DNA of 64,000 nt from Lutimaribacter pacificus (GTDB taxonomy: Bacteria; Pseudomonadota; Alphaproteobacteria; Rhodobacterales; Rhodobacteraceae): contig NZ_FQZZ01000001.1 in assembly GCF_900142185.1 (NCBI RefSeq), forward strand, positions 248,001 to 312,000, given 5' to 3'. The translations under genes and the position numbers were made by a program. Positions 1-64,000 of the stretch are shown here, in pieces. Position 1 is the stretch's first letter. Each line of letters starts with the position of its first letter. Below the pieces are notes generated by a model. That model was given only the letters and a program-made list of their open reading frames with translations, had not been told where the DNA came from and made no database searches.

Positions 1-1
1 G

Positions 2-187
2 TCGATGTTCGGCGCCAAGCTGCACCTGTTGCTGGGCAAGCTGGCGAACGGGCGCAACGACAGCGCGATCGTCCGGCTGACCACGCGGATGGGCGCGGGC
101 GAGCCGGTCGCGGCGGCCGAGGCGCGGCTGCAGGACAGTATGCAGGACGTTCTGGTCAAGCTGCCGCGCTTTGTTCCCGGGATCTGA
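2..187 (+). CDS. C-terminal fragment, possibly EpsI/exosortase-type protein
   Basis: The reading frame is open from the left window edge and stops at 185-187, so only the last 62 residues are seen. The fragment has a Gly-Arg-Asn-Asp turn followed by AIVRLTT, then a helix and the ending LPRFVPGI. This pattern recalls the C-terminal EpsI (DUF3485) domain that is free-standing or fused to exosortases, but that is a weak inference from a short piece. It ends 21 bases before a sulfotransferase gene on the same strand, which fits a polysaccharide locus. The start and the upstream domains lie outside the window. Confidence 0.5.
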   Translation, partial: SMFGAKLHLLLGKLANGRNDSAIVRLTTRMGAGEPVAAAEARLQDSMQDVLVKLPRFVPGI

Positions 188-208
188 CCAGGGGGCCGGG
201 GCAGGGCG

Positions 209-1156
209 ATGAAGGATACGCAAACGACGGCCCCGGTATTCGTCTTCGGCGCGCTGCGATCCGGGACGACAGTGTTCCGGCTGATGCTGGACGCGCATCC
301 GCACCTCAACAACCCGGGCGAGGTGGATTACCTGTTCGACACGCTGCACCGCGATCCCGGGGCGCCGGGGGGCTGGCGGTATGATCTGGACGCTCTGCGC
401 GAAAGGCGTGGCTTCCTCTCCTCGGGGTTGCACCTGCCCGAGGGGAAGGACGGCCTTGATCTGCTGGCCGATTTCCTGGGCCAGTTCCGGGCGCGCAAGC
501 CGGGGTTGCTGACGCTGAACATCCACCGCAACCTTGGCAGGGCGCTGGCGGCCGTGCCCGGCGCGCGCGTCATCCACATGCTGCGCGATCCCCGCGATGT
601 GGCGCGGTCCTGCATCGGAATGGGATGGGCCGGTACGCTTTACCACGGTATAACGCCCTGGATCGAGACCGAGACCGACTGGGATCGGGCGGCGCCCGCG
701 ATCCCGGCGCCGGCCAGGGCCGAACTGACCTACGAGGCCCTGATCCGCGATACCGGGGCCGAGTTGCACCGGATTTGCGATTTCCTTGCCGTGCCTTTCG
801 AGCCGGATATGCTGCGTTACCACGAGGATACAACCTATGCCGCGCCGGACCTGTCGCTGATCGAGCAATGGCGCAGGAAATCGACCGCCAAAGAGATTTC
901 CCAGGTCGAGGCCCGGGTGGGCGGGATGATGACGGCGCGCGGCTATGCCATGGCCGGCCCCGCCATGCCGCCCGGCCGGTGGGAGCTTTTGCGCCTGTCG
1001 GCGGTGAACCGTTTTCGAAGGTGGAAAATGGCGGTTGGGCGCTATGGGCTCGGCCTGTTCCTGAAAGAGACGCTGACACGACGTCTGGGCTTGCGGTCGC
1101 TGCACAGGCGTTTTGCGGCGCAGAAACGGGCCCTCGATACTGAATACCTGAAATAG
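209..1156 (+). CDS. sulfotransferase family protein
   Basis: This 315-residue protein is predicted to transfer sulfate from PAPS to a sugar or other acceptor. The 5'-phosphosulfate-binding loop is GALRSGTTVFRLML at about residues 14-27, near the N-terminus as usual for the family. The 3'-phosphate-binding segment is VIHMLRDPRDVARS at about residues 121-134. There is no signal peptide, so it is probably cytoplasmic. It follows the partial gene at the window edge and is separated from the giant convergent gene by a strong hairpin. The acceptor is unknown; nearby glycosyltransferases make an exopolysaccharide plausible. Confidence 0.82.
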   Translation: MKDTQTTAPVFVFGALRSGTTVFRLMLDAHPHLNNPGEVDYLFDTLHRDPGAPGGWRYDLDALRERRGFLSSGLHLPEGKDGLDLLADFLGQFRARKPGLLTLNIHRNLGRALAAVPGARVIHMLRDPRDVARSCIGMGWAGTLYHGITPWIETETDWDRAAPAIPAPARAELTYEALIRDTGAELHRICDFLAVPFEPDMLRYHEDTTYAAPDLSLIEQWRRKSTAKEISQVEARVGGMMTARGYAMAGPAMPPGRWELLRLSAVNRFRRWKMAVGRYGLGLFLKETLTRRLGLRSLHRRFAAQKRALDTEYLK

Positions 1157-1189
1157 AAGCAGCCCGCAGGGCGATCCTGCGGGCTGCTT
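1157..1189. terminator. strong bidirectional hairpin terminator
   Basis: A 14-bp perfect stem, 1157-1170 paired with 1176-1189, surrounds a 5-base loop. One side ends in CTTTGGG, the other begins in GAAGC. It sits between two convergent genes (stops at 1156 and 1214), where it can end transcription from both sides. Confidence 0.8.
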
Positions 1190-1213
1190 TGGGTTCCCCG
1201 AAGACGATGCCTG

Positions 1214-4200
1214 TCAGGCGTCGAATATGTCGATGAACACGGTGCCCTTGGACAGAACGCCATCCCCGTCCGACACCCAGTAGTCAAAGCTTTCGACCCC
1301 CACCTTGTTCTCGTGCGGCGAGAACAGCAGCGTGCCGTCGTCCTGCAGGCTCAGATCGCCGTGGAACGGGTTCGTGAAACCATCGATCTGCAACATGCCC
1401 CCCTCGGGGTCCATATCGTTGGCCAGCACGTCGATCACGATCGGTGCCTCCATCGGGGTGCTGACGAAGTCGTCCTGCGTCACTGGTGCAAGGCTGTCGA
1501 GATTGATCAGGCCGTTGTTGACGATGCCGCGTTTGGTCAGTTCCGACTCGGGAAAATCGAGCGTGACCACATGCACCATCTTCAGCAACTCACCCGTTGC
1601 GCGATCGGCGATGAAGTCATTGACAAGCATGACCCTCTCGCCATCCCCGGTTTCGAAATAACCATCCCGTTCAAGCATCGGAAGGATGTTCTTCCTGAAG
1701 TCCAGAACGTGGGTGTCGTCGGCGAATTGACGGTCATGTTCGCCGATCGAGTCGATCTTGATGCCATTGAGATACAGGTTTTCCCACATGCCGATCGTGG
1801 TGTCGCTGTCGATCACGAACTCAAGGCGGCCCTCAACGAGGTCTTCCGAGGTCATGATCATGTGTTTCTCCGGGTCGAACCCTTCGAAATCGGTCTCGTT
1901 GCCGATCAGTTCGGCGTCGATCACCACATGGCTGACATCGTCCGTGTCCCAGTGGGAACGCTCGCGCTGATCAAAGTCGATGGCCGTGTCGAAACCTTCG
2001 ATCCTTATTCCGTTCACGACGAGATCGAAACTCATCTGGCTGAAGTCGAAGCCGATCTTGGCATTCGCAATCGTGTCCGTGTTCGTCGTGCCCAAAAGGT
2101 CGAAATCCTTGAAGGTGTAATGACCGGTATAGGTCATCTCGACACCGTTCGAGGTTTCCCAGTTGGTGAACCCGTCCATCACCGTGCGAACATCATGACC
2201 TTGCCACCCCGTCGCCTTGACCACGATCAGGCCAACCTGCGTGCCAAAGGCCTCGTTGTCGTGGAAGCCCTGGATCGGTGTCTGGGACGTGCCGCGTGCC
2301 GTGTCGCGGCCGTAATAGGCATCCGGGTGGTCGAGCTGATCGGTTTCCGGCACCAAATCGGCGGCACGCGTCATCCAGACATAGCCATGCGTCGTGTTCG
2401 CCGCGACGTTGTGGCCGCTCTCAACCGCACGCCCGGCAAAGAAGAACCCGTCGCCCGTGCGGCCGACATCGTCCCGCTCGACGCCATCGCTTGCCTTGGT
2501 CTTGGCATGGCCATACCCGATCCCCTCGGATTTGATCGCCATGTTCTCCCACCAGAGGCCGGTTTCGTTGCCGGATTCGGCCACGAATGCCGCACCGAAC
2601 ACGTCAAAGGCGATGTTCTGCACGAACTCGGCGTGGCTGTCGTGGTGCACATATCCCCAGCCGGGCGATCCGCTGACCGTGTTCCCGAAGGAAATCGCGG
2701 GATTGTCCTGGTCCTCGGTGCCCGTTTTGTGCAGGTGGAAGGAATAGCGGCCCTGGATATTGGTGTCGGCCTCGATGGTCGACAGGTCCAGCGTTTCGAC
2801 AAGGAAGGCAGGTTCGGACTTGTCGGTGCGGCCCAGATCGTCGAAGGCGGCATAGCGCACGTCGACATTGTCGCTGTGCATGAACATCACGTGACCGCGG
2901 TGGTGGATTTCGGTCGCATCGCCATCCTCGCTCGAGAAGGTGATGTTGCGCGTCATGTTTGCCACATAGCCCGACAGATCCTCGCGCGGGGCGTCGTGGT
3001 CGTATTGCAGCGGGCGGTCGACGGTGATCGTGTCGCCGTCGATACTCACGATCACCAGTTCCTCGTCCTGGCTTTCGATATGTTCCTTCGCGCGCTCTTC
3101 GCTGTTCCAGGTCCAGCCGGTCTTGTGCGTGCCGGTCACCACGATGGTGTCGCCGACCGACCAGTTGTCCGGGATCTCGGCCAGCCGGATCTCGGTATCG
3201 CCGGCCATCGGGGCGTCTGCGAACTTGGTATAGGCGGTCTTTTCCGCGCCGTGGATTTCTGCCTCGCCGTGGGAAATCACGCCGCGTGACAGCAGGGTCG
3301 GGTCCCAGTCGACGTCGATATCCCCGTTATTGGCGATCACGATCTCGACATTCACGTGGTCCTGGACGGGGTTGTCTTCGGTCCCGATTTCCAGCCGCCC
3401 CGAGGTCGAGATGACCATCGTGTCCACAAGCAGCTTGCTGTCGGTATCGGTGGCAAAGGACAGCTCTCCGTCCACGCGGACGGTGAACAGGGATTCGTCG
3501 CTTTCGCCGGCATAATTGACCGAAACGCCCTTGGGGATCAGAACCTTTGCGCCCTCGTCGGGGATGCGGCCCTGATACCATGTGTCCGGGTCGAACCAGT
3601 CGCCGTCGCGCACCGCGACATGGGTCGCCTCCGAGCGCGGCACCAGGTCGAGAAGCTGGCCATGCTCGGTCGCCTTGGTCGGGTTGTCCATGTGGGCCAT
3701 GTGGCCACCGGTGTCGGGTTCGGCCATCACGGCCGCGACAAAGGCGTCCTCTTCATCGGGCGTCGTGGGCTGTGCAGGACCCGCGTCATCGTGATCGCCA
3801 TGGTCCATGTCGCCGTGATCGCCGCCCATGTCCGTGTCGTCGTGATCGCCGTGATCCATATCACCGCCATCGCCCATGTCGGTGTCGCCATGGTCCATAT
3901 CGCCCTGACCATCGCCCATGTCGGTATCGCCGTGGTCGCCATGGTCATCGCCCATGTCCATGCCGCCGTCATCGCCACCCATGTCCATGCCGCTGTCGAC
4001 CGTGTCGTCCCCTTCCGAGCCGACCATCGAATCCTCGCCGGCGGGCGCTTCGTGGGCAAAGCTGTCGCCGCCGATGACCTGACGCTCACCGCCGGAATCC
4101 GGGCCGTCCCATTCCAGCGTCAGAACCTGCTCGCGGAGATTGTCGAAATAGCGGATTTCGATCTCATGCGCGCCGGACTCCAGATCCAGCGTGATCGTCT

Positions 4201-5395
4201 GCAGCGTCGCGCTATGCGCGCCGTCATTGTCGATAACGAGTTGACCGTCGAGATACAGCGCCGAGCCATCGTCCGATGTCAGGTAGAAGGTGTAGCTGCC
4301 CGCGTTCGAGACATTCAGGAAACCCTGGTATTGCGCGGCGAACTTGTCGATCGCGCCGTCCTCCCAGAACGGATCCTGCGACTTGCCGTAATCCAGCGCG
4401 CCCACCACCGAGGTAGCGTCGGGCGTGGCGTCGAAATCGATATCGGCCAGCGACCGCGTGCGCGCGTCCAGCGCGAAAAAGGTGGCGCGCAGGCCGCTTT
4501 CGAAATCGCCGTCCATGTCGCCATGATCGCTGTGGTCGTCGCCCGTGTCCGTGCCGTCATCGCTGCCCATGTCGCCATGGTCGCCATGCTCGTCGCCCAT
4601 ATCCATGCCGCCGTCGATCGTGTCGTCCCCTTCCGAGCCGACCAGCGTATCGTCGCCGGCGGGCGCATCGAGGGTAAAGCTGTCGCCGCCGATGACCTGA
4701 CGCTCACCGCCGGAATCAGGGCCTTCCCATTCCAGCGTCAGAACCTGCTCGCGGAAATTGTCGAAATAGCGGATTTCGATCTCATGCGCACCCGCGTCCA
4801 GGTTGAGCGTGACGGTTTGCAGCGTCGCGCTATGCGCGCCGTCATTGTCGATGATCATCTCGCCATCGAGATACAGCGCCGAGCCATCGTCCGATGTCAG
4901 GTAGAAGGTGTAGGAACCCGCCGTTTCGACATTCAGGAAGCCCTGGTACTGTGCCGCGAACTTGTTGATGGCACCCTTTTCCCAGAACGCCTCGTTCGTC
5001 ATGCCGTAATCCAGCGCACCCACCACCATCGTGGCATCGGGCGTCGCGTCGAAATCGATATCGGCCAGCGACCGCGTGCGCGACTCCAGCGCGAAAAAGC
5101 TGGCGCGCAGGCCGTTGTCATCGCCGGAGGCGACGATATGGTCACCGCTGCCGTCGTCCATGGGGTCCGTTTGGTCCGTGCCTGTGCCCTGGTCCTCGGC
5201 CTCGTCTTCCGGGGCCACCATCGCAGGCTCGTCGCTGTTCGTGTCGTCGGGCAGGACCAGGTCGTCCCGCAAGGCTTGCAGATAGGCGTTGAACCTGTCG
5301 CCAAATGTATGGCCGTGGCTCTCGCGTTCGTCATCCTGGAACAGGTCGTCCAGGGTGAACATCTGCATCAGCTTCTTGCCTGCCAAGCTTTTCAT
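1214..5395 (-). CDS. giant PA14/G8-domain acidic protein with Asp-His-Gly-Met repeats
   Basis: From the start at 5395 this is a 1393-residue, very acidic protein. The order is: N-terminal segment (1-90); PA14 domain 1 (about 94-240); DHGDMG-type linker (265-297); PA14 domain 2 (about 300-446), almost identical to the first; a longer Asp/His/Gly/Met-rich tract (466-538); a G8 domain (about 590-720, with DGDWFDPDTWYQGRIP); a long beta-helix-like body resembling CEMIP-type proteins; and a cadherin/Ig-like end (VIDVLANDMDPEGG). The first Met of the open frame is at 5473, but 5395 is preferred because GAGGAGCAGAAGGA lies directly before it. No Sec or Tat signal is visible. The acidic-aromatic ending VFIDIFDA would suit type I secretion. 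A surface polysaccharide- or hyaluronan-like binding or cleaving role is inference. Confidence 0.8.
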   Translation of the reverse strand: MKSLAGKKLMQMFTLDDLFQDDERESHGHTFGDRFNAYLQALRDDLVLPDDTNSDEPAMVAPEDEAEDQGTGTDQTDPMDDGSGDHIVASGDDNGLRASFFALESRTRSLADIDFDATPDATMVVGALDYGMTNEAFWEKGAINKFAAQYQGFLNVETAGSYTFYLTSDDGSALYLDGEMIIDNDGAHSATLQTVTLNLDAGAHEIEIRYFDNFREQVLTLEWEGPDSGGERQVIGGDSFTLDAPAGDDTLVGSEGDDTIDGGMDMGDEHGDHGDMGSDDGTDTGDDHSDHGDMDGDFESGLRATFFALDARTRSLADIDFDATPDATSVVGALDYGKSQDPFWEDGAIDKFAAQYQGFLNVSNAGSYTFYLTSDDGSALYLDGQLVIDNDGAHSATLQTITLDLESGAHEIEIRYFDNLREQVLTLEWDGPDSGGERQVIGGDSFAHEAPAGEDSMVGSEGDDTVDSGMDMGGDDGGMDMGDDHGDHGDTDMGDGQGDMDHGDTDMGDGGDMDHGDHDDTDMGGDHGDMDHGDHDDAGPAQPTTPDEEDAFVAAVMAEPDTGGHMAHMDNPTKATEHGQLLDLVPRSEATHVAVRDGDWFDPDTWYQGRIPDEGAKVLIPKGVSVNYAGESDESLFTVRVDGELSFATDTDSKLLVDTMVISTSGRLEIGTEDNPVQDHVNVEIVIANNGDIDVDWDPTLLSRGVISHGEAEIHGAEKTAYTKFADAPMAGDTEIRLAEIPDNWSVGDTIVVTGTHKTGWTWNSEERAKEHIESQDEELVIVSIDGDTITVDRPLQYDHDAPREDLSGYVANMTRNITFSSEDGDATEIHHRGHVMFMHSDNVDVRYAAFDDLGRTDKSEPAFLVETLDLSTIEADTNIQGRYSFHLHKTGTEDQDNPAISFGNTVSGSPGWGYVHHDSHAEFVQNIAFDVFGAAFVAESGNETGLWWENMAIKSEGIGYGHAKTKASDGVERDDVGRTGDGFFFAGRAVESGHNVAANTTHGYVWMTRAADLVPETDQLDHPDAYYGRDTARGTSQTPIQGFHDNEAFGTQVGLIVVKATGWQGHDVRTVMDGFTNWETSNGVEMTYTGHYTFKDFDLLGTTNTDTIANAKIGFDFSQMSFDLVVNGIRIEGFDTAIDFDQRERSHWDTDDVSHVVIDAELIGNETDFEGFDPEKHMIMTSEDLVEGRLEFVIDSDTTIGMWENLYLNGIKIDSIGEHDRQFADDTHVLDFRKNILPMLERDGYFETGDGERVMLVNDFIADRATGELLKMVHVVTLDFPESELTKRGIVNNGLINLDSLAPVTQDDFVSTPMEAPIVIDVLANDMDPEGGMLQIDGFTNPFHGDLSLQDDGTLLFSPHENKVGVESFDYWVSDGDGVLSKGTVFIDIFDA
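3782..4000 (-). repeat. degenerate tandem repeat coding Asp-His-Gly-Asp-Met tract
   Basis: Short repeats such as GATCACGGCGACATGG and variants encode units like DHGDMDHGD and TDMGDG in residues 466-538 of the giant protein. A shorter tract of the same kind (residues about 265-297, near 4505-4603) separates the two PA14 domains. The mix of Asp, His and Met could bind Ca2+ or a transition metal, but nothing proves it. Confidence 0.75.
4040..5110 (-). repeat. duplicated PA14-coding segment
   Basis: Two DNA segments of about 455 bp (roughly 5110-4658 and 4495-4040), offset by about 615 bp, encode nearly identical PA14 domains. Long stretches are identical at nucleotide level, for example around the GSALYLDG coding part. 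The differences cluster in the loops (GMTNEAFWEKGAI versus GKSQDPFWEDGAI). This is an intragenic duplication kept homogeneous or recent. Confidence 0.85.
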
Positions 5396-5454
5396 TCCTT
5401 CTGCTCCTCGAAACCGGGTCGCGTCATTTCGTGCCATGGGTGACTGAGCTTTTG

Positions 5455-5483
5455 GGCCAATTTGCGGCGGCAATTGGCCAATT
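5455..5483. promoter_or_regulatory. candidate operator: GGCCAATT inverted repeat with AATTGGCCAATT palindrome
   Basis: GGCCAATT (5455-5462) and AATTGGCC (5472-5479) form an inverted repeat with a 9-base spacer. The right arm is itself a perfect 12-bp palindrome AATTGGCCAATT (5472-5483). It lies 60-88 bp upstream of the giant gene's chosen start, in a region of lower GC, so it may be an operator. No regulator is assigned. The rest of 5396-5857 shows no gene. Confidence 0.4.
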
Positions 5484-5857
5484 ACAGGGGTGTCCCCAAA
5501 ACCACGCGACGTCTTATCCGGTCGGATTCATTGCCTTTTTTCATTCCCAGCCCGATACGCGACAGACCCTCCTCCCGGATATCGGTATGCGACACGGCAA
5601 TCGGGCACGCCAAAGCGCGCGCACCCGAAATACATGCACAACCAAGAAATTGAGCGGAAACCCGTCGAAACACACTGCCATCAACGCCACGGCTTAATTG
5701 CCGCGATCTTCTGTGATTCCGGGGTAGCCAAACCAGCGGTGGTCGGCAATCGCCTCATCGGAAATCCCGTGAAACAAGCACGATTTCGCCCATGACGCAG
5801 GGGCAAAGACCGAACCACGCGCCCGGCGATGAAGACCGGAGACCGGTCAGGCGCGGG

Positions 5858-6148
5858 TCACAGGTTGAAATGGAAATCGTCCATATCCAGAAATTCCGAC
5901 AGCGGTGCCGCCGGCGCTTTGGGGGGCTCGGGCGCGCGGTAGGTGCGCGGCGCGGTCCGGCGCGGTGCAGCGGCGGGCTGCGTCAGGCGCAGGGGGGCAG
6001 GGGCCTCGTCCGCGCGCGCGGCAAAGGCCGGTACGTCCGCGGGGTCGTGCCCGGCGGGCTCGGCGCCCGATTGCAGCAGGTAGAATATGCCCTGGCGCGT
6101 GCCGACCAGATCCTCGGGGATCGGCGCGTCCGAAACGGTCTCTGTCAT
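5858..6148 (-). CDS. small acidic Pro/Ala-rich hypothetical protein
   Basis: This 96-residue protein is not recognised. The start at 6148 is chosen over the upstream in-frame Met because GGAGAG lies about 7 bases before the ATG. The N-terminal 40 residues look folded (IPEDLVGTRQGIFYLLQSGAEPAG). The middle is Ala/Pro/Arg-rich and probably disordered. The ending LSEFLDMDDFHFNL is acidic and aromatic, like a short docking peptide. There is no signal peptide or membrane span. It is divergent from the AMP-ligase fusion gene and lies inside the polysaccharide region. Confidence 0.6.
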   Translation of the reverse strand: MTETVSDAPIPEDLVGTRQGIFYLLQSGAEPAGHDPADVPAFAARADEAPAPLRLTQPAAAPRRTAPRTYRAPEPPKAPAAPLSEFLDMDDFHFNL

Positions 6149-6561
6149 ATGCAACTCTCCGCGGCGGTTTCCACGAGGCGCAGGGCCTGACGTCAGAATC
6201 CAGACAAACTTGTCGAAATAACGGCAGGGCGCCGATAAACCGGCAAACGGTCCAAGCATAAGAGTCGGGTCATGTGACTGCTCCCTCGATACCGGCCATG
6301 GCCGGGTTTGCCTGTTTGCGGCGCGCGTCGGCGGTTGCTCCACCCGTTGCTGCGGCGCTCTGACGTTTCGTCATTATCTGCCTCACTGCCATTGTGCCCG
6401 TTTCGCGCCGCTTCGCAAAGCCCTAAATCGGCCGGTCCGGCGGGCAAAAGCCTTGATTACCGGAAACAAAACCTGCCACTCTCTGCGGGCATTACGGATG
6501 ACTGGAAAAGGCGATTGCCGATCATGTATTTCAAAGGCTGTGGTGATCCCGCGGGTTCGGG
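6149..6561. other. divergent intergenic region, no gene seen
   Basis: About 410 bp separate the small minus-strand gene from the AMP-ligase fusion. No supported open frame, repeat or RNA was found. It presumably carries both promoters. An in-frame TGA at 6544-6546 shows that the downstream protein cannot be extended upstream. Confidence 0.5.
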
Positions 6562-9162
6562 ATGGTGGCACAGGATATGACAAAGGCACTTTCGGCCGTC
6601 GCAATCGGGGCCGCGAACTCGCTCGATTTTCTTGAAAAGGCATTCCGGCTCTATGACGCGGGCACCGTGTTCACGGTGCAGCGCGCCGGGCTCGACCTGT
6701 CGCGCTATCCGGGGCTCGATATCACCGACCGTCAGCAGGCCGACCCCGGCGGCGGGTGGGGGCGGCTGAACTTCACGCCCGACAGCAGCGACCGGCCGGC
6801 GCAGATCCTGTTCTCGTCGGGCACCGAAGGGCTGCCCAAGGCCATCGTTCTGTCCCCGCGCAACATCTCGGATGTCGTGCGCAGGCTCAACGCCGCGATG
6901 GCGGTGGACGACACGATCCGCGAGTATATCGGCGTGCCCGTCACCTATTCCTTCGGGCTGGGGCGGGTGCGCGCCGTATCGGCTGCCGGCGGACGTTTCT
7001 TCCTGCCCGAACGGTTTGACCCGGCCGAGATTCGCCGGATGCTGGACGCCGATCAGATCAACGCGGTTTCGGCGGTGCCGACCCTGTGGCGCATCGTGCT
7101 GAACAATCCCGCGGCGATCGGTGACGCGGGCGCGCGCCTCCGCTGGATCGAGATCGGCAGCCAGTATATGTCGGGCGAGGAAAAGGCCGCGCTTGCCGCG
7201 CTGTTCCCGAATGCCCGGATCGTGCAGCATTACGGCCTGACCGAGGCGTCGCGCACCACCTTCCTCGACGTGTCGCGCACGCCTGCCGACGGCCTGGAAA
7301 GCGTGGGCAGCGTAGCACCGCCGGCCGAGATCCGCATCGGGGACGAGGGCGAGATCTGCATTCGTGGCGATCACGTCGCGCTGGGCCAGCTCGCCCCGGA
7401 CGGCCAAATCGCGCCGGTGACGGAGGCCGACGGCTGGCTGCATACGAAGGATCGCGGAGACATTCGTGACGGCATGTTGTATTATCTGGGGCGGCTCGAC
7501 GATCAGATGAACATCGCGGGCGTCAACGTGAACGCCGAGAACCTCGAACGCGAGATCGTCGAACTTTGCGGCTGCGCGGGCCATATCGCCGTGACCAGCG
7601 CCCCGGACCCGCTGCGCGGCGACGCGGCGGTTGTCGCCGTCGAATCCGCGCTGGCCGAGCGTGTGCCGCTGATCGCGAAGGCGGCCGAGATCGCCCTGCG
7701 CCGGATGGGCGTCGACCAGAGCGGCGGCATTCACCTGTTCGAGGTCGATGAGATCCCCGTCACCGGCAGCGGAAAGATCCAGCGCAAGGCGCTGCGCGCG
7801 CTTTTCGAAGCCCGCGAAACCCACCCCGCCCCCGCGCCGGACAGCGCGGCCGCCGCCGACCTGACCGGGGCCGAGGATACCATCGCGCGCGCCTGGCAAA
7901 AGGTCGTGGGGCAGGTGGCCATCGGGCCGGGCGACACGTTCTACGATATCGGTGGCGACTCGCTCAGCGCGGTGCAGATCGGGCTGGTGATGGAGGGCAG
8001 CTTCGATCAGGCGACGGTGCGGGCCACGCTGGAGGGGCGCAGCCTGCGCGAGGTCGCGGCCACCCTGGACGCGCCGGCGGATGCCGCCGCGCCGCGCAAA
8101 TCCCTGCCGGACCGCACCACCGCGACATGGGCCATCAACATCACCCGCGCGCTGATGGTTTTCGCGGTGCTGACATCGCATTGGGGGCCGGGATTCTTCC
8201 AGCGCCTCGGCATCGGTTCCGAGGCCGATTTCTATCTCGGCGGTATCTACCGCATGGGAACCGAGGGCTTCGCCACCATTTTCGGCATCGGGCTGGGGTT
8301 CTTCTTCCTGCCCCGCTATGTCACTGACCGGCCGGCGGTGCACAAGCGCCTGCGCCTGTCGCTGACCCTTGTCGCGTCGGGCCTGACGCTGATGGCCCTT
8401 GTGCGGCTGTTGCTTCTGTATCTCCAGGGGCAACCGATCGGCGGGCTGCAACTGGGGCACGCCTTCTATAACATCCTGGCGTTTTACGTGCTGGCCTTCG
8501 CCACGGCGCCGCTGTGGCTGTGGTATCTCAGCCGTGGCAACGTCACCGTCCGCGCGCTGATCGTGGCGGTGCTGGGGCCGGTGCTCATGTGGGGCTTGCA
8601 GGCGCTCTTTCCCGATCAGATCGACGGGGTGGCCGAGTGGCTGCGGCTGCTGGCCGTTGCGAATTACAGCTATTTCCAGTTGCTTGCGCTGGTCTTTCCG
8701 GCCATCGCGCTGGGGTACTGGTATTCCGCGCAGAAGGACACGGCACGCGCCGGCAAGGCGATGGTGACCGGCGGCGCCATGGGCGTGGCGGTGGCGGTGC
8801 TGATCGGCCTGGACGTGCTGCCGCCCAACGCCTTTGCCACCAGCGGCTCACCGTTCTTCACCAGCCTGCTGGGATACCTTTTCTATTTCTCGACCGTCGT
8901 GACCCTCGTGGGGCTTTTCGCGCTGCTGCTGAAATCCTGGCACCGGTTCGGGGCGCTGTGCCGGGGCGTGCTTCAGATCCTGATTGTCGTCGGCGGGCTT
9001 GCCCTGCCGGTCTATGCCTTCCACGGCATCGTCATCCCGATAAAGGACATCCTTGTCGTGCTGGGGCTGCCCGGTGCCGTCGCGCTGATCGTGCCGATGG
9101 GCGCGTTCCTTGCGGTGATGGTCTATCTCGGCTGGCGTCTGCGGCGGATGTATTTCGGCTGA
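6562..9162 (+). CDS. AMP-ligase / carrier-protein / membrane acyltransferase fusion
   Basis: This 866-residue protein joins three modules. Residues about 1-420 are an ANL adenylation domain, with ATP loop LFSSGTEGLPKAI (about 82-94) and C-terminal Lys motif TGSGKIQRKALRA (about 400-412). Residues about 435-500 are a phosphopantetheine carrier domain, with the serine in GGDSLSAVQ (about 464-472). Residues about 525-866 hold some ten membrane spans resembling acyltransferase-3 (OafA-like) proteins. The simplest reading is activation of an acyl group, loading on the carrier, and transfer at the membrane to a sugar or glycan. The adenylation domain is about 80 residues short at its N-terminus compared with the family. 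A stop at 6544 rules out a longer start. The start codon itself is uncertain (6562 or 6577). Confidence 0.8.
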   Translation: MVAQDMTKALSAVAIGAANSLDFLEKAFRLYDAGTVFTVQRAGLDLSRYPGLDITDRQQADPGGGWGRLNFTPDSSDRPAQILFSSGTEGLPKAIVLSPRNISDVVRRLNAAMAVDDTIREYIGVPVTYSFGLGRVRAVSAAGGRFFLPERFDPAEIRRMLDADQINAVSAVPTLWRIVLNNPAAIGDAGARLRWIEIGSQYMSGEEKAALAALFPNARIVQHYGLTEASRTTFLDVSRTPADGLESVGSVAPPAEIRIGDEGEICIRGDHVALGQLAPDGQIAPVTEADGWLHTKDRGDIRDGMLYYLGRLDDQMNIAGVNVNAENLEREIVELCGCAGHIAVTSAPDPLRGDAAVVAVESALAERVPLIAKAAEIALRRMGVDQSGGIHLFEVDEIPVTGSGKIQRKALRALFEARETHPAPAPDSAAAADLTGAEDTIARAWQKVVGQVAIGPGDTFYDIGGDSLSAVQIGLVMEGSFDQATVRATLEGRSLREVAATLDAPADAAAPRKSLPDRTTATWAINITRALMVFAVLTSHWGPGFFQRLGIGSEADFYLGGIYRMGTEGFATIFGIGLGFFFLPRYVTDRPAVHKRLRLSLTLVASGLTLMALVRLLLLYLQGQPIGGLQLGHAFYNILAFYVLAFATAPLWLWYLSRGNVTVRALIVAVLGPVLMWGLQALFPDQIDGVAEWLRLLAVANYSYFQLLALVFPAIALGYWYSAQKDTARAGKAMVTGGAMGVAVAVLIGLDVLPPNAFATSGSPFFTSLLGYLFYFSTVVTLVGLFALLLKSWHRFGALCRGVLQILIVVGGLALPVYAFHGIVIPIKDILVVLGLPGAVALIVPMGAFLAVMVYLGWRLRRMYFG

Positions 9163-9171
9163 GGACGGGGA

Positions 9172-10374
9172 TCAGCCCGTAACCTCGCGGATTTGGGCCA
9201 GCAGGGTCCGGGCCTCCTGCCCGATATCGTGTCGCGCCTCGACGCGTGCGCGCCCTTCGGCGCCCATGGCGGCCAGCGTGCCGGCATCGGTTTCCAGCGC
9301 CGCGCGCATCGCGGCGGCGATGCGCTCCACCGAACCGGCGGGCACCATCCAGCCGCAGCTGTCGTCGACCAGTTCGGGAATCCCCGCGATGAAGCTGGAA
9401 ATCGCCGGTCGCCCCAGCGCGAAGGCTTCCATGATCACGACCGGCAGCCCCTCGGCAAAGCTGGGCAGGACCAGCGCGCGGGCGCGGCCCAGTTCCCTGC
9501 GCACCTCGGCATTGTCGCGCCAGCCCAGCAGCGTCACGTTCCGCTCCAGCCCGTGCCGGGTGATCGCGGCCTCGATTTCGGGCCGCGTGTCGCCATCGCC
9601 GATCAGGCGCAGTTGCACGCCCGGATGGGTCTGCGCGACCTGTGCCACGGCTTCGACGATCAGCACCTGCGCCTTTTGCGGGCAAAGCCGCCCGACACAG
9701 ACGAAGGGGGCGCTTTCGTCGAAGGGCGCATCGCTCGGCGGATAGTCGTCCAGATTCACGCCGCAATGCACGATGCGCAGCTTGCCCCAGTGTTCCATCC
9801 CCGCCGCCAGCGCCAGTTGCACCCGCGCGAAATCCGATATCGCCGCGACGAACCGCGCCTCGGCCACCTTCATCGCCAGCGAGGCCGGGCCCCAGTCCAC
9901 GAACTCGTCCGGCCCGTGCGCGGTAAAGCTGTAGCCCGGCCCGCCCAGGCGGTGCGACAACAGCGCCACGGCGGCGGTATTGGTGGAAAAATGCGCGTGG
10001 ATATGGGCGATCCCGTCCCGCGCGGCGCGGCGTTTCAGCGACACCGCCTCAAGCAGGTAGGCCACATGCGGTACGAACCCGCGCCCGGCATTGCGCCACA
10101 GCCGTGCCCAGCCTTTCAGCGCCCGCCAGACCCCGGCCGGGTTGGTCGCGCATTCCGCCGCGAAATCGCCCAGCAGCGCCGGCACGCGCCCCGACAGCAG
10201 GTAGAACGTGCGCTCCTGCTCGGCGCGGTCGGCAGGGTCCACCAGCGCGCCCTCCCACGGCCGCAGGGCATAGCGCATCACTGCGACGCCCTCGGCCTCG
10301 ATCGCGTGTATCTCGCGCCGGATGAAGGTGCCGCTGATGACCGGATACATATTCATCAGATAACCGATACGCAT
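9172..10374 (-). CDS. glycosyltransferase family 4 type
   Basis: This 400-residue protein begins MRIGYLMNMYPVISGTF, typical of GT-B retaining transferases. It carries IHAHFSTNTAAVA in the N-domain, FVCVGRLCPQKAQVLIVEAV at the start of the nucleotide-sugar domain, and the EX7E-like segment PSFAEGLPVVIMEAFALGRP near the C-terminus. It probably adds a hexose to a growing surface glycan on the cytoplasmic face. The start at 10374 is chosen because the family signature begins there; the longer open frame upstream has no homology that I recognise. The gene is convergent with the acyltransferase fusion, with only 9 bp between. Confidence 0.88.
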   Translation of the reverse strand: MRIGYLMNMYPVISGTFIRREIHAIEAEGVAVMRYALRPWEGALVDPADRAEQERTFYLLSGRVPALLGDFAAECATNPAGVWRALKGWARLWRNAGRGFVPHVAYLLEAVSLKRRAARDGIAHIHAHFSTNTAAVALLSHRLGGPGYSFTAHGPDEFVDWGPASLAMKVAEARFVAAISDFARVQLALAAGMEHWGKLRIVHCGVNLDDYPPSDAPFDESAPFVCVGRLCPQKAQVLIVEAVAQVAQTHPGVQLRLIGDGDTRPEIEAAITRHGLERNVTLLGWRDNAEVRRELGRARALVLPSFAEGLPVVIMEAFALGRPAISSFIAGIPELVDDSCGWMVPAGSVERIAAAMRAALETDAGTLAAMGAEGRARVEARHDIGQEARTLLAQIREVTG

Positions 10375-10649
10375 AGGTGAAATTCCCTGAACGATCCTGC
10401 CTGCGGTCGCGGCCCGCGATTGCGGTGTAGCGGAAAATCCCGTCGCCGCACAGGCGGGAATGCCCCTGCGCGATGTCAACACTGTGGCCAGAACCGGGAA
10501 ATCCCAAGGTTGCCGTGCGGCCCCACCCGCTGCCGGAATACACTGGCCGGCAGGTTCACCGTCGACAAACACCGCCTGGAACGGCTATCGCGTTGACCTG
10601 ACGGTTTTGAAATGTCTGATTTGAACAAGGCAATTGACGGCGGATTGGC

Positions 10650-11513
10650 ATGACGGCGCAGGGCACGGGGCATTCGGGGCATGACGGGGCGGTTTCGGTC
10701 GTCATCGCCGCCCGCAACGAAGAGGGCTATATCGGCGATTGCCTGCGCTCGCTGCTGGCGCAGGATGCCGACGCCGGGGCGGTTCAGGTGATCGTTGCCG
10801 CCAATGCCTGCACCGACCGCACCGCCGGGGTGGCCGCCGGGTTTGCCCCCCGGTTTGCGGAACGCGGCTGGCAGCTTGACGTGATCGAGGTGCCGGAGCC
10901 GGGCAAGCCCAACGCGCTGAACGCGGGCGATGCCGCCGCCCATGGCGGAATGCGCGCCTTCCTCGACGCCGATGTGCGGCTCGATCCCGCGATGCTGGGG
11001 CAGTTGCGCGCGGCGCTTGCCCCCGATGCCCCGCTATACGCCACCGGCACGCTTGCCGTCACCCGCGCCGAAAGCTGGGTAACGCGGCAATACGCGCGGC
11101 TCTGGGTCGACCTGCCATTTGTCAGGGGCGGCGCGGTGGGCGCCGGGCTTTTTGCCGTGAACAAGGCGGGGCGCGCGCGCTGGGGGGATTTCCCCGCGAT
11201 CATCTCGGACGATACCTTCGTGCGGCTGCAATTCACGCCCGAGGAACGCATCGAGGTGCCCGCCCGCTATCACTGGCCGATGGTCGAGGGCTTCGGCAAC
11301 CTCGTCCGCGTCCGCCGCAGGCAGGACGAGGGCGTGCGCGAACTGCACAGGCTCTGGCCCGGACTGGCCGATCGCGAGGCCAAGGACACCCTGTCCCGCG
11401 CTCAACTGGCCGGGCTTTTCCTGCGCAAGCCCGTGCCGTTCATCGTCTACGCGCTGGTGCATGTCGCGGTGCGCCTGAAACGCTCGGGCACGGAATGGAC
11501 AAGGGGGAGGTAG
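10650..11513 (+). CDS. glycosyltransferase family 2
   Basis: This 287-residue GT-A protein shows AVSVVIAARNEEGYIGDCL at the N-terminus and FLDADVRLDPAML, which carries the DXD metal-binding motif. A hydrophobic C-terminal segment (FIVYALVHVAVRL) may anchor it to the inner membrane. It probably forms a glycan linkage in the polysaccharide pathway. It is divergent from the GT4 gene and lies 4 bp before a sulfotransferase-type gene, so the two are likely co-transcribed. Sugar specificity cannot be read from the sequence. Confidence 0.85.
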   Translation: MTAQGTGHSGHDGAVSVVIAARNEEGYIGDCLRSLLAQDADAGAVQVIVAANACTDRTAGVAAGFAPRFAERGWQLDVIEVPEPGKPNALNAGDAAAHGGMRAFLDADVRLDPAMLGQLRAALAPDAPLYATGTLAVTRAESWVTRQYARLWVDLPFVRGGAVGAGLFAVNKAGRARWGDFPAIISDDTFVRLQFTPEERIEVPARYHWPMVEGFGNLVRVRRRQDEGVRELHRLWPGLADREAKDTLSRAQLAGLFLRKPVPFIVYALVHVAVRLKRSGTEWTRGR

Positions 11514-11517
11514 GGGG

Positions 11518-12324
11518 ATGGAGCACCACGTCATCCTGACCCTCGGCCGCAGCGGCAGCAACACCCTGCGCGACATGCTGAACCAAAGCCCCGAGGTGCT
11601 GAATTTCGGCGAGGTTCTGGGCGAATGGAACCTTGTCCGCAAGCTCCAGCGAAAGCTGCCCTTCATGCCGCGCAGCGATGAGGCGTTCCTGGATCGGGTG
11701 CTCTATTCGCCCGGTTTCCTGCGCGGCGCGAACGGCATCCGGTCGGTGCGCAAGGTGCTGGCGGGGCAGGGCGCATCGGCCAAGCGCCTGCGGGATATCA
11801 GAACCTTCGGGATCAAGGATTTCTCGCTCAACTTCGCGCGCTACGGCCTGTCCGACTATCTGGACCGGCGCACCGATATCAAGGTGATCGGGCTGATCCG
11901 CGAGAACGTCGTGGACCGCATGATCTCGAACGCGATGCTGGGCGCGACGGGGGTGGTGGCCGCGACGGATGACAGCGGCGCGCGCAAGCGGTTGCGGATC
12001 GACCCCGCGCGCATCGCCACCCTCCTGCACGAGATCGAGACCGAGAATGCCCAGCTTGACGACATGCTGGCCCGCCTGCACGACGGGCGGAAATACGTGA
12101 TCCGGTATGACGAGCTTTTCTCCGACCGGGACAGCCGCCAGCGCCTGATGGACGGTGCCTTTGCCTTTCTCGGGGTGGCGCCGGTGCAGACGACCGAACG
12201 GATGAAAAAGATCATCCGCACGCCGATTTCCGAAACGATCGAGAATTTCGACGATTGCCTTGCCGCCGTCAAAGGCACCCCGCACGAGGCGTTGCTGCGC
12301 GCGGCGGCCGACGCGCCGGGCTGA
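11518..12324 (+). CDS. sulfotransferase-like protein
   Basis: This 268-residue protein starts HHVILTLGRSGSNTLRDML, a P-loop-like 5'-phosphosulfate site, followed by NFGEVLGEWN. The segment DIKVIGLIRENVVDRMIS (about residues 121-138) matches the 3'-phosphate-binding strand, although Glu-Asn replaces the usual Asp-Pro after Arg. KYVIRYDELFSD is also typical of sulfotransferases. It follows the GT2 gene by 4 bp and ends 4 bp before a convergent gene. The acceptor is unknown, probably a glycan. Confidence 0.75.
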   Translation: MEHHVILTLGRSGSNTLRDMLNQSPEVLNFGEVLGEWNLVRKLQRKLPFMPRSDEAFLDRVLYSPGFLRGANGIRSVRKVLAGQGASAKRLRDIRTFGIKDFSLNFARYGLSDYLDRRTDIKVIGLIRENVVDRMISNAMLGATGVVAATDDSGARKRLRIDPARIATLLHEIETENAQLDDMLARLHDGRKYVIRYDELFSDRDSRQRLMDGAFAFLGVAPVQTTERMKKIIRTPISETIENFDDCLAAVKGTPHEALLRAAADAPG

Positions 12325-12328
12325 GCCG

Positions 12329-13306
12329 TCACTTATACTCGATCAACCCGCCCCTGCGGCCGCGCAGCCGGCCCCACCAGTATTCGGCGACGCCCGTCGC
12401 TTCGGCGAACTTGCCGGTGATCAGGAAAAACGCCCGTTCCCAGGCGGCCCTGTCGCCGCCTTCGCGCAGCGCGATGCGGATCAGCCGCACGGGGTAGATC
12501 AGCAAAAGCCACAGCGCGGCCGGGCCTGCCAGCAGCGCAAGCAGCACGATAGCCAGCGGCACCGCCGCCCCCCACAGGATCGCGCGCCGCGTCTCGGTCA
12601 CCCAGTGGCGGGTGGGGCCGCGGCCGTGCAGCGCCGCGCCCTCGGCAAAGGCGTGGCCCGAGCGGCGGGTGCGTTTCCAGAACTGGCCGAACCGGGTCAT
12701 CGCGGCATCGTGCCATGTCATCTCGTGATCCAGCCGCCAGATCCGCCAACCCGCAAGGCGCAGGCGCACGCACAGCTCGGGCTCTTCGCCGGCGATCAGG
12801 TCGGGGTTGAACCCGCCCACCGCCTGCAACGCGGCGACCCGCATCAGCGCGTCGCCGCCGCAGGCCGTGGCCTCGCCCACCGGCGTATCCCATTCCCAGT
12901 CGCACAGCCGGTTATAGGGCGTGGCCCCGGGGAACCGTTCGCGCCGCCGGCCGCAGGTCACGGCGACGTCCTCATGCTGGTCCAGAAAGGCGCTTGCCGC
13001 CGCGATCCAGCCCTCGCGCAGCTCGCAATCGCCGTCGATGAACTGGACGTAACCGAACGCGCCATGTGCCAGCAGCGCATCCAGCCCCGCGTTCCGCGCC
13101 CTCGCCGCGGTAAAGGGCACGCCCATGTCCAGCGCCACCACCTCCACCCCACGCGCCCGCGCCGCCGCCACGCTGTCGTCGGTCGAGCCGGAATCGACAT
13201 AGACCACATGCGCCACCCCGCCGCGCACCGACTCCAGGCAGCGGATCAGGCGGTCGCCCTCGTTCCGGCCGATGACGACCGCGCCGATACGGGGATCAGC
13301 CGTCAT
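12329..13306 (-). CDS. glycosyltransferase family 2
   Basis: This 325-residue protein opens RIGAVVIGRNEGDRLIRCL and has VYVDSGSTDDSV and the metal-binding FIDGDCELREGW, so it is a GT-A family 2 enzyme. The C-terminal third has two hydrophobic segments (AILWGAAVPLAIVLLALLAG and ALWLLLIYPVRLI), giving a membrane-anchored form. The start at 13306 replaces a longer frame that would run deep into the neighbour. The true overlap with the upstream sulfotransferase gene is 11 bp, showing translational coupling on this strand. Confidence 0.87.
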   Translation of the reverse strand: MTADPRIGAVVIGRNEGDRLIRCLESVRGGVAHVVYVDSGSTDDSVAAARARGVEVVALDMGVPFTAARARNAGLDALLAHGAFGYVQFIDGDCELREGWIAAASAFLDQHEDVAVTCGRRRERFPGATPYNRLCDWEWDTPVGEATACGGDALMRVAALQAVGGFNPDLIAGEEPELCVRLRLAGWRIWRLDHEMTWHDAAMTRFGQFWKRTRRSGHAFAEGAALHGRGPTRHWVTETRRAILWGAAVPLAIVLLALLAGPAALWLLLIYPVRLIRIALREGGDRAAWERAFFLITGKFAEATGVAEYWWGRLRGRRGGLIEYK

Positions 13307-14147
13307 GGGCCAGGAACGGATAGCTGGCGCGCAGGTCGGGGCGGTCGGGGACCAGCCGTTGCAGCGCCTCGTAATCCTCGGCAAAGCGCGCGATCAGCCG
13401 CTGGCGCGTGGCGTCCGACAGTTCGGGGCGGTCCTGCATCTGGCGCGATTTCCTGATCCGGTCGCGCAGGCCCTGCGGGATCAGCGCCCGGCGCAGGCGC
13501 GTGGCCACCGGGTTGTCAAAGACCAGCCTGTGCAGCGGAAAACGCCGGATACGCTCGGCCGAGGCATTCATCTGCGCCAGATCGTCCCGCCAGTGCGGCG
13601 TTCCCCCATAGCCCAGAAAGGCGCAGGCCCGCTCCAGCGTCTGCTGCGGCGCGCCCTTCATCGCCTCAAGGCTCAGCACCAGCACGTTGTCGCGCCCGAA
13701 CGCCTCGATATAAGGGGCGATCTGCATGGCATAGCAGCCATAGGCGACCAGCTCCTCATGCCGGTCGAACGCCGCGTCGATTTCGCCCGACATGACGCCC
13801 ATCGTCCATTCGTGGATGTAATGCGATACCGCGCGCGCCACCGGGTCGCGGATCAGGTAGACGATCTTCGGCGCCTCCAGCACCCCGGCCATGCGCGGCA
13901 GGGCGTCGGGATGGGTGGGCCGCTTGGTGTAATGGGTGCTGGCCTCGCCCTTCAGATCGTCGGGCGCGGCACCGGCGAACAGGTTTTCGTACCAGTCCAG
14001 CCCCTTCCCATAAACGGCGTCGTCGGAAAAGAAGTTGGGCTCTTTCGGCTCGGTCATGAAGAGGCCGGGCTGCGCGCCCAGTTGCGCGGCCAGCGTGCTG
14101 GTGCCGCATTTCATCGCGCCGACGATCACGAAATCGGGCAGGGCCAT
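13296..14147 (-). CDS. PAPS-dependent sulfotransferase
   Basis: This 283-residue protein has a canonical Sulfotransfer_1 layout: FVIVGAMKCGTSTLAAQL (5'-phosphosulfate loop) at the N-terminus, EPNFFSDD, and KIVYLIRDPVARAVSHYIHE (3'-phosphate site). It resembles bacterial homologues of carbohydrate sulfotransferases. It lies 3 bp after one glycosyltransferase gene and overlaps the next, so it is probably part of a three-gene operon that builds and sulfates a glycan. The acceptor is not known. Confidence 0.9.
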   Translation of the reverse strand: MALPDFVIVGAMKCGTSTLAAQLGAQPGLFMTEPKEPNFFSDDAVYGKGLDWYENLFAGAAPDDLKGEASTHYTKRPTHPDALPRMAGVLEAPKIVYLIRDPVARAVSHYIHEWTMGVMSGEIDAAFDRHEELVAYGCYAMQIAPYIEAFGRDNVLVLSLEAMKGAPQQTLERACAFLGYGGTPHWRDDLAQMNASAERIRRFPLHRLVFDNPVATRLRRALIPQGLRDRIRKSRQMQDRPELSDATRQRLIARFAEDYEALQRLVPDRPDLRASYPFLAHDG

Positions 14148-14150
14148 CGC

Positions 14151-15140
14151 TCAGCCCCCCATCCGGCGGCCATCGGCCAGCGGCGACAGGATATTGGTCC
14201 AGATATCGCGCGCCTCCCGCGCGTTGCTGGGCGGCACCGCCTTGCCGAACAGCAGCCGCAGCCGCGCCAGCGCCCGCCCCGAGGCCCAGGCGACATTGGC
14301 CAGCACCGGCCCCGCCGGGCCGTAAGTCTGGCGAAAGAACCGCGTGCGCGAGGCATAGTAATAGCCGGGCAGCCGCTTCTTTTCCTTCGCCAGCGCCTTG
14401 ACCGGGCCGCTGCCGCCCCGGAAATGCACCGCGCGGGCCTGCGGCACATAGGCGATGCGCCAGCCCGCCTGCCGCGCGCGCCAGCAATATTCGATATCCT
14501 CGAAATACAGGAAATACCCCTCGTCCATCGGGCCGATCTCGTCGATCATCCGGCGGCGCAGAAGGATGCAGGCGAAGCTGGCCCAGCCGATCTCGTCGGG
14601 CGCGGGCGGCATCGGCAGCGCGACAAGGCGGCGCGACAGCAGCCGGCTGACCGCCCCGGTCCTTGCCCCCCGGTCGAACTCGCTCGCGGGCGAGGGGAAG
14701 CGAAAGCAGCTGGTCTGCTGTTCGCCGTCGTCATAGTCGATGCGCGGCGCGAAAAGCCCGGTCTCGGGCCGGTCGTCGGCGGCCGACAGGATCGCCGCCA
14801 GGAACCCCGGCCGCAGCACCGCGTCCGAGTTCAGCACCAGCACATACTCCGACGGCCCCGCGGCAAAGCCCTGGTTATGCCCGCCGGAAAAGCCGGAATT
14901 GGTGGCCGAGCGCACAAGGCTGACCCGGCGCGGCGCGGGCAGCGTGTCGATCCAGGCCGCGATCTCGTCGGCCGACCCGTCGCCCGACAGGTTGTCGACG
15001 ATCACCACATGGCCGTCGATATCGCCCATGTCGTCCAGAACCGATTGCGCGCATTGGATGGTCAGCGGCCCGGTCCGGTAATTGATGATGGAGATCACAA
15101 CCCTGTGGGGCTGCGAAAGGGGTCGGGGGATATCCGGCAT
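14151..15140 (-). CDS. glycosyltransferase family 2, rhamnosyltransferase-like
   Basis: This 329-residue protein shows RVVISIINYRTGPLTIQCA, VVIVDNLSGDGSADEI, NSGFSGGHNQG and LVLNSDAVLRPGFL, the signature of WbbL-type rhamnosyltransferases in GT2. The segment YFEDIEYCWRARQAGWRI supplies the usual catalytic Glu-Asp region. A start at 15140 gives the family-like N-terminus; the much longer open frame upstream is antisense to two enzyme genes. It is the first gene of the minus-strand set with the sulfotransferase and second GT2. Confidence 0.87.
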   Translation of the reverse strand: MPDIPRPLSQPHRVVISIINYRTGPLTIQCAQSVLDDMGDIDGHVVIVDNLSGDGSADEIAAWIDTLPAPRRVSLVRSATNSGFSGGHNQGFAAGPSEYVLVLNSDAVLRPGFLAAILSAADDRPETGLFAPRIDYDDGEQQTSCFRFPSPASEFDRGARTGAVSRLLSRRLVALPMPPAPDEIGWASFACILLRRRMIDEIGPMDEGYFLYFEDIEYCWRARQAGWRIAYVPQARAVHFRGGSGPVKALAKEKKRLPGYYYASRTRFFRQTYGPAGPVLANVAWASGRALARLRLLFGKAVPPSNAREARDIWTNILSPLADGRRMGG

Positions 15141-15359
15141 CAAATGGTCCGCTTGAAAATGGATCGGCGCAGGCTGCGTATGCGGCGGAGTATAGGAAGA
15201 CCGGCGCAGGCGCGTAAACCCCCGGAACGCACAGGGTTTCACGCCGCCGCCCGGAATGCCGCCTCCGGGCGACCCTGCGTCATTTTTCGCGTCCCGCCTT
15301 GCGCTCGGGGGCGTGCTCGCGGTTAATGCCGCGCAAATCGCAAGGGGAGGGGGCGCATC

Positions 15360-16454
15360 ATGCTGAGCGGTATCCGCATCATCGAAATCGAAGGGCTGGG
15401 GCCGGGGCCCTTCGCGGCCATGACGCTGGCCGATCTCGGCGCCGAGGTGATCGTGGTGCACCGCAAGGATGGCAGCAGCGCGCCGGGCCAGCCAGAACGC
15501 AACCCGCTGGATCGCGGCAAACGCTCGATCGCGCTCGACCTGAAGGACCCCGCCGATCTGGACATTGTGAAACGCCTGATCGCCGGCGCCGACGGGCTGA
15601 TCGAGGGGTTCCGCCCCGGCGTGATGGAGCGGCTGGGTCTTGGCCCGCAGGACGCCCATGCGCTCAATCCCGCACTGGTCTATGGCCGCATGACCGGCTG
15701 GGGCCAGGACGGCCCGCGCGCCATGCAGGCGGGGCACGACCTGAACTATATCGCGCTGTCCGGCGCGCTCTGGTACGGCTCGCCCGCAGGTCAGCCGCCC
15801 TTTACCCCGCCGACGCTTGTCGGCGATATCGGCGGCGGCGCGCTTTATCTCGTGGCGGGGATGCTGGCGGGGATCGTCCGGGCGGGGCGCACCGGGCAGG
15901 GCACGGTGGTGGACGCCGCCATCGTCGACGGATCGGCCCACATGATGAACCTGCTGATGTCGCTGGCGGCGGCGGGCGGGTTGTCCATGCAGCGCGGGCA
16001 AAGCATCCTCGACGGCCCGCACTGGAGCCGCTGCTACGCCTGTGCCGACGGGCAGTTCATCTCGGTCCAGAGCCTTGAGCCGAAATTCTATGCCATCTTC
16101 CTCGACCGGATGGGCCTTGCCGACGATCCGGCCTTTCAAAAGCAGTTCGACAAATCTGCCTGGCCCGCGCAAACCGACCGGCTGGCGGCGATATTCGCCG
16201 AAAAACCGCTGGCGCACTGGGTGGCGCTGTTCGACGGCACCGATGCCTGCGTCGCGCCCGTCAACCCGCCCGACCGCGCGGCAGAGGATACCCATATCGC
16301 CGCGCGCGGCATCTGGCACCGCGACGGCGACAGCCTGCAGGCCGCCGCCGCCCCGCGTTTCGACGGGCAGACCCCGCCGGCACCGCGCCCCGCGCCGACA
16401 CGCGGGCAGGACGCCGCCGCGATCCTGGCCGAACTGAACACCGACCGGGCCTGA
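15360..16454 (+). CDS. CaiB/BaiF CoA-transferase family, alpha-methylacyl-CoA racemase-like
   Basis: This 364-residue protein starts LSGIRIIEIEGLGPGPFAAM, with DLGAEVIVV and RMTGWGQDGP. The segment GHDLNYIALSGAL contains the Asp that is catalytic in alpha-methylacyl-CoA racemases, so racemisation of 2-methylacyl-CoA is favoured over CoA transfer. The role would be branched-chain or sterol side-chain acyl-CoA breakdown. AAGGGGAGG lies just before the ATG. An enoyl-CoA hydratase follows after 36 bp, consistent with a small catabolic operon. Confidence 0.88.
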   Translation: MLSGIRIIEIEGLGPGPFAAMTLADLGAEVIVVHRKDGSSAPGQPERNPLDRGKRSIALDLKDPADLDIVKRLIAGADGLIEGFRPGVMERLGLGPQDAHALNPALVYGRMTGWGQDGPRAMQAGHDLNYIALSGALWYGSPAGQPPFTPPTLVGDIGGGALYLVAGMLAGIVRAGRTGQGTVVDAAIVDGSAHMMNLLMSLAAAGGLSMQRGQSILDGPHWSRCYACADGQFISVQSLEPKFYAIFLDRMGLADDPAFQKQFDKSAWPAQTDRLAAIFAEKPLAHWVALFDGTDACVAPVNPPDRAAEDTHIAARGIWHRDGDSLQAAAAPRFDGQTPPAPRPAPTRGQDAAAILAELNTDRA

Positions 16455-16490
16455 GCGCCCGCAGCAAGACAGACCCAAAGGACATAACCC

Positions 16491-17288
16491 ATGGACAGCC
16501 TCGATATCTTCGACCTGGAAAACCTTGCCATCAGCGCCGATGACGAGGGCATCGTCACGCTTTCGCTGAACCGCCCGGCCAAGCGCAACGCGCTGAACGC
16601 CGCCACCGTGGACGAGCTGATCGAGGTGTTCTCGAAACTGCCGCGCATGGGCGCGCGCGCCGTGATCCTGCGCGCCGAGGGGCCGCATTTCTGCGCCGGG
16701 CTGGACCTTGTGGAACACCACGCCGAAGATCGCCGCCCCGAGGATTTCATGCATATCTGCCTGCGCTGGCACGAGGCGTTCAACAAGATGGAATATGGCG
16801 GCGTGCCGGTGATCGCCGCGCTGAAGGGCGCGGTCGTGGGCGGCGGGCTGGAACTGGCCAGCTCGGCCCATATCCGCGTCGCCGACCATTCGACCTATTT
16901 CGCCCTTCCCGAAGGGCAGCGTGGCCTCTTTACCGGCGGCGGCGCCACGATCCGCGTGGCCGACCTGGTGGGCAAGGCGCGGATGATCGACATGATGCTG
17001 ACCGGCCGCGTCTACAAGGGCGACGAGGCGATCGGCGTCGGCCTGGCGCAATACCTGGTCGAGGATTCCGAGGCCAAGGCGCTGGAAATCGCGCGCGCGG
17101 CGGCCACCAACCCGCCGCTGTCGAATTTTGCGATCTGCTCGGCCATTTCCCACATGCAGAACATGTCGGGGCTGGACGCGGCCTATGCGGAATCGGTGGT
17201 GGCGGGGATCGTCAACACCCAGCCCGCCTCGCGCGGGCGGCTCGAGGCGTTTGCCAACAAGACGGCGGCGCGCGTGCGGCCGGAATGA
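16491..17288 (+). CDS. enoyl-CoA hydratase/isomerase (crotonase) family
   Basis: This 265-residue crotonase has [20 protein letters not shown], the CoA-binding [11 protein letters not shown], and the oxyanion-hole segment [20 protein letters not shown]. Where classical hydratases have two Glu residues, one Glu is seen in [13 protein letters not shown] and the other position is GGLELA, so hydration is possible but not certain. It is downstream of the racemase-like gene, probably in the same transcript, and its stop overlaps the next small gene by 4 bp. Confidence 0.88.
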
Positions 17289-17596
17289 TCCGCGCCGCGC
17301 TGATCTGCGCGGCACTTTGGGCATCGGGCGCGCAGGCGCAGGATGCCTGGGCGCAGCGCAAATGCGCGCTGTATACGCAGGCGTGGGATTTCGCCCTGCG
17401 GGCCTATGGCACCGCGGGGCTGAGCGCCGAATTCCTCGACCGGCACGCGGGTTTTCTGGCGTCGGGCTGCACTGCCGCCCATGATGTCTGCCCGCGCAGC
17501 CGGGAAGAACGGGCCATGGCGGACCGGCTGACAATCATGTCGATGAGCGAGGGCATGGCCTCGACCTTCGTGCCTTTCGCCTGCCCGCGGGGCTGA
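17285..17596 (+). CDS. small secreted Cys-containing hypothetical protein
   Basis: This 103-residue protein has a Sec signal peptide ([19 protein letters not shown], cleavage after AQA). The mature part of about 85 residues contains four Cys (KCALY, SGCTAA, DVCPRS, FACPRG) that could form two disulfides in the periplasm. Its ATG overlaps the crotonase stop as ATGA, so it is translationally coupled. I do not recognise the family. It is a real gene by its signal peptide and coupling, but no function is proposed. Confidence 0.7.
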
Positions 17597-17666
17597 CGCC
17601 TGTCGCGCCCGCGCGGGCCCGGGTCGTGTTTGGCCTTTTCAGCGTGGCAAAGTTTCGGTATCAGAA

Positions 17667-17870
17667 GTCTGCTTCGGTCCGGTCGATTCACTCGGCCGGG
17701 TAAAAGGGAACACGGTGCGGACCCGCCTGAAAGGGCACCCAAGACCGTGACTGCCCCCGCAACTGTAAGCGGTGAGCGACGCCGGCATATGCCACTGCCG
17801 CGCCCCAGGGCGCCGTGGGAAGGCCCGGCCAAGCGATGACCCGCAAGTCAGGAGACCTGCCGAGGTGATC
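17667..17870 (+). ncRNA. cobalamin riboswitch (AdoCbl/B12 element)
   Basis: Conserved cobalamin-riboswitch blocks appear in the right order: AAAAGGGAACACGGTGCG (17702-17719), CTGCCCCCGCAACTGTAAGC (17751-17770), the B12 box GCCACTG (17791-17797), GGGAAGGCCCGGCCAAGCGA (from 17817), and the closing GTCAGGAGACCTGCC. The downstream gene is a TonB-dependent receptor starting at 18009, so cobalamin is expected to shut off the uptake operon. The edges are approximate. Confidence 0.97.
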
Positions 17871-18008
17871 ACCCTATCCGGGCGCGGGGCGCGTCGTGGA
17901 TAACGGACCTTCCGTAGTGGTGGCATCTATCACCGTCGCGGGAGGGCGCAGTCCTTCCGAAAGACAAGGCAAAACCCCGGGCCGATGCCCGAAGGAGGGA
18001 CAAAACCC

Positions 18009-19802
18009 ATGAAAAGGACGCTTCTGGCTTCCGTCGCTTTCACCGCATTGCTTGCCGCGCCCACGATGGCGCAGGATGCATTCGACCTGGACGAGATCGT
18101 CGTTTCGCCCAGCCTCGCACCGATCGACCCCGCGCGCACCGGCGCCACGGTCGAGGTGATCGAGGGCGAGGAGCTGCAAAACGCCGACACCTCGCTGATC
18201 CAGACCCTGTCGCGCGAACCCGGGGTGTCGTTCACCGCCAATGGCGGGGTGGGCACCAACACCAATATCCGCATCCGCGGGCTGGATACCTCATATGTCG
18301 GGGTGCGCGTGGACGGGATCGACGTGACCGACCCCTCCTCGACGCAGACCGGGTTCAACTTCGGCGGGCTGACCGCCGCCGGGCTGGGCCGGGTCGAGAT
18401 CCTCAAGGGCTCGCAATCGGCCATCTACGGCTCCGAGGCGGTCGGCGGCGTGATCGACATCACCACGATGCGCGCGCGCGGGCTGGGCGCGTCGAGCGAG
18501 CTGAACCTCGAATTCGGCAGCTTCGACACCTATTCCGGCAGCTTCGGCCATGCCTATGCCACCGAACGCGGCGAGGTGGCGCTGACCTATTCGCGCTTCA
18601 GCACCGAGGGGATTTCCGCCCGTGCCGGCGACACCGAAAAGGACGGCTACGACCAGGAGATGCTGACCGCATCCGCCCGCTATGACCTGACCGAGGGGCT
18701 GACCGTGGGCGGATCGCTGCTCTGGCGCGATGGCGAGGTCGAGATCGACCGCTCGGCCACCGACAATTCCGGCCTTAACTTCTTCACCCAGCGCGGCGCG
18801 CGCGTCTTTGCCGAGTTCGAAACCGGCAGCGTGTCGCACCGCCTGGCCTATGCCGCCTTCCAGAGCGACCGGCAGGACCCCGGCGGCTTCACCACCTCTT
18901 TCCTGGGCGAGCGCGAAACGCTGGAATATCGCGGCCGGGCCGATCTGAACGCGGCGCTGTCGCTGAATTTCGGCGCCGACATCACCGATGAAAGCTTCGA
19001 ATTGCCCGGCACCTCGGGTGAGGTCGAAACCCGCTCGGTCTTTGCCGAGGCGCTTTATGCCCCGACCGACACGCTCGACCTGTCGCTGGCGCTGCGGCAT
19101 GACGATCACTCGATCTTCGGCGGCAGCACCACCGGCCGGGTTGCCGCCGCGTGGCGCCTGCAACCCGACCTGACCCTGCGCGCCGTGCTGGGCACCGGGT
19201 TCCGCGCACCCTCGCTCTACGAACTCTATGGCCCCTATGGCAGCAGCACGCTGCAGCCCGAGGAAAGCCGCTCGTTCGAGCTGGGCATCGAAAAGGGCTT
19301 TGCCGCGGGCCATGTCCGCGCCACCGCCTTCTATAGCGAGATCGACGACCTGATCGGCTATGATTTCGTGACCTCGGCCTATAGCCAGATACCGGGCACG
19401 ACCGTCACGCGCGGGCTGGAACTGTCCGGGCGCTATGCGCTGTCCGAGCGGGTGGCGCTGTTCGCCAACTACACGCTGACCGACGCCAAGACCGAGGGCG
19501 TCCGGCTTGAGCGCGTGCCGCGCCACGATCTGGTGCTGGGGCTGGACGCCGATCTGGGTAACGGTTTTGGCGGGACGTTCGAGGTGCAGCGCATCGCCGA
19601 TGTCGAACCCAGCGCCTTTGCCCCCGCCGGGCACAAGGTGGGCGATTACACGCTGGTCAATCTCGGCGTCACCTATGACCTGAGCGACCGGGCCACGGCC
19701 TATCTGCGGGTCGAGAACCTGCTGGACGAGGATTACGAAACAGCGGGCGGCTTCAACACGCCGGGCCGCGCGGCGTATTTCGGAATCCGTGCGTCCTTCT
19801 AG
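18009..19802 (+). CDS. btuB: TonB-dependent cobalamin receptor
   Basis: This 597-residue outer-membrane receptor has a signal peptide ending APTMAQ and a TonB box-like DLDEIVVSPS just after it. The plug domain (about 45-150) contains SFTANGGVGTNTNIRIRGLD and ILKGSQSAIYGSEAVGGVI, followed by a beta-barrel ending in aromatic YFGIRASF. The start at 18009 is preferred to 17985 because it opens the signal peptide and has GAAGGAGGG upstream. Cobalamin specificity is inferred from the riboswitch and the downstream transporter and CbiZ genes. It heads a nine-gene operon. Confidence 0.93.
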   Translation: MKRTLLASVAFTALLAAPTMAQDAFDLDEIVVSPSLAPIDPARTGATVEVIEGEELQNADTSLIQTLSREPGVSFTANGGVGTNTNIRIRGLDTSYVGVRVDGIDVTDPSSTQTGFNFGGLTAAGLGRVEILKGSQSAIYGSEAVGGVIDITTMRARGLGASSELNLEFGSFDTYSGSFGHAYATERGEVALTYSRFSTEGISARAGDTEKDGYDQEMLTASARYDLTEGLTVGGSLLWRDGEVEIDRSATDNSGLNFFTQRGARVFAEFETGSVSHRLAYAAFQSDRQDPGGFTTSFLGERETLEYRGRADLNAALSLNFGADITDESFELPGTSGEVETRSVFAEALYAPTDTLDLSLALRHDDHSIFGGSTTGRVAAAWRLQPDLTLRAVLGTGFRAPSLYELYGPYGSSTLQPEESRSFELGIEKGFAAGHVRATAFYSEIDDLIGYDFVTSAYSQIPGTTVTRGLELSGRYALSERVALFANYTLTDAKTEGVRLERVPRHDLVLGLDADLGNGFGGTFEVQRIADVEPSAFAPAGHKVGDYTLVNLGVTYDLSDRATAYLRVENLLDEDYETAGGFNTPGRAAYFGIRASF

Positions 19803-20685
19803 GCTCATATCCTGGCTTGTCGCGCTGGTGCTGACCGGCGCGGCGGCCCTTGCCGACACGCCGGAAAGAGTCGTGTCGGTCAGCGACGCGCCGCAAAGGG
19901 TCGTGTCGGTCAGCGACGCGCCGCAAAGAGTCGTGTCGGTCAACCTGTGCACCGATCAACTGGCAATGCTGGTGGCCGCGCCGGGGCAGCTGGTCTCGGT
20001 CACGCCGCTGGCCGCCAATCCGCGCACGTCGGCAATGGCCGATGCAGCGGCGGGCCTGCCGGTGAACCACGCCCGCGCCGAGGAAATCTATCTGCTGAAC
20101 CCCGATCTCGTGCTGGCCGGGCGCTTCACCGACCGCGCGACCATCGACATGCTGCGCCGCCTCGACATCCGGGTGGAAGAGTTTTCCCCCGCCTACGCGC
20201 TGTCGGACGTGGCCGCGCGGCTGACGCAGATGGGTGCCGTGCTGGGGCAACAGGCGCGCGCCGCCGAACTGGTCGACGGCTTCAACGCCGACCTTGCCAT
20301 GCTGGCTGGCCCCGTGGGCAACCGCCCGCAGGCCGCGCTCTACTATGCCAACGGCTATACCTCGGGCGATGCCTCGCTGGCCGGGCAGATCCTGTCGGCG
20401 GCCGGGTTCGACAACGTGGCCACGGGCATGGGATACGGCGCCATCGGCGCGCTGCCGCTCGAGGTGCTGGCGATGGCCGCGCCCGACGTGGTGATCACCG
20501 GCAACCCCTATCCCGGCGCCAGCCGCGCCGAGGCGGTGATGGATCACCCGGTCGTCCATGCGCTGAAACGCGGCCGCGTCAGCGGCACCATCACCGATCG
20601 CAACTGGGTCTGCGGCACGCCTTTCGTGCTGCGCGCGGTCGAAGACCTCGTTGCCCTGCGTCACGCGGTGGAGGCCGGGCGATGA
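19789..20685 (+). CDS. btuF: cobalamin ABC transporter periplasmic binding protein
   Basis: This 298-residue protein starts with GTG, overlapping btuB by 14 bp, and has a signal peptide (LISWLVALVLTGAAALA). The family segment RVVSVNLCTDQLAMLVA is preceded by two extra copies of RVVSVSDAPQ, made by an in-frame 30-bp DNA duplication. The rest (LNPDLVLAGRFTDRATIDML, VVITGNPYPGASRAEAV) fits the class III binding proteins for vitamin B12 and siderophores. It should deliver cobamides from BtuB to the inner-membrane transporter. Confidence 0.9.
   Translation: MRPSRLISWLVALVLTGAAALADTPERVVSVSDAPQRVVSVSDAPQRVVSVNLCTDQLAMLVAAPGQLVSVTPLAANPRTSAMADAAAGLPVNHARAEEIYLLNPDLVLAGRFTDRATIDMLRRLDIRVEEFSPAYALSDVAARLTQMGAVLGQQARAAELVDGFNADLAMLAGPVGNRPQAALYYANGYTSGDASLAGQILSAAGFDNVATGMGYGAIGALPLEVLAMAAPDVVITGNPYPGASRAEAVMDHPVVHALKRGRVSGTITDRNWVCGTPFVLRAVEDLVALRHAVEAGR
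19867..19946 (+). repeat. 30-bp in-frame tandem repeat in btuF, 2.7 copies
   Basis: Units at 19867-19896 and 19897-19926 differ by one base (AGAG versus AGGG at the start), and a partial third unit runs to 19946. Each full unit codes RVVSVSDAPQ; the partial one leads into the conserved VNLCTDQ. This is probably a recent slippage event. Confidence 0.95.
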
Positions 20686-21665
20686 CGCGGCTCATGCTTC
20701 TTCTGTCGCTGGCGGTCGCGGGCCTTTTCACCCTGTCGCTTCTGGTGGGCCCGGCCAGCATCGCGCCGCTCGACAGCCTTGCCGGGCTGCTCGGCGGGGG
20801 CGAGGGGCCGGTGGCGATGGTGATGCGCGAGATCCGCCTGCCGCGCGCCCTGCTGGCGGCGATGATCGGCGCCAGCCTCGGCCTTTCCGGCGCGGCGATG
20901 CAGGGCTACCTGCGCAACCCGCTGGCCGAACCGGGGCTGATCGGCGTTTCGGGCTCGGCCGCGCTGGGCGCGGTCATCGCGATCCAGAGCGGGCTGTCGG
21001 CCGGTTTCGCGCTGGGCCTGCCGCTGATGGCGCTGGCCGGGGCGCTGGGCGGCGTGCTGCTGGTGCTGGCGCTGGCCGGCCCGCGCGGCGGCTCGATCAC
21101 CCTGATCCTGGCCGGTATCGCGATCTCGGCGATGGCCGGGGCGCTGACGCAACTGGTGCTGAACCTGTCGCAGAACCCCTTTGCCGTGAACGAGATCGTG
21201 TTCTGGATGATGGGCTCGCTCGCTGACCGCTCGATGACGCATCTGTGGCTGGCGCTGCCCTTCACGGTGATCGGCTGGGCGCTGCTGGCCTCGCTGGGGC
21301 GCGGGCTGGATGCGCTGACGCTGGGCGAGGACGCCGCCGAGGCGATGGGCATCCGCCTGTCGCGCCTGCGCCTGACGCTGATTTTCGGCACCGCCTGCGT
21401 GGTCGGCGCGGGCACGGCGGTGGCGGGCGCCATCGGGTTCGTCGGGCTGGTGGTGCCGCACCTGCTGCGCCCGTGGGTCGGCGCGCAACCCTCGCGGCTG
21501 CTCTGGGCCTCGGCGCTGGGGGGCGCGGCGATGCTGCTGGCGGCCGACCTTGCGGTGCGGGTGATCCTGCCCGAACGCGACCTGAAACTGGGCGTGCTGA
21601 CCGCACTGGTGGGCGCGCCGCTGTTCCTGCACCTGATCTACAAGACGCGGAGGGAGATGCCATGA
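20682..21665 (+). CDS. btuC: cobalamin ABC transporter permease (FecCD/BtuC family)
   Basis: This 327-residue membrane protein of about ten spans has the FecCD signatures LPRALLAAMIGASLGLSGAA and GYLRNPLAEPGLIGVSGSAA. The cytoplasmic coupling region is ALTLGEDAAEAMGI and is followed by AGAIGFVGLVVPHLLR. The start at 20682 overlaps the btuF stop as ATGA; the longer open frame upstream is a shadow. It forms the translocation channel together with the next gene's ATPase. Confidence 0.94.
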   Translation: MTRLMLLLSLAVAGLFTLSLLVGPASIAPLDSLAGLLGGGEGPVAMVMREIRLPRALLAAMIGASLGLSGAAMQGYLRNPLAEPGLIGVSGSAALGAVIAIQSGLSAGFALGLPLMALAGALGGVLLVLALAGPRGGSITLILAGIAISAMAGALTQLVLNLSQNPFAVNEIVFWMMGSLADRSMTHLWLALPFTVIGWALLASLGRGLDALTLGEDAAEAMGIRLSRLRLTLIFGTACVVGAGTAVAGAIGFVGLVVPHLLRPWVGAQPSRLLWASALGGAAMLLAADLAVRVILPERDLKLGVLTALVGAPLFLHLIYKTRREMP

Positions 21666-22414
21666 CGCTGCTGTCCCTGCGCGATCTCTCGGTCACCCTG
21701 CGCGACAGGCCGGTGTTTTCCGGCGTCACGCTCGAAATCGGCGCGGGCGAGCTGGTGGGCCTGATCGGCCCCAACGGCGCGGGCAAGACCACGCTGATGC
21801 GCGCCGCGCTCGGCCTGCTGGGGCACGCGGGCCAAAGCAGCCTTGCCACGCTCGACCCGCGCGCGCGGGCCCGCGCGGTCGCGTGGATGCCGCAGGCGCG
21901 CGAAATCGCCTGGCCGGTCACGGTCGAGGCGCTGGTGACGCTGGGCCGCACACCCCACCGCGCCCGCCGCCTGACCGATGCCGATCACCGGGCCGTGACC
22001 CGCGCGATCGACTGGATGGGCCTGTCGGACATGCGCCGGCGCACCGCCACCCGGCTGTCGGGCGGCGAACAGGCGCGGGCGCTGATCGCGCGCGCGCTGG
22101 CGCAGGACACGCCGCTGGTGATGGCCGACGAACCCATCGCCGGGCTCGACCCCGCGCACCAGATCGCCACGATGGAAACCTTCGCCGGGCTTGCCCGCGC
22201 GGGCCGTTCGGTGCTGGTGTCGCTGCACGACCTGGGCCTTGCCGCGCGGCATTGTTCGCGGCTGATCCTGCTGGGGCAGGGGCGCGTCATGGCCGACGGA
22301 CCGCCGGGCGAGGTGCTGACGCCCGCCCTCGTGGCCGAGGTCTTTGGCATCACCGCCTACCAGGCCGAAACCGAACATGGCCGCATTTTCCAACCGCTCG
22401 AGGTGCTGGAATGA
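21662..22414 (+). CDS. btuD: cobalamin ABC transporter ATP-binding protein
   Basis: This 250-residue ATPase has Walker [11 protein letters not shown] (about 36-45), signature LSGGEQARALIARALA, Walker B PLVMADEPIAGLD and the switch His in LVSLHDLGLA. It belongs to the FecE/BtuD group. Its ATG overlaps the permease stop as ATGA, so the transporter subunits are co-translated. It powers import of cobamides bound by BtuF. Confidence 0.94.
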   Translation: MTLLSLRDLSVTLRDRPVFSGVTLEIGAGELVGLIGPNGAGKTTLMRAALGLLGHAGQSSLATLDPRARARAVAWMPQAREIAWPVTVEALVTLGRTPHRARRLTDADHRAVTRAIDWMGLSDMRRRTATRLSGGEQARALIARALAQDTPLVMADEPIAGLDPAHQIATMETFAGLARAGRSVLVSLHDLGLAARHCSRLILLGQGRVMADGPPGEVLTPALVAEVFGITAYQAETEHGRIFQPLEVLE

Positions 22415-23061
22415 GTGTCACCCTCTCGCGCCCCTGGCTGGAATTCGACCTCGGCGCCGAAATGCCGGTGCTCAGCTTCACGCTGAACCGCCCGGGCTTC
22501 ACCACCGCGCGGCGCATCCTGTGGCGCGAGGTGCGCAATGCCGATCTGACGCCGGAACTGGACGTGGGTGAATGGCTGTCAAAGGAACTGGCGCAGCGCC
22601 GCGCGCCCGACGCGCCCTGTTTCCTGACCTCGCGCGATGTCACTGCCTTCGAGGTGGCTGAAACCGCCGGGGATGGCGTCACCGCCACCGCCGTCGCCAC
22701 CGTGGGCCTGTCCAACGCCGAACGCATCGGCACGCGCATGGCCTATGACCCGGCCAGTTTCGGCACGATCAACGTGGCGCTGCGCCTGTCGGCGGGGCTG
22801 ACACAGGCCGCGCTGATCGAAACGCTGGCCATCGTCGCGCAGGCCCGCACCGTCGCCGTGGCCGAACTGGGATTTCGCCTGCCCACCGGGATCGCCACCG
22901 GCACCGGCACCGATTGCATCGCCGTGGCCGCGCCCGCGGGCGATACCGCCTTTGCCGGGATGCACACGGCGGTCGGCGTGGCGGCGGGCCGCGCGGTATA
23001 TGACGCGGTGCGCGCGGGCGGCGCATACTGGATGAAGCATGTCAGACGGGGGGCGGCATGA
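22411..23061 (+). CDS. cbiZ: adenosylcobinamide amidohydrolase
   Basis: This 216-residue protein matches the CbiZ family, including RIGTRMAYDPASFGTINVAL, the conserved TGIATGTGTDCIAVAAP segment and a MHTAVGVAAGRAVYDAV end. CbiZ removes the aminopropanol side arm of adenosylcobinamide or of unsuitable cobamides to give adenosylcobyric acid for remodelling. The start at 22411 overlaps the ATPase stop as ATGA. Its place in the uptake operon indicates salvage or remodelling of imported corrinoids. Confidence 0.92.
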   Translation: MSVTLSRPWLEFDLGAEMPVLSFTLNRPGFTTARRILWREVRNADLTPELDVGEWLSKELAQRRAPDAPCFLTSRDVTAFEVAETAGDGVTATAVATVGLSNAERIGTRMAYDPASFGTINVALRLSAGLTQAALIETLAIVAQARTVAVAELGFRLPTGIATGTGTDCIAVAAPAGDTAFAGMHTAVGVAAGRAVYDAVRAGGAYWMKHVRRGAA

Positions 23062-23663
23062 TGGAATTTGGCAACCTTCAGGGCCTTCTGGATCGCGGCG
23101 GCCCGGCGCTCTGGGTCATTGCCGCACTGTCGGTGCTGACCGTGGCAATCATCGCGTGGAAGCTCTGGCGCCTGGCGCTGGCGGGCATCTGGTCGCCGGG
23201 CCGGGCCGAGGCGGTCGTCGCCGGCCATGCCGATCCGGCCTCCGCCAGCCGCAACCTGCGCCTGCGGTTCGTGTCGCGCGTGCGCGGCGTGCTGTCCGGC
23301 CCGCTGCCGCCCGAGGCGCAGCGCGACGAGATCACCCGCCTTGCCATGCGCGAACTTGCCGCCCTGCGCGCCGGGCTGCGCCCGCTGGAACTGATCGTGA
23401 CCATCGCGCCGCTCGTCGGCCTTCTGGGCACGGTGCTGGGGATGATCGAGGCGTTCCAGGCCCTGCAGGACAGCGGATCGCGCGCCGACCCCTCGGTTCT
23501 GGCCGGCGGCATATGGGAGGCGCTTCTGACCACCGCCGCAGGCATGGGCGTGGCGATCCCCGCCGCCGTGGCGCTTTCGGCCTTCGAAGGCGTGGCCGAG
23601 CGTGTGCAGGGCGACATGGAAGACATGGCCACCCGTATGGTCAACGGGCAGGACACCATGTGA
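23058..23663 (+). CDS. exbB: ExbB/TolQ/MotA proton-channel protein
   Basis: This 201-residue inner-membrane protein has a first span (LWVIAALSVLTVAIIAW), a cytoplasmic loop, and two later spans around LELIVTIAPLVGLLGTVLGM and ALLTTAAGMGVAIPAAVALS, the MotA/ExbB signature. It overlaps cbiZ by 4 bp and is followed by two ExbD genes and a TonB gene. The set forms a dedicated energy transducer for the BtuB receptor. Confidence 0.92.
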   Translation: MMEFGNLQGLLDRGGPALWVIAALSVLTVAIIAWKLWRLALAGIWSPGRAEAVVAGHADPASASRNLRLRFVSRVRGVLSGPLPPEAQRDEITRLAMRELAALRAGLRPLELIVTIAPLVGLLGTVLGMIEAFQALQDSGSRADPSVLAGGIWEALLTTAAGMGVAIPAAVALSAFEGVAERVQGDMEDMATRMVNGQDTM

Positions 23664-24043
23664 TGTTCGCCTTCGCCCAGCCCCGCCCGCGCCGCCGCCC
23701 CAGCCTGACGCCGATGATCGACGTGGTTTTCCTGTTGCTCATCTTCTTCATGCTGGCCGCGCGGTTCGGGATGGACGCGGCGCTGCCGCTCGATCCCGGC
23801 GCGATGGGGGCGGGCGACTATCAGGGCCCGCCGCGGCTGGTCGGGATCGGGCCCGATGCGCTGCGCCTCAACGGGCAGGCGGTCGTGGTCGAGGATTTGC
23901 CCGCCGCGCTGGCGCCGCTGATGGACGGGCCGGACGATATCGTGGTGCTGCGCCCGCGTGACGGGGCCGATCTGCAACGGCTGATCGACGTGGCGCAGGT
24001 GTTGCGCGATGCGGGGCTGACCCGCCTGACCGTGGCGGAGTAA
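23663..24043 (+). CDS. exbD: ExbD/TolR protein, first copy
   Basis: This 126-residue protein has a short basic N-terminus, the single span SLTPMIDVVFLLLIFFMLAA with the essential Asp, and a periplasmic domain ending GLTRLTVAE. It starts at the TGATG overlap with exbB. It should form the proton-carrying heteromer with ExbB and the second ExbD. Confidence 0.92.
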   Translation: MFAFAQPRPRRRPSLTPMIDVVFLLLIFFMLAARFGMDAALPLDPGAMGAGDYQGPPRLVGIGPDALRLNGQAVVVEDLPAALAPLMDGPDDIVVLRPRDGADLQRLIDVAQVLRDAGLTRLTVAE

Positions 24044-24048
24044 CCGCG

Positions 24049-24426
24049 ATGCGCTTTGCCACACCCACCCGCCGCCAGCCGCCCGAAAGCATCGTGCCGA
24101 TGATCAACGTGGTGTTTCTGCTGCTGATCTTCTTCCTGATGACCGCCCAGATCGCGCCGCCCGACCCGTTCGAGATGGCGCTGCCGCAGGCCGGTCAACA
24201 GGCCGAGATCGCGGGCGACGCGGTGCTGTGGCTGTCGGCCGAGGGTATCCCGGCGTTGTCCGGGCAGACCGGCGATGCCGCCTGGGCCGCGCTTGGCGCG
24301 CTCGATCCCGATACGCCGGTGACCATCCGCGCCGACCGCGCGCTGCCCGCGGTGGACCTGGCGCGCGTGTTGCAAAGGCTTGGTGCGCTTGGGTTTTCCG
24401 CGATCGAACTGGCGGTGCAGCCATGA
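24049..24426 (+). CDS. exbD: ExbD/TolR protein, second copy
   Basis: This 125-residue paralogue has ESIVPMINVVFLLLIFFLMT, in which Asn replaces the proton-carrying Asp seen in the first copy (PMIDVV). The periplasmic part is otherwise ExbD-like. A pair with one Asp and one Asn suggests a heteromeric stator in which only one subunit type carries protons. It lies 5 bp after the first exbD and overlaps tonB by 4 bp. Confidence 0.92.
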   Translation: MRFATPTRRQPPESIVPMINVVFLLLIFFLMTAQIAPPDPFEMALPQAGQQAEIAGDAVLWLSAEGIPALSGQTGDAAWAALGALDPDTPVTIRADRALPAVDLARVLQRLGALGFSAIELAVQP

Positions 24427-25235
24427 GGGCGCTGGCAGAATACGCGGCTTTCCTGGCGCTGTCGGTGGGGGCGCATGTGCTGGTTCTGTCGCAGCCCGGC
24501 GGCGTCGGCGGCGGCCCCGGCGGCGAGGCGCCGGTGACGCTGGCCGCGATGCCGGGGGACATGGCGGAAATGGTGGCGGCCTGGACCGCGCCGCCCGAGG
24601 CGCAGGACAGCCCGGCCACGCTGGCGCCACCGCCGCTGTCCGATGTTGCACGGGTTCCGCCCGCCGTTGCGGACACGGCGCTTCGCCAGCCCCGGCCGAC
24701 CGGGTTGCCGGTGCCCGATGCGCCCCGGACTGCGCCGCAGGTGGACAGCACCGTGCCGCCGCCTCCTGAGGAAAAGGTGGAATCCGTTGAAGATCAAGAG
24801 GTTGCGCCGCCACCTTCAGCCACTCGCCCGGTCGCGCGCGTGACGCCCGAGGCACCGCGCCCGGCGCAGAAGGCCAGCGGGCAGGGCGCCGCGCCGCAGG
24901 CTGGCACGGAACGGGCGAAGGTTGAGAAACAGGCAGGCCCGGGCGCGTCGCAAACCCGCAGCCTGATGGCGCAATGGGGGGGGCGGATTCACGCAAGTAT
25001 CGAAAGAAACAAGCGTTTTCCGCGCGGCACGCGGGCCTCGGGGCGGGTCGGGTTGCGCATCACCCTGTCGCATGACGGGCGGTTGCAGGCGGTGTCCGTC
25101 ACCCGGTCGTCGGGCCACGCGGCGCTGGACCGCGCGGCGGTCGAGGCGGTGCGGCGCACACGGTTCCCGGCCGCGCCTAGGGGGCTGGCGGCGGGGCATC
25201 ACAGGTTCAATCTGCCGGTCTCGTTCGGTGGTTAA
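24423..25235 (+). CDS. tonB: TonB family protein
   Basis: This 270-residue protein has an N-terminal span (YAAFLALSVGAHVLVL), a long Pro/Ala-rich periplasmic linker with VPPPPEEKVESVEDQEV, and a C-terminal TonB domain (about 185-270) with GRVGLRITLSHDGRLQAVSV and ALDRAAVEAVRRTRFP. It passes energy from ExbB-ExbD to BtuB. It is the last gene of the cobalamin operon; its stop lies inside the first AACCGCGCGGTT palindrome. Confidence 0.92.
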   Translation: MRALAEYAAFLALSVGAHVLVLSQPGGVGGGPGGEAPVTLAAMPGDMAEMVAAWTAPPEAQDSPATLAPPPLSDVARVPPAVADTALRQPRPTGLPVPDAPRTAPQVDSTVPPPPEEKVESVEDQEVAPPPSATRPVARVTPEAPRPAQKASGQGAAPQAGTERAKVEKQAGPGASQTRSLMAQWGGRIHASIERNKRFPRGTRASGRVGLRITLSHDGRLQAVSVTRSSGHAALDRAAVEAVRRTRFPAAPRGLAAGHHRFNLPVSFGG

Positions 25236-25413
25236 CCGCGCGGTTTCGGGCGGATAGCGCGCGATTCCTGACGAAACATTAACCAAAACCGCGCGGTTCC
25301 CGGGGATGACCGCGCGGTTTTGCCATGTCCTGCGGGGCCGGTAAGGCGAAACCGGGGGCATTTGCGTGGAATTTCCCGCAAACCGCGCGGTTCTGGCGTG
25401 AAACCGCGCGGCG
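25234..25413. repeat. helically phased array of AACCGCGCGGTT palindromes
   Basis: Copies lie at 25234-25245, 25287-25298, 25308-25319 (first base G) and 25381-25392, with a part-matching copy at 25402-25413. Centres are spaced 53, 21, 73 and 21 bp, close to 5, 2, 7 and 2 turns of DNA. Weaker matches at 25255-25266 and 25350-25361 fall on the same phase. The array fills the gap between convergent tonB and the deacylase gene. I know of no named element that matches it. Confidence 0.8.
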
Positions 25414-25429
25414 TTAACCTGCGCCCCGT

Positions 25430-26593
25430 CTATGCCGCCACCAGCCCGTCGCAGAGTCGTTCCAACATGGCGACGCATTGGCGCAGCTGGTCGGTGCTGA
25501 CGAATTCGTCGGCTTTGTGCGCCTGCTCGATCGAGCCGGGGCCGCAGACCACCGCGCTCATCCCCAGCGACTGGAACAGCCCCGCCTCGGTGCCGAAGGC
25601 CACCACGTCGGCGCCGTTCTGGCCGGTCAGGCGCTGGATGATGTCGCGCGCCTCGTTCGCGGTGGTGGGTTCCAGCCCCTGCACCTCGCCGATCACCTCG
25701 GTGGCGATGGTCGCAGCCGGGTGCACTTCGCGCATCGCGGGCAGCAGCACGTCATTGGCGTAGCGCGCGATTTCCCCGGTGACATAGGCCTTGTCCGACG
25801 CCTGCACCGGGCGCAGTTCCCATTCCACCTCGGCGTCGCCCGCGATCACGTTATGGGCCACGCCGCCGTGGATGCGCCCGACCTGAAGCGTCGACCAGGG
25901 CGGATCGAAGCGGCTGTCCTGCGGCGCGCGGGGTTTCAGATCCTCGCGCAGCTCCAGCAGGCGCATGATGTAGCGCGCGGCGTATTCCACCGCCGAAACG
26001 CCGAGGTCGGGGGCCGAGCCGTGCCCTTCCAGACCGTGAAACCGGGTGGTGTATTCGCAGCAGCCCTTGTGCCCCTCGATGATGCGCATCATGGTCGGTT
26101 CGCCGATGATCGCGGTGGCGGGGCGCAGGCCGGTTTCGGCCAGTTCGCGCACAAGGTGCTGCGCGCCGAGGCATCCGACCTCTTCGTCATAGGTAAAGGC
26201 GAAATGCACCGGGCGGCGCAGGTCGGCCTGCGCCAGCGTCGGGGCCATCGCCATCGCGGCGGCGATAAACCCCTTCATGTCGCAGGTGCCGCGGCCATAG
26301 AAATTGCCGTCGCGCGCCACCATTTCGAACGGGTCGGCGGACCAGCCGTGTTCCTCGGCGGGCACCACGTCGGAATGGCCCGACAGCACGATGCCGCCAT
26401 CTGTTTCGGGGCCGATCGTGGCAAAGAGGTTCGCCTTGTGGCCGCTTTCGTCGGTCATGACCTGCACATGCGCGCCCACATCGCCCAGCCGGTTTGCGAG
26501 ATAGGCGATGAGTTCGAGGTTGCTGTCGGCCGACACGGTGGGAAAGGCGATGAGATCGCCGAGGATGCCGACCGTCTGTTCGAACCTGTCCAT
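25430..26593 (-). CDS. argE: ArgE/DapE-family deacylase, acetylornithine deacetylase-like
   Basis: This 387-residue M20 metallopeptidase has metal-site motifs LSGHSDVVPA, GRGTCDMKGFIAA and TYDEEVGCLGAQ, and the dimerisation domain starts near GLEGHGSAPD. The late His motif is GSIEQAHKADEFVS. It matches ArgE, which converts N-acetylornithine to ornithine, though other N-acyl amino acids are possible. The start at 26593 has AGGAAAGGG before it. It stands alone between the palindrome array and a dispersed repeat. Confidence 0.88.
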   Translation of the reverse strand: MDRFEQTVGILGDLIAFPTVSADSNLELIAYLANRLGDVGAHVQVMTDESGHKANLFATIGPETDGGIVLSGHSDVVPAEEHGWSADPFEMVARDGNFYGRGTCDMKGFIAAAMAMAPTLAQADLRRPVHFAFTYDEEVGCLGAQHLVRELAETGLRPATAIIGEPTMMRIIEGHKGCCEYTTRFHGLEGHGSAPDLGVSAVEYAARYIMRLLELREDLKPRAPQDSRFDPPWSTLQVGRIHGGVAHNVIAGDAEVEWELRPVQASDKAYVTGEIARYANDVLLPAMREVHPAATIATEVIGEVQGLEPTTANEARDIIQRLTGQNGADVVAFGTEAGLFQSLGMSAVVCGPGSIEQAHKADEFVSTDQLRQCVAMLERLCDGLVAA

Positions 26594-26718
26594 GTGCTGC
26601 CCTTTCCTGTCCGTGCATTCCACGCATATCCGGCTGGCGCGGCGATGCAAGCCCCTGCGCGACATGATCGGGGCGGGATGCGCAGTCGGCGGGGGCTTTG
26701 GGCCCTGAGCCCGCATTT

Positions 26719-26896
26719 CAGGTTGAGCGCAACAGAAGGGCAGCGCATGGCCGCGGTCGGGCGATCCGACATTTGTGACTGGCAGTTTATCGTGCCGCCA
26801 CTTCCTCCCTCAAAGCGTGGCACTTGCGGCAGCCAATCGCCCGGCCGGGGGGCGGCCGTGCGATGCCCGGGCCGCTGCGCGGCTGTTCCGGGCGGG
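26719..26896. repeat. dispersed intergenic repeat, copy A (MITE-like)
   Basis: About 175 bp match two other copies at 42649-42820 (same orientation) and 46077-46250 (inverted). The ends form an imperfect inverted repeat: GGCCGCGGTCGGGCGATCC near the left and its partner in AATCGCCCGGCCGGGGGGCG near the right. No transposase is present. It fills most of the gap between the deacylase gene and ynjF. The remaining sequence of 26594-26998 shows no gene. Confidence 0.88.
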
Positions 26897-26998
26897 GTGT
26901 GTCGTTCGAGCGTCCAACCCACCCTGCGACCATTGTTTCAGGGCCGTCACGCGATTGGCACTTTCCCGTGTGGTCCCGTGCGGTCTATCCCTAGGCGC

Positions 26999-27619
26999 AT
27001 GATCGACGCCTTGATACGCCCCGTGATCGACCCGGTCCTGAACGCGCAGGGGCGCGTTCTGGCGCGGATGGGCGTGCGGGCGGATGCCGTCACGCTGGCG
27101 GGGCTGGCGCTGGGGCTGGCCGCCGCGGCGCTGATCGCGCTGGGCGCGCCGGGCTGGGCGCTGGCGCCGCTGCTGCTGGGCCGGCTGGCCGACGGGCTGG
27201 ACGGGGCGGTGGCGCGCGCAAGCCATACATCGGATTTCGGCGGTTACCTGGATATCGTCAGCGATTTCCTGTTCTATGGCGCGATCCCGATGGCGTTCGT
27301 CTGGCTCGACCCGGCGTCGAACGGGGCGGCAGGCGCATTCCTGCTCTGCAGCTTCTATTTCAACGGGGCGAGTTTCCTGGGCTATGCGATCCTGGCCGAG
27401 AAACACGCGATGAAAAGCGATGCGCGCGGGGTCAAATCGCTCTATTTCACCGGCGGCTTGCTGGAGGGGTTCGAAACCATCGCGTTCTTCGTGGCGCTGT
27501 GCCTCTGGCCCGGCTGGTTCGTGCCGCTGGCCTGGGTCTTTGGCGCGTTGTGTTTCGTCACCGGGACGGCGCGCATCCTGCTGGCGCGACGGGTTTTCGA
27601 AGGAGTGGAAGGGGAATGA
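26999..27619 (+). CDS. ynjF: YnjF-like CDP-alcohol phosphatidyltransferase family protein
   Basis: This 206-residue membrane protein has the CDP-alcohol motif LADGLDGAVARASHTSDFGG followed by YLDIVSD; the Arg-to-Gly spacing is one residue shorter than in PgsA. The segments SFLGYAILAEKH and SLYFTGGLLEGFETI resemble E. coli YnjF, also about 206 residues. The substrate is unknown. It overlaps ynjB by 4 bp, so it is in one operon with the ynjBCD transporter, an association also seen in E. coli. Confidence 0.87.
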   Translation: MIDALIRPVIDPVLNAQGRVLARMGVRADAVTLAGLALGLAAAALIALGAPGWALAPLLLGRLADGLDGAVARASHTSDFGGYLDIVSDFLFYGAIPMAFVWLDPASNGAAGAFLLCSFYFNGASFLGYAILAEKHAMKSDARGVKSLYFTGGLLEGFETIAFFVALCLWPGWFVPLAWVFGALCFVTGTARILLARRVFEGVEGE

Positions 27620-28821
27620 CCATGCTGAAAACGCTGATCGCCGCGGCGGCGGCGCTTGTGCCGGGATGGGCGGTGGCCGATCCCGATCCGGCCGACTGGG
27701 CATCGGTGCTGGAGGCGGCGCGCGGCCAGACCGTCTATTGGAACGCCTGGGGCGGGTCGCCCGTCACCAACGATTTCATCGCCTGGGTGGGCCGCCGCGT
27801 GGCCGAGGATCACGGCGTCACGCTGGAGCATGTCAAGCTGTCGGACACCGCCGATGCGGTCGCCCGCGTGCTGGCCGAGAAACAGGCGGGGCAGGATAAG
27901 GGCGGCGCGATCGACCTGATCTGGATCAACGGGCCCAATTTCGCCGCGATGAAAGAGGCCGGGCTGCTGTTCGGCCCCTTTGCCGAACAATTGCCGAACT
28001 GGGCGCTGGTCGATGTGGCGGGCAAGCCGGTCAGGGCCGATTTCACCGTGCCGACCGATGGCATGGAAAGCCCGTGGGCCACGGCGCAGGTGGTGTTCAT
28101 GTATGACAGCGCCGATATGGCGCCGCTGGCGGATATGGGCGCTCTGCTGGATTGGGCGCAGGCCAATCCGGGGCGGTTCACCTATCCGCAGCCGCCCGAT
28201 TTTCTGGGCACGACATTCCTGAAACAGGCGCTTTATGGCGTGCTGGACGACCCCTCGGTCCTGTTGCGGCCGGTGGACGAGGCCGGGTACGACGATATCG
28301 TCGCGCCGCTGTGGGCGTATCTCGATGCGCTGACGCCGAACCTGTGGCGGCAGGGCAGGGCCTATCCGCAGACCGGGCCGCGGCAGATCCAGCTTTTGGC
28401 GGATGGCGAGATCTCCTTGGCGATCTCGTTCAGCCCGGGCGAGGCATCGGCGGCGATCGCCAACGGGCAGCTGCCCGACACGGTGCGGACCTTCGTGCCC
28501 GCGGGCGGCACCATCGGCAACGCCAGCTTCGTGGCGATCCCTTATAACGCAACGGCCCCGGCGGGGGCGATGGTGGTGGCGAATTTCCTGCTGAGCGCGC
28601 AGGCGCAGGCGCGCGCGCTGGACCCGGCGAACCTGGGCTATGGCACGGTGCTGGACCTGGGCGCGCTGCCCGATGGGGAACGCGCGCTGTTCGACGGGAT
28701 CGACCTTGGCATCGCCACGCTGTCGCCCGCCGAACTGGGCCCCGCGCTGCCCGAACCGCACCCCAGCTGGATGACCCGGATCGCGGCGGACTGGGTCGGC
28801 CGCTACGGCGTCGCCAACTGA
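27616..28821 (+). CDS. ynjB: YnjB-like ABC transporter substrate-binding protein
   Basis: This 401-residue periplasmic protein has a signal peptide (TLIAAAAALVPGWAVA). Its mature start GQTVYWNAWGGSPVTNDFIA and DLIWINGPNFAAMKEAGLLF are characteristic of the YnjB family of binding proteins. The ligand is unknown. GGAAGGGGA precedes the ATG, which overlaps the ynjF stop. It should work with the fused permease and ATPase that follow. Confidence 0.9.
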   Translation: MTMLKTLIAAAAALVPGWAVADPDPADWASVLEAARGQTVYWNAWGGSPVTNDFIAWVGRRVAEDHGVTLEHVKLSDTADAVARVLAEKQAGQDKGGAIDLIWINGPNFAAMKEAGLLFGPFAEQLPNWALVDVAGKPVRADFTVPTDGMESPWATAQVVFMYDSADMAPLADMGALLDWAQANPGRFTYPQPPDFLGTTFLKQALYGVLDDPSVLLRPVDEAGYDDIVAPLWAYLDALTPNLWRQGRAYPQTGPRQIQLLADGEISLAISFSPGEASAAIANGQLPDTVRTFVPAGGTIGNASFVAIPYNATAPAGAMVVANFLLSAQAQARALDPANLGYGTVLDLGALPDGERALFDGIDLGIATLSPAELGPALPEPHPSWMTRIAADWVGRYGVAN

Positions 28822-28822
28822 C

Positions 28823-30505
28823 GTGAGCCTGCGTGCCGTCCCGATCCTGACGCTTGTGCTGCTGCTGGGGCCGGTGCTGGCCGGGCTTGCCGGCACGCTG
28901 GCGCCGGCCTTCGGTATCCTGCCGGTGATCGGCCGGGTCGAGCCGGGGCTGGATGCCTTTGCCGCGCTGCTGGCATGGCCGGGCCTGCCGGCGGCAGTGC
29001 GGCTGAGCCTCGTGACCGGGCTGGGATCGGCGGCGCTGTCGCTGGCCATCGTCACGCTGCTGGTGGCCTGCTGGTCGGGTACGCGGTCCTTCGCGGCGTT
29101 CCGGCGGGTGCTGTCGCCGCTTTTGTCGGTGCCGCACGCGGCGGCGGCGTTCGGCCTTGCCTTCCTGATCGCGCCTTCGGGGCTGATCGTGCGGGCGCTG
29201 TCGCCCGGGCTGACCGGCTGGACGCAGCCGCCTGACCTGCTGATCGTGCAGGATGGTGCGGGACTGAGCCTGATGGCCGGGCTGGTCGTCAAGGAGGTGC
29301 CGTTCCTGCTGCTGATGGTGCTGGCGGCGCTGGGGCAGGCGGATGCGGCCCGCGCCGAACTGGTGGCACGCAGCCTTGGCCATGACCGGCCGGCGGCCTG
29401 GCTCAAGGCGGTGTTCCCGCCGGTCTATGCCCAGATCCGCCTGCCGGTGCTGGTGGTGCTGGCGTTTTCCATGACGGTGGTGGACGTGGCGATGATCCTT
29501 GGCCCCAACACGCCCCCCACGCTGGCGGTGCAGATCCTGCGCTGGATGAACGCCCCCGATCTTGCGATGCGCCTGCAGGGCGCGGCGGCGGCCACGCTGC
29601 AACTGGCGCTGGTCTGTGCCGCGCTGGGCCTGTGGTGGCTGGGCGAGCGCGCGGTGGCGCGGCTGGGGCGGGCCTGGGTCTGGTCGGGTGCGCGGCGCGC
29701 GGGCGGGCAGGGGACGGCGGCGGTCGCGTTGGTGCTGGCCGGTATCGCGGCGGCGGCGGTGCTGGCCGGGCTGGCGGTGCTGGCGATCTGGTCGGTCGCC
29801 GGGTTCTGGCGCTTTCCCGGGGTCTGGCCCGACGCGATCACCCTGCGCAACTGGATGCGGCACGGGCCGGGCGTTGCCGATGTGCTGGGCGATACTGTGC
29901 TGATCGCGGGCGCCGCCACGGGGATCGCGCTGGCGCTGGCCATCGGCTGCCTGGAGGCCGAGCATCGCCACGGGCTGCGTATGCGGGTGCGTGGGCAATG
30001 GCTGCTTTACCTGCCGCTGCTGGCGCCGCAGGTGGCGTTCCTGCCCGGCGTGCAGACCTGGATGCTGATCCTCGGGATCAAGGGCGGGGTGGCGGCGGTG
30101 GTGGCGGCGCATGTGCTGTTCGTCTTTCCCTATGTCTTTTTGTCGCTGGGCGATCCGTTCCGCGCCTGGGACACGCGGCAGGCCACGGTCGCGCACAGCC
30201 TTGGCGCCGGGCCGGACCGGGTGCTGTGGGCGGTGCGGCTGCCGATGCTGCTGGCCCCGGTCCTGACCGCCGCCGCCGTTGGATTTGCCGTCTCGGTCGG
30301 GCAGTATCTGCCGACGCTGCTGATCGGCGGCGGGCGGGTGCCCACGGTCACGACCGAGGCGGTGGCGCTGGCCTCGGGCGGGGACAGGCGGGCGATCGGG
30401 GTCTGGGCGCTGGTGCAGACCGGGCTGGCGCTGCTGCCCTTCGCGCTGGCCATCGGACTGCCGCGGCTGGCGTGGCGCAACAGGAAGGGGCTGCTGCATG
30501 GCTGA
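28823..30505 (+). CDS. ynjC: YnjC-like fused ABC transporter permease
   Basis: This 560-residue protein has about twelve spans and two permease halves, each with an EAA-like cytoplasmic loop (ELVARSLGHDRPAAWLKAVF in the first half, TVAHSLGAGPDRVLWAVRLP in the second). It starts with GTG one base after the ynjB stop. Such fusion is usual for YnjC and thiamine or iron-type importers. It forms the channel of an importer of unknown substrate. Confidence 0.9.
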   Translation: MSLRAVPILTLVLLLGPVLAGLAGTLAPAFGILPVIGRVEPGLDAFAALLAWPGLPAAVRLSLVTGLGSAALSLAIVTLLVACWSGTRSFAAFRRVLSPLLSVPHAAAAFGLAFLIAPSGLIVRALSPGLTGWTQPPDLLIVQDGAGLSLMAGLVVKEVPFLLLMVLAALGQADAARAELVARSLGHDRPAAWLKAVFPPVYAQIRLPVLVVLAFSMTVVDVAMILGPNTPPTLAVQILRWMNAPDLAMRLQGAAAATLQLALVCAALGLWWLGERAVARLGRAWVWSGARRAGGQGTAAVALVLAGIAAAAVLAGLAVLAIWSVAGFWRFPGVWPDAITLRNWMRHGPGVADVLGDTVLIAGAATGIALALAIGCLEAEHRHGLRMRVRGQWLLYLPLLAPQVAFLPGVQTWMLILGIKGGVAAVVAAHVLFVFPYVFLSLGDPFRAWDTRQATVAHSLGAGPDRVLWAVRLPMLLAPVLTAAAVGFAVSVGQYLPTLLIGGGRVPTVTTEAVALASGGDRRAIGVWALVQTGLALLPFALAIGLPRLAWRNRKGLLHG

Positions 30506-31133
30506 GCCGGGGCTGACATTGCAGGATCTGGCCGTCACGCTGGACGGCAAGGCGATGCTGCGCCTGTCGGCCCATGTGCCGCCGGGCGAGGTGCTGTCGG
30601 TCATGGGGCCGTCGGGGGCGGGGAAATCGACCCTGCTGGCGGCGGTCATGGGCACGCTCGCCCCGCCCTTCGCGGTGACAGGCCGGGTGCTGCTGGACGG
30701 GCGCGACCTGACCGATCTGCCGCCCGAGGCGCGCGGCATCGGCATCCTGTTCCAGGACCCGCTGCTTTTCGCACACCTGTCGGTGGGCGCGAACCTGGCC
30801 TTCGGCCTGCCGCGAACCGTGCGCGGGCGCGACCGGGCACAGGCGGTCGACGCCGCGCTGCGCGAGGTCGGGCTGGAGGGCTTCGCCCCCCGCGACCCCG
30901 CCACCCTGTCAGGCGGGCAGCGGGTGCGCGTGGCGCTGATGCGCACGCTGCTGGCCGCCCCCGGCGCGCTGCTGCTGGACGAGCCGTTCTCGTCCCTCGA
31001 TGCCGACCGCCGGGCACAGATCCGCGCGCTGGTGTTCGACCGCGCCCGCGCCGCCGGGCTGCCGGTGCTGATGGTCACCCACGACCCGCAGGATGCAGGG
31101 GCGGCGGGCGGCCCGGTGCTGCGGCTGGGGTGA
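30498..31133 (+). CDS. ynjD: YnjD-like ABC transporter ATP-binding protein
   Basis: This 211-residue ATPase has Walker A GPSGAGKSTLL, Q-loop ILFQDPLLFAHLSV, signature LSGGQRVRVALMRTLLA, Walker B LLLDEPFSSLD and switch His VTHDPQDA. It overlaps ynjC by 8 bp. At just over 200 residues it is the short form typical of YnjD, lacking the regulatory tail of other importers of this class. Confidence 0.9.
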   Translation: MAEPGLTLQDLAVTLDGKAMLRLSAHVPPGEVLSVMGPSGAGKSTLLAAVMGTLAPPFAVTGRVLLDGRDLTDLPPEARGIGILFQDPLLFAHLSVGANLAFGLPRTVRGRDRAQAVDAALREVGLEGFAPRDPATLSGGQRVRVALMRTLLAAPGALLLDEPFSSLDADRRAQIRALVFDRARAAGLPVLMVTHDPQDAGAAGGPVLRLG

Positions 31134-31144
31134 ACGCGGCACCT

Positions 31145-31209
31145 GCATTTCATCGTTCCCGAAATACTCATACTGTCGGACCGTGAGTATTTGCGGAACG
31201 ATGAAATGC
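31145..31209. repeat. long inverted repeat, 26-bp arms
   Basis: Arms 31145-31170 and 31184-31209 pair at 24 of 26 positions around a 13-base loop; the only mismatch is CG versus GC in the middle. It lies between ynjD and an enoyl-CoA hydratase gene, 26 bp before the latter's start. The right arm ends in GGAACGATGAAATGC. There is no T run, so it is not a clear terminator; it could be an operator or RNA hairpin. Confidence 0.8.
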
Positions 31210-31234
31210 GGGGCGAAAACGGGAGGAGACCGAC

Positions 31235-32095
31235 ATGAGCAAGGTGCTGTACGAAAAGGACGGGCGGATCGCGCGGATCACGCTGAACCGGCCCGAGGTG
31301 ATGAACGCCATCGACGACGAGGTGCCGGTGCTGCTGGAAGAGGCGGTCAAGCGCGCCGATGCCGATGACGGTGTGCATGTGATGGTGCTGTCGGGCGCGG
31401 GCGCGGCATTCTGCGCGGGATATGACCTGGCCTATTACGCCGAGGGTAACGGCAACGGGCAGGCCACGCAGGACATGCCGTGGGATCCGATCAGGGATTA
31501 CCGTTTCATGTGGAAGAACACGCAGCATTTCATGGCTTTGTGGCGGGCGCTGAAGCCGGTGGTGGCCAGGGTGCACGGGCATGCCGTGGCGGGTGGCTCG
31601 GACATTGCGCTGTGTTCCGATTTCGTGGTGATGGGGGAGAACGCGCGCATCGGCTACATGCCGGTGCGGGTCTGGGGCTGCCCCACCACGGCGATGTGGG
31701 TGTATCGCCTGGGGCCGGAGCGGGCCAAGCGGATGCTGTTCACCGGCGACAAGGTGACGGGGCGCGAGGCGGCCGAGATGGGGCTGGTGCTGAAGGCCGT
31801 GCCCGAGGCGGAGCTGGACGCCGAGGTCGAGGCGCTGGCCGCGCGCATGGCGACGGTGCCGGTCAACCAGCTTGCGATGCAGAAGATGGTGATCAACCAG
31901 GCGATCGAGGCGACCGGGCTAATGAACACGCAGCGGCTGGCCACGATATTCGACGGCATCACCCGGCATTCGCCCGAGGGGTTGAACTTCAAGGCGCGGG
32001 CCGAGGCGGTGGGCTGGAAACAGGCGGTGGACGAGCGCGACGCGGGAACCTGGGACTGGACGCAGAACGGGCCCATTCCGGGGGCGAACCGTTAA
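31235..32095 (+). CDS. enoyl-CoA hydratase/isomerase (crotonase) family
   Basis: This 286-residue crotonase has GRIARITLNRPEVMNAIDDE, FCAGYDLAYYAEGNG and the oxyanion-hole segment HGHAVAGGSDIALCSDFV. In place of the first catalytic Glu there is Ser/Asp (GGSDIA), and the second site reads MPVRVWGCPTT, so hydratase chemistry is doubtful and a different crotonase reaction is likely. GGGAGGAGACCGAC precedes the ATG. The large inverted repeat sits just upstream and may control it. Confidence 0.88.
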   Translation: MSKVLYEKDGRIARITLNRPEVMNAIDDEVPVLLEEAVKRADADDGVHVMVLSGAGAAFCAGYDLAYYAEGNGNGQATQDMPWDPIRDYRFMWKNTQHFMALWRALKPVVARVHGHAVAGGSDIALCSDFVVMGENARIGYMPVRVWGCPTTAMWVYRLGPERAKRMLFTGDKVTGREAAEMGLVLKAVPEAELDAEVEALAARMATVPVNQLAMQKMVINQAIEATGLMNTQRLATIFDGITRHSPEGLNFKARAEAVGWKQAVDERDAGTWDWTQNGPIPGANR

Positions 32096-32170
32096 GGGGG
32101 GTGGGGGCGCTGCCCCCGTCCTCTTTCAGAGGACTCCCCCGGAGTATTTTGGCAAGATGAAGCCCGGGGC
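32096..32170. repeat. hairpin-rich intergenic repeat with GGAGTATTTTGGCAAGATGAAG
   Basis: Two hairpins (GGGGGC 32103-32108 with GCCCCC 32112-32117; GTCCTCT 32118-32124 with AGAGGAC 32128-32134) are followed by GGAGTATTTTGGCAAGATG. This motif is familiar from intergenic regions of Rhodobacteraceae. It lies between convergent genes and may end transcription from both. Confidence 0.6.
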
Positions 32171-32176
32171 CGGGTC

Positions 32177-34039
32177 TCAGCCTTTCTCGTGGAAGTAGGC
32201 GTAGATGGTTTCGGCCATGCTGCCCGATATCCCCTCGACCGCCCTGAGATCGGCGAGGTCGGCGCGGCTGACCGCCTTGGCCGAGCCGAAATGCGCCAGC
32301 AGCGCGCGTTTGCGCGCCGCACCCACGCCCGGCACCTCGTCCAGCGGTGTGGCGCCCACCGCCTTGGCGCGTTTGGCGCGGTGGGTGCCGATGGCAAACC
32401 GGTGCGCCTCGTCGCGCAGGCGCTGGATGAAATAGAGCACCGGATCGTTCATGCGCAGGGCAAAGGGGCGCTGGCCGGGGCGGTGGAATTCCTCCTTGCC
32501 GTGGTCGCGGTCGATGCCCTTGGCGACGCCGACCACGGGGATGTCATGCACGCCGTGTTCCTTCATGATCTGGGCCACGGCCGAAACCTGCCCGGCGCCG
32601 CCGTCGATCAGCAGCAGGTCGGGCCAGAGCCCCTTGCCGCGGTCGGGATCTTCCTTCAGCAGGCGTTTGAAACGGCGGGTCAGCACCTCTTTCATCATGC
32701 CGAAATCATCGCCCGGCGTCAGGTCGGTGCCGCGGATGTTGAACTTGCGATAGGCGTTCTTCATGAACCCGTCGGGGCCGGCGACGATCATTGCACCCAC
32801 CGCGTGCGCGCCCTGGATGTGGGAGTTGTCGTAGACCTCGATCCGCTGTGGGGGGGCGGGCAGGTCGAACGCCCCGGCCACGCCTTTCAGCAGTTTCGCC
32901 TGGGTCGCGGTTTCGGCCATCTTGCGCGCCAGGCTTTCGCGGGCGTTGCGCACGGCGCTTTCGACCAGTTCGGCCTTTTCGCCCTTTTGCGGCACGATCA
33001 GCGTGACCTTGCCGCCGCGTTTGCCGCCAAGCGCCTGTTCCATCAGGTCGGGGTTCTCGATGCCGTGCGACAGGATGATCTGCCGGGGTGGGTCCTTGGT
33101 GTCGTAGAACTGGCCGAGGAACGCCTCGAGCACTTCGGGCGCGTCGATATCGGCGCCGGTGCGGGGGTAGAAGTCGCGGTTGCCCCAGTTCTGCCCGGCC
33201 CGGATGAAGAACACCTGCACGCAGGCCTGCCCCTGTTCGAGATGCAGCGCGACGATATCGGCCTCGGTCACGGTACGGGGGTTGATGCCCTGCGCGCTCT
33301 GGACCTGGGTCAGGGCGCGGATGCGGTCGCGCAGGGCGGCGGCGCGTTCGAATTCCATCGCTTCGGACGCCTCGGCCATTTCTGCGGCAAGCTTTTCCTG
33401 GATCTCGGTCGATTTGCCGGACAGGTACCGCTCGGCATCGGCGACCTGAGCGGCGTAATCGGCCTTGCCGATCTTGCCGACGCAGGGCGCGGTGCAGCGT
33501 TTGATCTGGTATTGCAGGCAGGGGCGGGTGCGGGTTTCGAACTGGCTGTCGGTACAGTTGCGCAGCAGGAACACCTTTTGCAGCTGGCTGAGCGTGCGGT
33601 TCACCGCGCCGGCGCTGGCGAAGGGGCCGAAATAGCGGCCCTTTTCCTTTTTCGCGCCGCGGTGTTTCTTGATCATCGGAAAATCATGCGCGGTGACCAG
33701 GATGTTGGGAAACGACTTGTCGTCGCGCAGCAGCACGTTGAACCGCGGCTTGAGCTGCTTGATGAGGTTCTGTTCCAGCAGCAGCGCCTCGGTTTCCGTC
33801 CGCGTGGTCAGGAACATCATCGACGCGGTTTCGGAAATCATCCGGGCGATGCGCGGGCTGTGGCCGGTGGGGCGGGCGTAATTTCCGACGCGGGCGCGCA
33901 GGTTGCGCGCCTTGCCGACATAGAGCACGCGGCTTTGCGCATCCAGCATCCGGTAGACGCCCGGCGAGCTGTCGAGCGTTTTCAGATAGTCCTGGATGAC
34001 GGTGTGGCCGGTTCTGGGCGTGTCGGTTTCGGCGGTCAT
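32177..34039 (-). CDS. uvrC: excinuclease ABC subunit C
   Basis: This 620-residue protein has the GIY-YIG endonuclease at the N-terminus ([20 protein letters not shown]), a Cys-rich segment ([17 protein letters not shown]), a UVR helix pair ([18 protein letters not shown]), the RNase H-like endonuclease domain ([20 protein letters not shown]) and a C-terminal helix-hairpin-helix ([19 protein letters not shown]). It makes both incisions in nucleotide excision repair. The start at 34039 gives the usual length. There is a TTG two codons upstream, so the exact start is unsure. Confidence 0.97.
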
Positions 34040-34341
34040 GGGCAAGAGATATGATTCTGCGCGGCGGGCTGCAACGAATACCGGGGCGGGGCAAGAGAGA
34101 ACAAATCCACGGATACTGTGGATAAATCTGAAGATATCTTTCGGGCAGCCGGAAATTCTCGTTGTTTTCGGCGCGTTTCCGGGGTTTGCCTAAAAAATGG
34201 GCGCATCAATAACCACTTGAAATGAAACGATAAAAAATTACACATGACACAAGTGACTGAAATTTCTAACAATTTTGTAACGCTCCTGTCACGCCGGTGT
34301 GAGCGGTGCACAACTTTCCGCGGGGGAAGCTGCGGGCGGGC
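34040..34341. other. AT-rich intergenic region with DnaA-box-like inverted repeat
   Basis: From about 34100 to 34320 the base composition is clearly more AT-rich than the surroundings, with runs such as AACGATAAAAAATTACACAT. ATCCAC (34105-34110) and GTGGAT (34118-34123) form an inverted repeat whose right half includes a perfect DnaA box, TGTGGATAA (34117-34125). It probably holds the uvrC promoter. No open frame or RNA gene was recognised. Confidence 0.45.
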
Positions 34342-35121
34342 CTATTCCGGCCCCAGGATGTCGGGCGTCTGCCAGGCCAGATGCTGCCCGCCATCGACGC
34401 AGATCAGCTGTCCGGTGATGCCCGGACTGTCCAGGAAGAACCCCAGCGCGCCGGTGATGTCGGCCGGATTCGCACCGCGGTTCAGGACGGTGGCGGCGCG
34501 CTGTCGGGCGAAGTGATCGACGCTTTGCCGGCTGCCCCGCAGGGTGGGGCCGGGGCCGATGGCGTTGACGCGGATACGCGGCGCCAGCGCCTGCGCGGCG
34601 GTCTGCGTAAAGGCCCAGAGCCCCATCTTGGCGATGGTGTAGCTCATGAATTCGGGGGTCAGCTTGCGCACGCGCTGGTCGATCATGTTGACGACAAGGC
34701 CCTGCGCCACGGGTTCGCCCATCCCGTCCGGGACCGGGTCGGGGATGGTGCGCGCCATCGCCTGCGTCAGGATGAAGGGCGCGCGCAGGTTCGATTCCAT
34801 GTGCCTGTCCCAGCTGTCGCGGGTGGCGGTTGCAATCGTGTCGTATTCGAAGATCGAGGCATTGTTGACAAGGCAGGTGACCGGCCCGCCCAGCGCCTGC
34901 TCTGCCGCGGGCAGCAGCGCCTGCGTCGCGTCCTCGTCCAGCAGGTCGGCCTGCAGCGTCACGGCGCTGCGGCCCATGTCGCGCACCGCTTGCGCGACCT
35001 CTTCGGCGGCACCGGCCGAGCTGGCGTAATGCACCGCCACGTCATGTCCGCGCTGCGCCAGATACAGCGCCATCGCGCGGCCCAGCCGTTTGCCCGCGCC
35101 CGTCACCAGTGCCCGTGTCAT
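34342..35121 (-). CDS. SDR-family oxidoreductase, pteridine-reductase-like
   Basis: This 259-residue short-chain dehydrogenase has the NAD(P) motif ALVTGAGKRLGRAMAL, where Arg before the third Gly favours NADPH. LVNNASIFEYD follows, with catalytic Tyr-X3-Lys in MSYTIAKMGLWAFTQ. The NNASIFEYD form resembles pteridine/dihydromonapterin reductases more than typical 3-ketoacyl reductases. It lies between uvrC and an antiporter on the same strand. The exact substrate is inference. Confidence 0.85.
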   Translation of the reverse strand: MTRALVTGAGKRLGRAMALYLAQRGHDVAVHYASSAGAAEEVAQAVRDMGRSAVTLQADLLDEDATQALLPAAEQALGGPVTCLVNNASIFEYDTIATATRDSWDRHMESNLRAPFILTQAMARTIPDPVPDGMGEPVAQGLVVNMIDQRVRKLTPEFMSYTIAKMGLWAFTQTAAQALAPRIRVNAIGPGPTLRGSRQSVDHFARQRAATVLNRGANPADITGALGFFLDSPGITGQLICVDGGQHLAWQTPDILGPE

Positions 35122-35137
35122 CGCCTGTCCCCCGGTT

Positions 35138-36091
35138 TCAGCTCAGCACGATCAGGACATAGATCACGTAAAGCAGGGTCAAGGCCATACCCCAGGCCCG
35201 CGTGATATCGCGGCGCAGGAACACGAAGGGGATCAGCAGGACCGACGCGCCCAGCATCACCCACAGATCGAAGCGCAGGAATTCGGGATCGACCGGGATC
35301 GGCGCCACCAGCGAGGCCAGGCCGATGATGGCCAGCAGGTTGAACATGTTGGAGCCGATCACGTTGCCCAGCGCCACGTCGGCCTGCCGGCGCAGCGCGG
35401 CCATCACGGTGGTGGCCAGTTCCGGCAGCGAGGTGCCGACCGCGACCAGCGTCAGGCCGATCACCGTGTCGCTGATGCCGAATCGCTGCGCGATCAGCGT
35501 GGCGTTGTCGATCAGCAGGTCGGCGCCCAGCGGCAGGCCGATCAGCCCCAGCGCCAGGAAGACGAAGATCTGCCACCAGGGCATGTCGGGGTCGGCGCCC
35601 TCGATCTCGTCCTCGGCCTCGAGCGCGGCGGCCTTTTCGGCGCGTCGGTGTGCCTTTGCGTCCAGGAAGGCGAATGTCAGCATGGCGAACAGGGCCGCCA
35701 GCAGGATCAGGCCGGTGGTCACGTTGAATTCGCCGGTAAAGGCCAGCCCGATGAACAGCACCGAGGCGGCAAGCATCTGAAGATAGGTCTTCCGGCTGTT
35801 GCATTCGCTGGTGTGCATGGTTGCCAGCAGCGCGGGAATGCCCAGCACCAGCAGGATATTGGCGGTGTTCGATCCCACCACGTTGCCCAGCGCGATGCCC
35901 GGCACCCCGCCGATCGCGGCCTTGACCGAGATCAGCAGTTCGGGCGCCGAGGTGCCGAAGGCCACGATGGTCAGGCTGACGATCAGGGCCGGGATGCCCA
36001 CCCGCAGCGACAGGTTGACCGCCCCCTTCACCAGCGCGTCGCCCGCAAGCAACAGGATCACCAGACCAAGCCCGACCAGCAGCCATTCCAT
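35138..36091 (-). CDS. calcium/sodium antiporter (YrbG/CaCA family)
   Basis: This 317-residue membrane protein shows two inverted halves with alpha-repeats, SLTIVAFGTSAPELLIS and GLTLVAVGTSLPELATTV, each followed by GNVVGSNTANILLVLG and GNVIGSNMFNLLAIIG. These are the ion-binding signatures of K+-dependent or independent Na+/Ca2+ exchangers. A charged cytoplasmic linker (AHRRAEKAAALEAEDEIEGA) separates the halves. It probably exports Ca2+ against Na+ or H+. Confidence 0.93.
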   Translation of the reverse strand: MEWLLVGLGLVILLLAGDALVKGAVNLSLRVGIPALIVSLTIVAFGTSAPELLISVKAAIGGVPGIALGNVVGSNTANILLVLGIPALLATMHTSECNSRKTYLQMLAASVLFIGLAFTGEFNVTTGLILLAALFAMLTFAFLDAKAHRRAEKAAALEAEDEIEGADPDMPWWQIFVFLALGLIGLPLGADLLIDNATLIAQRFGISDTVIGLTLVAVGTSLPELATTVMAALRRQADVALGNVIGSNMFNLLAIIGLASLVAPIPVDPEFLRFDLWVMLGASVLLIPFVFLRRDITRAWGMALTLLYVIYVLIVLS

Positions 36092-36094
36092 GTG

Positions 36095-36262
36095 TCAGCG
36101 TTTTCCCTTCTTGCAGGGGCAGGGCCCCTTGCCGATCCGATAGCGCCCGCATGACGGGCAGCGGGCCGATTTCAGTTTCGCCTGTCCGGGAAAGCGCAGC
36201 TTGCCGAACATGGCCAGCACGCCCATTGCAACAAGGAACAGGGTGACGATCTTGACAATCAC
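36095..36262 (-). CDS. 55-residue membrane protein with zinc-ribbon-like Cys motif
   Basis: It starts with GTG at 36262, one base after the S49 peptidase stop, so translational coupling is likely. One N-terminal span (IVKIVTLFLVAMGVLAMFG) is followed by a basic tail with CPSCGRYRIGKGPCPC, four Cys arranged like a small zinc ribbon, and KKGKR at the end. The longer frame starting at 36316 overlaps the peptidase gene and is less likely. The next gene downstream is the antiporter, 3 bp away. Function unknown. Confidence 0.65.
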   Translation of the reverse strand: MIVKIVTLFLVAMGVLAMFGKLRFPGQAKLKSARCPSCGRYRIGKGPCPCKKGKR

Positions 36263-36263
36263 G

Positions 36264-37061
36264 TCACAGGCCAAAACGCGCGTAGGCCGCGCGCTCCTCC
36301 AGCCCCGCAAGGGCATCCTGCGTCAGCGTCGCGCCGAGCCGCTGGAACAGCGAGCGCCGGCGCCCGTAACGGGCAAAGCGCACCTTGTCGCCGTAAAGTT
36401 CTTTCATCTTCGGCTCCAGGTGGGCCAGCCCGTCGATCAGGCCCATCTCCTGCGCCCTGGCGCCCAGCCACACGTCGCCGGTGAACAGGTCGGTGCCTGC
36501 CGTCAGCTTGTCGCCGCGGCGCGATTTCACCCAGTCGATGAAGCCGGTATGCATGTCGTCGAGGATCACCCGCAGGCGGGCCACGTCCTCTTCCTTTTCG
36601 GGCTGGAACGGGTCGAGCAGGGATTTCGACTGCCCGGCGGTGTGAACACGCCGCTCCACCCCCTGCCGGGCCAGCAGCACATGCGCGCCGAAGCCCGACG
36701 AGATCACCCCGATCGAGCCCAGGATCGAGCCGTAATCGGCCCAGATGTCGTCGGCCGCGCAGGCCAGCCAGTACCCGCCCGAGGCGGCCACATCCTCGAC
36801 GAAGGCGTGGACCGGCACCTTTTTCTCGGCGCTCAGGCGGCGGATGCGCGCGCCGATCAGGGCCGACTGCACCGGCGATCCGCCGGGGCTGTTGATCAGC
36901 AGGGCCACCGCGCGGGGCCTGCCCCGGCGAAAGGCGCGGTCCAGCACGGGGGCCAGCACCTCGTCGCTGAGCTGCGCGCGTGCGCCCGATCCGATCGTGC
37001 CCGACAGCCGCACCACGGCCACGACGGGATCGGATTTCACGAAGGGGATAAACCTTTTCAT
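36264..37061 (-). CDS. S49-family (SppA-like) signal peptide peptidase
   Basis: This 265-residue protein lacks the usual N-terminal anchor. It has VAVVRLSGTIGS, the LLINSPGGSPVQSALI segment and catalytic Ser in VAASGGYWLACAADDIWAD followed by GSIGVISSGFG; a downstream Lys serves as general base in this family. It is shorter than E. coli SppA (two tandem domains), matching single-domain S49 peptidases that form ring oligomers. Start at 37061 (MKRFIPFVK) is chosen; another Met lies at 37070. Confidence 0.88.
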   Translation of the reverse strand: MKRFIPFVKSDPVVAVVRLSGTIGSGARAQLSDEVLAPVLDRAFRRGRPRAVALLINSPGGSPVQSALIGARIRRLSAEKKVPVHAFVEDVAASGGYWLACAADDIWADYGSILGSIGVISSGFGAHVLLARQGVERRVHTAGQSKSLLDPFQPEKEEDVARLRVILDDMHTGFIDWVKSRRGDKLTAGTDLFTGDVWLGARAQEMGLIDGLAHLEPKMKELYGDKVRFARYGRRRSLFQRLGATLTQDALAGLEERAAYARFGL

Positions 37062-37140
37062 GGCTGCCATGTAGATTGCCGATGCCGGACAAACAAGGCA
37101 GGCACCGCCGTTGCGTTGCGTCTGTTGTGCAAAAAGCCTG

Positions 37141-37902
37141 TCAGTCGCGCAATCTGTAACCGGTTCGGAAGATCCACCAGATGATCCCGAGGCACAGCAG
37201 CGTAAAGCCCGCGATGGCCAGCAGGCTGAGCCCCACCGGCACATCGGCCAGCCCGAAGAACGACCAGCGAAAGCCCGAGATCAGGTAGACCACCGGGTTG
37301 AACAGCGTCACCGTCTGCCAGGCCGGCGGCAGCATCGAGACCGAGTAGAACGCGCCGCCCAGGAACACCAGCGGCGTGACGACCAGCAGCGGGATCAGTT
37401 GCAACTGTTCGAAATTCCGCGCCCAGATGCCGATGATGAAACCGAACAGCGCGAAACTCAGGCAGGTCAGCCCCATGAAGGCCACCATCGCCAGCGGGTG
37501 CGTGATCTGGATATCCACGAACAGGTGCGCCGTGGCCAGGATCACCGCGCCGATGAACAGCGATTTCGTGGCCGCCGCGCCGACATAGCCGATGGTGATC
37601 TCGAGGAAGCTGACCGGCGCCGACAGGATTTCATAGACCGTGCCGATGAATTTCGGGAAATAGATCGCGAAACTGGCGTTGGATATGCCCTGCGTCATGA
37701 TCGACAGCATGATCAGCCCCGGCACGATGAAGGCGCCGTAACTCACCCCCTCGACCTGGTCGATGCGGCTGCCGATGGCGGTGCCGAACACCACGAAGTA
37801 AAGCGAGGTCGACAGCACCGGCGCGATGAAGCTTTGCAGGATCGTGCGTGCGAAGCGCAGCATTTCCATCCGGTAGATGGCGAATATGGCGGTCAGGTTC
37901 AT
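37141..37902 (-). CDS. ABC-2 type transporter permease
   Basis: This 253-residue membrane protein has six spans and ABC-2 features: [20 protein letters not shown] at the N-terminus, [19 protein letters not shown], and a C-terminal [20 protein letters not shown] with [13 protein letters not shown]. It resembles NodJ/YadH-type exporters. It overlaps the ATPase gene by 4 bp. The exported substrate (lipid, polysaccharide or drug) is not known. Confidence 0.92.
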
Positions 37903-38828
37903 GCCGCGTCCTCCGTCACCAGCCCGACGAAGATCTCTTCCAGGCTGGATTGCCGGGTCACGATATCGCGCAGCACGATCCCTTCCTCCGCAAGCTCGGC
38001 CAGCAGCGAGGCGATGCCGGTGCGCTCGCCCCGGGTGTCGTAGTGGTATAGGATCGCGTTTCCGTCATGGATCAGCTCCAGCCCCTGGGCGGCAAAGCGG
38101 TCGGGCAGGGCGTCGATCCTGTGCTGCAGCTCGATGCGCAATTCCTTGCGGCCCATGCGCGCCATCAGCCGGGCCTTTTCCTCGACCAGCAGGATCTGGC
38201 CGCGATTGATCACGGCGACGCGGTCGGCGATTTCCTCGGCCTCTTCGATGTAATGGGTGGTCAGGATGATGGTGACACCCCGCGCGCGCAGCCCCTCGAC
38301 CACCTCCCACATGCCGCGGCGCAGTTCCACGTCGACGCCGGCGGTGGGCTCGTCGAGAAACAGGATCTTCGGCTCGTGCGCCAGCGCCTTGGCGATCAGC
38401 ACCCGGCGTTTCATGCCGCCCGACAATTCATGCACCTTGGCGTCGCGTTTGTCCCACAGGCTGAGGCTGCGCAGCACCGCCTCAAGATGCGCATCGTCGC
38501 GCGGCTTGCCGAACAGCCCGCGCGAAAACCGCACGAGGTTCCAGACGGTTTCAAACGGCTCCAGCGCGATTTCCTGCGGCACCAGCCCGATCAGCGCGCG
38601 GGCCTTGCGATAGTCGTGGCGGATGTCGTGCCCGTCCACGCGCACCTGCCCGCCCGAGGGCGTTACCAGCCCGCAGATGATGGAAATCAGCGTCGTCTTG
38701 CCCGCGCCGTTGGGGCCGAGCAGGGCGAGGATCTCGCCCTTTTCGATGGTCAGATCGACGCCCGACAACGCCTCGTGCCCCGAGGCGTATCGCTTTTGCA
38801 GGCCCTCGACCTCCAGTATCGGTGCCAT
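37899..38828 (-). CDS. ABC-2 type transporter ATP-binding protein
   Basis: This 309-residue ATPase has Walker [13 protein letters not shown]-loop [17 protein letters not shown], signature [18 protein letters not shown], Walker [13 protein letters not shown] and switch His [11 protein letters not shown]. The C-terminal 90 residues (from about 220) form the extra domain common in YadG/CcmA-like exporters. It is the first gene of a two-gene exporter operon with the permease. Confidence 0.93.
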
Positions 38829-38904
38829 GATCCTCCTCCTTCGGTCCTCTATCTGGCAACGGGGCGGGGCAAATCCAACCTGCCCGTTCGCACAGACGCC
38901 CTGC

Positions 38905-39008
38905 GTTTTCCTCTCTCCGAAAATATCCAGGGGAGCGCGAGGGGCAGCGCCCCTCGCCCGGCATCGCGGCAGCGATGCGCTCCCTGCGCGCGCCCCTTGG
39001 GCGCGCTC
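38905..39008. repeat. intergenic block of three successive hairpins
   Basis: After TCTCTCCGAAAATATCC come GCGAGGGGC/GCCCCTCGC (38937-38945 with 38949-38957), GCATCGC/GCGATGC (38961-38967 with 38972-38978), and a third GC stem around GCGCGCCCCTTGGGCGCGC (about 38987-39005). This layout is common between genes in Rhodobacteraceae. It separates two minus-strand genes and may act as a terminator or as an mRNA-stabilising element. Confidence 0.6.
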
Positions 39009-39015
39009 ATTCCGG

Positions 39016-39531
39016 TCACGCCCCGCCGGTCAGGCGTTTGAGCCAGCCCTTCCTGACCGCCTCGGGCTCGTCGCCGCCGTCCTCTTCGGCGGGGCCTTCC
39101 AGCACCTCCTGGAAGCGGGTAAAGAACTGATCGGCCATCTTTTTCGCAAACCCGTCGATGATGCGGCTGCCGAGCTGCGCCAGCTTGCCGCCCACCTTGG
39201 CGTCGACGTCGTAGAACAGCCGGGTGCCGTCCTCGATCTCTTCCAGCCGCACCTTCGCGCCGCCCTTGGCGAAACCGGCGGCGCCGCCCTTGCCCTCGCC
39301 CGAAAGCGTCAGGCTTTCCAGGTCCACCATGTCGGACAGCGTCACCGTGCCCTTGAAGGTCGCCTTCACCGGGCCGACCTTTTGCACCACCGTGGCCTCG
39401 AACCCGTCCTCGGGGGTGCCGGTCACGTCCTGCGCGCCGGGCACGCATTCCTGCAGCACATCCGCGCTCAGCAGCGCGGCCCACACCGTTTCACGGTCGG
39501 CGCGGATATCGCGCTGGTCGTGCATTTCCAT
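39016..39531 (-). CDS. CoxG-like SRPBCC family protein
   Basis: This 171-residue protein starts with [20 protein letters not shown] and has [14 protein letters not shown] and [20 protein letters not shown], the pattern of CO-dehydrogenase subunit G (CoxG) and its many relatives. The C-terminal tail from about residue 150 is charged ([19 protein letters not shown]). Start at 39531 has AAGGAG with 7-base spacing. No carbon monoxide dehydrogenase genes are nearby, so the role (membrane recruitment or small-lipid binding) is open. Confidence 0.87.
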
Positions 39532-39643
39532 CTGGCGTCTCCTTCCATGTCCGCTGGACCGCGAGGTTAGCCGAGCGGCGGCCCGGCGAAAAGAGGTCGC
39601 TTTTCGCATAGGCCGCCCGTTGCGCGCGTGCTATCGCGGGCCC

Positions 39644-40624
39644 ATGCGCGCGGATATCGACAGAAACGCCATCGGCATCGCCTTCATCCTGGCGGGGGTC
39701 ACGGCGATCTCGGTCAACGACATGCTGATCAAGCAGCTGTCGGGCGGCTACCCGTTGCACCAGATGGTGTTCATCCGCTCCTCGATCGGCATCCTGTTCA
39801 GCCTGCTGCTGGTGCGCTGGGAGGGCGGGTTGCACCTGCTCAGGACCAGCACGCCGGGGCTGCACGTGCTGCGCGGCGTGATGGTGGTGATTTCGAACAT
39901 GAGCTTTTTCGCCGCGCTTGCGGTGATCCCGCTGGCCGATGCGACGGCGCTGTTCTTCGTGGCGCCGCTGATGATCACGCTGCTGTCGATCCCGGTGCTG
40001 GGCGAAAAGGTGGGGCCGTGGCGGATCGGCGCGGTGCTGGTGGGGTTCGTCGGCGTCGTGGTGATGATGAAGCCCTGGGCCGGGCAGGCGGCGCTGGGCG
40101 TGTCGCGCATCGTGCTTTTCCTGCCGGTGATCGCGGCGCTGACCTATGCGCTGAACCAGCTTCTGACGCGGCGGCTGGGGGTTACGACCAGCGCCTCGGC
40201 GCTGGCGGTCTATATCCAGGGCACCTTCATCGCGATCTCGGTGCTGTTCTGGCTGGTGGCGGGCGACGGGCGCTTTGCCGAAGGGGTGGATAACGCATCG
40301 CTGCAATTTCTGCTGCGTGCCTGGGTCTGGCCGGAGGATGGCGATATCTGGCTGTTTGCCGGGCTGGGCGTCAATTCCGCGATCACCGGCTATTGCCTGA
40401 GCCAGGCCTACCGGATGGCCGATGCCGCCACGGTGGCGCCCTTCGAATATGTGGGCCTGCCGCTGGCGGTGTTCTGGGGCTGGACGATCTGGGCCGAGCT
40501 GCCCGATCTCTGGGTCACCCTGGGTATTTTCCTGATCATGGGCTCGGGGCTGTTCATATTCCTGCGCGAGGCGATGCTGAAACGGCGCATCGCCAGCGGG
40601 CGGCGCGTGAACCGCCGGTATTGA
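39644..40624 (+). CDS. EamA/DMT-superfamily transporter
   Basis: This 326-residue membrane protein of about ten spans has two EamA repeats: GIAFILAGVTAISVNDMLIK in the first, and the second beginning near VLFLPVIAALTYALNQLL. FVAPLMITLLSIPVLGEKVG ends the first half. It probably exports or imports metabolites such as amino acids or purines. The start at 39644 is chosen because the upstream frame is antisense to the CoxG-like gene. It is divergent from that gene. Confidence 0.9.
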   Translation: MRADIDRNAIGIAFILAGVTAISVNDMLIKQLSGGYPLHQMVFIRSSIGILFSLLLVRWEGGLHLLRTSTPGLHVLRGVMVVISNMSFFAALAVIPLADATALFFVAPLMITLLSIPVLGEKVGPWRIGAVLVGFVGVVVMMKPWAGQAALGVSRIVLFLPVIAALTYALNQLLTRRLGVTTSASALAVYIQGTFIAISVLFWLVAGDGRFAEGVDNASLQFLLRAWVWPEDGDIWLFAGLGVNSAITGYCLSQAYRMADAATVAPFEYVGLPLAVFWGWTIWAELPDLWVTLGIFLIMGSGLFIFLREAMLKRRIASGRRVNRRY

Positions 40625-40665
40625 CGGGCCTTTCCCCGGCCCGGCGAAGCGGCTAGGAAAGCGAC

Positions 40666-41331
40666 ATGAGATGGACCTTGCCGAATATCCTGACGGTTCT
40701 GCGTCTGCTGGCCGCGCCGGGCGTGGCGGTGATGTTTTTGTATTTCACCCGGCCCTATGCCGACTGGTTCGCGCTGCTGCTGTTCCTGGGCGCCGCGATC
40801 ACCGACTGGTTCGACGGCTACCTTGCCCGCGCCTGGAAGCAGGAAACGAAACTGGGGGCGATGCTGGACCCGATCGCCGACAAGGTGATGGTGGTGATCG
40901 CGCTGATGGTGATCGTGGGCTATTCCTCGATGTCGCCCTGGCTGGTGCTGCCCGCCACCGTGATCCTGTTCCGCGAGGTGTTCGTGTCGGGCCTGCGGGA
41001 ATTCCTGGGCGATACGGCGGGCACACTGAAGGTGACGAAGCTGGCCAAGTGGAAGACCACCGCGCAGATGGTCGCCATCGCGGTGCTGTTTTCGCAGGGG
41101 GTCTTTGAACATTACTTCGGGATGACCACATATGGCATGGATGCCGAAACGGTTTCTGCCATCCTGGACGGGCGCGAACCCGATCTTCACGGGCTCTGGT
41201 GGAAGCTGGAGGGCATGATCTGGGCGGGCCGGTTCGGTCTGGTGCTGCTCTGGATCGCGGCGGCGCTGACGCTGGTGACGGGGTGGGATTACTTCCGCAA
41301 GTCCGTCCCCTATCTGAGGGATGAGCCATGA
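40666..41331 (+). CDS. pgsA: CDP-diacylglycerol-glycerol-3-phosphate 3-phosphatidyltransferase
   Basis: This 221-residue membrane enzyme has the full CDP-alcohol motif, DGYLARAWKQETKLGAML followed by DPIADK, and starts RWTLPNILTVLRLLAAPG, typical of PgsA. It makes phosphatidylglycerophosphate for phosphatidylglycerol and cardiolipin. It overlaps moaD by 4 bp; the pgsA-moaD-moaE order is common in this family. Confidence 0.94.
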   Translation: MRWTLPNILTVLRLLAAPGVAVMFLYFTRPYADWFALLLFLGAAITDWFDGYLARAWKQETKLGAMLDPIADKVMVVIALMVIVGYSSMSPWLVLPATVILFREVFVSGLREFLGDTAGTLKVTKLAKWKTTAQMVAIAVLFSQGVFEHYFGMTTYGMDAETVSAILDGREPDLHGLWWKLEGMIWAGRFGLVLLWIAAALTLVTGWDYFRKSVPYLRDEP

Positions 41332-41576
41332 TCGACATTCTCTATTTCGCCTGGGTGCGCGAACGCATCGGCATCCCGCGCGAGGCGGTCGAGACGCAGG
41401 CCGCCACCGTGGCCGAGCTTGTCGGGGAACTGCGCGCGCGCGAGGAACGCTATGCCGCCGCCTTTTCCGACCTGTCGGCGCTGCGCGTGGCGCTCGATCA
41501 GGACCTGGCCGATTTCGACGCACCGCTGGCCGGCGTGCGCGAGGTGGCGTTCTTTCCGCCGATGACCGGGGGCTAG
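41328..41576 (+). CDS. moaD: molybdopterin synthase small subunit
   Basis: This 82-residue ubiquitin-like protein starts IDILYFAWVRERIGI and ends FFPPMTGG. The terminal Gly-Gly is the site of adenylation and thiocarboxylate formation. It gives sulfur to precursor Z with MoaE. ATG overlaps the pgsA stop (ATGA). Confidence 0.95.
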   Translation: MIDILYFAWVRERIGIPREAVETQAATVAELVGELRAREERYAAAFSDLSALRVALDQDLADFDAPLAGVREVAFFPPMTGG

Positions 41577-41580
41577 GGCG

Positions 41581-42024
41581 ATGGCCGTGCGCGTGCAGCC
41601 CGGCCCGTTCGATATGGGCGAAGAGGCCAATGCCTTCGCCGCCGCGCAAACGGGCGGCATGGGCGCGATCGTGACCTTTACCGGCGTGGTGCGCGATGTC
41701 GCGGGCGGGCTGGAGGCGATGGAGATCGAGCATTACCCCGGCATGACCGAACGCGCGCTGGAGCGGATCGAGGCGCAGGCGCGCGAGCGCTGGGCCCTGG
41801 GCGATGTGCTGATCCTGCACCGCCATGGCCGGATGCGCCCGGACGAGATGATCATGATGGTTGCCACCTCGGCGCGGCATCGCGGCGATGCGTTCGAGGC
41901 GGCCGAATTCCTGATGGACTACCTGAAATCCCGCGCCCCCTTCTGGAAGAAGGAACATACCGCGCAGGGCGCCGGCTGGGTCGCCGCGCGTGACGAGGAC
42001 GAGGACGCGCTGAGCCGCTGGTAG
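41581..42024 (+). CDS. moaE: molybdopterin synthase catalytic subunit
   Basis: This 147-residue protein has GAIVTFTGVVRDVAGG, IEHYPGMTERALERIEAQA, LHRHGRMRPDEMIMMVAT and APFWKKEH, where the Lys residues form the active site. It pairs with MoaD to make molybdopterin. It follows moaD by 4 bp and probably ends the pgsA operon. Confidence 0.95.
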   Translation: MAVRVQPGPFDMGEEANAFAAAQTGGMGAIVTFTGVVRDVAGGLEAMEIEHYPGMTERALERIEAQARERWALGDVLILHRHGRMRPDEMIMMVATSARHRGDAFEAAEFLMDYLKSRAPFWKKEHTAQGAGWVAARDEDEDALSRW

Positions 42025-42108
42025 GGGAAGTGGCGGCGCTTTTCCCCCTTGTTATGCGGGGGGCGATGCGGAACAGTTGCCCCGTTCTCATTCTCAAGGA
42101 GGCCAGTC

Positions 42109-42537
42109 ATGGGTCTGTTCAATTTCTGGAAGAAATCCGGCAAGCGCGTCGGCAAGGGCGGGGACGAAGCCCCGAGCGCCGAGGAGTTGCAAAAGGAAGT
42201 GGCCGATCTGGGGCTTGATACCAAGGGCGCCGAAATCTCGGTCGCGGGCGACAAGGTCACCGTCAAGGGCGGCACCATGAGCGCGGAAGAACGCGAAAAG
42301 GTGATCCTGGCTGTGGGCAATGTGGAAGGCGTGGCCGAGGTCGAGGCCGACGAGGCCGACGACGCGGTGTTCCACACCGTCGAAAAGGGCGACACGCTTT
42401 GGGCCATCGCCGAAAAGACGCTGGGCAACGGCGCGAAATACGAAGCGATCTTCGAAGCCAACAAGCCGATGCTGAGCCACCCCGACAAGATCTACCCCGG
42501 CCAGGTGCTGCGCATCCCCGGCGGCAAGACCGCCTGA
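42109..42537 (+). CDS. kbp: BON-LysM protein, potassium-binding protein Kbp-like
   Basis: This 142-residue protein starts MGLFNFWKKSGKRVG and has a BON domain (about 30-85, KVTVKGGTMSAEEREKVILA) and a C-terminal LysM domain (FHTVEKGDTLWAIAEKTLGN to ANKPMLSHPDKIYPGQVLRI). Length and both ends match E. coli Kbp (YgaU), a cytoplasmic K+-binding protein. AAGGAGG lies 7 bases before the ATG at 42109. It is followed by a clear terminator and is probably a single-gene unit. Confidence 0.92.
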   Translation: MGLFNFWKKSGKRVGKGGDEAPSAEELQKEVADLGLDTKGAEISVAGDKVTVKGGTMSAEEREKVILAVGNVEGVAEVEADEADDAVFHTVEKGDTLWAIAEKTLGNGAKYEAIFEANKPMLSHPDKIYPGQVLRIPGGKTA

Positions 42538-42562
42538 TCCGGGTTTCCGTGATGCTGTGAAA

Positions 42563-42593
42563 AAAGGGCTGGCGGGGGTCTCGCCAGCCCTTT
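42563..42593 (+). terminator. rho-independent terminator after kbp
   Basis: Stem AAAGGGCTGGCG (42563-42574) pairs with CGCCAGCCCTTT (42582-42593) around a 7-base loop, preceded by an A run and ending in TTTG. It begins 25 bp after the kbp stop. Confidence 0.88.
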
Positions 42594-42648
42594 GCGTGTT
42601 CCGGTATGGGCTTCGCTTTACGGGGCACTGCTGCGGTTCGTGCATTTT

Positions 42649-42820
42649 GCGACGGAGGGCATTGCACGGCCGCGGTCGGGCGATCCGACATTCGTGACTG
42701 GCAATTTATCGCGCCGCCACTTCTTACCTCAGACCGTGGCACTTGCGGCAGCCAATCGCCCGGCCGGGGGGCGGCCGTGCGATGCCCGGGCCGCTGCGCG
42801 GCTGTTCCGGGCGGGGTGTC
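42649..42820. repeat. dispersed intergenic repeat, copy B (MITE-like)
   Basis: It lies in the same orientation as copy A, with a closely similar core: GGGCGATCCGACATTCGTGA near the left and CTGCGCGGCTGTTCCGGGCG at the right end. The left edge differs from copies A and C before GAGGGCAT. It occupies much of the 42596-43018 gap between the kbp terminator and the acyl-CoA synthetase; the rest shows no gene. Confidence 0.88.
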
Positions 42821-43018
42821 CGGTTCAAGTGTCACCCTTCTGGTGCAAGCAGCCCGCGCCGCCCGCACCCCGACAGGACCGAACCATAAACGATTGCGGT
42901 TTCCCGCCCCTTTTTCATGGTTTACGTCGCTTCCCCGGCCTTGCGCATGGCGGGATTCCACCCCAGACTGCGCGTCAGGACAACGCGCCCGCCCGGGCGC
43001 AACCAGGGGAGGAACGTC

Positions 43019-44902
43019 ATGGCCTTTGCCAGCGTGCAGGATTCGATCGCCATCGAAAACGAAATGCCGTGGGAGGATCGTGATGTGCCGGTCACGCTGC
43101 ACCAGATGCTGCGGCAGACCAGGGACCGCTTCGGCCAGAACAACGCGGTGACGTTCCAGCTGCTGTCCGGCCCCGACGACAAGGCCGAGACGCTGAGCTG
43201 GGACGAGCTTTACGCCCGCACCTGCCAGGCGGCGAACCTGTTTCGCAGCCTCAAGGTGGGCGAGGGCGATGTCGTCGCCATGATCATGCCGAACTGCACC
43301 GAAACCGTGCTGACCATCCTCGGCGGGGCCATTGCGGGGATCGTCAACCCGATCAACCCGCTGCTGGAACCCGAACAGATCGGCGCCATCCTGCGCGAAA
43401 CGAATGCCAAGGTGGTGGTGACGCTCAAGGCGTTTCCCAAGACCGACGTGGCGCAGAAAACCACCGAGGCGGTGCGCCACGCACCGAACGTGCATACCGT
43501 GCTCGAGGTCGACCTGAACCGCTACCTGACATTTCCCAAGAACCTGATCGTGCCGCTGATCCGGCCGAAGAATCCCGGCAATCACCATGCCGACGTGCTG
43601 GATTTCAACAAGGAACTGGCGAAACAGCCCCGCACGTTGCAATTCGAGGATTCCAAGGGCGACCGGGTGGCGGCCTATTTCCACACCGGCGGCACCACGG
43701 GGATGCCCAAGGTGGCGCAGCACCGCTATTCCGGCATCGTCTATAACGGCTGGCTGGGCGGCACGCTGCTTTACACCCCCGACGACAACGTGATCTGCCC
43801 GCTGCCGCTGTTCCACGTCTTCGCCTGCCACGTGATCCTGATGGCCTGCGTCACGTCGGGCGCGCATGTGGTGTTTCCGACGCCCGCCGGCTATCGCGGG
43901 GACGGGGTGTTCGACAATTTCTGGAAGCTGATCGAACGCTGGAAGATCACCTTCATCATCACCGTGCCGACCGCGGTTTCGGCGCTGATGCAGCGCCCGG
44001 TGGATGCGGACGTGTCCAGCGTGAAAACCTCGTTCTCGGGCTCGGCGCCGATGCCGCTGGAACTGTTCCGCCGCTTCGAAAGCGCCTCGAACGTCACCAT
44101 CGTCGAGGGCTACGGCCTGACCGAGGCCACCTGTCTGGTCAGCGTGAACCCGGTGGATGGCGAGAAAAAGGTGGGCTCGGTCGGCATCCGCTTTCCCTAT
44201 ACCGAGATCCGCATCATGCGGCAGGCCAATGGCGAGCCGGTGGAATGCGCCACCGACGAGGTGGGCGAGATCTGCGTGTCGAACCCCGGCGTGAACGCAC
44301 CCGAGACCTATACCGAGTTGGACAAGAACAAGGACCTCTACTACTACGGCAAGTTCCTGCGCACCGGCGATCTTGGCCGGATGGATGCCGACGGATACCT
44401 GTGGATCACCGGCCGCGCCAAGGACCTGATCATCCGCGGCGGGCACAATATCGACCCGGCCGAGATCGAGGACGCGCTGCTGGCGCACAAGGACGTGGCC
44501 TTTGCCGGGGCGATCGGGCAGCCCGACGCCCATGCCGGCGAAATCCCCTGCGCCTATGTCGAGCTGATCGCCGGCGGCACCGTCACCGCCGAGGAGCTGC
44601 GCGAGCATTGCAAGATCCACGTCCACGAACGCGCCGCCCAGCCCAAGTATGTCGAGATCCTGGACGAGCTGCCCAAGACCGCCGTGGGCAAGGTGTTCAA
44701 GCCCGACCTGCGCAAGCGCGCGATCACCCGCGTCTACAACGCCGCGCTGGAAGAGGCCAAGCTGAACGCCCGCGTCGTCGAGGTGATCGACGACAAGAAA
44801 CGCGGCCTCGTCGCGCAGGTCGAACGCACCGGCGTTCTGCACGACGACGAGGTGGGCCACGTGCTGGGCGCCTTTACCCGGCCGTGGGACTGGGTCGAAT
44901 AG
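43019..44902 (+). CDS. fatty acyl-CoA synthetase-like AMP-binding enzyme
   Basis: This 627-residue ANL enzyme has the ATP loop AAYFHTGGTTGMPKVAQH (in-sequence VAAYFHTGGTTGMPK), VEGYGLTEATCLV, the linker-hinge motif LRTGDLGRMDADGYLWITGR and the catalytic Lys in KTAVGKVFKPDLRK. It should convert a fatty or other carboxylic acid to its CoA thioester. GGGGAGGAACGTC before the ATG decides the start at 43019 over a Met at 42917. A terminator follows. The acid specificity is unknown. Confidence 0.9.
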   Translation: MAFASVQDSIAIENEMPWEDRDVPVTLHQMLRQTRDRFGQNNAVTFQLLSGPDDKAETLSWDELYARTCQAANLFRSLKVGEGDVVAMIMPNCTETVLTILGGAIAGIVNPINPLLEPEQIGAILRETNAKVVVTLKAFPKTDVAQKTTEAVRHAPNVHTVLEVDLNRYLTFPKNLIVPLIRPKNPGNHHADVLDFNKELAKQPRTLQFEDSKGDRVAAYFHTGGTTGMPKVAQHRYSGIVYNGWLGGTLLYTPDDNVICPLPLFHVFACHVILMACVTSGAHVVFPTPAGYRGDGVFDNFWKLIERWKITFIITVPTAVSALMQRPVDADVSSVKTSFSGSAPMPLELFRRFESASNVTIVEGYGLTEATCLVSVNPVDGEKKVGSVGIRFPYTEIRIMRQANGEPVECATDEVGEICVSNPGVNAPETYTELDKNKDLYYYGKFLRTGDLGRMDADGYLWITGRAKDLIIRGGHNIDPAEIEDALLAHKDVAFAGAIGQPDAHAGEIPCAYVELIAGGTVTAEELREHCKIHVHERAAQPKYVEILDELPKTAVGKVFKPDLRKRAITRVYNAALEEAKLNARVVEVIDDKKRGLVAQVERTGVLHDDEVGHVLGAFTRPWDWVE

Positions 44903-44923
44903 GCGCCGGCCGATTGGCTACGG

Positions 44924-44957
44924 AAAAGGCCGCCCATCGGGGCGGCCTTTGTTTTTG
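44924..44957. terminator. bidirectional rho-independent terminator
   Basis: AAAGGCCGCCC (44925-44935) pairs with GGGCGGCCTTT (44940-44950) around ATCG, followed by GTTTTT. It lies between convergent genes ending at 44902 and 44971. Confidence 0.9.
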
Positions 44958-44970
44958 GTGCAGAGCGGGT

Positions 44971-45897
44971 CTACTCCAGCACGAACTGGTAGCTGGCCGG
45001 CACGTATTCGAACCCGTCGTCGCGGGTTTCGACGAAGCCGATGGCCGGGAACGGCATGTGGTAGCCGACAAAGGGCACCTTGTCGGCGGCCATCATGTCC
45101 AGCATCCGGCGGCGGGTGGCGGCGGCGGTGGATTTGTCCATGTCGAACCTGACCTCCCAATCGGGATAGGCCAGCGACCAGACATAGTGGTTGGCGAAAT
45201 CCGCCCCCAGCACCAGCTGCGCGCCGTCGCTTTCCAGCATATAGGCCATGTGGCCCGGCGTGTGCCCGAAGGCGTCCATCGCCGTGATGCCGGATGCGAC
45301 GCTGCCGCCATCGTCGAGCATGGTCATGTTCTCGGCCAGCGGCCGGACGTTGTTTTCAAAGCCTTCGTTATCCATGCCGGCCCAGGCGTCGAACTCGGTC
45401 GTGCCGGTCAGGTAGGCGGCGTTGGCGAAGGTGGGGCTGCCATCGCTCATCAGCCCGCCGATATGGTCGCCATGCATGTGGGTGATCACCACCTTGTCGA
45501 CCTGCTCGGGGCCGTAGCCCGCCGCCTGCAACGCGGCGGTGGTGCCCGCCGCGCTGAGCCCGGTGTCGAACAGGATCAGTTCCGAGCCGGTATTGACCAC
45601 TGTCGGCGTAAAGAAGAATTGCGCCTTGTCGGTCGGGATCATGTTTGCGGCCGAGACCTCGGCGAATTCCTCGGGGCTGACATTCATGCCGAAGATGCCA
45701 TGCGGCTCGGGCACGGTTCGGGTGCCGGCCAGCAGGGTCGTCACCTCGAACCCGCCCAGTCTGATGCGGTTGAATTGCGGCATGGCGATGCCCATCATCT
45801 CGGCCGCGGCAAGGGCCGGGCTGGCTGCCGCGGCGGCAACCGGCAGCGCGGCCGCCGAGGCCAGCACGCTGCGGCGGGTCAGTTTGGGATTGGTCAT
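44971..45897 (-). CDS. Tat-secreted MBL-fold metallo-hydrolase
   Basis: This 308-residue protein has a Tat signal (KLTRRSVLASAAALPVAAAA), the metallo-beta-lactamase metal motif THMHGDHIGG, ELILFDTGLSAAGT upstream, and later sites in AFGHTPGHMAYML and LVLGADFANHYV. It is expected to bind two metal ions and hydrolyse a lactone, ester or thioester in the periplasm. AGAGGAG 9 bases before the ATG fixes the start at 45897. The substrate is unknown. Confidence 0.9.
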   Translation of the reverse strand: MTNPKLTRRSVLASAAALPVAAAAASPALAAAEMMGIAMPQFNRIRLGGFEVTTLLAGTRTVPEPHGIFGMNVSPEEFAEVSAANMIPTDKAQFFFTPTVVNTGSELILFDTGLSAAGTTAALQAAGYGPEQVDKVVITHMHGDHIGGLMSDGSPTFANAAYLTGTTEFDAWAGMDNEGFENNVRPLAENMTMLDDGGSVASGITAMDAFGHTPGHMAYMLESDGAQLVLGADFANHYVWSLAYPDWEVRFDMDKSTAAATRRRMLDMMAADKVPFVGYHMPFPAIGFVETRDDGFEYVPASYQFVLE

Positions 45898-46076
45898 TGC
45901 GGGACTCCTCTGTTGAACCGGGTCAAGGTCGTGATACGGGGATCGCGCGCCCCTGTCCTGCGATGCCGCGCGTCCCGTGTGCCCTGACGTGGGGTTAAGA
46001 TAGGCGGTGCCGCCCGCCCGTCCAGTGGTGTCGGGAGGTGCGGGATTTGTTCGGGGGACGTTTTCGGGATGCTCCT

Positions 46077-46250
46077 GCCCGGAACAGCCGCGCAGCGGCC
46101 CGGGCATCGCACGGCCGCCCCCCGGTCGGGCGATTGGCTGCCGCAGGCACTCCGTTTCGAGGGGGGATGTGGCGGCAAGATAAATTACCAGCCACAAATG
46201 TCGGATCGCCCGAACGCGGCCGTGCGATGCCCTCTGTCGCGCTCAACCTG
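46077..46250. repeat. dispersed intergenic repeat, copy C, inverted (MITE-like)
   Basis: This copy is inverted relative to A and B. Read on the minus strand it starts CAGGTTGAGCGCGACAGAGG, as copy A does, and ends CTGCGCGGCTGTTCCGGGC. It lies between the metallo-hydrolase promoter and gltX. Besides this repeat and the CGCG palindrome pair downstream, nothing is seen in 45898-46359. Confidence 0.88.
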
Positions 46251-46293
46251 ACATACCGGCCCCAGGGTGCCAGCCCTGTCCGACGCGCCCCGG

Positions 46294-46325
46294 AACCGCG
46301 CGGTTTCTGGACAAATCCGCGCGGG
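46294..46325. repeat. paired CCGCGCGG palindromes, 21 bp apart, before gltX
   Basis: AACCGCGCGGTT (46294-46305) is followed by AATCCGCGCGGG (46314-46325, one mismatch on each side). The centres are 21 bp apart, the same spacing as in the array at 25234-25413. It ends 34 bp before the gltX start codon, so it could act as an operator. Confidence 0.65.
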
Positions 46326-46359
46326 TGTGCGATGGCCCGCGCCAACAGGAGACATCCCG

Positions 46360-47685
46360 ATGACAACCACCCGTTTCGCCCCGTCGCCCACCGGCCATAT
46401 CCATGTGGGCAACCTGCGCACCGCGCTGATGAACTATCTGATCGCCCGCAAGGCCGGCGGCACATTCATCCTGCGGATCGACGACACCGACCAGGAACGC
46501 TCGAAACAGGAATATATCGACCAGATCCAGCGCGACCTGGAATGGCTGGGGCTGACCTGGGACCGTATCGAATACCAGTCGAAACGGCTGGACCGCTATG
46601 CCGAGGCCGCCGACCGCCTGCGCGACATGGGCCGGTTCTATGAGGCGTTCGAGACACCCACCGAACTGGATCTCAAGCGCAAGAAGCAGCTCAACATGGG
46701 CAAGCCGCCGGTTTACGACCGCGCGGCGCTGGCGCTGGCGCAGGCGGAAAAGGACAGGCTGCGTGACGAACGCGGGCCGGGCGTGTGGCGTTTCAAGCTG
46801 GATCACGAGCGGATCGAGTGGGAGGACGGCATCCTTGGCCCGATCTCGATCGACGCGGCCAGCGTCAGCGACCCGGTGCTGATCCGGGCCGACGGGCAGG
46901 TGCTCTATACCATCGCCTCGGTGGTGGACGATACCGAGATGGGCGTGACCAACGTGGTGCGCGGCTCGGACCACGTGACCAACACCGCGACCCAGATCCA
47001 GATCATCCGCGCGCTGGGCGGCACCGTACCCGCCTTTGCCCACCATTCGCTGCTGACCGGCCCGCAGGGCGAGGCGCTGTCGAAACGCCTTGGCGCGCTG
47101 TCGATCAGGGATCTGCGCGAACAGGGAGTGGAGCCGATGGCGCTGCTGTCGCTGATGGCGCGGCTGGGGTCGTCCGATCCGGTGGAACTGCGGCTGTCGC
47201 TGGACGAGCTGGCGGACGGCTTCGATATCACGCGTTTCGGTTCCGCGCCCACGAAATTCGACGAGCGTGACCTGTTTCCGCTGACCGCGCATTACCTGCA
47301 GCAGCAGCCGCTGTCCGAACTGGCCGGCGAGATCGCCGCGCTGGGCGTGCCGGACGATCTGGCCGAGCGGTTCTGGACCGTGACGCGCGACAACATCACC
47401 ACGCGGGCCGATCTGGCCGGCTGGTGGGCGATGTGCCGCGACGGCGCCACCCCTGTGGTGGCCGACGAGGACCGCGATTTCGTGAAACAGGCGCTGACCA
47501 TGCTGCCCGCGCCGCCCTTTGCCGACGATACATGGGCCACCTGGACCGCGGCGGTGAAAGAGGCGACGGGCCGCAAGGGCAAGGGGCTGTTCATGCCGCT
47601 GCGGCTGGCGCTGACGGGGCAGAAATCGGGGCCCGACATGGGCGATCTGATGCCGCTGTTGCAGAAGGTGCCACAGGTCGGCTGA
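46360..47685 (+). CDS. gltX: glutamyl-tRNA synthetase
   Basis: This 441-residue class I synthetase has the HIGH-type motif FAPSPTGHIHVGNLRTAL, FILRIDDTDQERS, and the KMSKS-like GEALSKRLGALSIRDL. It charges tRNA-Glu (and, if this is the non-discriminating form, perhaps tRNA-Gln). Members of this family often carry two gltX genes; which one this is cannot be told here. AGGAGA about 8 bases before the ATG supports the start at 46360. Confidence 0.95.
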   Translation: MTTTRFAPSPTGHIHVGNLRTALMNYLIARKAGGTFILRIDDTDQERSKQEYIDQIQRDLEWLGLTWDRIEYQSKRLDRYAEAADRLRDMGRFYEAFETPTELDLKRKKQLNMGKPPVYDRAALALAQAEKDRLRDERGPGVWRFKLDHERIEWEDGILGPISIDAASVSDPVLIRADGQVLYTIASVVDDTEMGVTNVVRGSDHVTNTATQIQIIRALGGTVPAFAHHSLLTGPQGEALSKRLGALSIRDLREQGVEPMALLSLMARLGSSDPVELRLSLDELADGFDITRFGSAPTKFDERDLFPLTAHYLQQQPLSELAGEIAALGVPDDLAERFWTVTRDNITTRADLAGWWAMCRDGATPVVADEDRDFVKQALTMLPAPPFADDTWATWTAAVKEATGRKGKGLFMPLRLALTGQKSGPDMGDLMPLLQKVPQVG

Positions 47686-47708
47686 GCCCGCACCGCCCAT
47701 GCAAATAA

Positions 47709-47740
47709 AAAAGGCCCGCACATATGGCGGGCCTTTTCGA
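47709..47740. terminator. bidirectional rho-independent terminator
   Basis: AAAAGGCCCGC (47709-47719) pairs with GCGGGCCTTTT (47727-47737) around ACATATG, with an A run on the left and TTTTCGAT on the right. It serves gltX and the convergent dctP. Confidence 0.92.
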
Positions 47741-47757
47741 TCTTTGGGACCAGGCGA

Positions 47758-48849
47758 TCAGTTCGCGCAGGCGCGGATCTTCTCGATATCCGGGCCGTTC
47801 GGCGTGCGGCCAAGGTTGAACGGCGCCGAGGCGTCGCGCCACTTGGCGTAATCGGCCAGGTATTCCAGCTGGCTCAGATAGACCTTGGCGGAATCGGGGT
47901 TCTCGCAGGCGGTCTGCTCGATCACCGCGTTGGCCATTTCCTGAACCCGGGCCAGCGTCTCGTCGTCATAGCGGGTGATCTCGACACCGGCGTCCTGGAA
48001 CTGCTGGTAGGCTTCGGTGGCGCGCTTCTCGGTGAAGGACAGCGACCAGACCAGGTTTGCCTGTGCCGCGATCTTCAGGTCTTCCTGCGTTTCGGGCGAC
48101 AGGGCATCCCAGGACGTCTTGTTGATCATCACGCCGAACAGCGATGCGGACTGGTGCCAGCCCGGCGTCGCCCAGAACTTGGTGACCTGGTGGAAGCCGC
48201 CCGAGAAATCGACGTTGGGGGTCGAGAATTCGGCCCCGTCGATCACGCCGCGTTCGAGCGACTGATAGATTTCGCCACCGGCCATCGAGACCTGGCTGCC
48301 GCCGAGCTGTTCCAGCAGGCGGCCCTGTTCGAGACCCGACAGGCGCAGGCGCTTGCCCTTCAGGTCGTCGAGGGTGACGATCTTTTCGTTGGTGCGGAAA
48401 CCGGATTCGTTGTTGGTCACGCCATAGGGCAGGTAGACCATGCCGAACTGGCCGTAGATCTCGTTGTAAAGCTCGGCACCGCCCCACTGTTCGATCCAGT
48501 TGACGTAATCGACCGCGTTGAACAGGCTGGCCGTGGTTGCCAGCGGCGAGAAGGCCGAGTTGCGGCCCGCCCAGTAGCCGGGCCAGTCGCCGCCGGCCTG
48601 GATGGTGCCGGATTCGACCGCGCCGAAAACCTCGCCCGCGGGCACCAGCGCGCCGCCTTCGAAGAATTCGATGGTCAGGGCGTCGCCCGTCAGCTTGTTG
48701 GCAAGCTCGACAAAGTGCTTGTCGATCTCGATCAGCTCCAGCGAGCTGGGCCAGGTGGTCGTCATGGTCCAGCTTTCCTGCGCGAGCGATTGCGTCGCCA
48801 TCCCCGCCGCCAGCGCGGCGCCTGCGATCAGTGTTCTCTTCAATGTCAT
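47758..48849 (-). CDS. dctP: TRAP transporter substrate-binding protein DctP-type
   Basis: This 363-residue periplasmic protein has a signal peptide (RTLIAGAALAAGMATQSLAQ). The mature part opens ESWTMTTTWPSSLELIEIDK and has VPAGEVFGAVESGTIQAGGD and LDDLKGKRLRLSG; an Arg in the latter usually salt-bridges a carboxylate ligand. GGAGGAAGAAA precedes the ATG at 48849. It resembles the group binding 2-oxo or mono-carboxylates, but the ligand is not fixed by sequence. It is the last gene of the TRAP operon. Confidence 0.93.
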   Translation of the reverse strand: MTLKRTLIAGAALAAGMATQSLAQESWTMTTTWPSSLELIEIDKHFVELANKLTGDALTIEFFEGGALVPAGEVFGAVESGTIQAGGDWPGYWAGRNSAFSPLATTASLFNAVDYVNWIEQWGGAELYNEIYGQFGMVYLPYGVTNNESGFRTNEKIVTLDDLKGKRLRLSGLEQGRLLEQLGGSQVSMAGGEIYQSLERGVIDGAEFSTPNVDFSGGFHQVTKFWATPGWHQSASLFGVMINKTSWDALSPETQEDLKIAAQANLVWSLSFTEKRATEAYQQFQDAGVEITRYDDETLARVQEMANAVIEQTACENPDSAKVYLSQLEYLADYAKWRDASAPFNLGRTPNGPDIEKIRACAN

Positions 48850-48865
48850 TTTCTTCCTCCTCAGG

Positions 48866-50188
48866 TTACTTGGAATAAAGTGTTTCCGGCAGCCACGTGA
48901 CCAGCTGCGGAAACAGGGCAATGGCCAGGCACATCAGCACGATCAGCCCGATGAAGGGCAGCACGCCGACGATGATCTGCGATGTCTTCACCGACCTGGG
49001 GGCGATGGCCCGCAGGTAGAACAGGGCGTATCCGAAGGGCGGTGTCAGGAACGAGGTCTGCAGGACGACCGACATCAGCACGACGAACCACAACAGGCTG
49101 ACATCCATCTCCTGCACGATGGGCAGGAAGATCGGGAAGGACAAAAGCACGATCCCGGTCCAGTCGAGGAACGCGCCGAGGACGAAGACGATGAACATCA
49201 TCATCGTGATCAGCATCCACGGTGCCATGTCGAGGTTGCGGATGATCTCCTGCGTGGCGCGCAGGCCGCCGGTGATGTTGAACACCCCGGTAAAGGCGGT
49301 CGCGCCGATCACGATGAACAGGATCATCGCCGAGGTGCGCCCGGTTTCCAGCATCGCGCTGTAAAAGCTTGCCCAGGTGAACTTGCGCCGCAGGATCACG
49401 ATCAACAGCGCGAGCGCCGCACCGATGGCCGACGCCTCGGTGGCGGTGGCGATCCCCGCCAGCAACGAACCGAGGATGCCGAGGATCAGCACCAGCGGCG
49501 GCACCGCCTCGATCGCCAGCATCCGCAGCAGCGCGGGCTTGCTGATCTTCTCGTCCGGCTCTACCGCCGGCGCCATGTCGGGGCGCACGACCGCGACGAG
49601 GAACACCCAGACCGCGTAAAGCAGGCCCAGAACCACGCCCGGTATCATCGCCCCGGCGAACAGCTCACCGACCGACAGGGGCGAATAGCTGGCCATCAGG
49701 ATCAGCATGATCGAGGGCGGGATGAGAATCCCCAGGCAGCCCGAGGCGGCGATGACCCCGGTGGTCAGCGTCGGGCTGTAGCCGTATTGCAGCATCGGGC
49801 GCAGCGCCATGACGCCCATCACCGTGATCGAGGCGCCGATGATCCCCGTGGTCGCAGCCAGCAGGATCGAGATGAACACCACCGCCAGCGCCAGCCCGCC
49901 ACGGACATTCGACATCAATAACCGAAGCGATTCGAACATCTTGTCGGTCACGCCCGAGTCGGACAGGAAGCGGGCCATCAGGATGAACAGCGGAATGGCG
50001 ATAAGCGTGAAATTGTCCAGCACATCGCCGAATATCCGGTTGATCACGATGCCCAACACCATCGGCTTGCCCGCGATCAGCGCGCCCAGAACGGCGGTTC
50101 CGCCCAGAACGAAAGCCAGCGGATGACCCATGAAAAGGCCGAGCAACAGCAGGCCGGACATGGCCAGCGCAATGAATTCAGGCGTCAA
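48866..50188 (-). CDS. dctM: TRAP transporter large permease DctM-type
   Basis: This 440-residue protein of about twelve spans shows GHPLAFVLGGTAVLGALIAG, FLSDSGVTDKMFE, GCLGILIPPSIMLILMA and TEASAIGAALALLI, all typical of DctM. It couples Na+ flow to import of the DctP ligand. It overlaps dctQ by 11 bp and lies 16 bp before dctP. Confidence 0.94.
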   Translation of the reverse strand: MTPEFIALAMSGLLLLGLFMGHPLAFVLGGTAVLGALIAGKPMVLGIVINRIFGDVLDNFTLIAIPLFILMARFLSDSGVTDKMFESLRLLMSNVRGGLALAVVFISILLAATTGIIGASITVMGVMALRPMLQYGYSPTLTTGVIAASGCLGILIPPSIMLILMASYSPLSVGELFAGAMIPGVVLGLLYAVWVFLVAVVRPDMAPAVEPDEKISKPALLRMLAIEAVPPLVLILGILGSLLAGIATATEASAIGAALALLIVILRRKFTWASFYSAMLETGRTSAMILFIVIGATAFTGVFNITGGLRATQEIIRNLDMAPWMLITMMMFIVFVLGAFLDWTGIVLLSFPIFLPIVQEMDVSLLWFVVLMSVVLQTSFLTPPFGYALFYLRAIAPRSVKTSQIIVGVLPFIGLIVLMCLAIALFPQLVTWLPETLYSK

Positions 50189-50678
50189 CGGGCATCTCCT
50201 GGCGGTTGAGAACGATCTTTAGGAATTCGGAAATGCCCTGCACCAGCAGCAGCGCCGCCGCCACGGCCATCGCCATCTTCAGCGGGTAGACGGGCAATTG
50301 CACCGATCCGTATGTCGTTTCGCCCTGCGCATAGGACCGCATGGCGAATTCGTAGGATCGCGTCATGAAGACCCAGGCGAAGGGAAAGAAGAAGATCACG
50401 TATCCCGCCGCCTCGACCCAGCGCCGCGTGCCCGGTTTCAGGGTCTCGGTCACCAGGTCGACCCGCACGTGGGACTGGTGGCGCAGCGCGTAGCCCCCGA
50501 GCATGACGAAATAGAAGCCGTAAAGCTGCTTGGTCACGTCGAACGCCCAGCGGGTCGGATCGCTCAGCGCATAGCGCATGAACACGTCATAAATGATGAT
50601 CGCGGCGAAGATGAGGGCGACGACCGATACGATGCGACCGACAGTTTCGTTCACCCGGTCGATGATCCGTATAATCAT
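50178..50678 (-). CDS. dctQ: TRAP transporter small permease DctQ-type
   Basis: This 166-residue protein has four spans and DctQ features such as AAIIIYDVFMRYALSDPTRW and GGYALRHQSHVRVDLVTETL. It is the small membrane partner of DctM. It heads the operon dctQ-dctM-dctP. AGGGAGGGC lies near the ATG. Its promoter must be in the gap shared with the arginine operon. Confidence 0.93.
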   Translation of the reverse strand: MIIRIIDRVNETVGRIVSVVALIFAAIIIYDVFMRYALSDPTRWAFDVTKQLYGFYFVMLGGYALRHQSHVRVDLVTETLKPGTRRWVEAAGYVIFFFPFAWVFMTRSYEFAMRSYAQGETTYGSVQLPVYPLKMAMAVAAALLLVQGISEFLKIVLNRQEMPVDA

Positions 50679-51016
50679 GGCAGCCCTCCCTTGCCGGGAC
50701 CTTATTGGCTGTCTTTGACAGTGACAAGCAGATTTGATTTGCCGTCCAAGGTGTGTCCGGCGACCCTGTTGCCAGCGCTTTTCAGTGCCGGAAAATCGCG
50801 CCGGACTGCTGCTTTTGTCATCAGGGGCGGGCGGTTTCGCGGGACGGTTCGGGCCCGGTCGGGCGCCCGCCGGGGGCGGTCTGCGACGTCGTTGCGCATC
50901 GGGGCATTAACCGCGGTCAATGCGTCGTCGGGGGGAATCGGGTCAGCTTCGGGATGTCGGGGCCTTTCAGGGCGCAAGCCGGGGGGCGCTGTCATGTTCA
51001 GCCCGGAGGACCACAG
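50679..51016. other. divergent control region between TRAP and arginine operons
   Basis: About 340 bp hold no gene. They contain an FNR/Dnr-like inverted repeat at 50907-50920, and a TTGACA-like element near 50715. The start signal CGGAGGACCACAG precedes the arcD-like gene at 51017. Confidence 0.6.
50907..50920. promoter_or_regulatory. FNR/Dnr-type site TTAACCGCGGTCAA
   Basis: The inverted repeat TTAAC-N4-GTCAA fits Crp/Fnr-superfamily sites of the Dnr/NnrR kind (TTGAC-N4-GTCAA-like) better than classical FNR (TTGAT-N4-ATCAA). It is 96 bp upstream of the arcD-like start. A nearly identical site stands at 63022. A Crp/Fnr gene is encoded at the window's end. Confidence 0.6.
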
Positions 51017-52465
51017 ATGACCGATCAATCCACGCCGCCGACCGATCCGGCGCAAGAGCTTTCGTCCCGGTTTCCGTCGGCCTACACGATCCTGTTCCTT
51101 CTGATCGTGCTGGTCGCGGTGCTGACCTGGATCATCCCGGCCGGCCAGTACGACCGGGTGATGAACGAGGAGGTCGGTCGCGAAGTGGCCGTCGCCGGCA
51201 CCTATCAGCAGGTCGATCCGAACCCGCAGGGCTTCGTCGCGGTGATGCTGGCGCCGATTGCGGGGTTCTACGATCCCGACAGCTATGCGGCGAACGCCAT
51301 CGACGTTGCGCTTTTCATCCTGTTCCTGGGCGGGTTCCTCGGCGTGGTGAACGCCACCGGCGCGATCGACACCGGGATCAGAACGGCGATGTCCGCGATG
51401 AAGGGACACGAGATCTGGATGATCCCGATCATGATGTGCCTTTTCGCGCTGGGCGGCACGACCTATGGCATGGCCGAAGAGACGCTTGCCTTCTACGCGA
51501 TCCTGATCCCGGTCATGATCGCCGCGGGCTATGATGCGGTGACGGGGGTCGCGATCATCCTGGTCGGGGCGGGGATCGGCGTGCTCGGCTCGACGATCAA
51601 CCCCTTCGCCACGGTCATCGCCTCGAACGCGGCGAGCATCCCCTTTACCGAGGGCATGATCCTGCGGCTGGTGATCCTGCTGGGCGGGCTGGCGATCTGC
51701 GCGGCCTATGTCATGCGCTATGCGCACCGGGTCAAGGCCGATCCCGCGCGCTCGGTCGTGGCCAAGCAGGCCGAGGCGCACCGGAAGTTCTTTCTGAAGG
51801 ACGCGGCCGGGGAAAAGACCGAGGCCGCGCTGAGCGGCACGCAGAAGATCGTCCTGGTGATCTTTGCCGTCACCTTCGCGGTGATGATCTGGGGCGTGTC
51901 CAGCCAGGGCTGGTGGATGGCGCGGATGGGCGCGCTGTTCTTTGGCGCGGCCATCGTCATCGGGGTGGTGGCGCGGCAGGGCGAAAAGCAGCTGACCGGC
52001 AATTTCGTCGACGGCGCGCGCGACCTTCTGGGCGTCGCGCTGGTCGTGGGGCTGGCGCGCGGCATCGTCGTGATCATGGAGCAGGGGCTGATCGCCGACA
52101 CGATCCTGCACGGCGCCGAACAGTCGCTTGCCGGGCTTGGCGACTTTGCCTTCATCAACCTGATGTTCTGGATCGAGATCGGCATGAGCTTTTTCGTCCC
52201 GTCCTCGTCCGGCCTTGCGGTGCTGTCGATGCCGATCCTGGCGCCGCTTGCCGATTTCGCCGGCGTCGGCCGCGACCTGGTGGTCACCGCCTACCAGTCG
52301 GCGAACGGGCTGGTGAACCTGATCAACCCGACCTTCGCGGTGGTCATCGGCGGGCTTGCCATCGGGCGGGTGTCCTATGACCGCTGGATCGTCTTCATCT
52401 GGCCGCTGATGCTGATCCTGCTGGTGTTCATCTCGGCCGCGCTGAGCGTCGGCGCGCTGTTCTGA
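51017..52465 (+). CDS. arcD: YfcC-family carrier, probable arginine/ornithine antiporter
   Basis: This 482-residue membrane protein of about twelve spans belongs to the YfcC/DcuC-like family: [20 protein letters not shown] near the N-terminus, [37 protein letters not shown] and [20 protein letters not shown]. Next to arcA-arcB-arcC the natural role is arginine-ornithine exchange (ArcD function), as reported for other family members in such operons. CGGAGG 8 bases before the ATG fixes the start. It is the first gene of the arginine deiminase operon. Confidence 0.85.
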
Positions 52466-52479
52466 AAGGGAGGTCCGAC

Positions 52480-53709
52480 ATGACCGGCCACCAACTCGGG
52501 GTCCATTCCGAAAGCGGCACGCTGCGGCAGGTGATCATCTGCCGCCCCGGGCTGGCGCATCGGCGCCTGACCCCGGACAATTGCGAGGAACTGCTGTTCG
52601 ACGACGTGTTCTGGGTCAAGCAGGCGCAGAAGGATCACGACGCCTTTGCCGAAGCGATGCGCGGCGAGGGTGTCGAGGTGCTGGAAACCGGCGCGATGCT
52701 GGCCGAGGTGCTGGACAACCCCGAGGCCCGCAAATGGGTGCTGGATAACCGCATATCGGCCAGCCATGTCGGCGTCGGGATGCAGCGGGAGTTGCGGGAC
52801 TGGATGGACACCCTGCCGGGGGCGGCGCTGTCGGACTACCTGATCGGCGGGCTGACAGTGGGCGATCTGCCGTTCGAGGCGACAGGCATGTTCGGCAGCT
52901 ACCTGGGCTATCACGGCTTCATCCTGCCGCCGCTGCCGAATTTCCTGTTCACCCGCGACAACTCGGCCTGGATATATGGCGGCGTCACGCTGAACCCGAT
53001 GTATTGGCAGGCGCGGCGCCCGGAAACCCTGCTGACCGCGGCGATCTACCGCTTCCACCCGAACTTCGCCGGCAGGGCCGAGGTGATCTGGGGCGATCCG
53101 CTGGCCGATCACGGGCTTGCCACGCTGGAAGGCGGCGACCAGATGCCGGTCGGCGACGGGCTGGTGCTGATCGGCATGGGCGAGCGGACCTCGCCGCAGG
53201 CGGTGGGGCTGCTGGCGCAGGCGCTGTTCGACCAGGGCCGGGCCGAGCGGGTCATCGCCTGCCAGATGCCCAAGGCGCGGTCGGCCATGCATCTCGATAC
53301 GGTCTTTACCTTCTGCGGCGGCGATATCGTCACCAGCTTCAAGGAGGTCGCCGACGAGATGACCTGCTATGACCTGCACCCGGGCGAAGGGGACAGGCCG
53401 CTCGACATGCGCCATGATCCCCGCCCGATGTTCGATGTCGTGGCCGAGGCGATGGGGTTCAAGCGGCTGAAGGTCGTGGCAACCGGCGGCAGCGATCCGT
53501 TCGAACAATCGCGCGAACAGTGGAACGACGGTAACAACGTGCTGGCGCTGCGCCCAGGGCTGGTCATGGGCTATGACCGCAACGACGACACCAATGCCGC
53601 CCTGCGCGCCGAGGGCATCGAGGTGATCGAACTGCCCGGCGCCGAACTGGGGCGCGGGCGCGGCGGCAGCCGCTGCATGTCCTGCCCCACGATCCGCGAC
53701 CCGGTCTGA
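52480..53709 (+). CDS. arcA: arginine deiminase
   Basis: This 409-residue enzyme splits arginine into citrulline and ammonia. Motifs include [33 protein letters not shown], the catalytic His in [13 protein letters not shown], and the catalytic Cys in [19 protein letters not shown] at the C-terminus. GGGAGGTCCGAC precedes the ATG. It lies 14 bp after arcD and 11 bp before arcB. Length is normal for the family. Confidence 0.96.
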
Positions 53710-53720
53710 GGAGGCACCGC

Positions 53721-54722
53721 ATGGCTTACAACCTGAAAAACCGTCATTTCCTGACCCTGCGCGATTTCACGCCGCAGGAAATCGCCTTCCTGCTGAAGCT
53801 TTCGGCCGACCTGAAGGCCGCCAAGTATGCCGGCACCGAGGTGCCGATGCTCAGGGGCAGGGAAATCGCGCTGATCTTCGAAAAGGACAGCACCCGCACC
53901 CGCGTCGGATTCGAGGTGGCGGCCCACGATCAGGGCGCGACCGTCACCTACCTGGGCCCCTCGGGCAACCACATGGGCCACAAGGAGACCGTCAAGGATA
54001 CCGCCCGCGTGCTGGGCCGCGTCTATGACGCGATCGAGTATCGCGGCTTCGGGCAGGAGGTGGTGCAGACCCTGGCCGAATGGTCGGGCGTGCCGGTGTA
54101 TAACGGGCTGACGGACGAATTCCACCCGACCCAGATCCTTGCCGATTTCCTGACCATGCAGGAACATTCCGAAAAACCCCTGCGCGAGATTGCCTATTGC
54201 TTCATGGGGGACGCGGGCAACAACATGGGCGACAGCCTGCTGATCGGCGGCGCCAAGATGGGCATGGACGTGCGGCTTTGCGCGCCGGAAAGCCTGTGGC
54301 CCGGCGCGGACATCAGCGACGAGGCGCAGGAGATCGCGGCGGAAACCGGTGCGCGGATCACCCTGACGCAGGACGTGGACGAGGCCGTGGAGGGGGCCGA
54401 TTTCATCTATACCGATGTCTGGGTGTCGATGGGCGAGGGCAAGGAGAAATGGGCCGAACGCATCGAGCTTCTCAAACCCTACCAGGTCACCGCGCAGGTC
54501 ATGGCAAAGACCGGCAACCCGCGCACGAAGTTCATGCATTGCCTGCCTGCCTTCCACAATGCCGACACCGCCGTCGGCAGGGAGATAAAGGAACAGTTCG
54601 GCCTCGACGCGATGGAAGTGACCGAAGAGGTGTTCGAAAGCCCCGCCTCGATCGTCTTCGACCAGGCCGAGAACCGGATGCACACGATCAAGGCGGTGCT
54701 TGTCGCCACGCTGGGGGGCTGA
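53721..54722 (+). CDS. arcB: ornithine carbamoyltransferase, catabolic
   Basis: This 333-residue enzyme has the carbamoyl-phosphate loop [31 protein letters not shown], and the ornithine-site [16 protein letters not shown]. In the arc operon it works in the breakdown direction, giving carbamoyl phosphate and ornithine from citrulline. The length and [20 protein letters not shown] start match catabolic and ArgI-type enzymes. GAGGAGG precedes the ATG. Confidence 0.96.
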
Positions 54723-54724
54723 GG

Positions 54725-55639
54725 ATGCTGGTCGTGGCAGCACTTGGCGGAAATGCGCTGCTGAAACGGGGCGATCCGCTGACCGCCGAAAACCAGCGCG
54801 CCAATGTCCGCCATGCCGCCGATGCGCTGGCCCGCATCGTCCGGGCGGGGCACCGGCTGGTCGTGACCCACGGCAACGGCCCGCAGGTGGGGCTGCTGGC
54901 GCTTCAGGGCGCGGCCTACAAGCCCGACGAGGCCTATCCGCTGGACGTGCTGGGGGCCGAGACCGGCGGCATGATCGGCTACATGATCGAGCAGGAGCTG
55001 GAGAACGCGCTGGATCACGCGCACCCGGTCGCCACGCTGCTGACGCAGGTCGTCGTGGACGGGCGCGACCCGGCCTTTAGCAAGCCGACGAAGTTCATCG
55101 GCCCGGTCTATGACCGCGACGAGGCCGAGGCGCGCGCGCGGGCCGCCGGCTGGACCATCGCGCAGGATGGCGACAAGTGGCGGCGCGTCGTGCCCTCGCC
55201 CGCGCCGCAGGAAATCCCCGATATCCGCGTGCTGCGGCTTTTGCTGGATCAGGGGGTGATCGTGATCTGCACCGGCGGCGGCGGTATTCCCGTGTTGCGC
55301 CGGCCCGATGGCAGCCTGACGGGCATCGAGGCGGTGATCGACAAGGATGCCGCCAGCGCCCTTCTGGCGCGGGAACTGGGGGCCGACGCCCTGCTGCTGC
55401 TGACGGATGTCGACGCGGTCTATCGCGGTTTCGGCACCGGGGAAGAGGCGGCGATCGGGGTGCTGACCCCCGAGGAGGCCCGCGCGCTGGATTTGCCCGC
55501 CGGGTCCATGGGGCCCAAGGTCAGGGCCGCGGCGGATTTCGCCAGCCGGGGCGGGCTGGCCGGGATCGGGCGGCTGGACCAGGCCACGGATATACTGGAA
55601 AATCGCGCCGGCACCCGCGTGACCGCCGGCGCCCGTTGA
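54725..55639 (+). CDS. arcC: carbamate kinase
   Basis: This 304-residue enzyme makes ATP from carbamoyl phosphate and ADP, the energy-yielding step of the pathway. Motifs are [42 protein letters not shown] and [20 protein letters not shown]. The start at 54725 is 2 bp after the arcB stop; the longer frame upstream is a shadow. Confidence 0.96.
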
Positions 55640-55653
55640 GGAAAGGAAAGACC

Positions 55654-58259
<2,606 letters not shown>

Positions 58260-58263
<4 letters not shown>

Positions 58264-58541
58264 GCGACGAGGACGACCGTTCCGCCAGCGAGATCGGCCG
58301 CCGCGCAGGCCGGATGAAAGCGGCGCGCGACAATCCCGGCCCCAGCCCGCTGCGCGGCTTCGGCACGTTCGGTATGATCGGGTGGTCCGTCGCCGTTCCG
58401 ACAGTGGGCGGCGCGCTGCTGGGGCTGTGGCTGGACCGGGTGGCGCCGCAGGAATTTTCCTGGACGCTGGCGCTTTTGCTTGGCGGCGTGGTCGTGGGCG
58501 CGTTCATCGCCTGGGGCTGGATTCGAAAGGAAGGAGACTGA
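58260..58541 (+). CDS. atpQ: N-type ATPase AtpQ (AtpI-like) membrane protein
   Basis: This 93-residue protein has a charged N-terminus and two membrane spans (GMIGWSVAVPTVGGALLGLW and LALLLGGVVVGAFIAWGWI), as in AtpI-like AtpQ proteins of N-ATPase operons, thought to help in ring assembly. The ATG overlaps the atpC stop. Confidence 0.88.
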
Positions 58542-58542
58542 C

Positions 58543-58845
58543 ATGATCGTTCTTGACTGGACATTGCTGGTGCCCGGCCTGCTGGCCGGGGCCGCGGCGG
58601 CGGGCCTGTTCCTGGCCGGTCTGGCGGCCGGTATCCGGCTTGCCCTGCGCCGGGCGCGGCCGTCGCCGGTGCTGTTTCTCAGCGCCGCGCTGCGCATCGC
58701 CGCGGTGCTTGGGCTGGGCTGGTGGATCGCGGGGCTGGGGGCGCAGGCGCTGGCCGGGTTCGCGCTGGGCTTCGTCCTCATGCGCACGCTGGTCCTGGCG
58801 GTGATGCGCCCGGCCGGCGCGCGCAGGGCCCCGTCATGCAACTGA
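58543..58845 (+). CDS. atpR: N-type ATPase AtpR membrane protein
   Basis: This 100-residue protein has three membrane spans with Arg/Ser in places expected to lie within the bilayer (LFLSAALRIAAVLGLGWWIA), a feature of AtpR. AtpR is found only in N-ATPase operons and may contact the c subunit carboxylate. AAAGGAAGGAGA lies before the ATG at 58543. It overlaps atpB by 10 bp. Confidence 0.87.
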   Translation: MIVLDWTLLVPGLLAGAAAAGLFLAGLAAGIRLALRRARPSPVLFLSAALRIAAVLGLGWWIAGLGAQALAGFALGFVLMRTLVLAVMRPAGARRAPSCN

Positions 58846-59531
58846 CGCCAGACGACACGATCCTTCTTACCTTCTTCGGCATCGGGCTGAACGCCACGAT
58901 CGTCAATACCTGGATCATCATGGCGCTGCTGACCGGGGTGTCGGCCCTGATCACCCGCAACCTGCGCCCGGACGTGCCGCCGAACCGCTGGCGCACCGCG
59001 CTCGAGGTCATGGTGGGCGGGATCGTCGGCCAGATCTCCGAGGTGACGCAGCGGCGCGATCCGCGCATCCTCTATTTCGTCGGCACGCTGTTCCTGTTCA
59101 TCGTGACCGCGAACCTGCTGACGGTGGTGCCCGGCTTCGACACGCCGACCGCGTCGCTGTCGACCACGGCGGCGCTGGCGATTTCGGTGCTGGTGGCGGT
59201 GCCGGTCTTCGGGATCGGCAGCCGCGGCCTGGGCGGCTATCTGAAAACCTATGTCCAGCCCTCGGTCGTCATGCTGCCCTTCAACGTCATAAGCGAGGTG
59301 TCGCGCGGCATATCGCTGGCCATCCGCCTTTACGGCAACATCATGAGCGGCGCGGTCATCGCCGCCATCCTGCTGTCCATCGCGCCGTTCTTCTTTCCGG
59401 TCCTCATGGATATGCTGGGCCTGCTGACGGGCGTGATCCAGGCCTATATCTTCGCCATCCTCGCCACCGTCTACATTGCCACGGCCACGGCCGCACCCGA
59501 TGCCCATCAGGACAAAAAGGACATGTCATGA
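58836..59531 (+). CDS. atpB: N-type ATPase subunit a
   Basis: This 231-residue membrane subunit has the essential Arg in SLAIRLYGNIMSGAVIAAI, plus LFLFIVTANLLTVVPGFDTP and QAYIFAILATVYIATATA. It forms the ion half-channels against the c ring. The start at 58836 overlaps atpR, and its stop overlaps atpE (ATGA). Confidence 0.94.
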   Translation: MQLTPDDTILLTFFGIGLNATIVNTWIIMALLTGVSALITRNLRPDVPPNRWRTALEVMVGGIVGQISEVTQRRDPRILYFVGTLFLFIVTANLLTVVPGFDTPTASLSTTAALAISVLVAVPVFGIGSRGLGGYLKTYVQPSVVMLPFNVISEVSRGISLAIRLYGNIMSGAVIAAILLSIAPFFFPVLMDMLGLLTGVIQAYIFAILATVYIATATAAPDAHQDKKDMS

Positions 59532-59818
59532 GCGACCTTTCCATCATCGCCTTCATTTCGATCTTCACCGCCGGGCTGACCGTGTCCTTCGGCGCCCTTG
59601 GGCCCGCCCTGGGCGAGGGGCGGGCCGCGGCGACCGCGCTCAGCGCCATCGCGCAGCAGCCCGATGCCGCCCCGACCCTGTCGCGCACGCTGTTCGTCAG
59701 CCTTGCGATGATCGAATCGACGGCCATCTACTGTTTCGTCGTCGCCATGATCCTGATCTTCGCCAACCCGTTCTGGAACGCCGCGCTCGAGGCTGCGGCG
59801 CAAGGGGCAGGGGGCTGA
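59528..59818 (+). CDS. atpE: N-type ATPase subunit c
   Basis: This 96-residue hairpin has the loop AIAQQPDA, Glu30 in GALGPALGEGRAAATA in the first helix, and Glu63 followed by Ser-Thr and Tyr68 in SLAMIESTAIYCF in the second. The EST-X2-Y pattern is that of Na+-type c subunits, but Glu replaces the Gln of the first helix, giving two carboxylates, as seen in other N-ATPases. Whether Na+ or H+ is moved cannot be settled from sequence. Confidence 0.94.
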   Translation: MSDLSIIAFISIFTAGLTVSFGALGPALGEGRAAATALSAIAQQPDAAPTLSRTLFVSLAMIESTAIYCFVVAMILIFANPFWNAALEAAAQGAGG

Positions 59819-59822
59819 GGCC

Positions 59823-60581
59823 GTGTCGATCGACTGGATCACGGTCGGCGCGCAGATCGTCAATTTCCTGGTCCTCGTGTGGCTGCTCAAGCGGTTCCTG
59901 TACCGGCCCATCCTCGACGGGATCGACGCGCGCGAGGCCGAGATCACCGCGCGCATGGGCGAGGCGGCGCAGATCGAGGCGGCGGCGCAGCAGCAGAAGG
60001 CCGAGTACGAGGAACGGATCGAGGCCCTGCAGGCCAGCCGCGCCGAAACGCTGGAGGCTGCCCGGCAGGAGGCCGAGAAGGAACGCAACGCGATGCTGAC
60101 CGAGGCCCGCAGGCAGATGGACCACGAACAGGCCGAGCGCGCGGCGCAGCGCGCCGAGGATGCCCGCGCCTTCCGCGCCGAGCTGCAGAAATCGGCGGCC
60201 GAGGCGCTTTTGTCGCTGACCCGCAAGGCGCTGACCGACCTGGCGGACGAAACGCTGGAACGGCGCATCGTGGCGCGCGCCGCCGCGCGCCTGCCAGAGG
60301 TGACCGACAGGCTGCGTGGCGATGCGAAACAGGCGGTGGCCCTGACCCGCGATCCGCTGCCCGAGGAGGTGCGCGCCCACCTGCGCGATGCGCTGGATGC
60401 GGTGGCGCCCGGCGCCGCGCTGAGTTTCGAGACCGATCCCGTGCGATCGCCGGGGCTGAGCCTGACACTGGGCAGCGTGCAGGTGGACTGGACGATCGGC
60501 GACTACCTGGAAGACCTCGAGGCGATGCTGGACGAGTCCACGAACGGCGTGTCGGCCGGGGATCCCCGCGATGCCGGCTGA
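59823..60581 (+). CDS. atpF: N-type ATPase subunit b with delta-like C-terminus
   Basis: This 252-residue protein starts at a GTG, with an N-terminal span ([18 protein letters not shown]) and a long Arg/Glu/Ala coiled coil to about residue 140. The last about 75 residues ([20 protein letters not shown], then [20 protein letters not shown]) resemble the C-terminal domain of subunit delta. No separate delta gene exists in the operon, so b probably does both jobs. It overlaps atpA by 11 bp. Confidence 0.92.
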
Positions 60582-62103
60582 CAGCCCCCCTGAAACTGGC
60601 GTGACCGAGCTGATCCAGAGGCTTCTGGACAGCCCGGCCCCGCCCCCGCGCGTCAGCGAGATGGGCCGGGTGAAGGAAGTGGCCGACGGCGTCGCCATCG
60701 TCACCGGGCTGACCTCGGCTTTGGCCGACGAGGTGCTGGCATTCGCCTCGGGCGTGCGTGGCATCGTCTTCGACCTGGAGCCGGGGCGGCTGGGTGTCGT
60801 CCTGCTGGGCCCCACCGAAAAGGTCGCCCCCGGAGAAAGCGTGCGCCGCACCCACCGGGTGATCGGCGTGCCGGTCGGCGCGGCGCTGCTGGGGCGGGTC
60901 GTCGATCCGACTGGCCGGCCGCGCGACGGGCAGGGGCCGCTCGACGCGACCCATGACCGGCCCATCGAAAGCCCGGCGCCCGGTATTCTCGACCGGCGGG
61001 CGGTGTCGCGGCCGCTGGCCACCGGGATCAGGGCGGTGGACGCGGCGGTGCCCGTGGGGATGGGCCAGCGCGAGCTGATCATCGGCGACCGGCAGACCGG
61101 CAAGACCTCGATCGCGGTCGATGCGATCCTCAACCAGCGCGATACCGGGGTGCATTGCATCTATTGCGCCATCGGCCAGCGGGGCGACGCGGTCGCCAAG
61201 GTCGTCGGCGCGATCCGCGAGGGCGGCATGATGGCGCGCACCGTCATCGTGGCGGCGGGCGACGAGGATGTGCCGGGCCTTGTCCACATCGCGCCCTATG
61301 CCGCGATGTCGATGGCCGAGGCCTTTGCCGCCAGGGGGCATGACGTGCTGCTGGTGCTGGACGACCTGACCCATCACGCCCGCGCCTATCGTGAGCTGTC
61401 GCTGCTTTTGCGCCGCCCGCCGGGGCGCGAGGCGTTTCCCGGCGACATCTTCTTTATCCACGCCCGGCTGCTGGAACGCGCGGGCCAGTTCGGCGAGGGG
61501 CGCGGTTCGATCACCGCGCTGCCGGTGGTCGAGACGCAGGCCGAGAACCTGTCGGCCTATATCCCGACCAACCTGATCTCGATCACCGACGGGCAGATCT
61601 ATCTTTCGCCGCGTCTTGTCCGGCGCAACCAGTTCCCGGCGGTCGATCTGGGCGTGTCGGTCAGCCGTGTCGGGGGGAAGGCACAGGCGCGGGCCTTTCG
61701 CAAGGTCGCGGGCAACCTGCGCGTCACGCTTTCGCAATTCGAGGAACTGGAGGATTTCGCCCGCTTCGGCACGCGGCTGGACGAGGATACCCGGGCGCGG
61801 CTGGCGCGTGGGGCGGCGGTGCGCACCGCGCTGCGCCAGCCCGAGCGCGATCCGATGCCGGCCGCCGAACAGCTTGCCATCCTGCTGGCCGCGATGGAGG
61901 GCCTGCTGGACGGGCTGGACGAGGCCCGGGCGCTGCGCGCGATGGCCCGGGTCCGCGACGCCGTCGCCGGGGATGACAGCGGGCTTGCGGCAAGTATCGC
62001 GGCCGACGAGCCCCTGACCGACGAGTTGCGCGCCGCCGTGCTGGACAGGGCACGCCACGCCATCGGCCCGGCGGAAGGAGAGGGCGATGACGCAGACGCT
62101 TGA
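60571..62103 (+). CDS. atpA: N-type ATPase subunit alpha
   Basis: This 510-residue subunit has the P-loop [16 protein letters not shown] (about 172-187), [35 protein letters not shown] and [19 protein letters not shown]. It overlaps both neighbours, with 11 bp (atpF) and 17 bp (atpG), consistent with coupled translation. The N-terminus lacks the longer delta-binding extension in part (starts [19 protein letters not shown]). Confidence 0.95.
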
Positions 62104-63001
62104 ACGCCTCAGGCGGCGCACCGACACCATGAGCAGCATCCGCGGCATCGTGCGCACGATGAAGACGATGTCGGCGATCAACGCTGCCCCCTACGAACAG
62201 GCCGCCCGTGCCATCGGGGCGTATCGCGCCACGGTCCTGGACGGGCTGCACGCCTTCATCGCCGCGCACGGGGCGCTGCCGGCGGTCCCCGATGACGACA
62301 GGCCCCGGATCACGATCGCCTTCGGCTCCGATCACGGGCTGTGCGGCAACTACAACGAGGTGCTGGCCGACGAGGTTCTGCGCAGCACCGGCGATGGCCC
62401 GGCGCGGGTGATCTGTATCGGCGCGCAGATGGAGGACGCGCTTGCCGGGCAGGGCATCGCGTCCGAAACCGTGCTTTTGCCGCCGGCGAATGTCGACGGG
62501 CTGGGCCGGCTGGCCGGGCGTCTGATCACCCTGCTCGACGACATCCGGGGTGCGCAGGGGGCCGCCGGGATGACGGTGTCGCTGGTGTTCATGCAGCGGG
62601 CCGAGCATGGCCGGCAGGCGCCCGTGACGCGCAGGCTGCTGCCGCTCGACCCGGGCATGACCGGGGCGCTGGCGCAGCGCCCCTGGGCGTCGCGCAGCCT
62701 GCCGGGTTTTTCCCTGCCGCCCGGCCGGCTTCTGGCGGCGCTTGTCCGCAGCTTCCTTTTCGCCGAACTCTACGGCGCGGCAGCCGAGGCGCTGGTCACC
62801 GAGAACGCCGCGCGCCTGGCCCGTATGCAGCAGGCCGAACGCGCGATCGACGACCGGCGCGCGGAACTGGCCGGCGAGATGCGCCAGATGCGCCAGAGCG
62901 AGATCACTACCGAACTGCTGGATGTCATCATCGGCTTCGAGGCGCTGAAGACGCAGCGCGCCAGACGGCAGGACGAGGACGACACGCACACCGAACCGTG
63001 A
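62087..63001 (+). CDS. atpG: N-type ATPase subunit gamma
   Basis: This 304-residue rotor subunit starts [20 protein letters not shown] with [20 protein letters not shown], and has [15 protein letters not shown] in the middle, [20 protein letters not shown] and a C-terminal helix with [18 protein letters not shown]. It is more divergent than housekeeping gamma, as is normal for N-ATPases. It is the last gene of the operon. Confidence 0.92.
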
Positions 63002-63021
63002 CGCATTTTGCGGCGGTCGCA

Positions 63022-63035
63022 TTAACCGCTGTCAA
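63022..63035 (+). promoter_or_regulatory. FNR/Dnr-type site TTAACCGCTGTCAA with suitable -10
   Basis: The site differs by one base from that at 50907-50920, and the flanks (CATTAACCGC, GTCAA) also match. A -10-like TATCCT lies at 63057-63062. This predicts a start near 63069-63070 and places the site's centre at about -41, the usual position for activation by FNR-type regulators. It precedes the CBS-domain gene. Confidence 0.65.
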
Positions 63036-63092
63036 AGCCAGCGGGGCAGGCGATGCTATCCTGACAGGCAGCACCCGATGCGGAGGCCGGAG

Positions 63093-63500
63093 ATGCTTGT
63101 CAGATCCATCATGCGTTGCCCGGTGATCGCCGTCGGCCCCGCGACATCGGTCCGGGCCGTGGCGGCGCTGATGAAGGAATGGGATATCGGCGCCGTGGTG
63201 ATCTGCGAGGCGGGGCAGGTCACGGGCATCGTCACCGACCGGGATATCGTGACGCGTTGTTTCCCGAATGTCCCTTCGGATGAGCCCATCGCCGCCATCA
63301 TGACGCGCGACGTCGCCACCTGCCGCCCCGGTCAGACCGTGCGCGAGGCGGCGAACCGCATGGGCGACCTGCAAATCCGGCGGCTGGTGGTCGTCGATGG
63401 CACCGGCGCCGTTGGCATGATCACGCTGGGCGACATCGCCAATGACGCCGACGAGGAACTGGCGGGGCAAACGCTGGGCGAGGTGGTCGAAACGCGCTGA
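63093..63500 (+). CDS. CBS-domain pair protein
   Basis: This 135-residue protein is made of two CBS domains: MRCPVIAVGPATSVRAVAAL with GAVVICEAGQVTGIVTDRDI, and MTRDVATCRPGQTVREAANR with RLVVVDGTGAVGMITLGDI. CBS pairs bind adenine nucleotides and sense energy state. GGAGGCCGGAG before the ATG at 63093 is a better start than the Met at 63078. It follows the ATPase operon and may have its own FNR-type promoter. It is convergent with the regulator gene, 2 bp apart. Confidence 0.9.
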   Translation: MLVRSIMRCPVIAVGPATSVRAVAALMKEWDIGAVVICEAGQVTGIVTDRDIVTRCFPNVPSDEPIAAIMTRDVATCRPGQTVREAANRMGDLQIRRLVVVDGTGAVGMITLGDIANDADEELAGQTLGEVVETR

Positions 63501-63502
63501 GC

Positions 63503-64000
63503 CTATTGCGGCCGGCGCAGCAGGATTTCTTCGCGGAACCGGGCAAGGTCGATCTCTGCAAGCGCGCTCAGCCTGTCCAGATCGGGAAGGTAAATATCGT
63601 GATCGTCGGGATGGGCGATCAGCCCGTCGCGTTCGAACCGGCGCATGGTGCGGCACACATGCACGTTGCTCAACCCGGCGAATTCGCCCAGCCTGTGCTG
63701 GGTCATCGGCAGGTGAAAGCGACCGTTCCGCGCCATGCCGATCTGCTCCAGCCGGACATAGAGTTCCAGCAGCGCATAGGCGACGCGGCAGGCGCCGCTG
63801 CTCCGGCCCATGCGCAGCAACAGCTCGGAGGTGCGCGCCTGCGTCGTCACCAGCATCGCCGCCAGCACCCCCCGCAGCGCGGCGTGTTCCGGCTCGGGGC
63901 CGTTGACGTGCTCCAGCGGTATGGCGAGATAGCTGATGTCGGTCAGCGCCCCGACCGTGAAGGCCGCGACAGGCGCGATCTCGGCCCCGATCAGCGCGAA
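63503..64000 (-). CDS. Crp/Fnr-family transcriptional regulator (partial)
   Basis: The frame is open to the right window edge, so the N-terminus is missing. About 165 residues are seen: the end of the sensor beta-barrel, the dimer helix (SELLLRMGRSSGACRVAYAL) and a helix-turn-helix (MTQHRLGEFAGLSNVHVCRT, then MRRFERDGLI). Its recognition helix could read TTAAC/GTCAA-type sites. It lies next to the CBS gene and the ATPase operon, and is the best candidate for control of this island. Whether it senses oxygen, NO or another signal cannot be told without the N-terminus. Confidence 0.88.
   Translation of the reverse strand, partial: FALIGAEIAPVAAFTVGALTDISYLAIPLEHVNGPEPEHAALRGVLAAMLVTTQARTSELLLRMGRSSGACRVAYALLELYVRLEQIGMARNGRFHLPMTQHRLGEFAGLSNVHVCRTMRRFERDGLIAHPDDHDIYLPDLDRLSALAEIDLARFREEILLRRPQ

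Follow-up and report, generated by a model that had tools for sequence, protein, structure and literature searches.

An array of short palindromes at positions 25234 to 25413 of the 64,000-nucleotide stretch that we analysed (the window) turned out to belong to a set of paired sites scattered over the genome, and it is the spacing of these pairs, not the number of copies of the word CCGCGCGG, that lies far beyond chance. The window's genome (4.42 Mb in 29 draft contigs) contains 41 occurrences of CCGCGCGG-13 bp-CCGCGCGG, that is, two words 21 bp apart from centre to centre, against none for the reversed control. Within the family, this double-site system was shown to be restricted to one genus, that of Lutimaribacter saemankumensis. 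We lean towards reading the pairs as double operators of one sequence-specific DNA-binding protein, genus-peculiar or peculiarly specific, which the arrays would nucleate for chromosome organisation.

Paired sites and six-site arrays

When gaps of 0 to 30 bp were searched, 50 pairs of CCGCGCGG were found in the window's genome, with 41 at a gap of 13, three at 24 and six singly at other gaps (control: 3 pairs). The binomial probability of this excess at gap 13 is about 1e-52, assuming that the 31 gaps are equally likely, and the random spacing elsewhere in the genome that the preliminary description of this DNA had set against its own claim of phasing was not seen in the genome-wide search for 21-bp pairs. 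Pairs with A/T flanks and at most two mismatches number 90, and those with at most three mismatches 114, against none for either control. Strong conservation in the 41 pairs is limited to the two cores with their A/T flanks and does not extend to the middle of the spacer, and the spacers of scattered pairs are unrelated to one another. The site can be written as about AAACCGCGCGGTTT, the pairs being symmetric sites of 12-14 bp that stand 21 bp, or two turns, apart.

Twenty of the 29 contigs, 790 kb together, carry no exact pair where 6.6 would be expected, although they include one with a near pair (C11) and one with an array (C15). Two of the three exact-pair-free contigs that were tested resemble conjugative plasmids. 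Since the sampled contigs are lower in GC and hold fewer copies of CCGCGCGG itself, a chromosome-only rule for the pairs is not established, and the absence of exact pairs from the 20 contigs may be an effect of composition. As a separate observation, the first 20 kb of contig C7 (L205) of the same genome, which is plasmid-like, match a plasmid of Sagittula sp. P11 at 99.8% identity, an indication that DNA has recently moved from one genus to another.

In the window, the array is made of five copies of CCGCGCGG and one degenerate site, forming three pairs (A, B and C) whose sites have no strand. Site A1 (AACCGCGCGGTT, 25234-25245) overlaps the stop codon of a tonB-like gene on the + strand (24423-25235; TonB_C, PF03544; start from a simple gene caller), which ends within it, and the degenerate site A2 (TAGCGCGCGATT, 25255-25266) lies 21 bp from A1. 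Pair B consists of B1 (AACCGCGCGGTT, 25287-25298), 53 bp from A1, and B2 (GACCGCGCGGTT, 25308-25319), 21 bp from B1, while pair C consists of C1 (AACCGCGCGGTT, 25381-25392), 94 bp from B1 where most other arrays have 104-105, and C2 (AACCGCGCGGCG, 25402-25413), 21 bp from C1. Between pairs A and B there is a motif on the + strand, TTCCTGACGAAACATTAAC (25265-25283), for which the array consensus is approximately TTCCTGACRAARGGTTAAC, and the right border is CGTTAACC (25412-25419, + strand), a TTAA being found 3′ of pair C in 14 of 16 arrays. The convergent neighbour of the array is a gene of the M20 peptidase family on the − strand (25430-26623; Peptidase_M20, PF01546).

Reading of the sequence bore out the five copies and the start-to-start spacings of 53, 21, 73 and 21 bp given in the preliminary description. 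It had also listed two weaker matches in phase with the others: the one at 25255 stood, being the second member of pair A in the recurrent layout, with a full or degenerate site at this place in all other 15 of the 16 compared arrays, whereas the one at 25350 (AACCGGGGGCAT) was dropped, as the columns kept in the 16 arrays spell no site there. By itself the word CCGCGCGG is only slightly more frequent in the window than expected, with 26 copies against 18.6, and 5 of 100 shuffles reach 26; since it is common in GC-rich DNA its five copies in the array are by themselves unremarkable. The array of the window, whose layout recurs elsewhere, is confirmed as real. The window has another 21-bp pair (AACCGCGCGGTT and ATCCGCGCGGGT, 46294-46326, no strand) upstream of gltX, a gene named by TIGR00464, and this pair is kept in L. 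saemankumensis.

All 16 loci with three close pairs share one layout, in which the sites of pair A stand at 0 and 21, those of pair B at 53 and 74, and pair C begins at 147, 157 or 158. The distance from A to B is 53 in all sixteen, or about 5 turns, and that from B to C is 94 in three, 104 in eight and 105 in five, or 9 or 10 turns, the whole array spanning 14 or 15 turns and about 180-190 bp. Ten further loci, chosen by pairs A and B (the first four sites) alone and read as arrays by eye, all contained pair C. It stood at 158 in five of them, at 148 in two, at 147 in two and at 157 in the remaining one. Its scores were 1.0-2.5, compared with 4.0 for the best-scoring of 2000 places drawn at random from another genus. 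The block search for A and B from which these loci came gave, with at most three mismatches, 12, 17 and 6 matches against 8, 6 and 1 in the control, and since the mismatch level of the control matches is not given, our count of arrays is based on the readings of the layout and not on the block search.

Altogether 26 six-site arrays were read, 10 in the window's genome and 12 and 4 in two congeners, several of them orthologous to one another; two (L147 and L148) have the same flanking genes in one metagenome-assembled genome (MAG) and are possibly strain variants, which would make the 26 perhaps 25, and the MAG was sampled in 20 regions rather than at every site. Pair C stands at 147-148 in seven of the 26, the window array being of the 147 type, and at 157-158 in nineteen, and nowhere between. 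For example, at a thiolase locus it is at 158 in L. saemankumensis and at 147, one turn less, in the MAG. Some loci with two pairs fit the same layout, at distances of 157 (L116) and 94 (L162), and others depart from it, at 54 (L164, L166), 81 (L040), 279 (L032) or, overlapping, 21 (L084). The near-integral turns between array pairs in three species, along with the genome-wide 21-bp rule, support the proposal of the preliminary description that the sites face one side of the helix, as expected of an array bound by one protein.

The DNA between the pairs has motifs of its own. The word CCTGAC, part of approximately TTCCTGACRAARGGTTAAC, follows pair A in 9 of 16 arrays and pair B in 6 of 16, and the nine after pair A all fall among the 12 arrays of two species, with none in the four of the MAG. 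By eye we also observed a GGTRTCATGNTACC-like palindrome in the long B-C gap of 11 of the 26 arrays (L147, L148, L089, L150, L219, L220, L221, L222, L224, L225 and L226), the window array being without it, and in those 11 the CCTGAC- or CCTAAC-like word after pair B is absent except in L220 and L226. There may thus be two subtypes of array, with and without the GGTRTCATGNTACC-like palindrome, and the inter-pair motifs (CCTGAC..GTTAAC and GGTRTCATGNTACC) suggest a second component that lies outside our main explanation. Motifs of the GGTATATT type, partly with an inverted copy, occur up to about 40 bp from several pairs (L037, L050, L051 and L053, and L060 in the MAG). The word GTATATT occurs 6 times in 12.6 kb near sites, against 2 times in 210 kb elsewhere in the same loci.

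Distribution and conservation

One genome from each of 148 other genera of the family gave 0-3 near pairs (at most three mismatches), with 0-5 in the controls, and among the 149 family genomes, one per genus, only that of the window has more than three exact or more than three near pairs. The congeners compared were L. saemankumensis DSM 28010 and the MAG KhS_metabat.39 (G150). Exact pairs number 41 in the window's genome, 41 in L. saemankumensis and 7 in the MAG (reversed controls 0, 0 and 1), and the MAG has 32 near-consensus pairs against none in its control. In two related genera, represented by 400 kb of G009 and 360 kb of G027, no palindromic word with an excess at 21 bp was found, about 4 exact or about 10 near pairs being expected per 400 kb at the density of the window's genome. 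The 6-mer count at 21 in G009, 12 against a mean of 4.9, is slightly high, with no single word behind it, and is matched by those at 18 and at 47. At the limited power that such lengths allow, these two genomes thus gave no sign of a concealed equivalent based on a different word.

A scan of genome_contigs (84,980 species), from which the window's own records were possibly left out, matched the exact 22-base pattern in 24 stretches. L. saemankumensis accounts for 14 of these, KhS_metabat.39 for two and one further Lutimaribacter for one, with single matches in a Myxococcales MAG and an alphaproteobacterial MAG. The remaining matches are in MAGs of Tannerella (2), Verrucomicrobiales (2) and Phycisphaerales (1), where arrays with the same core and a period of 21 occur. 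Like those of Lutimaribacter, these arrays repeat AACCGCGCGGTT or close variants every 21 bp, but they are mostly minisatellite-like, with similar spacers at few loci, and the three groups have 26, 7 and 3 near pairs. In the Tannerella MAG (L070, 3765-4020 and 6622-6715) we observed a 12-copy tandem array of 21-bp period with AACCGCGCGGTT as well as a degenerate 21-bp array of another palindrome, CACACGTGTG. The array most like that of the window in style is one of 21-bp period in the Phycisphaerales MAG (L066, 396-593), with units that vary in both core and spacer. Palindrome arrays with a two-turn period may form a wider class. The exact 22-base pattern had no match in viral_contigs, on which ground we rejected a phage origin of the sites, and the window array had no blastn match among plasmids.

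The sites are kept in place between species. Thirty of the 41 pairs of the window's genome have an aligned partner in L. saemankumensis and the other 11 have none among the loci fetched. Twenty-three of the thirty were exact; after removal of L051, with an alignment of 63 bp, there remain 22 of the 41 with an exact pair in the corresponding position, in alignments 76-90% identical, and L036, with two pairs in a 215-bp alignment, is also not orthologous. At intergenic loci such as L026, L031, L043 and L044 the cores and their distance are unchanged although spacer and flanks have diverged; in coding pairs such as that of glmU the spacer is kept as well. Several arrays have a counterpart at the same locus in another species. 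A comparison of four orthologous array pairs with equal spacing gave agreement at 138 of 144 core positions and at 231 of 463 positions of the inter-site DNA. This core conservation was partly selected for, since the L. saemankumensis loci (G156) had been fetched for their exact pairs. A further array pair (L038/L116), compared apart, agrees at 30 of 36 core positions and at 109 of 190 overall.

Six-site arrays have common borders and internal motifs and in this respect resemble copies of one element, as would be the case if the sites had been left behind by a mobile repeat of the MITE or REP kind, dispersed over the genome and palindromic at its ends by chance. This origin is highly improbable in our view, given that the spacers of scattered pairs are unrelated and that arrays stand at the same loci across species with cores that outlast the rest. 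The glmU pair, the one gene on which a mobile repeat as the source of pairs was put to the test and rejected, occurs in two species, and the other 28 of 30 aligned loci, that of the MAG included, lack it. The GlmU proteins align gap-free but for a single residue deleted in one protein, with no insertion at the site in the 30 loci, and the pair thus arose by substitution in place. We note separately that the GlmU of the MAG (L134) shows only 70% identity to its counterpart in the window's genome, where genes of array loci shared with the congeners are about 80-98% identical, which we read as gene replacement or contamination of the MAG.

Genomic setting and protein binding

According to gene positions from a simple in-house caller, 27 of the 41 exact pairs lie between genes and 14 in or overlapping genes, L023 among the latter only overlapping a gene end. 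Arrays are at convergent junctions in 21 of 26 cases and at tandem junctions in the rest. Convergent junctions make up 9 of 23 junctions with sites against 16 of 111 others in the window's genome (p 0.003), 12 of 27 against 18 of 113 in L. saemankumensis (p 0.0004) and 13 of 18 against 1 of 32 in the MAG. The preliminary description had reasoned that the position of its array between convergent genes makes promoter control unlikely. Enrichment between convergent genes holds, but confinement to them does not, as 14 of the 41 exact pairs are coding and some pairs lie upstream of genes; there may be promoter effects at some of them, for example at gltX.

The main rival to our reading is that the sites are protein roadblocks at gene 3′ ends, at which double operators stop or slow RNA polymerase, mainly between convergent genes, and insulate neighbours. 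This agrees with the more frequent convergence of site junctions in all three genomes, as well as with the pairs at tandem junctions, which are closer to the upstream stop than to the downstream start in 8 of 11, 11 of 12 and 3 of 6 cases in the window's genome, L. saemankumensis and the MAG, respectively (array members counted singly). A terminator scan of 24600-26100 found none, though it allowed loops of 3-8 only and would miss stems such as those of the pairs. However, 14 of the 41 exact pairs are inside genes, and the pairs, whether the 41 exact or the 114 near ones, are too few for more than a small part of the gene ends of a 4.4-Mb genome. Roadblocks would not need to keep helical phase across 15 turns, and the double ARG box of Escherichia coli, with the same geometry, is reported in a passage of PMC6640053 to be no efficient roadblock. 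We hold this alternative to be rather unlikely.

It is less probable still that the pairs are operators of an ordinary global transcription regulator with a regulon not yet recognised. Some pairs do lie upstream of genes (gltX and the divergent cases), and repressors such as ArgR ordinarily bind double operators with a two-turn spacing, as a passage of PMC6640053 has it, yet few of the junctions with a site are divergent (3 of 23, 5 of 27 and 1 of 18 in the same three genomes). Genes beside or around pairs include pgi, glmU, a gene for a molybdopterin-binding dehydrogenase, one for an AcrB-type pump, rlmJ, recO, a ppx-like gene and the ribosomal L29 gene. No common pathway was evident among 50 such genes in a Pfam analysis, in which some were without a family, and a shared-pathway regulon was rejected on this basis.

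A very different explanation is that each pair encodes an RNA hairpin acting as a bidirectional intrinsic terminator between convergent genes. The frequent convergent setting would suit it, and the pair at 25287-25319 can indeed fold on both strands (z -4.0 and -4.4), with weaker folding for the pair at 25381 (z -1.5 and -2.3) and around A1 (z -1.6 and -0.4). Two of the 16 arm columns exceed shuffles at p <0.05, namely 2/30 (p 0.04, with 3 of 27 deviating rows compensated) and 7/25 (p 0.01, one row). The other 14, however, are not above shuffles at p 0.05, and compensation is rare in the 154 distinct pairs, with, for example, one of 38 deviating cases at columns 9/23, three of 38 at 10/22 and five of 86 at 12/20. 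The loop has a fixed length where variation would be expected, no Rfam family matched in five array loci, and one third of the exact pairs are in coding DNA. The T runs after the second core are mostly of 2-4 (6 in L022 and 5 in L053). Since the arm positions of the pairs are mostly without covariation, the constraint is shown to act on DNA and not on an RNA stem. After the folding, the scarce covariation of the arms led us to disfavour hairpins, which we consider barely credible.

Double operators of one DNA-binding protein, the reading that we favour, would work as follows. To judge from the symmetry of the site alone, each palindrome would be bound by one protein dimer; the two halves of a single site show no covariation in the 154 distinct pairs from the three genomes. 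Two dimers on the same face of the helix, exactly two turns apart, would probably touch and make a cooperative contact. The same protein may bind all sites and bridge or loop the DNA between them, and the six-site arrays may nucleate it for chromosome organisation, in the manner of the sites of MatP, SlmA and Noc. A chromosome-wide role of the putative protein is suggested by how many sites there are, how widely they are spread and how little they depend on what the genes nearby do, while their bias towards gene ends would also suit a roadblock. Either of the roles suggested for the window array, chromosome-organising or transcription-ending, may apply.

Known systems and significance

None of the known families considered displays all of its defining traits at these sites. 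MatP (matS), SlmA (SBS) and Noc (NBS) each have tens of short palindromes chromosome-wide, in and between genes, with no shared pathway. The Lutimaribacter pairs likewise form many sites in and between genes, on draft contigs of which some are plasmid-like; however, the sites of MatP, SlmA and Noc are single and not known to form obligatory two-turn pairs or six-site arrays, and their words differ. In enterobacteria, REP/BIME palindromes are found at gene 3′ ends or between convergent genes as copied sequences conserved along their length. Such copy-like conservation, also expected of a MITE, is absent from the scattered pairs, which have only cores, flanks and phase in common, and partly present in the six-site arrays; unlike REP elements, the Lutimaribacter pairs have unrelated spacers and a spacing fixed at 21 bp.

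ARG boxes are AT-rich. In the double ARG box of ArgR, two 18-bp palindromic boxes with 3 bp between them lie 21 bp apart from centre to centre on one helix face (a passage of PMC6640053). The Lutimaribacter pairs have this 21-bp centre-to-centre geometry of palindromes, but the ArgR/AhrC family regulates arginine genes and its word differs. ArgR was rejected as the binder: Arg_repressor (PF01316) had no match in any of 20 genomes, including the window's, G149 and KhS_metabat.39, with 9 of 14 control genomes positive. The CIR repeats of the alphaproteobacteria Caulobacter and Brucella are described in a passage of PMC2229807 as dispersed intergenic elements of about 110 bp with inverted repeats. 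They have a conserved GANTC in long stem-loops. GANTC occurs in only 4 of the 16 Lutimaribacter arrays, at differing places, and what these arrays keep, in contrast to CIR, is mainly their sites and phase.

The 12-mer of the site was not found in the open-licence papers searched, of which 493 contain the 8-mer. A strict double-site rule with phased arrays is not known from any established family of dispersed chromosomal protein sites. Tentatively, and with less confidence than for double operators as such, we propose a nucleoprotein system of the genus's own, in which a candidate protein would read the two-turn double palindrome as a scattered chromosomal address and build a complex of six sites and 14 to 15 turns at about ten loci per genome, mostly where genes converge, to anchor loops or to mark the borders of domains.

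Strictly two turns apart, confined within the family to one genus and kept at orthologous positions while the intergenic DNA around them changes, the sites offer a handle for finding a putative chromosome-wide DNA-binding protein. The restriction of pair C to 147-148 or 157-158 offers a ready-made way of testing whether helical phase matters across 15 turns, and the convergent setting ties the sites to how bacteria handle colliding transcription and chromosome folding.
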